Below, one piece after another: positions 1-53,080 of a stretch of 53,080 nucleotides of DNA. This stretch comes from Cognatiluteimonas telluris (lineage in GTDB: Bacteria; Pseudomonadota; Gammaproteobacteria; Xanthomonadales; Xanthomonadaceae). The notes beneath the pieces were generated by a model. The model was given only the letters and a program-made list of their open reading frames with translations. It did no database searches and had not been told where the DNA came from. The translations under genes and the position numbers were made by a program. Numbering within the stretch: the first letter of the stretch is position 1; the number at the start of each line of letters is the position of its first letter. Location of the stretch: NCBI RefSeq assembly GCF_011320095.1, contig NZ_JAANOY010000016.1:1-53080 (forward strand). Reading direction: 5' to 3'.

Positions 1-266
1 GCCACCAGGTCGGCGGCCAGTGGCGCGCCGTCGCGGGCAAGGCCGGCATCGGAGGCCGCGACCTCGGCCGGCAGCGCATCGGCCCGGCGCGCGTGCGTGG
101 CCCGCACGCGGGCACGGCGGCCCCAGCCCCAGGCCGCCATGGCGACGATACCCAAGAAGGCCGCTACCCGGAACCGCTCGGGCCACAACTGCGGGGCGAG
201 GAAGGCCAGCCATGCCAGCACCACCGCGGCCGCGAGCAGCACGACGCGGGTGCGGCGCGCGACCAT
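1..266 (-). CDS. Partial membrane protein of unknown function (N-terminal 88 residues)
   Basis: The reading frame starts at an ATG that shares four bases (ATGA) with the stop of the kinase gene upstream on the same strand, so the two are probably co-transcribed. The visible N-terminus is a short Arg-rich segment, a hydrophobic helix at about residues 7-22, a short loop with PQLWPERF, a second helix at about 29-44, and then an Arg-rich, probably cytoplasmic stretch. Codons are strongly GC3-biased, as in the neighbours, which supports real coding. The gene runs off the left edge, so its length and C-terminal domain are unknown. I do not recognise the family. It could be a two-helix anchor for a cytoplasmic domain. 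Confidence 0.6.
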   Translation of the reverse strand, partial: MVARRTRVVLLAAAVVLAWLAFLAPQLWPERFRVAAFLGIVAMAAWGWGRRARVRATHARRADALPAEVAASDAGLARDGAPLAADLV

Positions 267-1198
267 CAGAGCGTGGTGCCGAACTGCTGCCGGAACTGCT
301 CGGCGAACTCGGCCCAGGTGAAGCGCTGGTTCTGGGTGCCGGGGTGCTCGATCTTCAGTGCGCCCATCAGCGAGGCCATGCGTCCGCAGGTCGGCAGGTC
401 GTAATCGCGCATCAGGCCGAAGATCAATCCGGCGCGATAGGCGTCCCCGCAGCCGGTGGGATCGGTGATGCGGCGCTCGTGCGCCGGCGGGATGTCGTGC
501 ACGGCGCCCTGGGTGTGGATGCGCGAGCCCTTCGGGCCCTGGGTGACGATATAGGCGCGGACCTTGCCGGCGATCGTCGCCTCGTCGTAGCCCGTGCGCT
601 CCTGCAGCAGGTTGGACTCGTAGTCGTTGACCACGACGTAGTCGGCCTGGTCGATGAAATGGCGGAATTCCTCGCCGCTGAACAGCGGCAGCGCCTGCCC
701 CGGGTCGAAGATGAAGGGGATGCCGGCGGCCTTGAATTCGCTGGCGTGCTGCAGCATCGCGTCGCGGCCGTCGGGGGCGACGATGCCGAAGCTCACGCCC
801 GGGACGTCGCGCACGTGGTTCTCGTGGCTGCGCATCATCGCGCCGGGGTGGAAGGCGGTGATCTGGTTGTCGTCCAGATCGGTGGTGATGAAGGCCTGCG
901 CGGTGAACAGCTCCGGCAACTCGCGGATCTGGTCCATGCGGATGCCGTGCTCGGCGAACCACTGCCGATAGGGGCCGAAATCCTGGCCGACGGTCGCCAT
1001 CGGCACCGGATCGTCGCCCAGCAGGCGCAGGTTGTAGGCGATGTTGCCGGCGCAGCCGCCGAACTCGCGCCGCATCCGCGGCACCAGGAACGAGACGTTG
1101 AGGATGTGGACCTTGTCCGGGAGGATGTGGTTCTTGAACTGGTCCGGGAACACCATGATGGTGTCGTAAGCCATCGAACCGCAGATCAACGCAGACAT
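266..1198 (-). CDS. PfkB-family carbohydrate/nucleoside kinase (adenosine kinase-like)
   Basis: A 310-residue ribokinase-superfamily kinase. The C-terminal PfkB signature DPTGCGDAYRAGL (about residues 247-259) holds the catalytic Asp of the GxGD anion-hole motif. The N-terminal FGGCAGNIAYNL segment matches the substrate-binding GG(x)N motif. Proteins of this type in proteobacteria are usually annotated as adenosine kinase or sugar kinase; the substrate cannot be read from sequence. The start at 1198 is chosen over a longer frame because an AGGGG ribosome site lies about 8 bases upstream and the protein then begins at the first beta strand (SALICGSMAYD). It overlaps the next leftward gene by ATGA. 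It is divergent from mreB across 367 bases. Confidence 0.88.
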   Translation of the reverse strand: MSALICGSMAYDTIMVFPDQFKNHILPDKVHILNVSFLVPRMRREFGGCAGNIAYNLRLLGDDPVPMATVGQDFGPYRQWFAEHGIRMDQIRELPELFTAQAFITTDLDDNQITAFHPGAMMRSHENHVRDVPGVSFGIVAPDGRDAMLQHASEFKAAGIPFIFDPGQALPLFSGEEFRHFIDQADYVVVNDYESNLLQERTGYDEATIAGKVRAYIVTQGPKGSRIHTQGAVHDIPPAHERRITDPTGCGDAYRAGLIFGLMRDYDLPTCGRMASLMGALKIEHPGTQNQRFTWAEFAEQFRQQFGTTL

Positions 1199-2612
<1,414 letters not shown>

Positions 2613-2779
2613 TCGATCACGGCGGGCGCGACGCAGTGAACAGCGAGCGGTCGGCGCTGGCCGCAAACAGCATCCATGCCTCCTGGGGACAGCGAACCAT
2701 GTGCCATCCGGCCGCGCGCGCAGCAGCATCGACCACTGCCCGTCGCCTCGCGCGCACCGCGCACCGCTGACCGACCGCC

Positions 2780-3799
2780 ATGGCCACCTACGCCGGCTCC
2801 CATCCCCCGCGCACCGGCGATATCGCCGGCACGCTGCGGCTGCTTGCGTACCTGGCCATCGCGGTCGCGTTGATCGTGCTCGACCATCGCGGCGGCTGGC
2901 TGGCGCAGATCCGCGCGCGCAGCGAACTGGTCGTGCAGCCGCTGTGGTGGCTGGCCGGCGCGCCGGCGCGGATCGGCGATGCGGTGCGCGACAACACCTC
3001 CACCCGCGCGCAGCTGGCCGATGAGAACCACGTGCTGCGCAATGCGTTGTTGATCAGCGGCGCGCGGCTGTCGCGGCTGCAGGCGGCGGCCGCCGAGAAC
3101 GCACGCCTGCGCGGGCTGCTCGGCGCCGGCCAGCGCGGCGGGCTGGACGTGCAGCTGGCGCCGATCCTCGATGTCGACCTGGATCCCACCCGGCAGCGGC
3201 TGATCCTGGATTCGGGCAGCCGCGATGGCGTGCAGGTGGGCCAGACCGTGATCGATGCCGGCGGCCTGCTCGGCCAGATCATCGGCGTGACCGCCGGCAC
3301 CGCGACGGTGCTGCTGATCACCGACCCCGACCACGCCGTCCCGGTGGTGGTCGCGCGCACCGGCGTGCGCCTGGTGGCCTACGGCAAGGGCCGTGGCGAC
3401 CGGCTGGAGCTGGCCAACATCCCGCTGTCCAGCGACATCCAGGTCGGCGACCGCATCGTCACCTCGGGCCTGGGCGGGCGGTTTCCCGCCGGCTTCGCGG
3501 TCGGCACGGTGATGTCGCTGCAGCCCGACGACAGCCGCGCGTTCCTGGTCGGGCAACTCAAGCCGGCCGCGCAGCTGGACCGCGGACGCGACGTGCTGCT
3601 GCTGAGGAACCGGGCCGCGCCCTTGCCGCCACCGCCGCCCGCGGTCATCGGCGACCTGCCGTCGGTCGCGAATCCACCGGTCCCCGAGCCCGCCGCCGTC
3701 GCCCACCCGGCCTCCAGCGCGCCGCCGCGGTCGCGCGCGACTTCAATGCCGTCCAGCGCCGATCGGCCGGCCCGCCCTGCGCCAGGGCGCACGCCATGA
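2780..3799 (+). CDS. mreC: Rod shape-determining protein MreC
   Basis: A 339-residue periplasmic scaffold of the elongasome that activates PBP2/RodA. It has an N-terminal cytoplasmic tail, one transmembrane helix at about residues 17-36, a coiled-coil segment (about 72-115, with LADENHVLRNALL), then the double beta-barrel MreC domain to about residue 275. The last 60 residues are a Pro/Ala-rich tail beginning PLPPPPPAVIG, a common variable extension in this lineage. The stop overlaps the mreD start by ATGA (3796-3799), indicating translational coupling. Confidence 0.95.
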   Translation: MATYAGSHPPRTGDIAGTLRLLAYLAIAVALIVLDHRGGWLAQIRARSELVVQPLWWLAGAPARIGDAVRDNTSTRAQLADENHVLRNALLISGARLSRLQAAAAENARLRGLLGAGQRGGLDVQLAPILDVDLDPTRQRLILDSGSRDGVQVGQTVIDAGGLLGQIIGVTAGTATVLLITDPDHAVPVVVARTGVRLVAYGKGRGDRLELANIPLSSDIQVGDRIVTSGLGGRFPAGFAVGTVMSLQPDDSRAFLVGQLKPAAQLDRGRDVLLLRNRAAPLPPPPPAVIGDLPSVANPPVPEPAAVAHPASSAPPRSRATSMPSSADRPARPAPGRTP

Positions 3800-4272
3800 T
3801 CCGCCCGCGCAATCCCTGGCTGCTGCCGCTGAGCGTGTTCGTCGCGCTGCTGCTGGGCCTGTTGCCATTGCCCGCGTGGCTGCTGCCGTTCCGGCCGTAC
3901 TGGCTGGCGCTGGTGGTGGCGTACTGGGTGATCGAGGATCCCGAGCGCGCGGGCCTGGGCTTCGCCTTCGCGATGGGCGTGCTGGCCGACCTTGCCTTCG
4001 GCGGCCTGCTCGGCGAGCAGGCGCTGCGGCTGGTGGTGATGGCCTTCATCCTGCAGCGCTTCCGCGCGCAGCTGCGCTTCTTCCCGCTGTCGCAGCAGGC
4101 GCTGGCGATCGGCGGCCTGCTGGTGAACGACCGCGTGGTCAGCGCCGCGGTGCATTTCACGCTCGGCGAGCCGCAACTGCCGTGGACGTTCTGGTGGGCG
4201 CCGCTGCTGGGCATGCTGCTGTGGGCGCCGGTCTTCCTGCTGCTGGACACGTTCCGGCTGGGACGCCGCTGA
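3796..4272 (+). CDS. mreD: Rod shape-determining protein MreD
   Basis: A 158-residue integral inner-membrane protein, almost entirely hydrophobic, with about five transmembrane helices. It fits MreD in length, hydrophobicity and position between mreC and mrdA. It contains the family-like segment RPYWLALVVAYWVIEDP near residues 34-50. MreD bridges MreC and the PBP2/RodA synthase. The start overlaps the mreC stop, and the stop lies one base before the mrdA ATG, so the block mreC-mreD-mrdA-rodA should be tightly co-translated. Confidence 0.93.
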   Translation: MIRPRNPWLLPLSVFVALLLGLLPLPAWLLPFRPYWLALVVAYWVIEDPERAGLGFAFAMGVLADLAFGGLLGEQALRLVVMAFILQRFRAQLRFFPLSQQALAIGGLLVNDRVVSAAVHFTLGEPQLPWTFWWAPLLGMLLWAPVFLLLDTFRLGRR

Positions 4273-4273
4273 C

Positions 4274-6382
4274 ATGACCCGGCGTCCGATCAAGAACGCC
4301 GGCGCCGAAGCCGCGCAGTTCCGTGCGCGCGCGGCGCTGGGCTTCGTGCTGGTGCTGCTCGCGCTCGGCGGCCTGGGCGGGTGGTACTTCAAGCTGCAGG
4401 TGATCGACCACGCCGACTACGCGATGCGCTCGCAGGCCAACCGGATCAAGCCGCGGCCGGTGATCCCCGGGCGCGGCCTGATCCTGGACCGCAAGGGCCG
4501 CGTGCTTGCCGACAACGTCCCGGCCTACCGGTTGGACGTCACCCCGGAGCAGGCCGGCGACATCCCGGACCTGGTCGCGCGGCTGTCGAAGATCATCGCG
4601 CTCAGCCCCGACGACATCGCCCACTTCAACACCGACCGCAAGGCCACCCGCGGCTTCCGCGCGGTGACCCTGAAGCTGCGCATCACCGACGAGGAGGCCG
4701 CGCGCTTCGCGGTCGACCGCTGGCGGTTTCCGGGCGTCGACCTGGTGCCGTACCTGAGCCGGCGCTATCCCTACGGCCCATTGTTCGCCCATGTGATCGG
4801 CTACGTCGGCCGCATCGACGACGCGGACCTGGCCAGGCTGGGCCAGACCAGCACCGCCTTCACCCACACCGGCAAGAGCGGGCTGGAGCGTTATTACGAA
4901 GACGCCCTGCGCGGCCGCATCGGCTACGAGCAGGTCGAGACCAATGTCGAAGGCCGCGCGCTGCACACCGTCGGCCGGGTGCCGGCGGTGCCGGGCGCGG
5001 ACCTGAAACTGTCGATCGACCTGGACCTGCAGCAGGCGGCGGCGACCGCGTTCGGCGACTTCGACGGCTCGGCGGTGGCAGTGGATCCGCGCACCGGCGA
5101 GATCCTGGCGATGGTCAGCCTGCCGAGCTTCGATCCCAACCTGTTCGTCAACGGCATCTCGCACGAGGACTACCGCGCGCTGATCGACAACCCGTCGCGG
5201 CCGCTGTTCAACCGCAACGTGCTCGGCGGCGGCCCACCGGGATCGACGATCAAGCCGTTCCTGGCGCTGGCCGCGCTGGACAGCGGCATGCGCACGGCCG
5301 ACGACAAGGTGTTCTCCACTGGCGAATTCCATATCCCCGGCCAGCGCCGCGGCTATCGCGACGCGCATGGCGGCGCCGGCTGGACCGACCTGCGCAAGTC
5401 GATCGCCGAGTCGGTGAACTACTACTACTTCAAGCTCGCCTACGACATGGGCATCAAGCGCTTCGATTACTGGGTGCGCAAGTTCGGCTTCGGCGAGCCC
5501 ACCGGGATCGACCTGCTGGGCGAGAACCCCGGCATCGTGCCGTCCCCGGAATGGAAGGCCAAGCACAGCAGGGAACCGTGGTACGTCGGCGAGACGGTGA
5601 TCGCCGGCATCGGCCAGGGCTACTGGAAAGTGACGCTGCTGCAACTCGCGCGCGGCGTCGCGGCGCTGGCGGACAACGGCTGGCGCCATCGCCTGCACCT
5701 GGCCAGCGCGCGCCGCGACGGCTACAACGCGCCGTGGGTGCCGCTGCCGCAGCCGGCGCCGGTGCGCATCAGCGACAACACCGCGCACCTGCGCGTGGTC
5801 GCCGAAGGCATGATGCAGACCATGCTGCCCGGCGGCACCGGCGCCGCGGTCGCGCGCGGCGCGCCCTACACGATCGCCGGCAAGACCGGCACCGCGCAGA
5901 ACACCAGCCGCAAGGGCAACATCAGTTCCAATCCGCATTCGCTGCCCCTGTCGCTGCGCCACCAGGCGTGGTTCATCGCCTATGCGCCGGTGGAGAACCC
6001 GCGGATCGCGGTCGCGGTGATGGTCGAGCACGGCGGCTTCGGCGCCAGCACCGCCGGTCCGATCGCGCGCAAGATCCTCGATGCGTACCTGCTGGGGAAG
6101 ATGCCGGAGCCGGAGCACGATGCGAACGTGATTGCGTCCCTCAAGACGCAATCCACGGCATCGACAACGCCCCGCGCCACGCGACCCTCATCGGCCTCGC
6201 CCGATGGCACGCGTGAGGCACCTGCTCCCGACGGGAAAAGGGAACCGCAGACCGCCGCGGGCTCGTCCGTGTCACCGGCGGCATCCGCGCCACGCCCCTT
6301 GTCCGCGTCGTCGGTCTCGCACCCGACGTCGCCCGACGGGTCTGCTCCCGGACCGCGCGAGCTATTGCGGGTCGTGCGATGA
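4274..6382 (+). CDS. mrdA: Penicillin-binding protein 2 (elongation transpeptidase)
   Basis: A class B PBP that crosslinks lateral-wall peptidoglycan together with RodA. N-terminal membrane anchor at about residues 16-37, pedestal/dimerisation domain (to about 240), then the transpeptidase domain. Catalytic motifs are intact: SxxK in PPGSTIKPFLAL near residue 322, SxN in ESVNYYY near 380, and KTG in AGKTGTAQ near 537. At 702 residues it is longer than usual. The conserved fold ends near residue 612 (ARKILDAYLLGKMP), and about 90 residues of Ser/Pro/Thr/Ala-rich tail follow, with codon use unlike the rest of the gene (TCA, ACA, AGG, CGA, GGA, CTA). The stop overlaps rodA by ATGA. Confidence 0.95.
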   Translation: MTRRPIKNAGAEAAQFRARAALGFVLVLLALGGLGGWYFKLQVIDHADYAMRSQANRIKPRPVIPGRGLILDRKGRVLADNVPAYRLDVTPEQAGDIPDLVARLSKIIALSPDDIAHFNTDRKATRGFRAVTLKLRITDEEAARFAVDRWRFPGVDLVPYLSRRYPYGPLFAHVIGYVGRIDDADLARLGQTSTAFTHTGKSGLERYYEDALRGRIGYEQVETNVEGRALHTVGRVPAVPGADLKLSIDLDLQQAAATAFGDFDGSAVAVDPRTGEILAMVSLPSFDPNLFVNGISHEDYRALIDNPSRPLFNRNVLGGGPPGSTIKPFLALAALDSGMRTADDKVFSTGEFHIPGQRRGYRDAHGGAGWTDLRKSIAESVNYYYFKLAYDMGIKRFDYWVRKFGFGEPTGIDLLGENPGIVPSPEWKAKHSREPWYVGETVIAGIGQGYWKVTLLQLARGVAALADNGWRHRLHLASARRDGYNAPWVPLPQPAPVRISDNTAHLRVVAEGMMQTMLPGGTGAAVARGAPYTIAGKTGTAQNTSRKGNISSNPHSLPLSLRHQAWFIAYAPVENPRIAVAVMVEHGGFGASTAGPIARKILDAYLLGKMPEPEHDANVIASLKTQSTASTTPRATRPSSASPDGTREAPAPDGKREPQTAAGSSVSPAASAPRPLSASSVSHPTSPDGSAPGPRELLRVVR

Positions 6383-7491
6383 GCGACATCCTGCGCTGGC
6401 TGTTCGAAATGCTCGGACGCCTGCTGCGCACGCTCGACTGGCCGCTGTGCCTGGCGCTGTTCGCGCTGATGGGCATCGGACTGATGGTGCTCTACAGCGC
6501 CGGCAACGAGTCGCCGCACCTGGTGCTGGCGCAGGGCTCACGCTTCGTGCTCGGCTTCGGTGCGATGTGGCTGCTGTCGCGGATCCCGCCGACGCAGTTG
6601 CGGCACTGGACGCCGCTGGTCTATGCCGCCTCGATCGTACCGCTGCTGATCGTGCTCGCGATCGGCCAGGGCAAGCACGGCAACCTCTGGATCAACCTGG
6701 GCGTGTTCTATTTCCAGCCGGCCGAAGTGCTCAAGCTGAGCCTGCCGATGATGGCGGCGTGGTACCTCAACCGCGGCATCCTGCCGCCGCGCCTGGGCGT
6801 GGTGCTGGTGACCGGCGTGATCATCGCGGTGCCGACGCTGCTGATCCTGCTGCAACCGGATTTCGGCACTGCCATGCTGGTCGGCATCAGCGGCGCGTTC
6901 GTGCTGTTCCTGGCCGGCCTGTCGTGGTGGTGGTTCGCGGCCGCCGCCAGCGGCGTCGCCGCGGTCGCGCCGGTGGCCTGGTTCTGGCTTCTGCGGCCGT
7001 ACCAGAAGGACCGCATCCTGACCTTCCTCAATCCCGAGTCCGACCCGCTGGGCGCGGGCTGGAACATCATCCAGTCCAAGATCGCGATCGGCTCCGGCGG
7101 CTGGACCGGCATGGGCTGGGGGCATGGGTCGCAGTCGCACCTGGACTACCTGCCCGAACACACCACCGATTTCGTGTTCGCGGTACTGAGCGAGGAGTTC
7201 GGCTGGATGGGCGTGGCGACCGTGCTGGCGCTGTACCTGGTCGTGATCGGCCGCTGCCTGTGGATCGCCAGCCAGGCGCGCGATGGTTTCTCGCGCCTGC
7301 TCGCCGGCAGCCTGGCGCTGTCGCTGTTCGTCTACGTGATCGTCAACGGCGGCATGATCGCCGGCCTGCTGCCGGTGGTCGGGGTGCCGATGCCGCTGCT
7401 CAGCTACGGCGGCACGTCCGCGGTCTCGCTGCTCGCGGGCCTGGGCGTGGTGATGGCGGTGCGCGCGCACAAGCCGGTGCACGGGCACTAG
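6379..7491 (+). CDS. rodA: Peptidoglycan glycosyltransferase RodA (SEDS family)
   Basis: A 370-residue SEDS polymerase with about ten transmembrane helices that makes glycan strands from lipid II as PBP2's partner. Family signatures: QGKHGNLWINLG near residue 94, the FAVLSEEFGWMG loop near 268 carrying conserved acidic residues, and the C-terminal PLLSYGGTSAVSLLAGLG near 337. It starts within the mrdA stop (ATGA, 6379-6382), the normal order for this pair. It is the last gene of the operon. The next gene is convergent, and the 114-base gap between them holds GC-rich inverted repeats but no U-tract terminator. Confidence 0.96.
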   Translation: MSDILRWLFEMLGRLLRTLDWPLCLALFALMGIGLMVLYSAGNESPHLVLAQGSRFVLGFGAMWLLSRIPPTQLRHWTPLVYAASIVPLLIVLAIGQGKHGNLWINLGVFYFQPAEVLKLSLPMMAAWYLNRGILPPRLGVVLVTGVIIAVPTLLILLQPDFGTAMLVGISGAFVLFLAGLSWWWFAAAASGVAAVAPVAWFWLLRPYQKDRILTFLNPESDPLGAGWNIIQSKIAIGSGGWTGMGWGHGSQSHLDYLPEHTTDFVFAVLSEEFGWMGVATVLALYLVVIGRCLWIASQARDGFSRLLAGSLALSLFVYVIVNGGMIAGLLPVVGVPMPLLSYGGTSAVSLLAGLGVVMAVRAHKPVHGH

Positions 7492-7605
7492 CGCCGGCCG
7501 GCCGCCATGCCGGTGGATGGCGAGGTCGCCGGCGCGGTCGCACGGTCGTTCGAAGGCAACGCACGCTGCATTGTCGCCGGCCGATGAAGACGGCCGGGAA
7601 ACTGG

Positions 7606-8067
7606 CTAGCGCGGCAGCGTCCGACGCCGCAGCCGGTCCATCGCCCACGACAGTCCCAGGCACGAGGCGAGCGCCAGCATCCAGTTCAAGGTCGTGGGGT
7701 GGTCCAGCAAGGGAAGCACGGCGGTGCTGGCCCGCCACCAGTCGCCACCCCGCAGCGCGAGTGCCACCAGCGCCGACACCGCCAGCAGGCCGAGCAGGGC
7801 GCGCTGGACCTGAACCTCCAGTCCCGATTCCACGCCGCCGCCGGCCCGCGCGTGACGGCATTGCGCGTCCAGCGTGCGCGCGAAATCCACTGGAAGCGCG
7901 GGCGTGACCGGCTCCCGCAATGCGCGCACGACGGTCCGATACGACCCCAGCGACGGATCGGCGGGTCCGGTGATGCCCGCGCGTTCGTCGCGCCAGGCGC
8001 GCTCCTGGGCCAGCCATTCGCGCTCTTCGGCATCGGTGAGGGGGGGCGGCATGGATTGGCGGGTCAT
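7606..8067 (-). CDS. Putative membrane anti-sigma / sigma-regulatory protein
   Basis: A 153-residue protein immediately downstream of the ECF sigma gene, with an ATGA start/stop overlap (8064-8067). The N-terminal half is hydrophilic and charged (EEREWLAQERAWRDER near residue 14) and includes LPVDFARTLDAQ, reminiscent of short linear motifs in zinc-free anti-sigma-like proteins of Xanthomonadales. Two hydrophobic segments follow at about residues 90-106 and 123-143, then a basic C-terminus. The role is inferred from position: genes coupled to an ECF sigma usually encode its membrane regulator. No zinc HxxxCxxC motif is visible, so a classical ZAS anti-sigma factor is not supported. Confidence 0.6.
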   Translation of the reverse strand: MTRQSMPPPLTDAEEREWLAQERAWRDERAGITGPADPSLGSYRTVVRALREPVTPALPVDFARTLDAQCRHARAGGGVESGLEVQVQRALLGLLAVSALVALALRGGDWWRASTAVLPLLDHPTTLNWMLALASCLGLSWAMDRLRRRTLPR

Positions 8068-8630
8068 GCGGCGACTCCAATGCGTGGCGCGAGCAGGTCG
8101 CGCAACAGTTTGCGGCTGCGGAACAGGTGGCTCTTGATCGTGCCCTCGGCCAGCCCGGTGACGCCTGCGATCTCGCTGATCGACATCTCCTCCAGGTGGT
8201 AGAGCGTGAGCAGCGTGCGCTGCAGTGGCGGCAATGCCTCGATCGCAGCGTGCAGGTGCTGCAGGCGTTGGGCTTCGGCGGTGCTGGCTTCCAGGTCGAA
8301 GCCGTCGGCGATGCGATCGAGCAACGGACTGCCCTCGTCGTCCGCTGCCGGCTCGGCCAGGGGAATGCGCTTGCGTTCCAGGTGGCGTCGCGCCACCGAG
8401 TACGCCACCTGCCCGATCCACGACTTCAACGGCGCGTCGTGCCGATACTGGTGCAGGCACTGGTGGACACGCAGGAAGGTGTCCTGGCACAGCTCGCGGG
8501 TGTCGTCGGGATGGCGGACCATGCGCTGGATGACGTGCCACACCAGGCCCTGGTAGTCGCGCACCAGCAGTTCGAAGGCGCCCGGCACCCCCGCCAGCAC
8601 GGCATCGACCCGCCTGCGTTCTTCGCTCAT
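8064..8630 (-). CDS. ECF-subfamily RNA polymerase sigma factor (RpoE-like)
   Basis: A 188-residue two-domain sigma factor. Region 2 lies at about residues 20-85 (LVRDYQGLVWHVIQRM, then DTRELCQDTFLRVH and the region 2.4-like WIGQVAYSVARRHLERKR). Region 4 lies at about 128-180, with the helix-turn-helix EMSISEIAGVTGLAEGTIKS. The ATG at 8630 sits only 8 bases downstream of a CGTATCC -10-like element on the same strand, so the mRNA may be leaderless; no Shine-Dalgarno sequence is visible. The divergent gene at 8763 has the same promoter element, suggesting autoregulation and co-regulation. The stimulus is unknown. Confidence 0.92.
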   Translation of the reverse strand: MSEERRRVDAVLAGVPGAFELLVRDYQGLVWHVIQRMVRHPDDTRELCQDTFLRVHQCLHQYRHDAPLKSWIGQVAYSVARRHLERKRIPLAEPAADDEGSPLLDRIADGFDLEASTAEAQRLQHLHAAIEALPPLQRTLLTLYHLEEMSISEIAGVTGLAEGTIKSHLFRSRKLLRDLLAPRIGVAA

Positions 8631-8638
8631 CCGGCACT

Positions 8639-8666
8639 GGATACGCCCGGCCCGCGGCCGGTTGCA
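8639..8666 (-). promoter_or_regulatory. ECF-type promoter for the sigma-factor gene (left arm of inverted repeat)
   Basis: Read on the minus strand this arm has TGCAACC (AAC-type -35), 14 bases, then CGTATCC (CGT-type -10), ending 8 bases before the sigma-factor ATG. It matches the forward arm at 8701-8728 at 26 of 28 positions. ECF promoters typically carry AAC and CGT cores; assigning it to this sigma factor is inference from position and duplication. Confidence 0.55.
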
Positions 8667-8700
8667 AGCGGCGGTGCGGAAGGGCCGGTGGCGCCGGGGC

Positions 8701-8728
8701 TGCAACCGGCCGCGGACCGGACGTATCC
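8701..8728 (+). promoter_or_regulatory. ECF-type promoter for the small membrane protein gene (right arm of inverted repeat)
   Basis: TGCAACC (8701-8707) and CGTATCC (8722-8728) are separated by 14 bases, in mirror image of the element upstream of the divergent sigma gene. The predicted start is near 8735, giving a leader of roughly 28 bases with a GGAAG ribosome site before the ATG at 8763. Confidence 0.55.
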
Positions 8729-8762
8729 ATGGCCCTGACCCGTCAACCACCGGAAGCCAACG

Positions 8763-9101
8763 ATGAATTTCGAAATCCTGATCCCGATCACCCTGTTCGT
8801 CTGCATCGCCTATGCGATCCGGGTGGTGTTCGATGCCCGGGTTCGCAAACAGATGATGGAATCCAACGGCTCGCAGGAGCTGGTCCGCACCATGATCGAA
8901 AGCGAGGAGGCCAACCGCCGCCACGCCTCGCTGCGTTGGGGAATCATCATGGTGGCGCTGGCCGCGGCCTTCGGCATGATCCAGGTCCAGGGCTGGAGCG
9001 ACCTGAACGCCGGCGCGCTCGCGCTGCTGGTCGGCGCGACCGGCATCGGCAACCTCGTGTATTACGCGTTGTCGCGCCGGTTGGGCGTCGTTGCCCGGTA
9101 A
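8763..9101 (+). CDS. Small two/three-helix inner-membrane protein (DUF6249-like)
   Basis: A 112-residue protein with an N-terminal transmembrane helix (about residues 5-22), an amphipathic charged region (DARVRKQMMESNGSQELVRT, about 24-43, followed by an acidic/basic stretch), and two more helices at about 60-75 and 84-102. It resembles small membrane proteins found beside ECF sigma genes in Xanthomonadaceae (DUF6249-type); I make that assignment from memory of the family. It is transcribed divergently from the sigma factor through a mirror-image promoter, so it is a likely regulon member and possible stress-envelope effector. It converges with the cNMP/EAL gene; a perfect 8-bp hairpin with a CA loop (9157-9174) lies between them. 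Confidence 0.7.
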   Translation: MNFEILIPITLFVCIAYAIRVVFDARVRKQMMESNGSQELVRTMIESEEANRRHASLRWGIIMVALAAAFGMIQVQGWSDLNAGALALLVGATGIGNLVYYALSRRLGVVAR

Positions 9102-9156
9102 GCGGCTTGGCTGTCGGCAGCCGCGACGCCGGCTGTCGACGCCATGCCAGGGCCGG

Positions 9157-9174
9157 CGACCGGCCAGCCGGTCG
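9157..9174. repeat. Hairpin in a convergent intergenic gap
   Basis: CGACCGGC (9157-9164), a CA loop, and GCCGGTCG (9167-9174) form a perfect 8-bp stem between two convergent genes. There is no T-run on either side. It may act as a bidirectional transcription-end structure, but this is not established. Confidence 0.35.
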
Positions 9175-9178
9175 TCGA

Positions 9179-10375
9179 TCAACCCCGCGCCGCGGCCTCG
9201 CCCACGCGGGCGGCCTCGCCCGAGAGCACCTTTTCCGCGGGCTGCGCCTGCCCGACCAGGTAGCCCTGCGCATAGCGCACGCCCATCTCGCGCAGGCGCT
9301 GCAGCTGCTCCAGCGTCTCCACCCCTTCGGTGATGACCTGCGCGCCCAGCGCGTGCGCCATCGCCACGATCGATTCGACCAGGGCCATCGCGCGCGGGGT
9401 TTCGAACATGTGCCGCGCGAACGCCTGGTCGACCTTGATGAACTCGAAGTCGAGCTTGTACAGGTGGGTGAGGTTGGAATAGCCGGTGCCGAAATCGTCG
9501 AGCGCGAACGGAATTCCATTCTCGCGGCAGTGCTGCATCACCGCGTGCACCGGGCCGTAATCGAGCATGCGGCTTTCGGTGACTTCCAGCTTCAACGCGC
9601 CCTTGGGCAGCTGCGCGCGCTGCACGCGGGCGACGATCTGACGCGCCATGCCCGGCTCCACCAGCTGCCGCGCGGAGAGGTTCACCGCGATGCTCGGCAG
9701 CGGCTCCACGCCGGCATCGCGCAGGCCGACGAGCACGGCAATGACGCGGTCGAGCACGTACTCGCCGACCGGCACGATCAGCGAGGTTTCCTCGGCAAGC
9801 TTGATGAACTCCCCGGGCGACACCGCGCCGCGCTCGGGCAGCTCCCAGCGCACCAGCGCTTCGTAGCTGCTGACGCGGCCGGCCGGGATGTCGTACAGCG
9901 GCTGGTAACGCACCTCCAGCGCGCCGGTGTCCAGCGCCTCGCGCAGCTGGGTTTCCATGCGGATCTTCTCGATCCCGCTGCGCTCGACCGGATCATCGCA
10001 GGACACGTCCTCGGCCGGCAGCGCCACGTCCGCGGGCAGGCTGGCGATGATGCTGCGGGTGCGCTGCAGCAGGCTGTCCACCAGCGTGCGCACGATCGGG
10101 TCGCCGCTTTCCAGCCGCTCGAGGAACTGGTCGTGTTCGATCGCCAGCAGCACGGTGTCGCCGCGCGCGATCGCGGTGGCGCTGCGCGGCGCGCCGTCGA
10201 GCATGCCCAGCTCGCCGATCAGCTCGCCCTGGCCGAGCACGCCATGGCTGATCTCGCGCCGGCCCTGGACCGAGACCAGCTCGATCGTGCCGCGCTCGAC
10301 CAGCCAGGCGCAGTCTGACGGTTCGCCCTGCCGGTACAGCACTTCGCCCGCGAACAGTTCGCGCCGGATCGCCAT
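9179..10375 (-). CDS. Cyclic nucleotide-binding domain / EAL-domain c-di-GMP phosphodiesterase
   Basis: A 398-residue cytoplasmic protein. Residues 1 to about 120 form a cNMP-binding (CRP-like effector) beta-roll, with LFAGEVLYRQGE and the ELIGELGMLDGAPRSATA phosphate-binding cassette. A short linker leads to an EAL domain (about 150-385). Catalytic elements look intact: YEALVRW, AVNLSARQL, EVTES, ALDDFGTGYSNL, IKVDQ, EGVET and QGYLVG. It would hydrolyse c-di-GMP under control of a small ligand. The phosphate cassette has GEL...RSA rather than a strict CRP pattern, so the ligand is uncertain. A strong AGGGGGAG ribosome site precedes the ATG at 10375. It lies 143 bases downstream of the PEBP-like gene. 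Confidence 0.9.
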   Translation of the reverse strand: MAIRRELFAGEVLYRQGEPSDCAWLVERGTIELVSVQGRREISHGVLGQGELIGELGMLDGAPRSATAIARGDTVLLAIEHDQFLERLESGDPIVRTLVDSLLQRTRSIIASLPADVALPAEDVSCDDPVERSGIEKIRMETQLREALDTGALEVRYQPLYDIPAGRVSSYEALVRWELPERGAVSPGEFIKLAEETSLIVPVGEYVLDRVIAVLVGLRDAGVEPLPSIAVNLSARQLVEPGMARQIVARVQRAQLPKGALKLEVTESRMLDYGPVHAVMQHCRENGIPFALDDFGTGYSNLTHLYKLDFEFIKVDQAFARHMFETPRAMALVESIVAMAHALGAQVITEGVETLEQLQRLREMGVRYAQGYLVGQAQPAEKVLSGEAARVGEAAARG

Positions 10376-10518
10376 CGTTGTCTCCCCCTGAGTTGCGACG
10401 CGTCGCCCCGTGGCGCGTCGGTGCTGGCCTGGTGGCGGCCGGCTTCAGCAGCCGCCGCCGGATGAGGGCTAGCGTAGTGGATCAACGCGGCGGCGTGCAG
10501 GCGTCGGCCAGTATCGGC

Positions 10519-11094
10519 TCAGTTGCGATGGCGCTCGTAGGTCCCCACCAGCAGGCCGCTGGCCAGCACGTGCCCGCGCAACAGTTCAAGCAGCCCGCCG
10601 CGCCCGGGCGCCGCGCCCTGGCCCGGCACGCAGTCCAGCGCGAAGACTTCGAACCCGTAGCGATGCGCGCCGTGCCCGGGCGGCGGATCGGGGGGCAGCC
10701 AGTCGTGCTGCAGCAGGGAATTGCGGCCCAGGTCCGGGCTGCCGGTGGCGTGCATCGTATTGAGCACGCCTTCGCCGAGCACGCCGTCCTCGGCCGGCAG
10801 GTTCCACACGATCGCATGCACCAGCGGGCGCGGGGTCGGGCTGTCGGCATCCTCGACCACCACCGCGATGCTGCGGCTGGCCGGCGGCACGTGATACCAG
10901 CGCAGCGGCGGCGACAGGCCCTCGCCGTCGGCGGTGTAACGCAGCGGCAATTCCGCGCCGTCCTCGAAGGCGCGGCTGAGCACCGCCAGCGACAAACGCG
11001 CGACGCACGAGGAATCGTTGACCAGCAGCTTGTCCAGACCCGGACGCACGTGTCGCAAGGCGTGCCCGACCGGGGCTGGAAGATGTTCGAACAT
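10519..11094 (-). CDS. YbhB/YbcL-type PEBP family protein
   Basis: A 191-residue member of the phosphatidylethanolamine-binding protein family (Raf-kinase-inhibitor-like in bacteria). Visible landmarks are LPLRYTADGEGLSPPLRW near residue 51, VVVEDADSP near 80 (the DPD-like ligand-pocket motif), HAIVWNLPA near 94, and HRYGFEVFALD near 144. The bacterial function is not established. An in-frame GTG two codons upstream (11100) is an alternative start; neither has a clear ribosome site. It sits 115 bases after the trehalase gene on the same strand, so it may be co-transcribed. Confidence 0.85.
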   Translation of the reverse strand: MFEHLPAPVGHALRHVRPGLDKLLVNDSSCVARLSLAVLSRAFEDGAELPLRYTADGEGLSPPLRWYHVPPASRSIAVVVEDADSPTPRPLVHAIVWNLPAEDGVLGEGVLNTMHATGSPDLGRNSLLQHDWLPPDPPPGHGAHRYGFEVFALDCVPGQGAAPGRGGLLELLRGHVLASGLLVGTYERHRN

Positions 11095-11209
11095 GCGCAC
11101 TCACCATGGCGACAGCGCATTGGAGGCGCGGGGCCGTCAATGCAGCGCGAAGCGACGCACGGTGTGGCGACCGCGATGGCGCGGCCACGGTCGAGTTCGC
11201 CCGCCATCG

Positions 11210-12826
11210 CTACCTGCGGCCGGCGCGCGCGTGGTGGCTGGGATCGCGCGGGTCCTGGTGCAACAGCTTGCGGGTGACGCCATTGGTCCAGCCGAAGCCG
11301 TCCTGCAACGGGTACTCGCCCCCGTGGCCGCCGCGCGCGCCGTCGCCGGTCGGGCCCATGACATATTTTTCGACAAGCTTGCTTTCGCGCTTGTACAGGT
11401 CCCCCACCGTCGCCAGCCAGCGGCGGCTGATCTCCTGCGCCAGCACGCGGTGGTCGTAGCGCTCCAGGCCGCCGATCGCCAGCCATTGCAGTGGCGCCCA
11501 GCCGTTGGGCCGGTCCCACTGCTCGCCGCTGGCTACGAGGGTGGTGCCCAGGCCGCCATGGTCGAGCAGCTGCGCGCGCAGGCAGTCCGCCACGCGCGCG
11601 GCCCGCGCACGGTCGGCGACGCCGACGAACAGCGCCGCCGCGGTCGCCGCGCACGGTGGTCGCAGGCGGCCGCGCAAGCGGTCGTAATCGCAGTACGCGC
11701 CCGCGGCCTCGTCCCACAGCCAGCGATCGATCGCTTCGCGCCGGCGGCGCGCCCGCGCATCGAAGTCGTCGGCGGCGGCGACCTCGCCGCTGCGGCGCGA
11801 CAGCCGCGCGATCTGCGCCTCCAGCGCATGCAGGAAGCAGTTCAAGTCGACCGGCACGAAGCTGGTCGTGCGCGTCGACGCCAGGTCGCCATCGTCGTCG
11901 AACCAGCGCGAACTGAAATCCCAGCCCGAGGCGGCCGCCGCGCGCAGCTCGCGGTAGACCTCGGCCGCGGGGCGCGCGCTGCGCCGGGCGGTGCTGACGT
12001 CTTCCAGGTACATCTCCTCGCGCGGCGCATCGCGCGTGTCCCAGTAGCGGTTGAGCACGCGGCCGTCGTCCATCCGCACGCAGTGCAGGTGCGCATCGCC
12101 GGGCGCCAGCGCGTCGGCGCCTTCCATCCAGAACGCGTGTTCGCAGCGCAGCTGCGGCAGGTACTGCACGGCGCGGCACAGGCCATGGGTTTCGAACAGG
12201 TCGACCATCAGCGTGAACAACGGCGGCTGCGAGCGGCTGAGGTAGTAACTGCGATTGCCGTTGGGCACGTGGCCGAAGGTATCGATGAGGTAGGCGAAGT
12301 TGTCCGCCATCGATTGCATCAGGTCCGCGCGCCCGCTTTCCACGAGGCCCACCATGGTGAAATACGAATCCCAGTAGTACATCTCGCCGAAGCGCCCACC
12401 GGGCACGACGTACTGCCCGGGCAGCGGCAGCAGCGAGGACAGCGTCGGGTGTTCGCGCGGCTGGCGCGTCAGTACGTTCCACAGGCCATCGATGTGCGCG
12501 ACCAGGGTCTGGTCGGGATCGGAGACGTAACCGTTGTCCGGCGGATGCTCGGGGCGGAAATGCGCACGCACGAAGCGGGCCAGGTCGAACTCCGGCATCG
12601 AAACCTGCGCGCGATAGGCGTCCAGGATCGACGCCGGCGATTGCAGCGGCACGCAGTCGACGAAGGTCTTGCTGTCGGCGAACACGCGCCCGGTCTGCAC
12701 CGCGACGAACAATTCCTGGTAGCGGTCGGCCGGGGACAGGTTGTCGGCCGGCGCCACGCCCGCCGCCCGCGCGGCAAGCTGCTCGGCATTGCGCGGTGCG
12801 GCCGTGGATGGGTGGGCCCGGGTCAT
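11210..12826 (-). CDS. treA: Trehalase (glycoside hydrolase family 37)
   Basis: A 538-residue inverting alpha,alpha-trehalase that splits trehalose to two glucoses. Both family signatures are present: PGGRFGEMYYWDSYF near residue 140 and QWDRPNGWAPLQW near 450. SGWDFSSRW (about 300) carries the likely catalytic acid Asp, and HGGEYPLQDGFGWTNG (about 508) the catalytic base region. No N-terminal signal peptide is visible (the start is MTRAHPSTAAPRNAEQ), so a cytoplasmic TreF-like location is more likely than the periplasmic TreA form; the symbol is generic. The start at 12826 was chosen because upstream sequence is shared with the divergent gene's leader. Length is normal for GH37. Confidence 0.93.
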   Translation of the reverse strand: MTRAHPSTAAPRNAEQLAARAAGVAPADNLSPADRYQELFVAVQTGRVFADSKTFVDCVPLQSPASILDAYRAQVSMPEFDLARFVRAHFRPEHPPDNGYVSDPDQTLVAHIDGLWNVLTRQPREHPTLSSLLPLPGQYVVPGGRFGEMYYWDSYFTMVGLVESGRADLMQSMADNFAYLIDTFGHVPNGNRSYYLSRSQPPLFTLMVDLFETHGLCRAVQYLPQLRCEHAFWMEGADALAPGDAHLHCVRMDDGRVLNRYWDTRDAPREEMYLEDVSTARRSARPAAEVYRELRAAAASGWDFSSRWFDDDGDLASTRTTSFVPVDLNCFLHALEAQIARLSRRSGEVAAADDFDARARRRREAIDRWLWDEAAGAYCDYDRLRGRLRPPCAATAAALFVGVADRARAARVADCLRAQLLDHGGLGTTLVASGEQWDRPNGWAPLQWLAIGGLERYDHRVLAQEISRRWLATVGDLYKRESKLVEKYVMGPTGDGARGGHGGEYPLQDGFGWTNGVTRKLLHQDPRDPSHHARAGRR

Positions 12827-12937
12827 GCGCTGCCACCATAACGCGGGCGGTGTCTGCCCAGCGTCGTCCCCGGGGCCGTGCGTGGAATCGTCCCGCCGGC
12901 AGGAGTAGCCTCGGACCTCCCGCGGCCGGTGCATGGG

Positions 12938-15412
12938 ATGACGTCGCAGGCGCAGTGTCCGTTGGCCGGTGGGCGCGCGTGGCTCGGGCTGTTGCTTGCG
13001 GCCGCGTGCGCCGTCGCCGATGCCTCCCCGGTGGTCGCGGATTTCGATGGCGACGGCGCCTCGGACCTCTTCTGGCGCAATTCGGATACCGGCGGCAATG
13101 CCCTGTGGCGCGCGGCGGACCGCGCGACACAGCAGGCGGTCGCCAACGTCACCGACCCGGCATGGCGCGTCGTCGGCGCGGGTGACTTCGACGGCGATGG
13201 CCACGCCGACCTGCTATGGCGCCACCGCGCGAGCGGACAGGATGTCATCTGGCCCTCTGGCAACCGGGGTGCACGCCTGGTCATCGCCACCGTCGCCGAC
13301 CCGGGCTGGACCGTCGCCGGCGTGGGCGACTTCGATGGCGACGGCCGCTCGGACATCTTCTGGCGCTACCAGTCCAGTGGTGCCAACGTGCTGTGGCCCT
13401 CGGCATTGCGTGGCGCGCGTCGGCCACTGCCAGCGGTGCCCACGGAATGGGTGGTGGCCGGCGTGGGCGACTTCGACCAGGACGGACGTGCGGACGTGGT
13501 CTGGCGCAACACCCGCAGCGGCGCCGACGCGATCTGGCGTGCGGCGGACAAGTCCGATCCGCAAGCCATGGCCGATGTGGCCGACCCGGCGTGGAAGATC
13601 GTCGGCATCGGCGATTTCGATGGCGACGGACGATCGGACGTGTTCTGGCGCAACACCGGCACCGGTGCCAACGTGGTCTGGCCGTCCGCGAACCGCTCCG
13701 CCCGCTGGACCGCGACGTCAGTGACCAGCCAGGACTGGCAGGTCGCGGCGATCGGCGATTACGACCGCGACGGCCGGCAGGACCTGTTGTGGCGCAATGC
13801 GCGCACCGGCGCGAATGTCGCCTGGCCATCGGCCCTCCACGCCGACCGTCGCCAGCTCGTGGCCGTGCCGGACCCGGTCTGGCAGCCGGTGCCCGGCGGC
13901 GGGCAGAGTCCGGCGGTGGCCGGGCCCGCCTTCCAGGTGTCCGCCAGCACGCCCTTCACCAGCGGCTGCGATGGCCAGGACGCGAGCGGGGCCGTGTACG
14001 CCAACGCCGAAGTCGAACCCACGCTGGCGGTGAACCCGCGCGATTCACGGATCGTGATCGGTGCCTGGCAGCAGGATCGCTGGTCCAACGGTTCGGCGCG
14101 CGGGATCATCGCCGCCTATAGCAGCGACGGCGGCGCCAGCTGGACGCGGCGGATCGTGCCCTTCTCCCGCTGCGGTGGCGGCCGCGCCGACAACGGCGGC
14201 GACTACGCGCGCACGACTGATCCCTGGCTGGCCTATTCGCCCGGCGGCACCGCCTACCTGATGGCACTGTCGGCGACCGGCGGGGTGTTCGCCGCCGGCT
14301 CGTCCAACGCGATGCTGGTCAGCCGATCGCTCGACAATGGCCATAGCTGGAGTGCGCCGGTCACGCTGATCCGCGATGGCGCCAATGCCTTCAACGACAA
14401 GAATACGATCACCGCCGATCCCAACAATGCCTTGCGCGCCTACGCGGTATGGGACCGCCTGACGCCGAACGGCAATGGCCCCGTGTACTTCTCCCGCACC
14501 AGCAACGGCGGCGGCAGCTGGACCCCGGCGCGCGCGATCTACAACCCCGGCGGCGTCAACCAGACCATCGGCAACGTGATCGTCGGCCTGCCCGACGGTG
14601 CCCTGGTGGACCTGTTCACCGAGATCGACACCCACGTCGATGGCAGCAGGCATGCGTTGCTGGCGGTGATCCGCTCGACCGACAAGGGACTGACCTGGTC
14701 GGCACCGATCCACGTTGCCGACAACCTGTCGGTGGGCACGCGCGACCCGCACACCGGCAGGGCGGTGCGCGACAGCGCCTACATTGGCCAGATCGCGGTG
14801 GCGCCGGGCGGCAAGCTGTACGTGGCGTGGCAGGACGGGCGCTTCAGCAACGGCAAGGTCGACGGCATTGCCTTGTCCCGCTCCAGCGACGGCGGCCGGC
14901 ACTGGACCAGCCCTGTGCGCATCAATCCGTCGGCGAACGTGGCTGCATTCGTCCCCAGCGTGCACGTGCGCAGCGACGGCGCGGTAGGCGTGAGCTATTT
15001 CGATTTTCGCAGCGACACCGCCGCCACGACCTCGCTGTGGACCGAAGCCTGGCTGGCCTGGTCCGACGACGACGGCGTGACCTGGCGCGAAAACCGCATC
15101 AGCAGCCGCTTCGACCTCGACACGGCGCCCAACGCCGATGGTTACTTCCTCGGCGATTACCAGGGGCTGTCCAGTCGCGGCGCGGTGTTCGTTCCCTTCT
15201 TCGCCCGGGCCGGCACCACCAGCGGCAATCGCACCGACATCCTCGCCGCGCCGGTGGTCTCGGCCGCCAGCGACGCGGCGGCCTACCACGCCGCGCCGGC
15301 GCCGGCGCCGACCGCCACCGCGCTTGGGCCGGCATTCCGGCAACGGATCCAGCACAACCTGGAGCACCTGCTGCGCGAGCACGCGCCGCCGCCGCGACGC
15401 GAACCCGAGTGA
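12938..15412 (+). CDS. Secreted VCBS/FG-GAP repeat plus sialidase-like Asp-box protein
   Basis: An 824-residue exported protein. A signal peptide (hydrophobic core WLGLLLAAACAVADA, about residues 12-30) supports the start at 12938 over a GTG at 12878. The N-terminal half carries six repeats of about 49 residues, each with a D-F/Y-D-x-D-G-x-x-D-x-x-W-R calcium-loop-like motif (FDGDGASD, FDGDGHAD, FDGDGRSD, FDQDGRAD, FDGDGRSD, YDRDGRQD), typical of FG-GAP/VCBS beta-propellers. The second half has six sialidase Asp-boxes (SSDGGASW, SLDNGHSW, TSNGGGSW, STDKGLTW, SSDGGRHW, SDDDGVTW), indicating another propeller. The catalytic Arg triad of true sialidases cannot be assigned, so function (glycan binding, hydrolysis, adhesion) is open. 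It is divergent from trehalase. Confidence 0.85.
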   Translation: MTSQAQCPLAGGRAWLGLLLAAACAVADASPVVADFDGDGASDLFWRNSDTGGNALWRAADRATQQAVANVTDPAWRVVGAGDFDGDGHADLLWRHRASGQDVIWPSGNRGARLVIATVADPGWTVAGVGDFDGDGRSDIFWRYQSSGANVLWPSALRGARRPLPAVPTEWVVAGVGDFDQDGRADVVWRNTRSGADAIWRAADKSDPQAMADVADPAWKIVGIGDFDGDGRSDVFWRNTGTGANVVWPSANRSARWTATSVTSQDWQVAAIGDYDRDGRQDLLWRNARTGANVAWPSALHADRRQLVAVPDPVWQPVPGGGQSPAVAGPAFQVSASTPFTSGCDGQDASGAVYANAEVEPTLAVNPRDSRIVIGAWQQDRWSNGSARGIIAAYSSDGGASWTRRIVPFSRCGGGRADNGGDYARTTDPWLAYSPGGTAYLMALSATGGVFAAGSSNAMLVSRSLDNGHSWSAPVTLIRDGANAFNDKNTITADPNNALRAYAVWDRLTPNGNGPVYFSRTSNGGGSWTPARAIYNPGGVNQTIGNVIVGLPDGALVDLFTEIDTHVDGSRHALLAVIRSTDKGLTWSAPIHVADNLSVGTRDPHTGRAVRDSAYIGQIAVAPGGKLYVAWQDGRFSNGKVDGIALSRSSDGGRHWTSPVRINPSANVAAFVPSVHVRSDGAVGVSYFDFRSDTAATTSLWTEAWLAWSDDDGVTWRENRISSRFDLDTAPNADGYFLGDYQGLSSRGAVFVPFFARAGTTSGNRTDILAAPVVSAASDAAAYHAAPAPAPTATALGPAFRQRIQHNLEHLLREHAPPPRREPE

Positions 15413-15509
15413 GCCGCGACCGATCGTGAATGCCACCACGGCAGGAGCCCGGCACCCTGTGCTTTACTCGGGCGGCCCCTGCCCCGGGCCTGCCACGGGA
15501 TGCCACACC

Positions 15510-15977
15510 ATGCCGCAGTTCGATCTCGCCCCGCCCACCGACGCCCAGCGCCAGCAGCTCACGGCCGGCCTGAGCCCGGACGAACGCCGCGTGCTGCTTG
15601 AGCACGGCACCGAGGCGGCGTTCTGTGGCGTGTTCCTGGACAACAAGCGCAACGGCGCCTACACGTGCCGCTTCTGCGGACTGCCGCTGTTCCGCTCCAG
15701 CGCGAAATTCGATTCCGGCACCGGCTGGCCGAGTTTCTTCCAGCCCATCGACCAGGCCTACGTGCGCCGCGTACGCGACGAAAGTTACGGCATGGTGCGG
15801 GTGGAGGACGTCTGCGCACGTTGCGGCAGCCACCTCGGGCACGTGTTTCCGGACGGCCCGCCACCAACCGGCGAGCGGCATTGCCTGAACTCGGTCTCGC
15901 TGGACTTCACCGGCGACGGCGAGCCGCTGCCCGACAAGCTCGGCCGCGGCGCGCCGGAAGGGCAACCGCTGGGATGA
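15510..15977 (+). CDS. msrB: Peptide-methionine (R)-S-oxide reductase MsrB
   Basis: A 155-residue enzyme that reduces methionine-R-sulfoxide in proteins. Two zinc-binding CxxC pairs are present (CRFC near residue 51 and CARC near 101), and the catalytic Cys lies in RHCLNSVSLDF near residue 126. The family motif DSGTGWPSFFQP is near 70. There is no export signal, so it is cytoplasmic. Start 15510 gives the usual family length. It is 97 bases after the Asp-box protein and followed by a REP-like inverted repeat before pilU. Confidence 0.96.
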   Translation: MPQFDLAPPTDAQRQQLTAGLSPDERRVLLEHGTEAAFCGVFLDNKRNGAYTCRFCGLPLFRSSAKFDSGTGWPSFFQPIDQAYVRRVRDESYGMVRVEDVCARCGSHLGHVFPDGPPPTGERHCLNSVSLDFTGDGEPLPDKLGRGAPEGQPLG

Positions 15978-15997
15978 GTGTGCGAGCCGCGACAGGC

Positions 15998-16076
15998 GTA
16001 GCCCGGGTCAGCGAAGCGCACCCGGCAACGTTGGCGCAATACCCCCGGGTGCGGCCTGCAGCCTGACCCGGGCTAC
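15998..16076. repeat. REP-like inverted repeat between msrB and pilU
   Basis: GTAGCCCGGGTCA (15998-16010) is repeated in inverse as TGACCCGGGCTAC (16064-16076). Inner arms GCGCACCCGG and CCGGGTGCGG extend the structure. This GTAGCCCGGGT...CGCACCCGG type is a common dispersed intergenic repeat in gamma- and betaproteobacteria, including Xanthomonadaceae. Confidence 0.75.
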
Positions 16077-16100
16077 GACATCCTTGATCCGATTCCCACC

Positions 16101-17369
16101 ATGCCGACACTGACCGAAGAACAAGCCCGCGCCTACATGCTCAAGCTGCTGACGGCGATGAGCCAGGCCGGCGGCTCGGACCTGTTCATCGCCGCCGACT
16201 TCCCGCCCAGCATCAAGGCGCAGGGTGCGATGACGCCGCTGACGCAGCAGAAGCTCACCGCCGACGTCACCGCGCAGCTCGCGCGGGCGACGATGAACGA
16301 GCGCCAGCGCGAGGAATTCGAGCGCGAGATGGAGTGCAACTTCGCCATCGCGATCCCCGGGCTGTCGCGCTTCCGCGTCAACGTGTTCATGCAGCAGGGC
16401 TGCGTGGGGATGGTGCTGCGCACGATCGCGGCCGAGATCCCCAATTTCGAGAAGCTGCGGCTGCCCGAGGTGCTGAAGGACGTCGTGATGAACAAGCGCG
16501 GCCTGGTGCTGGTGGTGGGCGGCACCGGCTCGGGCAAGTCGACGTCGCTGGCGGCGATGATCGACCATCGCAACCGCACATCGGCCGGCCACATCATCAC
16601 CGTCGAGGATCCGGTCGAATACGCGCACGTCTCGCAGCAGTCGCTGATCACCCACCGCGAGGTCGGCGTCGACACCCTGAGCTGGCACCACGCGCTGAAG
16701 AACACCCTGCGCCAGGCCCCGGACGTGATCCTGGTCGGCGAGATCCGCGATTCGGAAACGATGGAGCACGCGATCGCCTTCGCCGAGACGGGCCACCTGT
16801 GCCTGTCCACCCTGCACGCCAACAGCGCCTCGCAGACGATGGAACGCATCATCAATTTCTTCCCCGAGGAGCGCCGCACCCAGCTGCTGATGGACCTGTC
16901 GGCGAACCTGCGCGCGATCGTCTCCCAGCGGCTGGTGCGCACCGAGGACGGCAAGGGCCGGGTGGCGGCGATCGAGATCCTCATCAACACCCCGACCATC
17001 GCCGAGAAGATCTTCAAGGGCGAGTTCGGCGAGTTGAAGGGCGTGATGACCAAGTCGCGCGAACTGGGCATGCGCACCTTCGACTGGGCGCTGTTCGAGC
17101 TCTACAACGAAGGCCTGATCGGCTACGACGAGGCGATCCGCAACGCCGACTCGGCCAACGAGCTGCGGCTGAACATCAAGCTCAAGAGCCAGCGCGGCGA
17201 GCCGACCGTGGCGGCGGGGCTGTCGCTGGAACTGCACGAGGCGCCGACGCCGGACCAGGTCGAGGCGATCCGGCGCGAGGAGCTGCGCAAGCAGCAGGCC
17301 AAGCGCGACGAGCTGGAACTGGCCCGGCTGCAGGCCGCCAAGGCACAGGCGCAATCGGACCCAGGCTGA
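16101..17369 (+). CDS. pilU: Type IV pilus retraction ATPase, PilU/PilT family
   Basis: A 422-residue hexameric motor ATPase that helps pull back type IV pili. Walker A GGTGSGKST is near residue 142, the Asp-box VEDPVEYAH near 170, the Walker B region PDVILVGEIRDSETM near 213, and the His-box AETGHLCLSTLHANSA near 232. The N-terminus (SDLFIAADFPPSIKAQG) and ECNFAIAIPGLSRFRVNVF match PilU better than PilT. The protein is about 40 residues longer than Pseudomonas PilU because of a Glu/Lys/Ala-rich C-terminal helix. No pilT is adjacent, which is unusual because pilT and pilU are normally paired. Confidence 0.9.
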   Translation: MPTLTEEQARAYMLKLLTAMSQAGGSDLFIAADFPPSIKAQGAMTPLTQQKLTADVTAQLARATMNERQREEFEREMECNFAIAIPGLSRFRVNVFMQQGCVGMVLRTIAAEIPNFEKLRLPEVLKDVVMNKRGLVLVVGGTGSGKSTSLAAMIDHRNRTSAGHIITVEDPVEYAHVSQQSLITHREVGVDTLSWHHALKNTLRQAPDVILVGEIRDSETMEHAIAFAETGHLCLSTLHANSASQTMERIINFFPEERRTQLLMDLSANLRAIVSQRLVRTEDGKGRVAAIEILINTPTIAEKIFKGEFGELKGVMTKSRELGMRTFDWALFELYNEGLIGYDEAIRNADSANELRLNIKLKSQRGEPTVAAGLSLELHEAPTPDQVEAIRREELRKQQAKRDELELARLQAAKAQAQSDPG

Positions 17370-17466
17370 ACGGACGCCGCCGGCATGGCCCGTGGTTCGC
17401 ATTAAGGCCGCGAAGGCCGCATAGTGGCTCGGTGCGCCACCGCGGGTGGCGACGAGGGGAGGTTCC

Positions 17467-18129
17467 ATGACAGCCACGAGCCGCCGCGGCACTGCCGCCG
17501 CCGCCAAGCGCCCGCCGGCCAAGGTGTCGAAGGCGACGACGCCGAAGGCATCGATTCCCAAGGCCGCTGCCGGCAAGGCCAGGCCCGCGCCCGCCAAGCC
17601 ATCGGCGAAGCCAGCCGCCAGGCCAGCCACAAGCAAGCCGGCACCGGCGCGGCCCGCGTCGACCAAGCCAGTCGTCGCCAAGGCCAGGCCGGGCGCTTCC
17701 AGGCCGGTCGCGTCGAAGTCGGCGGCCAAGCCCGCACCATCAAGGCCGGTCGCGACCAAGCCCGCCGCGTCGAAGCCGGTCGCGACCAAGCCCGCCGCGT
17801 CGAAGCCGGCGGTGGCCAAGCCCATCGCCGCCGCGAAACCGGCGGCCGGCAAGTCCGCGCCGTCGGGGAAGCCAGCCACCAAGGCCACCGCGGCCAAAAG
17901 CACCCCGGCCAAGGGCAGCGGTGGCGGCCGCAAGGCGCGCGATGGCGGTTCGGACGCCAACCTGCACAAGCGGGTGGACAGCGAACGCATCGCCGAGCAC
18001 ATCGCCGCGTTCGAGAAATCCGGTGGCCGGGTCGAGAAGCTCGGTGTCACCCGCGTCCTGCAGCGCGTGACCGAACTGGCCGCGAGCGCGCCGGCCGCTG
18101 CCTCCAAGAGCGGCGGTCGACGCCGCTGA
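17467..18129 (+). CDS. Lys/Ala/Pro-rich histone H1-like (AlgP-type) protein
   Basis: A 220-residue, very basic low-complexity protein. Residues 1 to about 160 are built from short KPA, AKP, SKP and TKP repeats like the C-terminal tail of eukaryotic H1 and of Pseudomonas AlgP. A perfect 30-base tandem duplication (17746-17805) encodes PVATKPAASK twice. The last 55 residues are a more ordered segment (LHKRVDSERIAEHIAAFE, then VEKLGVTRVLQRVTEL) that may be the functional or dimerising domain. A strong GAGGGGAGG ribosome site just before the ATG at 17467 fixes the start. The likely role is DNA or RNA compaction, or regulation; this is inference from composition. Confidence 0.75.
   Translation: MTATSRRGTAAAAKRPPAKVSKATTPKASIPKAAAGKARPAPAKPSAKPAARPATSKPAPARPASTKPVVAKARPGASRPVASKSAAKPAPSRPVATKPAASKPVATKPAASKPAVAKPIAAAKPAAGKSAPSGKPATKATAAKSTPAKGSGGGRKARDGGSDANLHKRVDSERIAEHIAAFEKSGGRVEKLGVTRVLQRVTELAASAPAAASKSGGRRR
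17746..17805 (+). repeat. Perfect 2 x 30-bp tandem repeat inside the histone-like gene
   Basis: Two identical 30-base units (17746-17775 and 17776-17805), in frame, each encode a ten-residue KPAAS-type block. Degenerate copies flank them. Such repeats commonly expand or contract by slippage or recombination without breaking frame. Confidence 0.85.
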
Positions 18130-18405
18130 GTAGACCGGGCGCCGGCCGCGTGCCGGCCGCTTCGCGGATGCGTCGCGCCTTCGCCAACCCAACACGTGGC
18201 GGCCCGACGTGGGCTTGAATGGCGGCGTGCGCGGCGGCCGGCGCATGCATGCCGCGAGCCACCGCGTGCGACACGCCATGGCGCCACGATCCTGCGCGCG
18301 GGAGTGGATGCCCTGCCGTAACCGGCGCAGGGCGCACCCCCGAGGATGCTGGCGTGGCACTGGCGCGCATGCGAGGCTGCCGGCTGCACATCGACCGCCG
18401 CCGCC

Positions 18406-19740
18406 ATGACCGCTGCCCGCCCCGACGGTTTCCCTGCTTCCGCGCTGCATGGCGAGGCCGCGCTGCTGCGCGCGGTCGGCGCATTCGCGCTCACCGCCGC
18501 GGTGATCAACGTCATCGTCGGCGGCGGCATCTTCCGCATGCCGTCCGCGCTGTCTGCGCAGATGGGCTCGGCCGCGCCGCTGGCGCTCATCGCCGGCGCG
18601 CTGGCGATCATTCCGGTGGCGCTGTGTTTCGCCGCGGTCGGCAGCCGGGTGCAGGTCACCGGCGGTCCCTACAGCTATGTCAGCGCGACCTTCGGGCCGT
18701 TCGCCGGTTTCATCGCCGGCGCGCTGATGTGGATCAGCAACGTCACCTCCAGCGCCGGCGTCGCCGCGGCGCTGTCGCTGCAGGTCGCCAGCCTGGTGCC
18801 GGCGCTGGCGCCGCCGCTGCCGCGCGCGTTGCTGCTGACGGCGGTGTACCTGGCGTTGTTCGCACTCAATGCGTTTGGCGTGCGCTTGGGCGCGCGCGCG
18901 ATCACCGCCCTGGCCGCGCTGAAGCTGGCTCCGCTGTTCGCGCTGGCCGCGATCGGGATGTTCTTCGTCGACTGGCCGCAGGTGAGCTTCCTGCCATCGG
19001 CGGTGCCGTCGCTGGGCGCGCTGGGCGCATCGATGGCGCTGGTGATGTTCGCCTACTCGGGCATGGAGACCGCGCTGGTGCCGTCGGGCGAAGTCACCAA
19101 CCCGGCGCGCAGCGTCCCGCGCGCGGCGTTGATCGCGATCGTGCTGGTGGTGCTGCTGTACCTGGGCCTGCAGATCGTCGGCCAGGGCGTGCTCGGCGCA
19201 CGCCTGGGCACGAGCACGGTCCCGGTGGCGGCGACCGCGGGCGCGTTGTGGGCCCCAGGCAACGTGCTGCTGCTGGCCACCGCGGCGATCTCGATGACCG
19301 GTTTTTTGATGGGCAACCTGCTGGGAACCTCGCGGCTGGTGTTTGCGCTGGGTCGCGATGGCTACCTGCCCAGCGCCTTCGGCGACGTCACCCTGCGCCA
19401 CCGGGTGCCGATGCTGGCGCTGGTGGTGCACGCCGGGCTGGCATGGATGCTGTCGCTGGTCGGCAACTTCGATGCGCTGGCGCTGATTTCCGGCGGCGCG
19501 ATCTGCCTGGTCTACGGCCTGGTCGCGAGCAGCGCGTGGCGCGCGCAGCGGCGCGATCTGCGCCAGCACGGCACGCCATTCGTGCTGCCCGGGGGCTTCG
19601 CGATTCCCGCACTGGCGCTGGCGGCGATGGTGCTGATCGTGTCGACGCTGACAGCCAAGGAGTGGTCGGCGATCGCGATCGCGCTGGCGGTGCTGGTGGT
19701 GGTTTACGCCGCGCTCGCCTGGCGGCGGCGCGCGCGCTGA
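18406..19740 (+). CDS. APC-superfamily amino acid permease
   Basis: A 444-residue integral membrane transporter with about 12 hydrophobic helices. The first helix carries the unwound GGGIFRMPSAL motif near residue 38, typical of APC transporters for substrate backbone binding. GGPYSYVSATFGPFAGF (about 86) and FAYSGMETALVPSGEVTNP (about 214) are the next conserved segments. The substrate cannot be predicted. Start 18406 was chosen because the preceding in-frame sequence back to 18346 is not hydrophobic or family-like. The 276 bases upstream hold only GC-rich dyads. It converges with zapE 31 bases downstream. Confidence 0.88.
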   Translation: MTAARPDGFPASALHGEAALLRAVGAFALTAAVINVIVGGGIFRMPSALSAQMGSAAPLALIAGALAIIPVALCFAAVGSRVQVTGGPYSYVSATFGPFAGFIAGALMWISNVTSSAGVAAALSLQVASLVPALAPPLPRALLLTAVYLALFALNAFGVRLGARAITALAALKLAPLFALAAIGMFFVDWPQVSFLPSAVPSLGALGASMALVMFAYSGMETALVPSGEVTNPARSVPRAALIAIVLVVLLYLGLQIVGQGVLGARLGTSTVPVAATAGALWAPGNVLLLATAAISMTGFLMGNLLGTSRLVFALGRDGYLPSAFGDVTLRHRVPMLALVVHAGLAWMLSLVGNFDALALISGGAICLVYGLVASSAWRAQRRDLRQHGTPFVLPGGFAIPALALAAMVLIVSTLTAKEWSAIAIALAVLVVVYAALAWRRRAR

Positions 19741-19771
19741 GCGCGGTGCGCGCGGGTCGCGCGCGCCGGCT

Positions 19772-20869
19772 TCAGCCGCGGTGCTCGAGCGCGAGGTATT
19801 CGGCCGAGCGCATCTCGATCAGGCGCGAGGTCGTGCGTTCGAACGCGCCGGCAAGCCGCTCGCCCACGTACAGGGCCGGCGGCGGCGCGGCGGCGGTGCA
19901 GACCAGGTTGACGTGGCGATCGTAGAGCTCGTCGACCAGGGTGATGAAGCGGCGCGCGGCATCGTCGCGGCGGGCGTCGAACCGCGGGATGCCGCCGAGC
20001 AGCAGGGTATGGAACTCGCGCGCGACCTCGATGTAGTCGCCGGCCGCGCGCGGGCCTTCGCACAGCGCATCGAAGTCGAACCACACCAACCCCTTGCTGC
20101 GCGCGCGCACCGCGATGCGCCGCCCATCGATGTCGATGCCGGCGTCGCGATGCGCATCGTCGCCGCCCAGTGCATGCCAGCGTTCGTCCAGCCAGGCGTC
20201 GGATCCGGCATCCAGCGGCTGCCGGTAGACCGGCGAGCGGGTGAGTGCGCGCAAGCGGTAGTCGTGCGTGCTTTCCAGGTGCGATACAACGCAATGCTCT
20301 TCGATCTGCGCGATGGCCGGCAGGAAACGCGCGCGTTGCAGGCCGTCCCTGTACAGCTGCGCCGGCGGCGTATTGGAGGTGGTGACCAGCACCACGCCTT
20401 CGGCGAACAGGCGTTCGAGCAGGCGCCCGAGCAGCATCGCGTCGCCGATGTCGCTGACGAAGAATTCATCCAGAACCAATATCCGGTACTGCCGCCGCCA
20501 CTGGCGCGCGATCGTCGCCAGCGGATCGCGCTCGCCGGCATGCGCGCGCAGGGCGGCGTGGATTTCGCGCATGAAGCGGTGGAAGTGCGTGCGCCGCTTG
20601 TGCGCGATCGGCAGCCCGGCATACAGCAGGTCGACCAGGAAGGTCTTGCCGCGGCCGACGCCGCCCCACAGATACAAGCCCTGGATCGGCGGCACGCCGG
20701 CGCGCAACAGCCGCGACAGCCAGCCTGCCGACGGCGCGTCGACCAGCGCGACATGGATGCGGTCGAGCTCGCGCAGCGCCGCTGCCTGCGCCGGGTCGGC
20801 GTCCCAGTCGCCGCGTGCGACGCCGGCGGCATAGGCCTGCGACGGTGTCGCCACCCCGTCCGAGGTCAT
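19772..20869 (-). CDS. zapE: Cell division protein ZapE (AFG1-like ATPase)
   Basis: A 365-residue AAA-type P-loop ATPase of the AFG1/LACE1 family. In E. coli ZapE interacts with FtsZ and is needed for division under low oxygen or heat. Walker A GGVGRGKTFL is near residue 69 and Walker B ILVLDEFFVSDIGDAM near 129; VLVTTSNTPP (about 159) is sensor 1, and FDFDALCEGPRAAGDYIE is the conserved C-terminal lid. The ATG at 20869 overlaps the stop of the hydrolase gene upstream (ATGA), so the two are translationally coupled. Confidence 0.94.
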   Translation of the reverse strand: MTSDGVATPSQAYAAGVARGDWDADPAQAAALRELDRIHVALVDAPSAGWLSRLLRAGVPPIQGLYLWGGVGRGKTFLVDLLYAGLPIAHKRRTHFHRFMREIHAALRAHAGERDPLATIARQWRRQYRILVLDEFFVSDIGDAMLLGRLLERLFAEGVVLVTTSNTPPAQLYRDGLQRARFLPAIAQIEEHCVVSHLESTHDYRLRALTRSPVYRQPLDAGSDAWLDERWHALGGDDAHRDAGIDIDGRRIAVRARSKGLVWFDFDALCEGPRAAGDYIEVAREFHTLLLGGIPRFDARRDDAARRFITLVDELYDRHVNLVCTAAAPPPALYVGERLAGAFERTTSRLIEMRSAEYLALEHRG

Positions 20870-21528
20870 GCGGCGCTGGGCAGCCAGGGCCGCACCCCGT
20901 TCTTCACCGCGCCGCGCAGGTCCATCAGCCGGCGATGGAAGAAATGGCTGGTGTCGGGCATGCGCACCAGCTGCGGCGGCGTGGCCATCGCTTCGATCCA
21001 GGCGTAGACCGCCTGCGGATCGACGATTTCATCGGCCTCGCCCTGGATCACCAGCCACGGACAGGTCGGCAGGAGGAGCGCATCGAAGTCCCAGCTGCGC
21101 CGCACCGGGGGCGCGATCGACAACATGAAGGCCGGTTGCAACGTCGGCGCGGCACGCAGGGCCACGTAGGCGCCGAAGCTGAAACCGCCCAGCCACAGCG
21201 CCGCGGCCGGGCGTTGCGCGCGCACCCAGCTGGCGACCGCGACCAGGTCTTCGGTCTCGCCATTGCCGTCGTCGAAGTGGCCCTGCGAGGCGCCGACGCC
21301 GCGGAAGTTGAAGCGCACGGTATCGACGCCGACCTCGCGCAGCGCGCGCGTGGCCATGGTGACGACCTTGTTGTGCATGGTGCCGCCTTCGGTCGGCAAC
21401 GGGTGGCAGAACACCGCGACCGCCGGGACCGGCGGGCCTTCGGCCGGATCCACCGCCAGTTCCAGCGCGCCGGCGGGGCCGTCGAGCAGCACGCTGGCAG
21501 GTTCGGTCGGGAAGGAAGGCGCGGGCAT
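20866..21528 (-). CDS. Alpha/beta-hydrolase (YsgA/CC3-like, DUF-type serine hydrolase)
   Basis: A 220-residue alpha/beta-hydrolase. The nucleophile elbow GGFSFGAYVAL (about residue 107) gives Ser in GxSxG. FCHPLPTEGGTMHNKV near 36 is the oxyanion HP...GGT motif, and HFFHRRL near 199 carries the probable catalytic His. Proteins of this type are widespread in proteobacteria next to zapE-like genes; the substrate is unknown. Start 21528 lies exactly six bases downstream of a TATCAT hexamer, consistent with a leaderless mRNA. The longer frame to 21618 has no family-like residues. Confidence 0.88.
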   Translation of the reverse strand: MPAPSFPTEPASVLLDGPAGALELAVDPAEGPPVPAVAVFCHPLPTEGGTMHNKVVTMATRALREVGVDTVRFNFRGVGASQGHFDDGNGETEDLVAVASWVRAQRPAAALWLGGFSFGAYVALRAAPTLQPAFMLSIAPPVRRSWDFDALLLPTCPWLVIQGEADEIVDPQAVYAWIEAMATPPQLVRMPDTSHFFHRRLMDLRGAVKNGVRPWLPSAA

Positions 21529-21534
21529 CGCGCC

Positions 21535-21540
21535 ATGATA
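21535..21540 (-). promoter_or_regulatory. Candidate -10 element for a leaderless hydrolase-zapE mRNA
   Basis: TATCAT (five of six to TATAAT) lies in the intergenic gap, followed by six bases (GGCGCG) and the ATG at 21528, so the start codon is at the expected +1. No good -35 hexamer is visible. Confidence 0.45.
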
Positions 21541-21637
21541 ACGGGCGGGCCGGGAGCGCCCTGTCTGCGTGTGGCGATGGTCCCACGCAGACGTTTCGAC
21601 GCCGGGCAATGCTGGCATTGCGCGAGCTTGCAGAAGC

Positions 21638-21699
21638 GCTTCAGTCGCGGCCGCGGCGAACGACGGTGGCGGCGGGAAAGCGCGCGGCTGAAGCCGCGC
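21638..21699. repeat. REP-like inverted repeat (GCTTCAG...CTGAAGC family)
   Basis: GCTTCAGTCGCG on the left pairs imperfectly with CGCGCGGCTGAAGC on the right, downstream of the cytochrome gene. Similar elements occur at 23421-23475 and near 50390-50412. It is a dispersed intergenic repeat. Confidence 0.6.
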
Positions 21700-21722
21700 C
21701 GACGCTGGTCCGACGTGCCGCG

Positions 21723-22262
21723 TTACTTGATCTGGCCCAGCATCCAGTCGACGGTGGCCTTGACCTGGTCATCGGTCAGCGCCGGGTTGCCGCCCTTGGG
21801 CGGCATCACGCCGCCGTCGGGGCCGTGGAAGCCCTCGATCGCGTGCTGGTACAGGGTGTCCTTGCCCTGCGCGATGCGCGCTGCCCAGTGCGCCTTGTCC
21901 AGGGTCGGCGCCATGCCGGCACCGGAGGTGTGGCAGCCGGTGCACAGGTTGTTGAAGATCACCGAGCCGTCGGTCGTGCCGCCGTAGGCGACCTGCGAGG
22001 CGGCGGCGGCCTGTGCGGCGGCCGAAGCGGCGGCCTGCGCCGCGGCACCGGTGGCGCCGGCATAGACCGCGCCCAGAGGCTCGATGCGGTCCTGGGTGCG
22101 CTGCGCCGCGATGGGCGAGACTTCGGCCGGAATCGCGCTGTTGAGGTGATAGGCCAGCAACTGCAGCCCGGCGGTCAACAGCACCAGGAAGCCAATCACC
22201 ATGGCGAATTTCTTGAGGAAGTCGAGGTCGTAGTTGCGCACGATCCACCTTGTCGCGGCCAT
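21723..22262 (-). CDS. Membrane-anchored cytochrome c5-like protein
   Basis: A 179-residue monoheme c-type cytochrome. An uncleaved N-terminal helix (about residues 17-38) is followed by an Ala/Gln-rich periplasmic linker (about 65-92) and a heme domain. Heme is attached at CTGCH near residue 107, and the distal Met ligand is probably in GGVMPPKGG near 150. It fits the cytochrome c5/CccB class of periplasmic electron carriers that feed terminal oxidases. Length and architecture match the family, with a longer linker than usual. It lies leftward of tRNA-Arg, 64 bases from its 3' end. Confidence 0.9.
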   Translation of the reverse strand: MAATRWIVRNYDLDFLKKFAMVIGFLVLLTAGLQLLAYHLNSAIPAEVSPIAAQRTQDRIEPLGAVYAGATGAAAQAAASAAAQAAAASQVAYGGTTDGSVIFNNLCTGCHTSGAGMAPTLDKAHWAARIAQGKDTLYQHAIEGFHGPDGGVMPPKGGNPALTDDQVKATVDWMLGQIK

Positions 22263-22325
22263 GCCGCTGGGTCTTGAGGGGCCTGCAACCGGCTACGGCC
22301 GCGGAGCCAACCATTGTGGTGCTAA

Positions 22326-22402
22326 TGGCGCGCCCGGAGGGATTCGAACCCCCGACCAATGGCTTCGGAAGCCACTACTCTATCCGGCTGAGCTACGGGC
22401 GC
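22326..22402 (-). tRNA. tRNA-Arg (anticodon CCG)
   Basis: A complete 77-base tRNA on the minus strand. The acceptor stem GCGCCCG pairs with CGGGCGC, followed by a G discriminator and an encoded CCA end. The D-arm is GCTC...GAGT. The anticodon arm is GTGGC-TTCCGAA-GCCAT, with anticodon CCG reading CGG (Arg). The T-arm is GGGGG-TTCGAAT-CCCTC, with a normal TTCGA loop. No intron or mismatch of note. It is a single gene, not part of a cluster. Confidence 0.97.
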
Positions 22403-22486
22403 GAGGCCGTTCCGCGAGCCTAGGCACGCGCAGGAGGCGCATTCTCGCATGATCGTGCGAATCGGCGCGAGCCGCGCGCCAGTTGC

Positions 22487-22492
22487 TAGGCT
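22487..22492 (+). promoter_or_regulatory. Candidate -10 element for a leaderless ubiA mRNA
   Basis: TAGGCT within GTTGCTAGGCT (the same decamer TTGCTAGGCT occurs at the mreB promoter, 1391-1400) is followed by GGCGCG and the ubiA ATG at 22499. The spacing puts the ATG at +1. Confidence 0.45.
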
Positions 22493-22498
22493 GGCGCG

Positions 22499-23404
22499 AT
22501 GAGCTACGAGCGCTACGCGCCGCCGCCCGCCCCGCCGCCGCCGACCCCGCCGACGCGGCTGTCGCTGTACTGGGCGCTGGTGCGCGGCAATCGGCCGATC
22601 GGCTGGCTGCTGCTGCTGTGGCCGACCTGGTGGGGGCTGTGGATCGCCGCCGGCGGGGTGCCGCCATGGTGGCCGTGGCTGGTGTTCACCGCCGGGGTGT
22701 GGCTGACGCGCTCGGCCGGTTGCGTGATCAACGACTATGCCGACCGCTGGCTGGATCCGCAGGTCGAGCGCACCCGAGACCGCCCGCTCGCCACCGGCGC
22801 GGTGTCCGGGCGCGAGGCACTGGCGGTGTTCGCGGCGCTGATGCTGGTCGCCTTCGCGCTGGTGCTGACGCTCAACCGGCTGACCGTGCTGCTGAGCGTC
22901 GTCGGCGTGCTGCTCGCGGCCAGCTATCCCTACCTCAAGCGCTACACCTACCTGCCGCAGGTGTACCTGGGGATGGCCTTCGGCTGGGGCATCCCGATGG
23001 CGTTCGCCGCGGTGCAGGGCCACGTGCCGGCGGTGGCCTGGGTGCTGTACATGGCCAACATCTTCTGGGCCACCGGTTACGACACCTGGTATGCGATGGT
23101 CGACCGCGACGACGACCTGCGCGCCGGCGCGAAGTCGACCGCGATCCTTTTCGGCGATGCCGACCTGGTCGCCCTGGGCGTGCTGTACGCGATGACCTTC
23201 GCCGCGCTCGCGCTGGTCGGGCAACGCGCGCAGCTCGGGCGCTATTACTGGTATGGGCTCGGCGCGGCGCTGCTGCTGGTGGGCTACGAATTCCTGATCG
23301 CCCGGCATCGGCAACGCGACGCGTGTTTCCGCGCGTTCCTGCACAACCACTGGGTCGGTGCGACGATCTTCGCGGGTATTGCCGCCGATTACGCGTTGCG
23401 CTGA
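22499..23404 (+). CDS. ubiA: 4-hydroxybenzoate octaprenyltransferase UbiA
   Basis: A 301-residue, mostly helical membrane prenyltransferase that attaches the polyprenyl tail to 4-hydroxybenzoate in ubiquinone biosynthesis. The two Asp-rich motifs are clear: [20 protein letters not shown] near residue 78 and [15 protein letters not shown] near 200, which bind Mg-diphosphate. About eight or nine transmembrane helices and the length are normal. There is no Shine-Dalgarno sequence before the ATG. It is followed by a REP-like element and then convergent comF. Confidence 0.95.
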
Positions 23405-23420
23405 GGCCGAGGCTTTCGCG

Positions 23421-23475
23421 AGCTCCTTCAGTCGTCCAGCGGCACGAAGCGCTCGCGGCTGAAGCCGCTCCTACC
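23421..23475. repeat. REP-like repeat between ubiA and comF
   Basis: CTTCAGTCG... and ...CGCGGCTGAAGCCGCTCCTACC form a dyad. The tail GCGGCTGAAGCCGCTCCTAC is typical of a dispersed Xanthomonadaceae/Pseudomonas intergenic element, and part of it recurs at 36861-36865 and 21686-21699. It lies between convergent genes, where it may also stop transcription. Confidence 0.6.
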
Positions 23476-23524
23476 AGGGGAAGCGGCGGCCCCGCACAAA
23501 CCGGACCGCCCGGGCGGTCCGTTG

Positions 23525-24256
23525 CTACGGCACCCGCGCGCAGACCCAGGCATCGACGCGCTGGACGCCGGCGCGCCGCAGCGCTTTCGCCGCGGCGTGG
23601 AGGGTGGCGCCGGTGGTCATGACGTCATCCACCAGCGCGACGTGCGCCGGCAGGGCCATCCCCGCCGGCACGTGGAAGGCGTCGCGCAGGTTGCGCTGCC
23701 GGTCGGTGGCGTTGGCCTGCTCGGACTGCGGCGCGGTGGCCTTGCGCCGGCGCAGCAGCTCCTCGCGCAATGGCAGCCCGAACTGGCGTGCGAGCGGCCG
23801 CGCCAGTTCCAGCGCCTGGTCGTAACCGCGACGGCGCAGGCGCGCGGCATGCAGCGGGACTGGGACGATCGCATCGGGTTGCGGCGCTCGCGCGCAGGCC
23901 TGCGCCATCAACTGCGACAGCAGCCGCCCGGCGGTGAGGTCGCCATGGAACTTCAGCCGCGGCAGCAGCCGGTCCAGCGGCCGCGCATACACGAAGGCCG
24001 CATGCACCTGCGCCAGTGGCGGCGGCGCCTGCAAACAGCCGCCACAGGCCACCGCCGGCGCTGGAAGCGGCAGCGCGCAGCTCGGGCAGGCGGTGCCCAG
24101 CCACGGCAAGGCGTCCGCGCAGTCGGGACACAGGTCGCGCGCGCCGTCGCCGCGCTCGCCGCAGGCCAGGCAGCGCGGCGGCCACAGCGCGCCCAGCAGG
24201 CGCGCGAAGCGGCCGTCAACCGGGCGCGGGTGGATCGGGTTGACAGTGGCGGGCAT
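23525..24256 (-). CDS. comF: ComF family protein (competence-related phosphoribosyltransferase fold)
   Basis: A 243-residue protein with an N-terminal zinc-ribbon region (CLACGE, CPDC, CPSC and CGGC pairs within residues 28-75) and a C-terminal type I PRTase domain with the PRPP loop [14 protein letters not shown] near residue 210. ComF proteins assist natural transformation; the equivalent in E. coli is GntX. Start 24256 is chosen over 24481 because the extra N-terminus would overlap divergent bioB. Only 49 bases separate it from bioB, the same divergent order as in many gammaproteobacteria. Confidence 0.92.
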
Positions 24257-24305
24257 GGTTTCCAGACTGCCTGGCTCGCCCCGCGCCCGCAGTCGGAAAA
24301 CGCCC

Positions 24306-25358
24306 ATGCCTGACGTCAGCATCGCCCTCGCCACCGCGCCGCTGCGCCACGACTGGTCGCGCGAGGAGGTGCTGGCCCTGTTCGCGCTGCCGTTCACCGA
24401 GTTGCTGCATCGCGCCGGCAGCGTGCACCGGGAGTGCTTCGATCCGGCCGAGATCCAGGTCAGCACGCTGCTGTCGGTCAAGACCGGCGGTTGCCCCGAG
24501 GACTGCGGCTACTGCCCGCAGGCCGCGCGCTACCACACCGGTGTCGACGCCACCAAGCTGATGGAAACCGGTGCGGTGGTGGAGAAGGCCAGGCAGGCCA
24601 AGGCCGCCGGCGCCTCGCGATTCTGCATGGGCGCGGCGTGGCGCTCGCCCAAGGATCGCGACATCCCGAAGGTCGCCGCGATGATCCGCGAGGTGAAGGC
24701 GCTGGGCCTGGAGACCTGCGCCACCCTGGGCATGCTCAGCGATACCCAGGCGCACGCGCTCAAGGACGCGGGCCTGGACTACTACAACCACAACCTCGAC
24801 ACCGCGCCGGAGTTCTACGGCGAGATCATCCACACCCGCGAGTTCCAGGATCGGCTGGACACGCTGTCGCACGTGCGCGACGCTGGCATGAAGACCTGCT
24901 GCGGCGGCATCGTCGGCATGGGCGAGAGCCGTGAACAAAGGGCGGGCCTGCTGCAGACGCTGGCCACCCTGCCGGCGCATCCGGATTCGGTGCCGATCAA
25001 CCGCCTGGTGCAGGTCGCCGGTACGCCGCTGGCGGGCACCGCGGAACTGGATCCGTTCGAATTCGTGCGCACGATTGCGGTAGCACGGATCCTGATGCCG
25101 AAGTCGATGGTGCGGCTGTCGGCCGGGCGCGAATCGATGTCCGACGAGTTGCAGGCGCTGTGTTTCGCTGCCGGCGCCAACTCGATCTTCTACGGCGAAA
25201 AGCTCCTCACCACCGGCAACCCGGACACCGGGCGCGACCTGGCGCTGTTCGCACGCCTCGGATTGCGGCCGATGGCGGTGCGGGTCGACGCTGCCGACCA
25301 CGATCACGCCGGCACCGTGCACGCCTCGATCACCGACCATCCCGCGGTCGCGGCCTGA
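24306..25358 (+). CDS. bioB: Biotin synthase BioB
   Basis: A 350-residue radical SAM enzyme that inserts sulfur into dethiobiotin, the last step of biotin synthesis. The 4Fe-4S SAM motif CPEDCGYC is at about residues 64-71. [13 protein letters not shown] near 160 and the [2Fe-2S] ligands (Cys in FCMG, Cys in TCATLG, Cys in [12 protein letters not shown], and Arg in [11 protein letters not shown]) are all present, so it should be active. It is the first gene of a tight biotin operon; bioF starts three bases after the stop. No BirA-type operator palindrome is obvious in the 49-base comF-bioB gap. Confidence 0.97.
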
Positions 25359-25361
25359 GCC

Positions 25362-26582
25362 ATGCGCCCGCGCCTGGACGAACGCATCCAAGCCCAGCGT
25401 GCCGAACGCATCGCGCTCGGCCGCAGCCGCGAGCGGCGCATCGTCAGCCGCCGCGACGGCGTGCGCTGCCTGGTGCTCGACGCGCATGGCGACGGCCGCT
25501 GGCTGGTGAATTTCTGCAGCAACGACTACCTGGGCCTGTCGCAGCAGTTCGCCGTGACCGAAGCGATGCAGGACACTGCGTCGCGCGAAGGCGCCGGCGG
25601 CATCGGCTCGCACCTGGTGTGCGGCCACCACGCCACCCATGACGCGCTCGAACGCGAGCTCGCCGACTGGCTCGGCGCGCCGCGCGCGCTGCTTTTCGGC
25701 AGCGGCTTCACCGCCAACCTCGCGGTGATGCAGGCGCTGCTGCGCCCGGGCGACCTGTGCGTGCAGGACAAGGCCAACCACGCCAGCCTGATCGATGCCG
25801 CGCGCCTGGCCGGTTGCACGCTGCGCCGTTATCCGCATGCCGACGCCGATGGCGCGCTGCGGCAGTTGCGTTCCGTGCCCGAGCCGACGGCGATGTTGGC
25901 CACCGACGGCGTCTTCAGCATGGATGGCGATGTCGCCCCGTTGCGCCGGCTGGCACTGGCCGCGCGCGTGCAGCAGGCGACGTTCTATGTCGACGATGCG
26001 CATGGCATCGGCGTGCTCGGCCCCGAAGGCCGCGGCAGCGTCGCCGCCGCGCAGCTGGGCGTGGCGGAAGTGCCGTTGCAGCTGGCGACGCTGGGCAAGG
26101 CCTTGGGCAGTTACGGCGCGGTCGTCTTCGGCGACGACGCGCTGGTCGCGCACCTGGCAGAAACCGCGCGTCCCTACCTCTACACCACCGCGTTGCCGCC
26201 GCCGCTTGCGGCCGCATCGCTGGCCGCGGTGCGGCTGGCGCGCAAGGACCACTGGCGGCGCGAGAAACTCGCCGGCCTGATCGATCGCTTCAAGCGCGGC
26301 GCCGCCCGGCGCGGCCTGTCGCTGCTGCCTTCGGACAGCGCAATCCAGCCGCTGCTGTGCGGCGACAACGCGCGCGCGCTGGCGCTGGCCGCCGCGCTGG
26401 AAACGCGCGGCTTCTGGGTCGCCGCGATCCGGCCGCCGACCGTGCCCGAAGGCGGCGCGCGCCTGCGCATCACCCTCAGCGCCGGGCACGCCGATGCCGA
26501 CGTCGACCGCCTGCTCGACGCGCTGACGCACGCGTCCGAGGCGATCGGCGCGCAGCGCCACGCGCCGGCACTGCCGGCGTGA
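25362..26582 (+). CDS. bioF: 8-amino-7-oxononanoate synthase BioF
   Basis: A 406-residue PLP-dependent alpha-oxoamine synthase that condenses pimeloyl-ACP with alanine. The PLP lysine lies in [11 protein letters not shown] near residue 248. [10 protein letters not shown] (about 50), [11 protein letters not shown] (about 80), GSGFTANL (about 110) and [11 protein letters not shown] (about 210) are family landmarks. The stop TGA overlaps the GTG start of the following transporter gene (GTGA, 26579-26582), so translation is coupled. Confidence 0.97.
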
Positions 26583-27598
26583 CCGCGACGCGACACACCC
26601 GCCGCCAGGGCCTGGCGGCGATTGCGATTGCCTTGCTGGCGGCGCTGTTCTTCACCTTCACCTATGTCTTCAACCGCGCGATCGCAACCGATGGCGGGCA
26701 TTGGGCGTGGACGGCGTCGCTGCGCTACCTGCTGACGCTGCCGATGCTGTTGCCGCTGATGCGCTGGCAGGGCGGGATCGGGCCGGTGTGGCGCGCGCTG
26801 CGTGCGCATCCGTGGCCGTGGCTGGCCTGCAGCGGACTGGGCTTCGTGCTGTTCTACGTATTGCTGGCGTATGCGGCGGGCAGCGGGCCGTCGTGGCTGG
26901 TCGCCGGCTCGTTCCAGTTCACCGTGATCGCCGGCATGCTGTGCGCGCCGCTGGTCTATCGCTTCACCGCCGCGGACGATCCGCGCCGCCGGATTCCGCG
27001 CGCCGCGCTGGCGGTCGGCGTGCTGATCCTGGTCGGCGTGCTGCTGTTGCAACTGGGCCATGCGCACGGACACCTGGATCGCGACGGCTGGATCGCGCTG
27101 GCCTGCGTGCTCGGCTCGGCGGTGCTGTATCCGCTGGGCAATCGCCTGCTGTTGTTGCACCTGGAGCGCACGGGCGAAACCCTCAACGCGACGCAGCGCG
27201 TGTTCGGCATGACCCTGGCCAGCCAGCCGCTGTGGTGGCTGGTGGCGGCTTTCGCCTGGCAGCAGGCGGGCGCGCCGTCGCCGCCGCAGTTGTGGCTCGC
27301 CGCCGGCGTCGCGCTCAGTGCGGGGGTGATCGCGACGATCCTGTTCTTCCAGGCCACCGGCATGGTCCAGCACAACCCGGTGGCGCTGGGCGCGGCCGAG
27401 GCGATGCAGGCCGCCGAACTGCTGTTCGCCACCGGCCTGGGCGTCGGCATGCTGCGCGAGCCGTGGCCGCAGGGCGTCGCCTTGTGGGGTGCGTTGCTGG
27501 TGATCGCGGGAATCATCGCGTTCGCGTGGGTGGTCGCGCATCCGGCGACGTCATCTTCCGCCCAGGCGCAGGCCCTGTGCGCGGACCGCGGCGCATGA
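26579..27598 (+). CDS. DMT-superfamily (EmrE/PF13536-type) transporter inside the biotin operon
   Basis: A 339-residue integral membrane protein with about ten helices in two repeats, of the drug/metabolite transporter superfamily. The first helix has [16 protein letters not shown], and the pair fold continues to the conserved [20 protein letters not shown] segment near residue 258. The start is a GTG within the bioF stop (GTGA). The stop overlaps the bioH ATG (ATGA, 27595-27598), so it is fully embedded in the operon. The substrate is not known. Its place invites a role in moving biotin, a precursor or a related metabolite, but that is only a guess from context. Confidence 0.82.
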
Positions 27599-28389
27599 GT
27601 GCGATGACGCCATCGCTGCACGTCGAAGTCGTCGGCAGGGGTCCGCCACTGGTGCTGCTGCATGGTTGGGCGATGCACGGCGGCGTGTTCGCGCCATTGG
27701 TCGCACGCCTGCGCGACGTGCATACGCTGCACCTGGTCGACCTGCCCGGGCATGGACTGAGCCATGACAGCGCAGTGCCCCTGGCACTGGAGCCGTGCGT
27801 CGAAGCGATCCTCGCCCAGGTGCCGGTCGCGCCGTGGTGCGGCTGGTCGCTGGGCGGCATGTTCACGTTGCATGCGGCGTCGACCCGGCCGCATTGCGTT
27901 CCGCGGCTTGCGTTGCTGTGCGCCAACGCCAGCTTCGTCCGCCATGACGACGAGCCCGGCGAGGCGGCCCACCTGGGCGTGTCGGCGGACATCTTCCGCG
28001 ATTTCGCCCAGGGCCTGCGCGAGGACTATCGCGGCACCCTGGATCGCTTCGTCGCGCTGGAAGCGTTCGGCTCCGACCACCAGGGCGATGAGCTGCGCAC
28101 GTTGCGACGCGACCTGTTCGCGCGCGGCGAACCCACCGCGCTGGCGCTGGCCGATGGCCTGCAATTGCTGCGTAGTGTCGATCTTCGCCCGGCCCTGCCC
28201 GGGCTGCGCGTGCCCAGCCTGTGGCTGGCCGGCCGCCGCGACCGGCTGGTGCCGGCGCGCGCGATGCGGCTGGCCGCCGAGCACACGCCGGCCGCGCGGT
28301 TCGAGGTGATCGAACACGCCGGCCATGCGCCGTTCCTGACCCACGCCGACGCCGTGGCTGCCCGCCTGCTGGATTTCCTTGCCGCATGA
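27595..28389 (+). CDS. bioH: Pimeloyl-[acyl-carrier protein] methyl ester esterase BioH
   Basis: A 264-residue alpha/beta-hydrolase that removes the methyl group from pimeloyl-ACP methyl ester. The nucleophile elbow is GWSLGGMFT (about residue 82, Ser), the acid region RRDRLVPA (about 215), and the His lies in AGHAPFLTHAD (about 244). HGWAMHGGVF near 23 is the oxyanion loop. It overlaps its neighbours by ATGA on both sides, which supports BioH rather than a generic lipase. Length matches the family (about 255). Confidence 0.93.
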   Translation: MSAMTPSLHVEVVGRGPPLVLLHGWAMHGGVFAPLVARLRDVHTLHLVDLPGHGLSHDSAVPLALEPCVEAILAQVPVAPWCGWSLGGMFTLHAASTRPHCVPRLALLCANASFVRHDDEPGEAAHLGVSADIFRDFAQGLREDYRGTLDRFVALEAFGSDHQGDELRTLRRDLFARGEPTALALADGLQLLRSVDLRPALPGLRVPSLWLAGRRDRLVPARAMRLAAEHTPAARFEVIEHAGHAPFLTHADAVAARLLDFLAA

Positions 28390-29291
28390 ACCTGCCTTCG
28401 CACCACAACCTCTTCGACCGCAGCCAGGTGCGACGCGCCTTCTCGCGCGCCGCGCGCAGCTACGACGCCGTCGCCGGATTGCAGCACGGCGTGGAAGCGC
28501 ACCTGCTCGAATCGCTGGAGTACTGGAAGGCCGCCGCGCCGCAGGTCGTGCTCGACCTGGGTTGCGGCCCCGGCACCGCCGCGCAGGCCTTGCAGCGGCG
28601 CTGGCCCAAGGCGCAGGTGCTGGCGCTGGATCTCGCACTGCCGATGCTGCGCGAGTCCGCGCGCCGGCAACGCTGGCATCCGCTGCGTCGCGGCGTGCGC
28701 CGGGTGTGCGCGGACGTGCGCGCGTTGCCGCTGGCCGAGGCGAGCGTGGACGTGCTGTTCTCCAACCTGTGCCTGCAATGGGTCGAGGACCTGCCGGCGG
28801 TGTTCGCCGGCTTCCGCCGCGTGCTCAGACCCGGAGGCATGCTGCTGGTATCGACCTTCGGGCCGGCAACGCTGCACGAGCTGCGCGATGCCTTCGCCGA
28901 GGCCGATGCGGTCGCGCCGCACGTGAGTCCGTTCACCGATATCGCCGGCTTCGGCGATGCGCTCATGGCCGCTGGCTTCCGCGACCCGGTGCTCGATCGC
29001 GACGTCACGCTGACGCGTTATCCGGATCTCACCGCGCTGATGCGCGAGCTGCGCGCGATGGGCGCGACCAATGCCCTGCATTCGCGCCGTCCGACCCTGA
29101 CCGGTCGCGCGCGCTTCGCACGGGCCGCGCAGGCCTATGCACGCTTCATCGAGCCGTCGGGGCAACTGCCCGCGAGTTGGGAAACCATCACCGCCATGGC
29201 ATGGGCCCCCGCGCACGGCGCGCCGATCCGCGAAGCGGGGGTGGAGATCGCGCGCTTCCCGGCCAGCGGCATCCCGGTACGGCGGCGCTGA
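28386..29291 (+). CDS. bioC: Malonyl-[acyl-carrier protein] O-methyltransferase BioC
   Basis: A 301-residue class I SAM-dependent methyltransferase that caps malonyl-ACP so fatty-acid synthase can build the pimeloyl chain. SAM motif I VVLDLGCGPGTAAQAL is near residue 55. The N-terminal region with AFSRAARSYDAVAGLQ near 18 and the later SNLCLQWVEDLPAVF near 128 are BioC signatures. It is the last gene of the cluster, overlapping bioH. bioA and bioD are not in this window. Confidence 0.95.
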   Translation: MNLPSHHNLFDRSQVRRAFSRAARSYDAVAGLQHGVEAHLLESLEYWKAAAPQVVLDLGCGPGTAAQALQRRWPKAQVLALDLALPMLRESARRQRWHPLRRGVRRVCADVRALPLAEASVDVLFSNLCLQWVEDLPAVFAGFRRVLRPGGMLLVSTFGPATLHELRDAFAEADAVAPHVSPFTDIAGFGDALMAAGFRDPVLDRDVTLTRYPDLTALMRELRAMGATNALHSRRPTLTGRARFARAAQAYARFIEPSGQLPASWETITAMAWAPAHGAPIREAGVEIARFPASGIPVRRR

Positions 29292-29348
29292 GCGGCGTTC
29301 AGCCGTGCGGCGCTAGATTCGCGCACTCCCCACAAGCGGCGCGAACAC

Positions 29349-29942
29349 ATGCGATGGCGGAACTGGATGATGGCGGCGGCGCTGGCGCTGCCGATCAACG
29401 CACTGGCGCAGGACGCGACGGCGCCGTGGACGCTGGATCCGTCGCTGCTCGCCGCCAGCGGAAATGAACTTCTGCAGCGCGTGCCCGACCCGCAGGTCGA
29501 TGCGCTGCTGCTCACCGTGCACGATGCGATGCGGGAGGACGCCCAGGCGCAGGTGCTGTGCGGATTGTTCGACCCGCAGGCCGATCGCAGCCTGGAGGGG
29601 ATGAATGCGATTGCGGCGCAGCTGCCTCCGGCCAGCCGCGACCGCTTCGCCGCCGCGATCGGCGACGCATTGGTCGCCGCATTGCAGTCGCCGCCGCAGC
29701 CCTACGATGGCGCCCGGGCGATGCAGTCGATCAAGGCAGCCGGGGTCACCGCGGCGCTGCTGCACGACGGTTTCACCGCCGGATTCAATGCGCCCGCCGA
29801 TGCACCCGACAGCCAATGGCAACGCTGCCGTTCGGTGCGCTGGTTGCTCGACGCGATGCAGGCGCGGCCGGCGGCCGAGCGTGCGGCGATGACGCGGCTG
29901 CTGTTGCAGCAGGGCCTGTCGAAGCTCGCGCCCGACGCCTGA
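29349..29942 (+). CDS. Small exported protein of unknown function
   Basis: A 197-residue protein with a signal peptide (MRWRNWMMAAALALPINALA, residues 1-20; cut likely after ALA). The mature part is alpha-helical in character, with two Cys residues (in VLCGLFDPQ and QRCRSVRW) that could form a disulfide. I do not recognise a domain. A TAGATT element about 35 bases upstream (GGCGCTAGATTCGC) is a possible -10. It lies 57 bases after bioC, so co-transcription with the biotin operon cannot be ruled out. It converges with arnT. Confidence 0.65.
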   Translation: MRWRNWMMAAALALPINALAQDATAPWTLDPSLLAASGNELLQRVPDPQVDALLLTVHDAMREDAQAQVLCGLFDPQADRSLEGMNAIAAQLPPASRDRFAAAIGDALVAALQSPPQPYDGARAMQSIKAAGVTAALLHDGFTAGFNAPADAPDSQWQRCRSVRWLLDAMQARPAAERAAMTRLLLQQGLSKLAPDA

Positions 29943-29986
29943 ATCGCGGCCGCGGTGCGGTCGAAGCGGCGTTCAGTGCGCGCCGT

Positions 29987-31498
29987 TCAGTGCGCGGCGA
30001 TTGCCACCCGCCGCACCCGCAGCAGCACCCGGCCTTCATAGGGCGTGCCCTGCGCGATCGCAGTGAATCCGTGCGTGGCGAGCAGCGCGCGCAATTGCGA
30101 CACGCGCGCCTGCTTGATGATCCACAGGCTGTCCGGATCGAAGTCGTCGTCTAGCAGGTCGGTCACGGCCGCGTCGTATTCCGGGTTGAACCGCGGCGCG
30201 CCTGGCAGCGGCTGCATCGACAGCTTCTCGACATCCGTGCCCAGGTGCAGGTGCAGGCCATAACGCGCCATGTCCTCGACGAAGTTGACCTGGCTCACCG
30301 GTCCAGCGACGCGCGCGCGGATCGCCTCCGCCCAGCCGGCGGCATCCTTGTGGGTGGGAAAACGCGCGGCCGCCAGCTGCAACGCCAGCACGACAGCGAC
30401 CCAGGCCAGCAGCCAGCCCCAACGCGGCAGGGACCGGCCTTCGCGCTGCCGCTGGCGCGCCGCCAACACTGCCAGCGGTACGAACAACGGCAGGATGTAC
30501 AACGGCATCCGCGACCGCGACACGCAGAACACCAGCAGCGGCAGCAGCAGCCATAGCGCCAGCAACAGGTGGCCGGCGTCGGCCGTGCGCGCTTCGCGCG
30601 GGCGCCACGCGCGCACGGTCGCGGGCAGTTCGCGCGCCCAGCGCAGCAGCGCGGGCGTCCACGGCAGCGTCCCCACCAGCAGCGTCGGCAGGTAGATGGC
30701 GATCCAGCCGTACCACTGCCCGTGGCGGCTGAAGTCGTCGCTGGCGACGCGATCGACGACTTCGCTGCCCAGGAAGTACTGCAGCAGGCCCGGGTGGCGC
30801 TGCACCACCGCGAGGTACCACGGCGCGGCGACCAGCACGAACAACAGCAGGCCCGACCAGTGCAACGCGCGCGGGCGCACCCGACCGGGCATGGCGAGGT
30901 CGAAGCCCAGCACCGCCAGCAGCGGCAACAGGCCCGGCGGGCCCTTGGCGAGGAACGCGAGCGCGAACCCGAGCCACATCACCGCGAGCCATCCGAGTGC
31001 GGTCGTGCGCCGCCCCAGCGCCGATGCACCGAAGCGCGCCTCGACGAATCCCCACAGCGCCAGCGTCTCGCACGCCGCCAGCACGTAATCGGTGGTGATC
31101 AGTTGCGCCGCGCCGATCGGCAGCAGCATCGTCGCGTAGGCCAGGGCCGCCTGTTGCTGGCTGCCGGGCGCGAGCCTGCGTGCGATCAGTCCCGACAGCA
31201 GCACGCACAGCAGGTACGACAGCGCCGCCGGCAGGCGCGCGGCCCAGGGGTTGTGCCCGAACACCGCGACGCTGGAGGCAATGGCCCAGTAGGTCAGCGG
31301 CGGCTTGGTCCAGTGGTCGACTTCGTGGCTGCGCTGCGGCTCGATCCAGTTGCCGCTGTCGAGCATGTGCAGCGCGACGTTGGTATAGCGGCCCTCGTCC
31401 GGATCCCAGATCGCGCGCTGTCCGAGGAACAGCAGGGACAGCGCGATCGCGATCAGCGCGATGCGGGCGGCAGGGGAATGCAGCAGCAGCCGATGCAT
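29987..31498 (-). CDS. ArnT-like lipid-linked sugar glycosyltransferase (GT83/PMT superfamily)
   Basis: A 503-residue GT-C membrane enzyme with about eleven helices. The first periplasmic loop holds the catalytic Asp-Glu motif IWDPDEGRYTNVAL near residue 30, followed by HWTKPPLTYWA near 62, which is typical of ArnT/PMT transferases acting on undecaprenyl-phosphate sugars. The C-terminal periplasmic domain runs from about residue 370. ArnT itself adds L-Ara4N to lipid A, but no arn genes are here, so the donor and acceptor are undetermined. A TAGAAT hexamer at 31527-31532 is a plausible -10 with a 28-base leader. It is the last of three leftward genes. Confidence 0.85.
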   Translation of the reverse strand: MHRLLLHSPAARIALIAIALSLLFLGQRAIWDPDEGRYTNVALHMLDSGNWIEPQRSHEVDHWTKPPLTYWAIASSVAVFGHNPWAARLPAALSYLLCVLLSGLIARRLAPGSQQQAALAYATMLLPIGAAQLITTDYVLAACETLALWGFVEARFGASALGRRTTALGWLAVMWLGFALAFLAKGPPGLLPLLAVLGFDLAMPGRVRPRALHWSGLLLFVLVAAPWYLAVVQRHPGLLQYFLGSEVVDRVASDDFSRHGQWYGWIAIYLPTLLVGTLPWTPALLRWARELPATVRAWRPREARTADAGHLLLALWLLLPLLVFCVSRSRMPLYILPLFVPLAVLAARQRQREGRSLPRWGWLLAWVAVVLALQLAAARFPTHKDAAGWAEAIRARVAGPVSQVNFVEDMARYGLHLHLGTDVEKLSMQPLPGAPRFNPEYDAAVTDLLDDDFDPDSLWIIKQARVSQLRALLATHGFTAIAQGTPYEGRVLLRVRRVAIAAH

Positions 31499-31561
31499 GC
31501 GCAGCTCGCGTGAATGACCGACGTGGATTCTAGCGACGCGGCGCCTGGCGTGCGCGCGTGT

Positions 31562-32539
31562 TCAGGTGGCCGAGAACAGCGTCGGCAGTGCATCCAGGTC
31601 GACGTTGCCACCGGACAGCAGCACGCCCACGCGCTGGCCTGCGAAGTGCTGCGGGTAACGCAGGATCGCCGCCAGCACGGTCGCCGAGGACGGTTCGACC
31701 AGTTGCTTCATGCGCGACCACAGCAGGCGCATCGCCGCCACGGTGTCGGCGTCGTCGACCACCAGCGCCTGCACGTCATGCGCATGCAGCAGATCGAAAT
31801 TGACCTGGCCCAGGGTGCCGCGCAGCCCGTCGCAGATGGTGTCGGGGACGAAGTCGGTGACGCGGCGGCCCTGCGCGAGCGAGGCCGCGGTTTCCGCCGC
31901 GCCCGCGGGTTCGGCGACGTACAGCCGGCAGTGCGGTGCGAGCGCCGCGGCCGCGAGCGCGGTGCCCGATGCCAGTCCGCCGCCGCCGACCGGCACCACC
32001 AGCGCGTCGAGTCGGCCTTCGCAGGCGTTGATCAGCTCCAGCGCAGCCGTGCCCTGCCCGGCGATGACGTCCGGATCGCGATAGGGATGCACCAGCGTCG
32101 CGTCGGTATCGCGCTGCAACGCGTCGCAGCGCGCTTCGCGCGCGGCGATCGTCGGCGCGCAGGAATGCAGGCTGGCGCCATAGGCGCGGATCGCGGCCAG
32201 TTTGGAGGCGACCGCGCCTTCGGGCACCACCACGTGGCAGGCGATGCCGCGGGTGCCGGCCGCCAGCGCCAGCGCGGCGCCATGGTTGCCCGAGGAATGC
32301 GTCACCACCCCGCGCGCGGCGACGGTTTCGGGCAGCGCCCAGACCGCATTGCAGGCGCCTCGGAACTTGAATGCACCGGCGCGCTGCAGCTGCTCGCACT
32401 TGAAATGCAGCTGCGCGCCGGCGAGCGCATCGAGCGAGCGCGAACGCAGCACCGGCGTCACCTGCGCATGCGGCGCGATCCGCACCGCGGCGGTCATGAC
32501 ATCGGCGAAGGTCGGTGCGGTGATGGCGTGGATGTCCAT
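31562..32539 (-). CDS. PLP-dependent threonine/serine dehydratase-like enzyme
   Basis: A 325-residue fold-type II PLP enzyme related to catabolic threonine dehydratase and serine racemase. The PLP lysine is in AGAFKFRGA near residue 56. The substrate loop THSSGNHGAAL is near 78, and the phosphate-binding glycine loop PVGGGGLASGTAL near 180. There is no C-terminal ACT regulatory domain, which argues against biosynthetic IlvA. Dehydration of Thr/Ser or racemisation are both possible. Start 32539 lies 10 bases downstream of the EamA stop, suggesting one operon. Confidence 0.87.
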   Translation of the reverse strand: MDIHAITAPTFADVMTAAVRIAPHAQVTPVLRSRSLDALAGAQLHFKCEQLQRAGAFKFRGACNAVWALPETVAARGVVTHSSGNHGAALALAAGTRGIACHVVVPEGAVASKLAAIRAYGASLHSCAPTIAAREARCDALQRDTDATLVHPYRDPDVIAGQGTAALELINACEGRLDALVVPVGGGGLASGTALAAAALAPHCRLYVAEPAGAAETAASLAQGRRVTDFVPDTICDGLRGTLGQVNFDLLHAHDVQALVVDDADTVAAMRLLWSRMKQLVEPSSATVLAAILRYPQHFAGQRVGVLLSGGNVDLDALPTLFSAT

Positions 32540-32549
32540 GTCGGCAATG

Positions 32550-33479
32550 CTATCGCGCGGTCCGCCGGCCGAGGAGGCTGACCGCGGCGGAACCCGCGAC
32601 CACCAGCAGTGCGCCGGCATAACCCAGGGTGCTGATGCGTTCGGGTGCGATCAGCCACGGCCACCACTGGTGCACGAGCGCCACCGCGCCGATGCACAAC
32701 AGCGGCGTCGTCGCCAGGATCGCCCACACCCGCGAGGCTTCCCAATGCGCCAGCGCTTCGGCGAAGGCGCCGTAGGCACCGATGGTGTTGAGCGCGCAGT
32801 AGCCGAGCATCGCCCAGTGCAGGCCATCCAGCCGCGCCAGCGAGGCCGGATGCGAGAACGGCAGCAGGGCCACGCTGGCGGCGACGTAGATCAGCAGCAG
32901 GATCTGCATCGAGCCCAGCTGCAACAGCAACTGCTTCTGCAGCAGCGCATACGCCGCCCACACCAGCGCGCCGATCACCACCCACGCCGATCCCAGCAGG
33001 TAGCCCGGCGCCTGCCGCGCCGCGTCCAGCTGGTCGCGGAAGAACAGCACCATGCCGCCGGCGAGCAACGCCAGTCCCAGCCACTGCGCGGCGCGGAAGT
33101 CTTCGTGGAACACCCAGATCCCGCCCAGCGCCATCAACAGCGGCGCCAGCTGGATCAGCAACTGCGCATTGGCCGGCGTGGTGTGTTGCACGCCGAGCAG
33201 GTAGAAGACGTAGTTGCCCAGCAGCAACGCGGCGGCGGCCGCCAGCATCGCCCACTGTCGCCGCGACAGCGCGCCGTAGCCGCGCAACTGCCCACGCGCG
33301 CCAAGCCAGGCGGCGGTGAACACCATCGCCACCACGAATCGGAACCATGTCAGCGTGATCGGATCGAGGATTTCCAGGCAGACCTTGAGCGCGATCGGCA
33401 ACGTCGCCCAGAACCCCGCGGTCGCCAGCGCCAGTCCCAGGCCAAGGCGCCAGCGCCCCGAGGTTCGATGCAGTGCCAT
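32550..33479 (-). CDS. EamA/DMT-family transporter
   Basis: A 309-residue membrane protein with ten predicted helices in two EamA repeats. Helix 1 has ATAGFWATLPIALKV, and the second repeat begins near SAWVVIGALVWAAYAL (about residue 172). These carriers move amino acids or other small metabolites, but the substrate is not predictable. An ATG at 33479 is used; a TTG five codons upstream (33494) is an alternative. It sits directly before the Thr/Ser dehydratase gene, which may hint at an amino-acid substrate. Confidence 0.85.
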   Translation of the reverse strand: MALHRTSGRWRLGLGLALATAGFWATLPIALKVCLEILDPITLTWFRFVVAMVFTAAWLGARGQLRGYGALSRRQWAMLAAAAALLLGNYVFYLLGVQHTTPANAQLLIQLAPLLMALGGIWVFHEDFRAAQWLGLALLAGGMVLFFRDQLDAARQAPGYLLGSAWVVIGALVWAAYALLQKQLLLQLGSMQILLLIYVAASVALLPFSHPASLARLDGLHWAMLGYCALNTIGAYGAFAEALAHWEASRVWAILATTPLLCIGAVALVHQWWPWLIAPERISTLGYAGALLVVAGSAAVSLLGRRTAR

Positions 33480-33620
33480 CGGTGGGATCCGCAAACGTGG
33501 TCACGCATGCTCGCAGTCGCGCGCCGCCATCACAATTGGCATTCAGGTGTGGGCGGAAAGGTTAAGCACGGATTCAAAGCCGGCGGCGGAAGCTGCGGCT
33601 TCCATCGAGGGGACGCCACC

Positions 33621-34343
33621 ATGAACCGCACACTGCTGTTGCCGACCCTGGCCGTGACGCTCGCCGGCCTGCTCGGAGGTTGCGTCACCAGCGGGTACCA
33701 GTACCGCGATGGCACCGGCGATTACTACTATGGCCAGCCATCGACCGAGGTCTACGACCATGGCTACGGCGGCTATGGTGGGTACGGCTACGGTTATCCC
33801 GGCTACGGTTACGGGGGTGGCTGGGGCGGGAGCATCGGACTGGGTTACGGCTATGGCGGCTACGGGTATGGCGGCTACGGCTACCCGTGGGGCGGCTTCG
33901 GTTACGGTGGTTACTGGAGTCCCTACTATCCGCCGATCATCATCGTGCGCCACGGCCAGGGCCACGGCCACGGCCACGGCGACCACGACGACCACGACGA
34001 CGGCGGCGACACGCGGCCCAATCACGGCCATCGTCCGGACCCGCCGCCCTGGGGCGAGCGTCCCAAGCCGCCACGGCATCGGCCGATCCCGATGCCGCTG
34101 CGTCCTCGACCGGTGATGTCCGGGCCGTTGCCTTCGCGGCCGCTGTCGTCCAGCGTTCGCCCCGTGGCGTCGGCTCCGCTGCCGGCGGCTCCGATGCGGC
34201 GTCCATTGGTGCCGACGGCCCCGGTTCCGAAGATGGGCCGGCCCGATTTCCAGCCGGCACCGCAGCGAAACGAGCGTTCCCAGTCACGCGCGCCGGCGAG
34301 AGCCGAACGGGATCGCGACGAGCGTCGCATTTCCAGGCCCTGA
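33621..34343 (+). CDS. Gly/Tyr/His-rich outer-membrane-type lipoprotein
   Basis: A 240-residue protein. The N-terminal signal ends in the lipobox LAGLLGGC, with the lipidated Cys at about residue 21. The mature part is low-complexity: a Gly-Tyr block of YGYGG-like repeats (about 45-105), a His/Asp cluster (GHGHGHGDHDDHDD near 113-126), then a Pro/Arg-rich tail. The His/Asp block could bind divalent metal. A GAGGGGAC ribosome site is present. No family is recognised beyond general Gly/Tyr-rich lipoproteins of the order. It is divergent from the EamA gene. Confidence 0.75.
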   Translation: MNRTLLLPTLAVTLAGLLGGCVTSGYQYRDGTGDYYYGQPSTEVYDHGYGGYGGYGYGYPGYGYGGGWGGSIGLGYGYGGYGYGGYGYPWGGFGYGGYWSPYYPPIIIVRHGQGHGHGHGDHDDHDDGGDTRPNHGHRPDPPPWGERPKPPRHRPIPMPLRPRPVMSGPLPSRPLSSSVRPVASAPLPAAPMRRPLVPTAPVPKMGRPDFQPAPQRNERSQSRAPARAERDRDERRISRP

Positions 34344-34645
34344 GAGCGCTTGCGCTGGGACGGGGTCGGGCCCCAAGCTAGCCGCGGCTACTGACGGGCT
34401 GCGTCGCATTGCGACGCGGCTTGCGTCGCCTTCCATGTCGATGCCCGGCGGGGGTTCCCGGATCCCCCCTGTTCCGCTTCCCCGCCGGGCGTCGGCGCCT
34501 TTCGCGCGTTCCTCCGCGCCTCGTCGGCGATTCCATGCCGGCCATCCGCAGCGGACGGCTGCCTCATACACCCGCATCGCCGCCGCGTGGCCTTCGCCGC
34601 GGCCATCTGCGCACTGAATCATTCAGCCTGTGCTGGCCACGACAG
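34344..34645. other. Intergenic region upstream of a sigma-54 promoter, with strong dyads
   Basis: No convincing gene. Three copies of a GCGTCGC motif occur at 34401-34407, inverted at 34411-34417, and 34423-34429. The first two form a perfect 7-bp hairpin with an ATT loop. A 15-bp near-perfect hairpin (34439-34453 with 34480-34494, one T-G pair, 26-base loop) follows. These may be an activator (enhancer) site for sigma-54 or a terminator of the lipoprotein gene. Short open frames here look like chance. Confidence 0.5.
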
Positions 34646-34663
34646 TTGGCACGCTTCCTGCAT
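34646..34663 (+). promoter_or_regulatory. Sigma-54 (RpoN) promoter
   Basis: TTGGCACG (34646-34653) and TGCA (34659-34662) give the -24/-12 arrangement, with GG (34648-34649) and GC (34660-34661) exactly ten bases apart. This is a near-perfect match to consensus TGGCACG-N4-TTGC, differing only by C for T at the first base of the -12 block. The predicted start is near 34673. This is the best sigma-54 site I noticed in the window. Confidence 0.78.
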
Positions 34664-34672
34664 CATCTCCCC

Positions 34673-34786
34673 TGCACCCGACGTGGCAAGGCGTCAGGGG
34701 CGCCGACCAGGATTGGAACAGGGCTGGTCGCGCGCACGTCGGGGATGCCGGGGCCGAATGTCGGGGGACGTTCGGCCCCTTTTTTT
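34673..34786 (+). ncRNA. Predicted structured small RNA driven by sigma-54
   Basis: The transcript from the sigma-54 start to the intrinsic terminator is about 114 bases. It folds into a branched shape. A 9-bp perfect closing stem (34677-34685 with 34735-34743) holds two adjacent hairpins: a 4-bp stem GGCG/CGCC at 34690-34704 with loop UCAGGGG, and a 6-bp stem GACCAG/CUGGUC at 34705-34729 with loop GAUUGGAACAGGG. The terminator hairpin follows. Loops are G-rich and contain GGA motifs. No open frame of note lies in it. It could also be a leader/attenuator of mnmG, since the terminator is 110 bases before that ATG. I do not recognise a known RNA family. Confidence 0.6.
34750..34786 (+). terminator. 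Intrinsic (rho-independent) terminator
   Basis: GGGGCCGAA (34750-34758) pairs with TTCGGCCCC (34771-34779); inner GTC/GAC adds 3 bp around a GGGG loop after a one-base step. Seven T bases (34780-34786) follow. It is the only U-tract terminator I found in the window. Confidence 0.9.
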
Positions 34787-34884
34787 GCCCACTCTTTGCG
34801 CAGCGCGAGCGCACGCGCCAGCGTCGCCGCGACCGGGCCCGCCCCGGCGCAGGCAAGCACGACATGGTGCCGGCCGCCGCGCGC

Positions 34885-34890
34885 GATAAT
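34885..34890 (+). promoter_or_regulatory. Candidate -10 element for a leaderless mnmG mRNA
   Basis: GATAAT (five of six to TATAAT) is followed by GCGCCC and the mnmG ATG at 34897, placing ATG at +1. This gives mnmG its own promoter, independent of the small RNA upstream. No clear -35 is visible. Confidence 0.5.
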
Positions 34891-34896
34891 GCGCCC

Positions 34897-36786
34897 ATGC
34901 CCGAGTCCTTCCATCGTTACGACGTCATCGTCATCGGCGGCGGCCACGCCGGCACCGAGGCGGCGCTGGCGTCGGCCCGCAGCGGTGCGCGCACGCTGCT
35001 GCTGACCCACAACATCGAGACGGTCGGCGCGATGAGCTGCAACCCGGCGATCGGCGGGATCGGCAAGGGCCACCTGGTGCGCGAGATCGATGCGCTCGGC
35101 GGCGTCATGGCCCGCGCCGCCGATGCCGCCGGCATCCAGTGGCGCCGGCTCAACGCCTCCAAGGGACCCGCGGTGCGCGCCACCCGCTGCCAGGCCGATC
35201 GCGCGCTGTATCGCGGCTTCATCCGCCGCGCGGTGGAATCCCAGCGCAACCTCAGCGTGTTCCAGGCCGCGGTCGACGACCTGTTGATCGAAGGCGAGCA
35301 AGTGCGCGGCGTGCTCACCCAGACCGGCCTGCGGTTCACGGCGCCGGCGGTGGTGCTGACCGCGGGCACCTTCCTTGCCGGCCGCATCCATGTCGGCGAC
35401 ACCCAGTACGCCGCCGGGCGCATGGGCGATCCGCCGGCGACGACGCTGGCCGCGAAGCTGCGCGAGCGGCCCTTCGTCGTCGACCGCCTCAAGACCGGCA
35501 CGCCGCCGCGGATCGATGGCCGCAGCCTGGATTACTCGGTGATGACGCTGCAGCCCGGCGACGACCCGCGCCCGGTGTTCTCGTTCATGGGCACGCGCGC
35601 CGACCATCCGCGGCAGGTGCCGTGCTGGATCACCCACACCAGCGAACGCACCCACGACATCATCCGTGGCGCTCTGCATCGCTCGCCGCTGTACAGCGGC
35701 CAGATCGAAGGCGTCGGCCCGCGCTACTGCCCATCGATCGAGGACAAGGTGGTGCGCTTCGCCGACAAGGACAGCCACCAGGTGTTCGTCGAGCCCGAGG
35801 GCCTGGACGCCAGCGAGATCTATCCCAACGGCATCTCGACCTCGCTGCCGTTCGACGTGCAGCTGGAGCTTGTGCGCAGCATCCGCGGCTTCGAGCGCGC
35901 GCACATCACCCGGCCCGGGTACGCGATCGAATACGACTATTTCGATCCGCGCGGGCTGAAGGCATCGCTGGAAACCAAACCGATCGCCGGGCTGTTCTTC
36001 GCCGGCCAGATCAACGGCACCACCGGCTACGAGGAGGCCGCCGCGCAGGGACTCATCGCCGGGCTCAATGCCGCGCGCCACGTGCGCGCGCTGCCGGCGT
36101 GGTCGCCACGGCGCGACCAGGCCTACATCGGCGTGCTGATCGACGACCTCGTCACCCAGGGCACCACCGAGCCCTACCGCATGTTCACTTCGCGCGCCGA
36201 ATACCGCTTGCAGTTGCGCGAGGACAATGCCGACCTGCGGCTGACGCCGATCGGGCGCGAACTTGGCCTGGTCGACGACGCGCGCGCGGCCGCTTTCGAA
36301 CGCAAGCGCGAGGCGATCGAATGCGAGCAGGCGCGCCTGGGCGCGCTGTGGGCGACGCCGAACAACGCATTGGGGCGCGAACTGGCTTCGGTGCTGTCGC
36401 TGGAGCTCAGCCGCGAGAGCAGTGCGCTGGACCTGCTCAAGCGCCCGGAACTGGATTACGCGGCACTGCTGTCGGTGCCCGGGTTCTCGCCTGCGGTCGA
36501 CGACCCGGCGGTGGCCGAACAGGTCGAGATCGGAGTCAAGTATTCGGGCTACCTGCAACGCCAGCACGACGAGATCGCGCGCCAGCAGCGGCACGAAGCC
36601 CACGCGATCCCCGCGGGTTTCGATTACGCCGCCGTGCGCGGCCTTTCGGCGGAAGTGCAACAGAAACTCGAGCGTGTGCGTCCGGAGACCATCGGCCAGG
36701 CGCAACGCATCCCGGGCATGACACCGGCGGCGATTTCCTTGCTGCTGGTGCACCTGGCGCGCGTGCAGCGCGCGCGCGTGGCCTAG
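34897..36786 (+). CDS. mnmG: tRNA uridine-5-carboxymethylaminomethyl modification enzyme MnmG (GidA)
   Basis: A 629-residue FAD enzyme that works with MnmE to modify U34 in tRNAs. The FAD dinucleotide motif [15 protein letters not shown] is near residue 10. The conserved [17 protein letters not shown] near 46, the tRNA-reading region around [16 protein letters not shown] near 215, and the FAD-binding [19 protein letters not shown] near 367 are present. Length is normal (about 630). Start 34897 is preferred over the longer frame from 34630, which would translate the small-RNA and terminator region. Confidence 0.97.
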
Positions 36787-36805
36787 GCACCCCCGCCCGC
36801 TTCCG

Positions 36806-36865
36806 GTGGGAGCGAAGCCCAGGTCGCCCGTGGGCTTTGCGCCTCGCTCCACGCGGCGCTCCTAC
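36806..36865. repeat. REP-like inverted repeat downstream of mnmG
   Basis: GTGGGAGCGAAGCCCA (36806-36821) is complementary to TGGGCTTTGCG...CGCTCCAC (36831-36852) with an internal bulge, and ends in GCTCCTAC like the element near 23470. A TACAAT hexamer at 36863-36868 just after it could be the -10 of the next gene. Confidence 0.6.
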
Positions 36866-36891
36866 AATGGGCCGCTCAATGGAGAGGCACG

Positions 36892-38232
36892 ATGCGCCAA
36901 TTGACCATACTTGCGTGCGGCCTGCTGCCCGTGCTGTTGCTTGGCTGCCATCGAACGCCCGACGCCGCCGAGGCGTCCGCGGCCGTGGGCCATGGCGATT
37001 ACGCGCGCAGCGAGTGGCTGGTGCCCTCGTCCCCGGGCGCGATCGCCCCTGGCCTGGCGACCAGCCATGACGGCCGCCTGCTGCTGAGCTGGATCAGCAC
37101 GGTGCCCGGACGCCGCGATGCGCTGCAGTTCGCCGCCTGGGGCGACCAGGGCAACTGGGAAAGTGGCGCGCGCACGATCGTGGTCGGCGATGCGCTGCTG
37201 GCCGAAGCCGCCAACCGGCCGCACATGGCGGCGACCGCCGACGGCGCGCTGTGGGTGCAATGGCTGCAGAAGGATCTGGCGCAGCCTGGCGCCACCGACC
37301 TCATGCTCGCCCGCTCGGTCGATGGCGGCTTCAACTGGAGTCCGCCGGCACGCATCAACGGCCGTACCGACGATGCCGAACGCGGCTTCGTCTCGCTGTG
37401 GCCGGCCGGTCGCGACAGTCTCGGCGTGGCTTGGCTCGACGGCAGCGCCGATGCGGCGCCGCCCACGGCATCGCCGGCCAAGGCCACGACCGCACCGCGC
37501 GCGAAGACACCCGCGCCAGGCGCGCATGCGATGGACGACGGGACTTCCGACGCGGCGGCCGACCAACGCACCGCGGTGCATGCCGCGCTGTTCGACCGCC
37601 TGCTGCAACGCCACGACGATGCGGTCGTCGATACGCTGGCCTGCGACTGCTGCCAGACCGCCGCGGCGGCGATCGCGCCGGGTGCGCTGCTCGTGTTCCG
37701 CGACCGAGACGCGAAGGAAACCCGCGATATCGCCAGCGCCCGCTTCGATGGCGCCCACTGGACCGCGCCAACGCCGGTCCACTCCGACCATTGGACGATG
37801 CCGGCATGCCCGGTCAACGGCCCGGCGCTGGCGGTGGAGGGCCACACCGCGTTCGTCGCCTGGTACACCGCCGCCGGGCAGCAGCCGACGGTGTCGCTCG
37901 CGCGCAGTCGCGATGGTGGCCAGCGGTTCGACCCGCCGGTCGTCGTCGACCACGGCGACGCCGTGCAGGGCCGCGTCGCGGTGGCTTTCGGTGGCGCCCA
38001 GGTCTGGATCGCGTGGTTGCGCGCGGAGGCGGGCGGCCAGGGGCTGTGGCTGGCGCGCTACACGCCGGACCTGACGCGCGAACTGCAGCGGATGCGGGTT
38101 GCGACGCTGCATGGCCAGGGCATCGCTTCGGGCTACCCGCAACTGGCCCTGCATCGCGATGCGGCGTACCTGGTCTGGACCGACGTCGCCGACGGCACGC
38201 CGCGACTGCGCGGTGCGATCGTCAGCCGCTAG
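36892..38232 (+). CDS. Asp-box (BNR/sialidase-like) lipoprotein with a CxCC motif
   Basis: A 446-residue lipoprotein; the signal ends with VLLLGC at about residue 19. The fold is a predicted beta-propeller with sialidase Asp-boxes (SVDGGFNWSP near 144, SRDGGQRFDP near 340). Mid-protein it has the unusual ACDCCQTAAAAI near residue 250 and PACPVNGPAL near 304, suggesting metal or disulfide chemistry. A low-complexity Ala/Pro/Thr insert (about 186-225) interrupts the fold. I know similar Cys-containing propeller proteins only as uncharacterised sialidase-like proteins, so no enzyme activity is claimed. GGAGAGG is the ribosome site. It is convergent with the RNB gene. Confidence 0.78.
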   Translation: MRQLTILACGLLPVLLLGCHRTPDAAEASAAVGHGDYARSEWLVPSSPGAIAPGLATSHDGRLLLSWISTVPGRRDALQFAAWGDQGNWESGARTIVVGDALLAEAANRPHMAATADGALWVQWLQKDLAQPGATDLMLARSVDGGFNWSPPARINGRTDDAERGFVSLWPAGRDSLGVAWLDGSADAAPPTASPAKATTAPRAKTPAPGAHAMDDGTSDAAADQRTAVHAALFDRLLQRHDDAVVDTLACDCCQTAAAAIAPGALLVFRDRDAKETRDIASARFDGAHWTAPTPVHSDHWTMPACPVNGPALAVEGHTAFVAWYTAAGQQPTVSLARSRDGGQRFDPPVVVDHGDAVQGRVAVAFGGAQVWIAWLRAEAGGQGLWLARYTPDLTRELQRMRVATLHGQGIASGYPQLALHRDAAYLVWTDVADGTPRLRGAIVSR

Positions 38233-38247
38233 CGGTCCAGCCGGCGC

Positions 38248-39687
38248 TCACGCCAGCACGAAGCGGGTGGTCCGCCGCGCAGGATCGGCTTCGACCAGCC
38301 GCACCCGCACCGTATCGCCGAGCGGCAGCGGGCCGGCACCGGCGACCGGCGCCTCGATCGCCGGATCGCGCAGCATGACCACGCCCTGCGCGGGATCGTC
38401 GCGACGCACCTCGACGAGGTCGCCCTCGAACACCTCGCCCACGCGCGAAGCCAGCGTCGCGGCCTCCACCTGGTCGAGCACCGCGCGCTCGAAGCGGCTG
38501 GCGCGCTGGTCGGCGGCCTGCATCGTCGCCGGCAGCGCCGGCAGGGCATCGCGCACCCACGCCGGTACCGGCGCCTGCGCGCACAGCGCGACGCAGGTCT
38601 CGCCGGTGTAGCGGTCCACCAGCCGCCGCAGCGGCGCGGTCGCATGCGCGTATTCGGCGGCCAGTGGCCAGTGCATCGGTTGCGCCGGCAGCGCGCCGTC
38701 GAAGGCGACGTAACCGGCGCCGCGCAGCACGGTGGTGCTGGCCACCATCATCGCCACGTCGCGCGGCTTGGCTGGATCCAGCGAATCGATGAAGTCCGGA
38801 TACGACATCGCCTGCGGCCAGGCCAGGCCGAGCGCGTGCGCGGTGCGTCGCAGGCGCTCGACGGCCCCGTCCTGCGGCTTGGGCAGCGTGCGCAGGATGC
38901 CCACCTGCGCCTGCACCATCAGGTGCGCGGCGGCCATGCCGGTGAGCAGCGAGATCTGTTCGTTCCAGTCCTCCACCGGATGGCGCGCACGGAATTCCAG
39001 CCGCCATTGCCCATCGCCCTCGACGCGGATCTCCTGCTCCGGCAGCGGCAGGCTGATGCCGCCGCGACGACGCTCGCGCTGCTTGCGCAGCTCGCCCACT
39101 TCGCGCAGCAACGCCCACATCGGATCGGCATCGCCGGCATCGATGCGTGCCTGCACGCCGTCGTAATCCAGTCGCGCCCGGCTGCGCACGCGCGCACGGC
39201 GCACGTCGACCGCGGTGCCTTCGCCGGTCGCGTCGAGCTCGATGCTCCACAGCAGCGCCGGGCGCACCTGGTCGGGCAGCAGCGAGGCCGCATCCTCGGA
39301 CAGGATTTTCGGGTGCAGCGGGATCTTCGCGTCGGCGCCGTACAGGGTTTCGCCGCGCTTATGCGCCTCGATGTCGATCGCGTCGCCGGCGGTGACGAAG
39401 GCGGCGACGTCGGCGATGGCGTAATGCACGCGATAGCCGTCGCCCGCGCGCTCGACGTGCAGTGCCTGGTCCAGGTCCATCGCGCCGGCGGGATCGATGG
39501 TGACGAAGGGAATGTCGGTGCGATCCAGCGCCGGCAGTCGCGGCGCAAGCGCGGCCTGCGCGGCGAGCGCCTCCACCCCGGGCGGGAACGCAAGCGGCAA
39601 CGCCTGTTCGCGCTTGATCGCGGCCACGCCCTGTTCGAGCGTCATCGCGATCGGCGGCGGCACGCGCAGGCGGCGGGTGGTGCTCAT
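38248..39687 (-). CDS. RNB-domain ribonuclease (RNase II/R family, compact form)
   Basis: A 479-residue exoribonuclease-type protein. The RNB active site reads TIDPAGAMDLDQAL (about residues 63-76): three of the four usual metal-binding Asp residues are present and the fourth position is Gln, a DLDQA form known from the shorter DrII-like branch of the family. Other landmarks are YAIADVAAFV near 89, ILSEDAASLLPDQVRPAL near 128, and YAHATAPLRRLVDRYTGE near 344. It lacks the two N-terminal cold-shock domains of E. coli RNase II. The C-terminal 65 residues look like a single small RNA-binding barrel. A strong AAGGAGAAG ribosome site lies inside the tamB 3' end, 4 bases separating the genes. Confidence 0.9.
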   Translation of the reverse strand: MSTTRRLRVPPPIAMTLEQGVAAIKREQALPLAFPPGVEALAAQAALAPRLPALDRTDIPFVTIDPAGAMDLDQALHVERAGDGYRVHYAIADVAAFVTAGDAIDIEAHKRGETLYGADAKIPLHPKILSEDAASLLPDQVRPALLWSIELDATGEGTAVDVRRARVRSRARLDYDGVQARIDAGDADPMWALLREVGELRKQRERRRGGISLPLPEQEIRVEGDGQWRLEFRARHPVEDWNEQISLLTGMAAAHLMVQAQVGILRTLPKPQDGAVERLRRTAHALGLAWPQAMSYPDFIDSLDPAKPRDVAMMVASTTVLRGAGYVAFDGALPAQPMHWPLAAEYAHATAPLRRLVDRYTGETCVALCAQAPVPAWVRDALPALPATMQAADQRASRFERAVLDQVEAATLASRVGEVFEGDLVEVRRDDPAQGVVMLRDPAIEAPVAGAGPLPLGDTVRVRLVEADPARRTTRFVLA

Positions 39688-39691
39688 CGGC

Positions 39692-42600
39692 TCACTTCTC
39701 CTTGCGCCAGTTGGCCGAGGCGCGGTTCTCGACCGTGCTCGATTCGATCTCGATGTCGAAGCCGTGCCCCAGCAGGTACTTCAGCGTCAGCACCTGCCCG
39801 GTGCCGAGCAGCGAGACACCGTAGCCGACGTAGAGGCGCGGCGACAGGTACTTGCCCACGCCAAGCACGCTGGCCCCGAGCGTGCGCGACTGGCTGACGC
39901 CGGCCGCGTCCAGGCCAAGTTTCGCGCCCAGCTGCGATGCGATGAGATTGCCGCCGGCGGCAAGCGCGGCGCCAGCGGCATCGAGCTGCTGCGCCTCGTC
40001 GTTGCTGGCGGTCGACAACGGGCGCCCGAGCGCGAGATAGGCCAGCGCCTGCGACTGGTCGGTGGCCGGATCGGTCCACACCTGCGCATGCGGGCGCGAC
40101 GCGCGACCGCTGACGTCGATGCCCGCGGTGACGTCGCCGACCTCGCGTTGCGCGCGGATGTCCAGGCGCGGGTCGCCGATGGGATCGTTGTTCCAGGCCA
40201 GGTCGCCGCGGGTGATGTCGAGCTTCTGACCGTAGGCGAGATAGCGGCCGCCGACCTGCAGCCTGCCGGTGGCACGCAGGGGCGCCCCTGCCGGCGCGCC
40301 GACCTGCAGGCTGCCGTCGAGGGTGCCGTCGAGGCCGAAGCCGCGCAGGTGCACGTCGTCGCCGAGCACCAGCGTGAGGTCCAGCGCCAGCGGGGTGGCG
40401 GCCTTGGCGTCGGGCGTGGCCGGATCGAGCACCACGACATCCGGCGAGGTGGTCGCGCCGCGGTCCAGTCGCGCCAGGTCGATGTCCGCGCTCGGTACGC
40501 CGACGCGGCCGGTGACCGACAGCGGTTGTCCGGCCGCATAACGCACGACCACGTCCGGGTCGATCACCGCGCGCAGCTCCGGCGTATCGGATGCGAGCAC
40601 GTTGTTTCCGCGCACGCGTAGCACCAGCGGCGCCGAGGGCGTGCCCGCCGTACCGCGCCAGCCCAGGGTGCCATCGACCGTGAGCACACCGTCGCCGGAG
40701 CGCAGCCGCCCGTCGATGCGCGCGCGGCCATCGGCTTGCGCCTGCAGGCGCAGGTTACCGTCGCGCAGCGTGAGCGCCAGCGCCGGCACCTCGGTGTGGA
40801 AGCCGCTGAGCTGTGCCTGCCCGCCCAGCACCGGCTGCGCGCGGGTGCCGCCGAGGGTGACGTGCCCCTGCAGGCGGCCGGCCGGATCGACGATGTCCGG
40901 CGACAGCAGTTCCATCCACGTCAGCGCGTCGGTCGAAAAGCCGAGCTGGCCCTGCAAGCGTGCGTACGCGTCCCAGCCGGTGGCCACCTGCGCATCGATG
41001 CGGCCGTTGCCGGACAGGCCGGCGTGCAGCGTGGCATCGAGTTGGCGCGGATCGAAGCGGGCGTCGAACACCAGCGCGTCGTACGCCACCAGGTCGCGAC
41101 GCGCGCGTTCGCTGTTGCGCAGTCCGCCCGCGGCCGACGTGACATGCACCTCGCCGCGCCAACGCCCCTGCACCGGTTGCACGTGGGCGCGGACATCGAG
41201 GACGCCGTGCAGGCGCCATGGCAGCCCATCGCTGCGCGGCGACAGCCATGGCCTCGCCAGGGCCAGTGGCAGGCCCCGTGCGTTGACCTCGATGCCCCGG
41301 CGCGGCCAGTCCGCGCTCGCGCACACGGTGCCGGCGTCGACGGCGACGAAGCAGTTGCGCGACAAAGTCCAGCGCGCGCCGTCCTGCGCGAACCGCGCCG
41401 GTGATTGCAGCCGCCACGGCGCGCCCTGCGCGGGCGCCAGCCGCAACGCCGCCAGCGTGCCGCGCCAACCGCCGCCGTGCCTGCTGGCCTGGCCCACGAG
41501 CGTCATCGTGCCAAGCGGACCCTGCGCGCTCGCCTGCAGTTGCAGTGCTTCGACCGCGCCGCGCGCCTGCACCTGCAGGCGATCCATGTCGACGCCGGCC
41601 GCGAGGCCGCGTGCGTCGAGCGTCAAGGCACCGCCGCCACCGTGCCACGGCAGGCGCCCATGCGCCGACAACGCGTCCAGCCGCCGGCCGCCCCAGGCCA
41701 GGCCGCTGCCGTCGAGGTCGACAGCGATGTCCGGCGCCGTGCGCGGTCCGCGCAGTTGCAGGCGACCGCGCAACACGCCGCGCGCCTGCGGCAGCAGGTC
41801 GGCCAGCTGCAGCGGCGTGAAGCGCGCATCCAGGTCGATGCGATCGCCGAACGTGCCGTGCGCATCGACGCGGCTGGCGCCGATCGCCAGCGAGACCGCG
41901 CCCCGGTATTGCCTGGCGGCCAGCGCAACGTCGCCATGGCCCTGCAATGCGCGGCCGCGCAGCCGGCCGGCGATCGAGGGCACCTGCACCTGCGCGACGA
42001 GGTCGCCATCGGCCTGGCGGTGGCCACTGCTGCGGATGCGTCCGTCCAGCGCGCCGTCCCAACCGGGCACGACGTAGCCGGGGTCGAAGTGCGCCAGCTG
42101 CGCCTCCAGCGCCCATTGCAGCGACGGCGCCCAGCGCAGCTGGCCGCTGGCATCGAGCGCACCGCCCGGGGTGGCCGCCTGCATCCGGCGCAACAGCGCA
42201 TGTTGCCGGTCGCCGCGCGCATCGAACTGCACGCGCGCGGACTGCGCGCCGCGCTGCAGCGTGGCGTGGCCGATCGCCGCCCATGCGTCCAGCTGCCCGG
42301 CGAGGCCGAGGTCGGCATCGCCGCGCACGGCCGGCGCGCCCGGCGCGCGCCAGGTCAGTCCGCGCGCATTCACCGCGAATCGCAGGGACGACGTCCGCGG
42401 ATCGTGCAGGTCGGCGCGGCCGCGCACGGTGATGCGGCCATCGAGCGTATCGATGACCAGCGGCTGCAGCTCGAGCATCTGGTCGACGAGCGCGACCTGC
42501 GATGGCTGGACGACGACCGACCACGCGCCGCGCGCCGCGTGTCCGTGCAGTCGTGCATGGCCACCGGTGCCGTCGGCGTGCAGGGCGAACGCGACCGGCG

Positions 42601-43540
42601 TCTTCGCCACGCCGTCGGTGAGCAATCCGGGGTCGAACGCGCTCGATTGCGCATCCAGCGTCCAGCGTGGCGACTGCACGCCGTGCAAGGCCAGTGTCGC
42701 GCGCACCGGTGCCGGCGCATGGCCGCCGATCGCTACCTGCATCGCCGACAGGTCGCCGCGCGCCACCAGTGCCAGCGCCGGCCGGGTGCCTCCTGCGGCC
42801 GGCAACACGGCCGTCACGGTGAGATCGCTGCGGTAGTCGTCGGCAGGGGCGTAGTCGCCATGCGCGGTGAAGCGTCCGCGATCGCTGTCCACGCGCAGGT
42901 GCTCGACGTGCAGTCGCCCGCGCGCGGCATCGATCCCGCCGCGCACCGAGGCGATGTCGACCAGCGGCGCGCCATCGCGCGTGACCCGCAGGCGGTCGAT
43001 GCGGATGGCATCGGCGCGCAGTGCCAGCGGCGGCGCGATCTGCGGCAGCGATCCCGGCCAGCGCGGCAATTCGAACGGCTGCGTCGTCGTCGGCAGCTCC
43101 AGCGTCGCATCGGCGATCGCCAGCGCATCCAGCCGCAGCCTGCGTCCCAGCAGCGGGCGCAGTGCCGGGTCGATCGCCACCGTGCGCGCGGTGAAGACCA
43201 GCGTGCCCATGTCGCAACGGTGGGTTGGATCGGCGACGCACGCGGCATTGCGCTGGCGCGGCATCGAAAAGCGCACCCCGTGCAGCACCATCGGCCCCGA
43301 CACCGGGCCTTCGGCACGCTGCCAGGTCAGCGACGTGCCCTGCGGCAGGCGCGCGACGATCTGCCGCAGCAGCACGTCGCGACCGCCGATCGTGGTCAGC
43401 AGCCACCACGCGACGACCGCGACGACGACCACCAGCGCCGCGATCGCCCGGCCCGAGCGCCATGCCACCCGGCGCGCGAGCGCGCGTCGCGCCGCGTGGC
43501 GCTGCGCGCGCTGTTCCGGCGTCAGCGGCACGCCCCTCAT
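39692..43540 (-). CDS. tamB: Translocation and assembly module protein TamB
   Basis: A 1282-residue AsmA-like protein: one N-terminal inner-membrane helix (about residues 29-50), a very long repetitive beta-strand region that spans the periplasm as a hydrophobic groove, and the C-terminal TamB (DUF490) domain (about 900-1282) ending in GFDIEIESSTVENRASANWR. TamB pairs with TamA and is implicated in outer-membrane protein assembly and phospholipid transport. Length is typical (about 1250-1300). It starts 27 bases after tamA and is followed by the RNB gene. Confidence 0.94.
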   Translation of the reverse strand: MRGVPLTPEQRAQRHAARRALARRVAWRSGRAIAALVVVVAVVAWWLLTTIGGRDVLLRQIVARLPQGTSLTWQRAEGPVSGPMVLHGVRFSMPRQRNAACVADPTHRCDMGTLVFTARTVAIDPALRPLLGRRLRLDALAIADATLELPTTTQPFELPRWPGSLPQIAPPLALRADAIRIDRLRVTRDGAPLVDIASVRGGIDAARGRLHVEHLRVDSDRGRFTAHGDYAPADDYRSDLTVTAVLPAAGGTRPALALVARGDLSAMQVAIGGHAPAPVRATLALHGVQSPRWTLDAQSSAFDPGLLTDGVAKTPVAFALHADGTGGHARLHGHAARGAWSVVVQPSQVALVDQMLELQPLVIDTLDGRITVRGRADLHDPRTSSLRFAVNARGLTWRAPGAPAVRGDADLGLAGQLDAWAAIGHATLQRGAQSARVQFDARGDRQHALLRRMQAATPGGALDASGQLRWAPSLQWALEAQLAHFDPGYVVPGWDGALDGRIRSSGHRQADGDLVAQVQVPSIAGRLRGRALQGHGDVALAARQYRGAVSLAIGASRVDAHGTFGDRIDLDARFTPLQLADLLPQARGVLRGRLQLRGPRTAPDIAVDLDGSGLAWGGRRLDALSAHGRLPWHGGGGALTLDARGLAAGVDMDRLQVQARGAVEALQLQASAQGPLGTMTLVGQASRHGGGWRGTLAALRLAPAQGAPWRLQSPARFAQDGARWTLSRNCFVAVDAGTVCASADWPRRGIEVNARGLPLALARPWLSPRSDGLPWRLHGVLDVRAHVQPVQGRWRGEVHVTSAAGGLRNSERARRDLVAYDALVFDARFDPRQLDATLHAGLSGNGRIDAQVATGWDAYARLQGQLGFSTDALTWMELLSPDIVDPAGRLQGHVTLGGTRAQPVLGGQAQLSGFHTEVPALALTLRDGNLRLQAQADGRARIDGRLRSGDGVLTVDGTLGWRGTAGTPSAPLVLRVRGNNVLASDTPELRAVIDPDVVVRYAAGQPLSVTGRVGVPSADIDLARLDRGATTSPDVVVLDPATPDAKAATPLALDLTLVLGDDVHLRGFGLDGTLDGSLQVGAPAGAPLRATGRLQVGGRYLAYGQKLDITRGDLAWNNDPIGDPRLDIRAQREVGDVTAGIDVSGRASRPHAQVWTDPATDQSQALAYLALGRPLSTASNDEAQQLDAAGAALAAGGNLIASQLGAKLGLDAAGVSQSRTLGASVLGVGKYLSPRLYVGYGVSLLGTGQVLTLKYLLGHGFDIEIESSTVENRASANWRKEK

Positions 43541-43567
43541 CGGCCCACGCGCGTCATCGACCGACGC

Positions 43568-45334
43568 TCACAGGTCGGCCCCGAAGTTCAGCGACAGGGT
43601 GAAGTTCGCATCCGGATGGTCGAGGCCATGCGCGAGGTCCACCCGCAACGGGCCCACCGGCGAGCGCCAGCGCAGGCCGATGCCGACGCCGGTGCGCCAG
43701 TCCGGCGTGCGGCCGTTGAACGCGCTGCCGGTGTCGACGAAGACCGCGCCGCCCCATTGCTCGGTGAAGTAATGCTCGAACTCACTGCTCGCGGTGATGA
43801 GGTTGTTCGCGCCCAGGCCGAATGTCCCCAGCCGCGGGCCCACCTCGCGATAGTCGTAGCCGCGGATGCTGCGATCGCCGCCGGCATAGAAGCGCAGGCT
43901 CGGCGGCAGGTCGACCACCGCGTCGGTGAAGGTATGCCCCAGCTCGCCGCGCAGGATCAGCCGGTTGTCCGCGCCCAGGCCCTTGAACCAGCTCGCGCGG
44001 GCATGCACCTGCGCGAAGTCGGCATCCGAGCCCGCGCCCTTCGCCCCGCCGCGCAACTCCAGTGAACTGGACATGCCGCGCCGCGGATACAGCCGGTCGT
44101 CGACATCGATGTACTCCGCGCGCAATGCCGGAAAGGTGAACGTGCCGTACTGCCAGGCCGGCGCCAGCCCCTGCGCCGGATATGCCCAGCGCTCGCGCAG
44201 CACGTGCAGCGACACGTTGGCGGTCAGGTGCATGTTGACCTCGCCGCTGCGGCTGGCCACGAATTCCACCCGGCGGGTGTCGATGTAATCGGTCTGCTCG
44301 TCGGCGGCCTGCAGGCTTGCGGTATACCAGCCGTCGAGCCATGCGAATGCGGGGATGCGGTATTGCAGGGTGAGCGTCCTGCGCCGCTGCGCGTAGTCCA
44401 GCTCGGCCTGCGCCTTGTGCCCGCGCGCGTTGAGGTAGCGCCGCTCCACGCCCAGGCGCACGCCCGGCCCGCTGTCGGTGCCGTAGCTGACGCCGGCGAT
44501 GTAGATGCTGCGCTTGGCGGGCGCGAGCCTGACCTGCACCGGCACCTGGTGGTCGACCGCATTCGCGGGGTCGGGTTCGATGTCGATGCGGCTGAAGTAG
44601 TCCAATGCCATCAACGACTGCCGCAGGCGATCGATGCTGTCCTGCTGGTAGGGGTCGCCCGGCATCCAGTCGACGAGCTTGTCCAGCACGCGCTCATGGA
44701 TGATCGCCTGCGGCGCCTGCTCGAAGTCCACTGGCCCCAGCGCGTAGCGCGTGCCACTGCGCCAGGCGAGCGCGATGTCGGCGGCATGTTCGGCCCGCGT
44801 GACTTCGACCCGGTGCTCGGCAAGGGCCGCATCGAAATAACCGCGATCGGCAAGCTGTCCGGCGATGCGCGCCTTGCCCGCTTCGTAAACCCCCTGGTCG
44901 AAGACGTCGCCGATGGCGGGCCTGAAGGCGGCGACGCCGCGCTGCAGCGATGTGTCGTCGCCACCATCGCCCGAAATCGAGATCCGCTCACCGCGCACGC
45001 GCACCGGCGTCCCGGGGTCGACATCGATGCGGATGGCCGCCTGCCGTGGCTGGCCCGCCACGGCGAGGCGCTGCACGTCGACCTGCGCGGAGTAATAACC
45101 GAACGGCTCGAGCGCCGATCGCACCTGCGCCGGTGCCTCGCGCAGCAGCAAGGCCAATCGCCGCCCGGAGAGATCCTTGCCGATCGCGTCCACCAGCGGC
45201 AATGCCAAGCGCGCGTTCTGCGCCATTGGTTCGTCCAGGCCGCGGATGTCGACCCGCACCACGGTCGCGGCCTGCGCGGTTGCGACGGCCGCGAGCAGCA
45301 ACAGGGGCAGGCACAGCAGGCGGGTGGCGCGCAT
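43568..45334 (-). CDS. tamA: Outer-membrane translocation module TamA (Omp85 family)
   Basis: A 588-residue Omp85 protein with a signal peptide (residues 1 to about 22, core LLCLPLLLLAAVATAQA), three POTRA domains (about 25-260), and a 16-strand beta-barrel ending in an aromatic-rich C-terminus. The Omp85 lid motif RSIRGYDYREVGPR near residue 490 is diagnostic. Start 45334 is chosen over 45433 because it gives the signal peptide directly. A TATCCT hexamer sits six bases upstream, consistent with a leaderless transcript. It is followed by tamB. Confidence 0.94.
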   Translation of the reverse strand: MRATRLLCLPLLLLAAVATAQAATVVRVDIRGLDEPMAQNARLALPLVDAIGKDLSGRRLALLLREAPAQVRSALEPFGYYSAQVDVQRLAVAGQPRQAAIRIDVDPGTPVRVRGERISISGDGGDDTSLQRGVAAFRPAIGDVFDQGVYEAGKARIAGQLADRGYFDAALAEHRVEVTRAEHAADIALAWRSGTRYALGPVDFEQAPQAIIHERVLDKLVDWMPGDPYQQDSIDRLRQSLMALDYFSRIDIEPDPANAVDHQVPVQVRLAPAKRSIYIAGVSYGTDSGPGVRLGVERRYLNARGHKAQAELDYAQRRRTLTLQYRIPAFAWLDGWYTASLQAADEQTDYIDTRRVEFVASRSGEVNMHLTANVSLHVLRERWAYPAQGLAPAWQYGTFTFPALRAEYIDVDDRLYPRRGMSSSLELRGGAKGAGSDADFAQVHARASWFKGLGADNRLILRGELGHTFTDAVVDLPPSLRFYAGGDRSIRGYDYREVGPRLGTFGLGANNLITASSEFEHYFTEQWGGAVFVDTGSAFNGRTPDWRTGVGIGLRWRSPVGPLRVDLAHGLDHPDANFTLSLNFGADL

Positions 45335-45340
45335 GTCCCG

Positions 45341-45346
45341 AGGATA
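45341..45346 (-). promoter_or_regulatory. Candidate -10 element for a leaderless tamA mRNA
   Basis: Read leftward, TATCCT is followed by six bases CGGGAC and then the tamA ATG, so ATG is at +1. The surrounding GCGTATCC also resembles the ECF -10 core at 8639 and 8722, but no matching AAC -35 is at the right distance. Confidence 0.35.
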
Positions 45347-45420
45347 CGCGGCGCCTGTCTGCGACTCGTTCATCCCATGGACGGGTGCCGCCCGCGGGAC
45401 GAGCACGGCATCGCTGCCTG

Positions 45421-45443
45421 CGCGCGGCGACACCCGCCGCGCG
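45421..45443 (-). terminator. Hairpin after glyS (possible terminator, no T-tract)
   Basis: CGCGCGGCG (45421-45429) and CGCCGCGCG (45435-45443) form a perfect 9-bp stem with a 5-base loop, starting 12 bases beyond the glyS stop. It has no U-run. It may weaken or end glyQS transcription before tamA. Confidence 0.4.
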
Positions 45444-45455
45444 ACGCGCGTGCCG

Positions 45456-47543
45456 TCAGCCGGACAGGTGCTCGATCGCCGCCACGCTGCCCAGGCGGTC
45501 GGCGAGGCGCTGCAGCAGGGCCAGCCGGTTGTCGCGCACTCGGGCGTCGTCGACGTTGACCATCACCTGGTCGAAGAAGGCGTCGACCTGCGGGCGCAGG
45601 CGCGCGAGCCGGCCCAGGACGGCGACGTAATCCCGCCTGGCCAGCGCATCGTCGGTCTGCGCCAACGCCTGTGAAACCGCTTCGGCGAGATCGCGTTCGG
45701 CGCCGGCTTCGAGCAGCGCGTCGTCGATGCGCGTCGGGATGTCGCCCTCGACCTTGCGCAGGATGTTGCGGATGCGCTTGTTGGCCGCGGCCAGGGCGGC
45801 GGCTTCGGGGAGCGTCGCGAATTCGCCGAGCGCCTTCAGGCGGCGGTCGAAGTCGAGCAGCGATTTGGGTGCGATCGCGAGCACGGCTTCGAACTGCTGC
45901 GTCGGCACCGACTGCTCGGCGTAGTAACTGCGCAGGCGGTCGAGGATGAACTCGCGCAACTCGCCGACGTCGGCCCACGCCGCCTGGGCGTCCTTGCCGA
46001 CTGCGCCGACGATATCGCGCGCGCGTTCCAGCGCCGTACCCAGGTCGAGATCGATACCCGCTTCGATCAGCGTCCGCGCCAGCCCCAGCGCATTGCGTCG
46101 CAACGCGAACGGATCCTTGTTGCCGGTGGGCTTGAGCCCCGCGGCGAAGCCGCCGGCCAGAGTATCCAGGCGTTCGGCGAGTGCGAGCACCTGCCCGGTC
46201 CTCGACGGCGCGATCGCGTCGGCGGAAAACCGCGGCATGTAGCCTTCATCGATCGCTGCCGACACGTCGGGGGTTTCGCCCTGGGCCGCGGCGTAGTAGC
46301 GACCGGCGATGCCCTGCAGTTCCGGGAACTCGTTGACCAGCCGCGACTGCAGGTCGGCCTTCGACGATTCGGCGGCGCGGCGCGCGCTTGCCGGATCGAC
46401 ACCGATGTCCCGGGCGATCATTTCGGCCAGCGCGGCGACCCGCGCGACCTTGTCGGCGACGGTGCCCAGCTTCGCCTGGTAGGTCACGCTCGCAAGCCCG
46501 GCATTCATCGACGCCAGCCCCTGCTTGAGGTCGGCGTCGAAGAAGAATTTCGCATCGGCGAAACGCGGGCGGATCACGCGCTCGTAGCCCTTGCGCACTT
46601 CGGCCACGTCGGTGGACTGGATGTTGGCGATGCCGATGAAATGCTCGACCAGGCGCCCGTCGGAATCGAGCACCGGGAAGAACTTCTGGTTGGCTTCCAT
46701 CGTCGCCACCAGCGCTTCCTGCGGCACCGCGAGGAATTCGCGATCGAAGCTGCAGGCCACCGCGCTGGGCCACTCGACCAGGCAATTCACCTGCTCGAGG
46801 TTGTCGGCGTCGATCCGCGCGATGCCGTCGACGGCGGCCGCCGCATGCGCGACCTGGCGCTCGATGCGCTCGCGCCGCTCGTCGGGATCCACCAGCACCC
46901 TGGCCGCGCGCAGTGCATCGACGTAATCGCCCGGGGTGGGAATCCACACCGGCGACGGATGCTCGAAGCGATGGCCGCGACTGGTGCGGTCGCTGCGCAG
47001 GCCGAACAGCTCCGCGTCCACGATCGCGTCGCCCAGCAGCAGCACCAGCCAGTGCACCGGCCGGGCGAAGGCGTAATCGTGGTCGCCCCAGCGCATCGGC
47101 TTGGGGATGGGCATCGCCGCGATCGCCTCGCGCAGGATCTCCGGAAGCAGCGCGCGCGTGGATGCGCCCGGCGTCACCGCGCGATGCACGAAGCGCTCGC
47201 CCTTGGCGTCGGTGGTGCGCGCCAGCGTGCGCCAGTCGACGCCGGCCTTGGCGGCGAAGCCCTGCAGCGCTTTCGTCGGCTGGCCATCGGCATCGAGCGC
47301 GATGTTGAGGTACGGCCCGAATACTTCCGAGTGCTGCTCGGGCTGCTCGCCACCGACGCCCGGCAGCAGCACCGCGAGCCGACGTGGCGTGTAAAGCGGC
47401 TTGGCGCCGTCGCGATCCACAGCGATCCCGCGCCGCACCAGGCCATCGACCACGCCGTCGAACAAGGCCTGCGCCAGCCCCGGCAGCGCCTTGACCGGCA
47501 GCTCCTCGGTGCCCAGTTCGACCAGCAGCGGCTGCAGGCTCAT
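45456..47543 (-). CDS. glyS: Glycine--tRNA ligase beta subunit
   Basis: A 695-residue beta subunit of the bacterial alpha2-beta2 glycyl-tRNA synthetase, which binds and reads tRNA-Gly. The N-terminus [15 protein letters not shown] near residue 6 and the HD-like and anticodon-binding C-terminal regions ([17 protein letters not shown] near 548, KRIRNILRK near 605) are family features. Length is normal (about 690). Its ATG lies in the glyQ stop (ATGA, 47540-47543), so the subunits are made in a coupled manner. Confidence 0.97.
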
Positions 47544-48475
47544 GCCGCGGCTCCGTTGGCATGGCGCAGGCCCGGGAAGCCGAGCTTCTCGCGCTGCGCG
47601 TAATAGCTTTCCGCCACCGCCTGCGACAGCCGGCGCACGCGCAGGATGTAGCGCTGGCGCTCGGTGACCGAGATCGCGCGGCGCGCGTCGAGCAGGTTGA
47701 AGCTGTGCGAGGCCTTGGCCACCTGGTCGTAGGCCGGCAGCGGCAGGCCGAGCTCGACCAGCTTCAGTGCCTCGGCCTCGCAGGCGTCGAAGCGGTGGAA
47801 GAGTTCGGCGACGTCGGCATGCTCGAAGTTGTAGGCCGACTGCTCGACCTCGTTCTGGTGGTAGACGTCGCGGTAGGTGACGGGCGTGCCGTCGGGTCCG
47901 TTGGTCCAGACGATGTCGAACACGTTGTCGACGTTCTGCAGGTACATGCACAGCCGCTCCAGGCCGTAGGTGATCTCGCCCAGCACCGGCTTGCATTCGA
48001 TGCCGCCGGCCTGCTGGAAATAGGTGAACTGGGTGACTTCCATCCCGTTCAACCACACTTCCCAGCCCAGGCCCCAGGCGCCGAGCGTCGGCGATTCCCA
48101 GTTGTCCTCGACGAAGCGCAGGTCGTGCACCAACGGATCGATGCCCAGCGCCGCCAGCGAGCCCAGGTACAACTCCTGCAGGTTGTCGGGATTGGGCTTC
48201 ATCACTACCTGGTACTGGTAGTAGCGCTGCAGGCGGTTGGGATTCTCGCCATAGCGGCCGTCGGTCGGGCGGCGGCAGGGCTGCACGTAGGCGGCGTTCC
48301 ACGGCTCCGGGCCGAGTGCGCGCAGGAAGGTCGCCGGGTGGAAGGTGCCAGCGCCGACTTCCAGGTCCAGCGGCTGCACCAGCACGCAGCCCTGCTGCGC
48401 CCAGTAGGCATTCAGGCGCTGGATCAACGACTGGAACGTGACCGCCTGCGAGCGATCCGTGACGGAGTTGGGCAT
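47540..48475 (-). CDS. glyQ: Glycine--tRNA ligase alpha subunit
   Basis: A 311-residue class II catalytic subunit. It carries the motif-2/-3 region typical of Gly[20 protein letters not shown] near residue 29, [20 protein letters not shown] near 121 and [19 protein letters not shown] near 156. Start 48475 matches the family N-terminus (a short polar stretch, then [17 protein letters not shown]). A TATACT hexamer at 48515-48520 would give a 33-base leader. First gene of the leftward glyQ-glyS-tamA-tamB-RNB block and divergent from the amidotransferase gene. Confidence 0.97.
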
Positions 48476-48514
48476 GCCGTGGCCGACCGTGTTTGGGCGC
48501 GGGAAAAGCGGGCT

Positions 48515-48520
48515 AGTATA
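48515..48520 (-). promoter_or_regulatory. Candidate -10 element for glyQS
   Basis: TATACT (five of six to TATAAT) lies 39 bases before the glyQ ATG on the minus strand. No convincing -35 hexamer is seen at the normal distance. Weak inference from position. Confidence 0.4.
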
Positions 48521-48553
48521 CGGGCGCGGTCGCGCGCGGCCGCCAGACTCCCG

Positions 48554-49354
48554 ATGTGCGCCAGGCGCCATCGCCCACCGATCGACGAGCAGGTTGCGCG
48601 GACCTTGAACGCGACATTCCCGGGCGCTCTTGCCAAACCCTTCCTCATCCTCGAAACCGGGCAACCGGTGCCGACCATGCGCCGGCATGGGCGTTTCCCG
48701 CACTGGATCCGGGTCGCCGCGGGGCTGCCCGCCGACGCCGCGATCGCGGTCAACGTCGAAGCCGGCGAAGCGCTGCCCGATCGCGACGGCTTCGCCGCCG
48801 TGCTGATCACCGGCTCCGGGGCGATGGTCACCGAGCGTCGCGACTGGAGCGAGCGCAGCGCGCAGTGGCTGCGCGATGCGGCCCATGCCGGCATGCCGCT
48901 GTTCGGCATCTGCTACGGGCACCAGCTGCTGGCGCACGCGTTGGGCGGCGAAGTCGGCGACAACCCCAGCGGCCGCGAGATGGGCACGGTGGCGATCGAC
49001 CTGCACGCCGATGCCGCCGGCGATCCGCTGTTCGGCGGCCTGCCTGCGCGCTTTCCGGCCCAGGCCACGCACCTGCAGAGCGTGCTGCGCACGCCCGACG
49101 GCGCCACCGTGCTGGCGCGCAGCGCGCAGGACGGCTGCCATGCGTTCCGCTGGGGGACATCGGCCTGGGGCGTACAGTTCCATCCCGAATTCGGCACCGT
49201 CCACATGCGCGGCTACGTCGATGCCAAGCACGATGCGCTCGCGCGCGAAGGCCACTGCGCGAGGCGGTTGTCGCGTACGATCACCGCCACGCCGCACGCG
49301 CGACGGGTGTTGCGGCGCTTCGTGCGGCACGCGCTGCAGGTGCAGGCGCGCTGA
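48554..49354 (+). CDS. Class I glutamine amidotransferase (GuaA N-terminal-like)
   Basis: A 266-residue stand-alone class I GATase domain. The nucleophile Cys is in [17 protein letters not shown] near residue 119; the His and Glu of the triad are in [11 protein letters not shown] near 212. These free-standing proteins share the GMP-synthase fold and may act on small amine or peptide substrates such as gamma-glutamyl compounds; the true reaction is unknown. The start is uncertain: ATG 48554 gives a slightly long N-terminus; a TTG at 48605 would begin closer to [12 protein letters not shown]. It is divergent from glyQ. Confidence 0.82.
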
Positions 49355-49432
49355 CACCGCACGCCGCGACCGGCGACGCCGCATCGGCGCGGCGCGCCGT
49401 GCGCATCAACGCAGGATCACAGGGGTACACGG

Positions 49433-50341
49433 ATGCATACACACGCGATGGCGCCGGGCGCCGGCTGGTCCTGGCTGAAGCAGGCGATCAACCTGGGACG
49501 CAACAATCCGCGCGCGCTGTTCGGCGCGGCCGCCCTGCTGATGCTGGTCGCACTCATTCCCAGCGTGTTGCAGCTCATCGCGCAGCGGCTGTTCCCGGGG
49601 ACGGCGGCGATGTTGTGGATCACCGGCGTGAGCCTGCTGGTGATGGTGGTGGTCTATCCGCTGCTGATCGGCGGTTTCTTTGGCGTGATCGACGCCACCG
49701 AGCGCGGCCGCCCGACCCACGCCACGGCATTGTTCGACACCTTCCGTCCCGGGCCCGCGCGCGGTCGGCTGATCGGCTTCGGCCTGCTGATGTCGCTGAT
49801 CTACCTGCTCGCGTTCGGCGCGGTCCTGGTCGCCTTCGGCGGCGACGTCGCCAGCTGGTACGTGCAGGTGCTTGCCGCCGCGCAGCAGGCCACGCCGGGC
49901 ACGCCGCCGGTGCTGCCGGCGGCGCCCTCGGGGCTGGGCACGGTGTTCGGACTGGGGATGCTGCTGATGATGTTCCTGGGCGGGGTGTATTCGATCGGCT
50001 TCGGCCAGGTCGCGCTGACCGACCGCAACGTCGGCGGCGCGCTCGCCGACGGTTTCGCCGGCACGATCAAGAACGTGCTGCCGCTGCTGGTGCTGGCGGT
50101 GGTGTCGCTGTTCGGGATGCTGGTGGTGGCGATCGTGCTCGGCCTGGGCCTGGCGCTGCTGATGGCGCTGGGCAGCCTGGTGCATCCGCTGCTGGGCATG
50201 CTGCTGGCGCTGCCGGTGTACCTGGCATTCCTGGTCGCGATGTACGTGGTGATGTTCGGCGTGATGTATTTCCTGTGGCGCGACGTCACCGCTGCCGGCG
50301 CGCCGACGCCATCGGCGCCCGCCGCCGGCTTCGAGGCCTGA
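49433..50341 (+). CDS. Polytopic inner-membrane protein (BPSS1780-like)
   Basis: A 302-residue protein with about six hydrophobic helices. A short N-terminal amphipathic stretch (GWSWLKQAINLGRNNPRALF near residue 11) precedes helix 1. The pattern of paired helices with a long Gly/Ala-rich C-terminal half resembles the BPSS1780 family of uncharacterised proteobacterial membrane proteins; I assign this from overall look and not from a diagnostic motif. The function is unknown. It follows the GATase by 78 bases and may be co-transcribed. It converges with the RDD gene over 123 bases containing GC-rich dyads. Confidence 0.72.
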   Translation: MHTHAMAPGAGWSWLKQAINLGRNNPRALFGAAALLMLVALIPSVLQLIAQRLFPGTAAMLWITGVSLLVMVVVYPLLIGGFFGVIDATERGRPTHATALFDTFRPGPARGRLIGFGLLMSLIYLLAFGAVLVAFGGDVASWYVQVLAAAQQATPGTPPVLPAAPSGLGTVFGLGMLLMMFLGGVYSIGFGQVALTDRNVGGALADGFAGTIKNVLPLLVLAVVSLFGMLVVAIVLGLGLALLMALGSLVHPLLGMLLALPVYLAFLVAMYVVMFGVMYFLWRDVTAAGAPTPSAPAAGFEA

Positions 50342-50389
50342 TCCAGCCCGCGCGGTTCATCCGCAAGCCGCCGGGTGGCAGCGGCTCCC

Positions 50390-50412
50390 CGGCAGGCGCG
50401 GCTTCAGCCGCG
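50390..50412. repeat. GC-rich palindrome of the GCGGCTTCAGCCGC type in a convergent gap
   Basis: CGCGGC-TTCA-GCCGCG forms a 6-bp stem with a 4-base loop near the end of the gap between the membrane-protein and RDD genes. It shares its core with the REP-like elements at 21686-21699 and 23455-23467. It may aid transcript ends on both strands. Confidence 0.45.
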
Positions 50413-50464
50413 AACCGTGTCTTTTCGTCCGCCAGGCGCCCCTGCGCCGCTCCGCCTCGGCCGC

Positions 50465-51184
50465 CTACCCCAGCGACGCACGCAGCATCGCCATGTAGCG
50501 CGCCAGGCCCCAGGCCAGCAGCACGAAGCACGCCAGCACCTGCAATCCCAGCCAGGCGCGCGCCCACGCCGGCAACCGCGGCTGGGCGGCGTCGCTGACG
50601 ACGCGTGTGCCCGCGACCAGGTCGTGCAGCGCGCGCCCTCGGGGCGACACCGCGACGAGCAGGTGGCCCAGGTTGAGCGTCAGCCAGGACAGCGCGCCGG
50701 AACCATGGCGCAGGGCGATCCGCGCCAGCGGCGGGCGCGCATCATCGACGGCTCCCACCACCCGCATCCGCAACGCGCGCTTGCCCGGCGTCGCCTGCCA
50801 GGGGCCCGCTTCGAAGCCGACGAACCACAACGCCGCCAGCGCCAGCATCCACGGCAGCCAGGGCAGGAGCATGCGATCGATGCCGGATTCGACCGCGCTC
50901 GCGGCGGCCTGCACGGCGGGATCGGCCAACAGCTGCGGCGCCAGCGCATCGGCTCGCGTCCCGTGCATGAGCGCGTCGGCCAACTGGGTGCCGAGCAGGT
51001 CGGACAACCGTGCGCTGGCGGCGGTGATCGCCTGCCAGCCGGAGACCAGCGACGACCACGCCAGCAACGTCGCCAGCGCGCCAACGACGGCGATGTCGAG
51101 CGACCAGGCGGCGTAGCGGCGCCAGAAACCGGCCGGCGCCGCAGCCGCGCGGACGCCGGAATCACGCCTGGCCGCTTCGCTCAT
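50465..51184 (-). CDS. RDD family membrane protein downstream of tatC
   Basis: A 239-residue protein. The N-terminal FWRRYAAWSLDIAVVGAL (about residue 20) is the RDD signature position, with R and D in the first helix. Helices lie at about 25-45, 110-130, 160-180 and 210-230. PWQATPGKRALRMRVV (about 130) is the conserved TPGKR loop of RDD proteins. A long loop (about 52-105) separates helices 1 and 2. The function is unknown; RDD proteins are often linked to ion or osmotic handling. The ATG overlaps the tatC stop (ATGA, 51181-51184), so it is part of the tat operon. Confidence 0.85.
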   Translation of the reverse strand: MSEAARRDSGVRAAAAPAGFWRRYAAWSLDIAVVGALATLLAWSSLVSGWQAITAASARLSDLLGTQLADALMHGTRADALAPQLLADPAVQAAASAVESGIDRMLLPWLPWMLALAALWFVGFEAGPWQATPGKRALRMRVVGAVDDARPPLARIALRHGSGALSWLTLNLGHLLVAVSPRGRALHDLVAGTRVVSDAAQPRLPAWARAWLGLQVLACFVLLAWGLARYMAMLRASLG

Positions 51185-51939
51185 TCCGACGTCGACACGC
51201 CACTCGCGCGCGTCGGCCGTACCGCGCTGGCGGCGAGGATGCCGGCTTCGTAGAGCAGGATCATCGGCACCGCGAGCAGCATCTGCGAGACCACGTCGGG
51301 CGGGGTGATGACCGCGGCCAACACGAAGATGCCGACCACCGCGTAGCCGCGCCATTCGCGCAGTTGTTTCGGCGTCACCCAGCCCAGCAGCGCCAGGATC
51401 ACCAGCGCCACCGGCAACTCGAAGCTCGCCCCGAAGGCGATGAAGATCACCAGCACGAAGTCGAGGTAGTTGGTGATGTCCGTCATCATCGTCACGCCCG
51501 TGGGTGTCACCTTGTTGAGGAAGGTGAACACCGCCGGCAGCACGACGAAATACGCGAAGGCGCAGCCCAGGTAGAACAGCAGCAGCGCCGAGGCCAGCAG
51601 CGGCATCGCCAGCCGGCGCTCGCGCTTGTACAACCCGGGGGCGACGAACGCCCACAGCTGGTACAGCAGCCAGGGCATCGCGATCACCAGTGCGACGAAG
51701 AACGCGAGTTTCAACGGCGCGAAGAATGGCGACGCGACTTCGGTGGCGATCAGCTGGCCGCCCTTGGGCAGCTTCTCCAGCAGCGGCAGCGCCAGCAGCG
51801 CATACAGCCGGTTGGCGAACGGCAGCAGCACGACGAACATCAATGCCAGCCCCGCGACCGCGCGCAGCAGCCGCGTGCGCAGTTCGATCAGGTGGTCGAA
51901 CAGGCGGGCGCCGCCGTCGTCGTCAGCGCTGGGGAGCAT
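51181..51939 (-). CDS. tatC: Sec-independent protein translocase TatC
   Basis: A 252-residue core of the twin-arginine translocase with six transmembrane helices; it recognises Tat signal peptides. The N-terminal [14 protein letters not shown] near residue 13 is the TatC hallmark, and [14 protein letters not shown] near 70 and [19 protein letters not shown] near 162 are typical, including the conserved Glu (FELP). The start lies 17 bases inside the tatB 3' end. Its stop overlaps the RDD gene. Confidence 0.96.
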
Positions 51940-52546
51940 CGGCGGCGTCCTGGTCGGGTCCCGGCGGACGGTGCGAAGGCGCCGACAGCGCGTCGTCCTC
52001 GTCCTCGTCCATGGGCGGTGGCGGATCCTCCATCGGCGCGTGCAAAGACACTTCGGGATCAGGATCGAAGCCGTCGTCGTTCGTGGCCGGCAGTGCTGCC
52101 GCATCGTCCGCGGGAGGTTGGACCGGGGCCGTCGCACCCAGCGCCGGTGCGCCCGCGTCGAGCGACCGGGTCGCCGTTGGCGTAGCCGCGGCGGCGGGCA
52201 ATGCCCCCCGTGGCTCGCGCGGTTGCCGCGGCTCGCGTGGGTCCGGCGACGGCCCGCGCATCAGCTCGTCGCTGGCGCCCTGGAAATCGCGCTGCAGGCT
52301 GGAGCCTGCTTCGCGCAACGAGGCCTGCGCCTCGCGCAGCGATTCGCGGGTCTCGTGCAACGTGCGTCGCAGCTCGTCGTCGGCCATTTCACGTTCGAAC
52401 TCGGACTTCACTGAATTCCACTGCGCGCGTGCCCGCCGCACCCACAGGCCGGCAAAGCGCGCCGCCTTGGGCAGCCGCTCCGGGCCGAGCACCAGCAGTG
52501 CGACGACCGCGATGACCAGCAGTTCAGAGAATCCGACGTCGAACAT
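51923..52546 (-). CDS. tatB: Sec-independent protein translocase TatB
   Basis: A 207-residue receptor-complex subunit. The N-terminus [20 protein letters not shown] carries the conserved membrane-proximal Glu and leads to [16 protein letters not shown], the TatB hinge and amphipathic helix (residues 20-45). A coiled-coil region follows to about 95. The last 110 residues are a Pro/Ala-rich, then acidic tail ([12 protein letters not shown] near 185), longer than in E. coli TatB (171 residues). It overlaps tatC by 17 bases and follows tatA after 27 bases. Confidence 0.94.
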
Positions 52547-52573
52547 CGCCGTGGCCCGCGCGGGTCGGCGAGG

Positions 52574-52849
52574 TCAGCGCGCGGAAGGCGGCGTGCGGTC
52601 GTCGTCGCGCTTCAGGGGATCGGCGGTGTCGCGGCGCGCGTCCGCCGCGCGCAGGGCTTCCTCGCGCGCGATCTCGTCGCGACGGGTCTGGTCGGCCAGC
52701 TTCTCCTGGTCGTGCTCGTTCATGCCCTTCTTGAAGCCCTTCACCGCCTCGCCCAGATCCTGGCCGACGTTCTTCAGGCGCTTGGTGCCGAACACCAGCA
52801 CCACGATCACCAGCACGATCAGCCAGTGCCAGAGGCTCAAACCGCCCAT
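52574..52849 (-). CDS. tatA: Sec-independent protein translocase TatA
   Basis: A 91-residue pore-forming subunit: short periplasmic N-terminus, one transmembrane helix ([16 protein letters not shown], residues 6-21), the FG hinge with [17 protein letters not shown] amphipathic helix, and a charged C-terminal tail. Size and motifs are typical. It is the first gene of tatABC-RDD. A TATCCT hexamer about 34 bases upstream could be a -10. The start at 52849 is the only ATG before the helix. Confidence 0.96.
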
Positions 52850-52931
52850 GTGCGTTCGCCTGTTTGCGGGGGGAGCAACAGGATAGCGCAGCAGTGCAAA
52901 GGCGGCGTTTGGATGGCGTTACGACCGCCCG

Positions 52932-53080
52932 TCACGCGCCCGACGCCGGTGGCGACGCGGGTGCGGGCGTCGCCGAGGCCGGCGACGGGCTGGGCGGCAA
53001 CGGCTCGGCGGTCGCCGGCGTGTCGTCGACCGGCTCGAAGGGCGTCGGCTGCGTCGCTGCAGGCACCGTGCTGGGCGCCC
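52932..53080 (-). CDS. Partial C-terminus of a Pro/Ala/Ser-rich protein upstream of tatA
   Basis: An open frame runs from the right edge to a TGA at 52932-52934. The 49 visible residues are low-complexity (for example PLPPSPSPASATPAPASP) with strong G/C third positions, consistent with coding. The stop lies 82 bases upstream of the tatA ATG on the same strand. The identity cannot be judged from the tail, which may be a linker or periplasmic extension. Confidence 0.45.
   Translation of the reverse strand, partial: APSTVPAATQPTPFEPVDDTPATAEPLPPSPSPASATPAPASPPASGA

Follow-up and report, generated by a model that had tools for sequence, protein, structure and literature searches.

The small RNA asX1 beside mnmG: a conserved sigma-54-type promoter, an apparent local inversion and a candidate partner hairpin RNA

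The asX1 locus, its fold and its distribution

The window analysed here is the whole stretch of 53,080 nucleotides from Cognatiluteimonas telluris. The locus described below lies between a Gly/Tyr-rich, lipoprotein-like gene (33621–34343, plus strand; named by eye) and mnmG (gidA; 34897–36786, plus strand; TIGR00136, 893.5 bits), which has a −10-like GATAAT at 34884–34889, 7 nt before its ATG (34897). A cmscan search of the window identified positions 34675–34785 of the plus strand as a member of the Rfam family RF02235 (Xanthomonadaceae sRNA asX1), with a score of 92.8 bits against a cut-off of 70. The match is full length (model positions 1–115 of 115, E 1.3e-12) and is the only one in the genome from which the window comes (G000). 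Besides asX1, only a tRNA scored above its Rfam cut-off in the window; a tRNA-Arg (CCG) is located at 22326–22402 on the minus strand.

A sequence-only reading of this DNA had recognised no existing family, and in this it was mistaken: the RNA is already catalogued and is not new. According to passages in papers that cite the original report, asX1 was catalogued by RNA sequencing and first reported from Xanthomonas campestris pv. vesicatoria 85-10 (Schmidtke et al. 2012), and its expression has been described in X. campestris (PMC4652430) and in Xylella cells (PMC12189769). Neither a function for asX1 nor a statement that it is under sigma-54 control was found in the passages of the literature searched, a set outside which the original asX1 report lies. 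The window copy does not differ in kind from the Rfam family, having the same fold and terminator and occurring as a single copy. What is new concerns its conserved sigma-54-type promoter, its apparent inversion, weaker homologues outside the family (in families f12 and f3), and a candidate partner RNA.

The extent of asX1, with a predicted 5′ end at about 34673–34675, is defined by the RF02235 match and by covarying stems. The closing stem P1 pairs 34677–34687 with 34732–34743, with one bulge, both in the predicted fold and in the cmscan alignment, and encloses two hairpins (34690–34704 and 34705–34729); this whole element (34677–34743) is seen in the cmscan alignment, the fold and the covariation. 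The loop of hairpin 2, UGGAACAGGG at 34714–34723, is complementary to the loop of a neighbouring RNA and is the proposed pairing site. The intrinsic terminator (34750–34785), identified by a terminator scan and by alignment, consists of a hairpin at 34750–34779 with a conserved G-rich loop, followed by seven T residues. The closing stem, two hairpins and terminator are thus as described in the sequence-only reading, except that its nine closing pairs are part of the longer, bulged P1; its claim that this is the window's only strong intrinsic terminator also holds, in that a scan of the whole window for near-perfect stems of 7–16 pairs found no other.

The fold was examined in an alignment of 59 of the 65 non-redundant asX1 sequences, the six divergent sequences L119–L124 being excluded. 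Paired cells make up 91.4% of this alignment, compared to 80.6% in shuffles and 35–44% in slid controls, and the stems covary across relatives, with changes on both sides in 25 of the 33 pairs, including 10 of 11 in P1. The least paired helix is hairpin 1, at 76.8%. The unpaired parts that are kept are the hairpin-2 loop AACAGGG, a GGGG-rich linker and the terminator loop GGGGGA.

RF02235 was found at E ≤0.001 in 124 of 398 genomes sampled from the order (110 of them over the cut-off); of the 124, 122 belong to the window's family f1, for which 129 genomes were sampled, and two to family f12. A new model built from the same 59 sequences, whose E-values are rough, matched 129 of the 398 genomes, namely 126 of the 129 f1 genomes, two genomes of f3 and one of f12. 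As a held-out set, 40 of 64 further genomes of the family, none of which had been used in the model, were searched and gave 34 matches. In one locus of family f11 (L215), the region upstream of mnmG contains a −24/−12-like TGGCCCGCTCCTTGC, then CAGGGGGAAT and a strong terminator, and is possibly a reduced relative of asX1.

The asX1 promoter and its candidate activator

An exact −24/−12 element, TTGGCACGCTTCCTGC, is present at 34646–34661 on the plus strand, with TTGGCACG as −24, TGC as −12, and the GG and GC ten bases apart. By itself this string is not beyond chance. A scan for TTGGCACGNNNNNTGC with at most one mismatch gave two matches in the window against 2.61 expected from shuffles, and in the whole genome the same pattern matched 29 and 32 times on the two strands, the reversed control giving 43 and 32 respectively; eight of the genomic matches are exact. 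It is conservation across loci, rather than the window string alone, that makes the sigma-54 promoter convincing. The sequence TGGC-N8-TGC occurs upstream of asX1 in all 124 loci first fetched, L121 included, and in 123 of the 124 it lies 28–31 nt before the start of the asX1 match. Among the held-out genomes, the 30 best-scoring loci of the 34 matching genomes were read and all 30 have it 28–29 nt upstream; the background rate is 0.0048 per 10 start positions. Each of the positions 9–30 nt before the element contains no more than 0.31 bits. Six further weak matches of the new model were inspected by eye; five carry the element at the expected place, and the sixth (G091) has none before its predicted start, with TGGCATGCTTGCTGC and then CACC located 76 nt further upstream.

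The RpoN promoter put forward in the sequence-only reading is therefore found in related species as well, and this conservation strongly supports the assignment of a sigma-54 promoter to asX1. On this assignment, asX1 would be transcribed by sigma-54 RNA polymerase from its own promoter, so that its synthesis would require an active enhancer-binding activator. A small RNA made from a sigma-54 promoter has a parallel in the CrcZ-type RNAs, which depend on sigma-54 and CbrB and antagonise Hfq-Crc, according to passages in PMC8657755.

The sigma factor gene rpoN has one match in the window's genome and at least one in 136 of 139 family genomes. The three genomes with no rpoN match are G414 (99% complete), G404 (82%) and G430 (86%). 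The near-complete G414 also has no asX1 match, and G404 and G430 contain asX1; in these two, rpoN is possibly missing through incomplete assembly.

Other exact −24/−12 matches in the genome are located at G000:C35:11270, G000:C89:45565, G000:C2:44710 and G000:C2:27571. These exact matches include one that precedes an exporter-type gene (identified by eye) by 57 nt, one before a pilA-like gene, and one about 1.3 kb from an activator gene. In genus g6 (L002–L015), the centre of a CRP/Clp-type palindrome TGTGA-N6-TCACA lies about 30 bp before the −24 element of asX1. Fourteen of the 15 g6 loci, matching it at 9 or 10 of 10 positions, and one g9 locus have it at a fixed distance, and it could serve either asX1 or the divergent mnmG.

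Four strong matches to sigma-54 activators were found in the window's genome: NtrC (confirmed by NCBIfam), a PilR-like protein, one that is followed by a sensor-kinase-like frame, and one of unclear role. The PilR-like gene lies near a pilA-like gene that has its own −24/−12 element. NCBIfam gave no model above cut-off for the PilR-like protein, whose provisional name follows from the neighbouring prepilin-like gene and sensor kinase. All 11 genomes that were compared have the PilR-like protein, and 10 have NtrC; in G347, which has both asX1 and the promoter, the PilR-like protein is the only strong activator match. Three of 32 loci (L192, L196 and L197) were left unclassified in the activator classification. 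These observations hint that PilR is the likeliest activator of asX1; the support is weak because PilR is also present in G333, in which asX1 was not detected. Upstream of asX1, dyads of NtrC-, GlrR- and PilR-like types showed no enrichment. A GTCA-N5-TGAC dyad occurs in three of seven pilin-type promoter stretches (L138, L182 and L176). The same dyad is also enriched downstream of the asX1 promoter, at a distance of 150–400 nt (31 of 154 loci compared to 0.5 in base shuffles), where it falls in the 5′ part of the neighbouring RNA unit.

Gene order and the neighbouring hairpin RNA

Among the 124 asX1 loci, mnmG was found in 123, and in 121 of these it is divergent from asX1. Only in the window's genome and in a congener (G225) is mnmG downstream of and co-oriented with asX1; in two further congeners, G335 and G278, the two are divergent as usual. 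In G000 and G225 the neighbouring hairpin described below keeps its side and orientation relative to mnmG, and in 32 loci a threonine-dehydratase-like gene (identified by eye) has the same side and orientation relative to mnmG as in the window. On the simplest reading, asX1 appears to have undergone a local inversion in these two genomes, together with its promoter and terminator. An asX1 that was inverted as a unit favours a self-contained gene and disfavours an mnmG leader. Together with the covarying stems, this upholds the independent structured RNA of the sequence-only reading.

The neighbouring conserved hairpin, located at 34437–34496 on the plus strand with the loop GGATCCCCCCTGTTCC at 34460–34475, was identified by loop match, conservation and covariation. 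The exact 16-mer GGAACAGGGGGAATCC is present in 141 of the 398 genomes of the order, once in each, and the reversed control gave none; the window contains a related form, GGAACAGGGGGGATCC, at 34460–34475 on the minus strand. A pattern covering both forms locates the hairpin loop in 147 of 154 loci. Being strict on the loop, this pattern did not match in L031, L054 (a short locus), L057, L307, L312, L313 and L316. In 145 loci the hairpin lies 157–606 nt (median 246) beyond the asX1 promoter, and in G000 and G225 it is inverted with respect to asX1.

The strand of the neighbour was assigned from its base pairs. For 121 distinct hairpins, the strand with the C-rich loop has 1571 Watson-Crick, 272 G-U and 23 A-C cells, compared to 1150, 160 and 103 respectively for the other strand, folded separately, where 119 of the 160 G-U cells come from a single pair within a G-run. 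In 62 aligned hairpins, 90.8% of cells are paired (84.5% in shuffles), 18 of the 21 pairs have double changes, and the C-loop strand has 128 G-U against 28 A-C cells. We therefore place the neighbour RNA on the strand opposite to the ancestral asX1, with the C-rich loop GGAUCCCCCCUGUUCC. The idea that the hairpin is a further domain of asX1 was dropped, since the strand test put it on the other strand.

The neighbour is possibly its own transcription unit, within 34350–34500 of the plus strand. A promoter-like TTGC(G/A) ... CAxxCT precedes it in 91 of 147 loci compared to 1.8 in base shuffles, for a pattern that was derived from the same loci; in the window a putative sigma-70-type promoter (TTGCGC, 18 nt, CAAGCT) lies at 34350–34379 on the plus strand. 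A perfect-stem terminator follows the hairpin in 85 of 147 loci, of which six resemble the asX1 terminator read backwards; such a terminator was found in none of the three loci of the window's genus (g1).

At the neighbour hairpin, Rfam gave no match at E 5 in the window, and in L199, L208, L212, L215, L220 and L221 none of its families reached E 1 there. In four f1 loci searched, the only match adjoining the hairpin is a sub-threshold one to BcKCsr7 in L003 (26.5 bits, cut-off 59). The hairpin RNA, present in 147 of the 154 loci examined, is a candidate for a new Rfam family. According to passages in PMC3039613, sRNA-Xoo4 is a 145-nt RNA with a single hairpin in a 184-bp intergenic region; it might be the neighbour RNA, though an intergenic region of 184 bp does not fit the locus here.

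At least 80 named contigs contain the 16-mer, and 33 of them were examined. A −24/−12 element with an asX1-like start is located upstream in 22 of the 27 that belong to the order, including Xanthomonas, Stenotrophomonas, Pseudoxanthomonas, Lysobacter, Luteimonas, Arenimonas, Rehaibacterium, Dyella, Rhodanobacter, Luteibacter, Dokdonella and Tahibacter, and also in one Proteobacteria MAG. Of the five order members with no upstream element, two (L335 and L353) were flanked by fewer than 110 bases, and another is Lysobacter profundi, in which the order is inverted. Among the 33, the element and start were absent from the Paenibacillus, Arthrobacter, Streptomyces and Marinobacter contigs and from a Myxococcales MAG.

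Complementarity of the two loops and modes of action

The longest complement between asX1 and the neighbour hairpin is 9–11 nt in 142 of the 147 loci (at least 10 nt in 101) and 6–7 nt in the other five (L094, L121, L123, L302 and L317). In 99 loci it is exactly GGAACAGGGG with CCCCUGUUCC, and in the two f12 loci the loop complement is the 6-nt CAGGGG. The complement is retained after the inversion of asX1. In a single genome such a complement proves little, because shuffled hairpins reach at least 9 nt in 74 of 735 cases (10%) and at least 10 nt in 20 of 735, and random stretches of the same loci, some possibly holding asX1 itself, reach 9 nt in 71 of 735. The 147 matches are also not independent, because both loops are conserved. 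The weight of the complementarity comes from the fact that the match falls on two conserved loops in nearly all f1 genera.

When pairing energies are corrected for accessibility, the neighbour outranks all 500 window segments tried in G000; in each of the ten other loci tested (11 of the 147 in all), 0 or 1 of 250 segments equal or beat it. The full pairing site in the neighbour has poor predicted accessibility, about 4e-5 in G000.

We tentatively propose, with a confidence that falls somewhat short of even, that asX1 is a stand-alone RNA transcribed by sigma-54 RNA polymerase which antagonises the neighbour by pairing between its hairpin 2 and the apical loop of the neighbour. Both RNAs would have to be transcribed in this organism and to meet in the cell. 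The hairpin-2 loop (GGAACAGGG in the window) would pair with CCCUGUUCC at 34467–34475 on the plus strand, its partner by complementarity, so that asX1 would act via base pairing and not by protein titration. The pairing would antagonise the neighbour RNA, much as the cis-encoded CJnc180 acts on CJnc190 in Campylobacter. The latter, from Campylobacter jejuni, are an antisense pair with extensive complementarity, according to passages in PMC8687705, whereas the pairing proposed here is loop to loop and outlasts the inversion of one partner, and the antagonism is presumed. The neighbour itself may be a regulator that works through its C-rich loop, and probably has another job, because the loop is conserved beyond the paired stretch.

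A broader version of the proposal, which we consider possible and hold with considerably more doubt, is that the two RNAs form a conserved switch beside mnmG throughout the order to which Xanthomonas, Lysobacter, Dyella and Rhodanobacter belong, in which a sigma-54-induced asX1, probably dependent on PilR and type IV pili, and an uncatalogued C-loop hairpin RNA would silence each other through a kissing loop of 6–11 nt, an arrangement that would still work after one partner was inverted. The conserved promoter class, the natural inversion and the nearby matching loop make asX1 part of a testable regulatory pair, and sigma-54 control would connect the two RNAs with a signal, for instance type IV pili or nitrogen status.

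Several other modes of action were considered. The sequence-only reading had suggested C-rich mRNA targets; a C-rich RNA target looks right in kind, and the best candidate is the neighbour hairpin RNA. It is somewhat unlikely, but deserves serious consideration, that asX1 acts in trans, its CAGGGG and other G-rich loops pairing with C-rich stretches in several mRNAs, and that the match to the neighbour is incidental or the trace of an old duplication. Such a role would be consistent with the several conserved G-rich single-stranded segments of asX1, and has a precedent in sX13, a loop-acting RNA with many mRNA targets according to passages in PMC3771888; the rank of the neighbour above all 500 window segments argues against it.

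The precedent could itself be the target, with the G-rich segments of asX1 acting as decoys that sponge the C-rich loops of sX13 (RF02232), a reading that we regard as doubtful. sX13 was detected in 132 of 139 family genomes, and uses 4C/5C loops on 4G motifs according to passages in PMC3771888; its loops contain CCCCUG and UCCCCC, the complements of CAGGGG and GGGGGA in asX1. Of the seven family genomes with no detected sX13, the two that are near complete (G414 and G427) also have no asX1. However, 24% of null segments equal or better the energy of the asX1–sX13 pairing in G000, and 1–21% do so in the 18 other genomes tested. Moreover, sX13 is present and asX1 undetected in G247, G333, G345, G415, G422, G433 and G434, and asX1 is present and sX13 undetected in five incomplete genomes (G404, G416, G437, G448 and G451). 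The neighbour resembles sX13 in its C-rich apical loop, but sX13 is made up of three stem-loops and is encoded at the polA locus (passages in PMC3771888), whereas the neighbour is one long hairpin beside asX1; an Rfam search of the window and four f1 loci gave no RF02232 match at the hairpin. The G-rich strand of the neighbour is a top 0.5% partner of sX13 in eight of ten genomes tested (4% in G012 and 1% in G011), a ranking with no meaning because the neighbour RNA is assigned to the other strand.

Titration of CsrA/RsmA, which had been suggested from the GGA motifs, is very improbable: GGA occurs four times in the window copy and 23 of 124 asX1 copies have one or two ANGGA, but ANGGA is absent from the window copy and from 101 of the 124, the most conserved loop core is AACAGGG, and in genus g7 hairpin 2 contains no GGA. 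Least credible of all is a role for asX1 as a 5′ leader or attenuator of mnmG, the other possibility raised in the sequence-only reading, since its position upstream of and co-oriented with mnmG in the window is set against the divergent order of nearly all loci and an asX1 that ends in its own terminator; as a conserved function, attenuation of mnmG is ruled out by orientation, with the two co-oriented in 2 of 123 loci.
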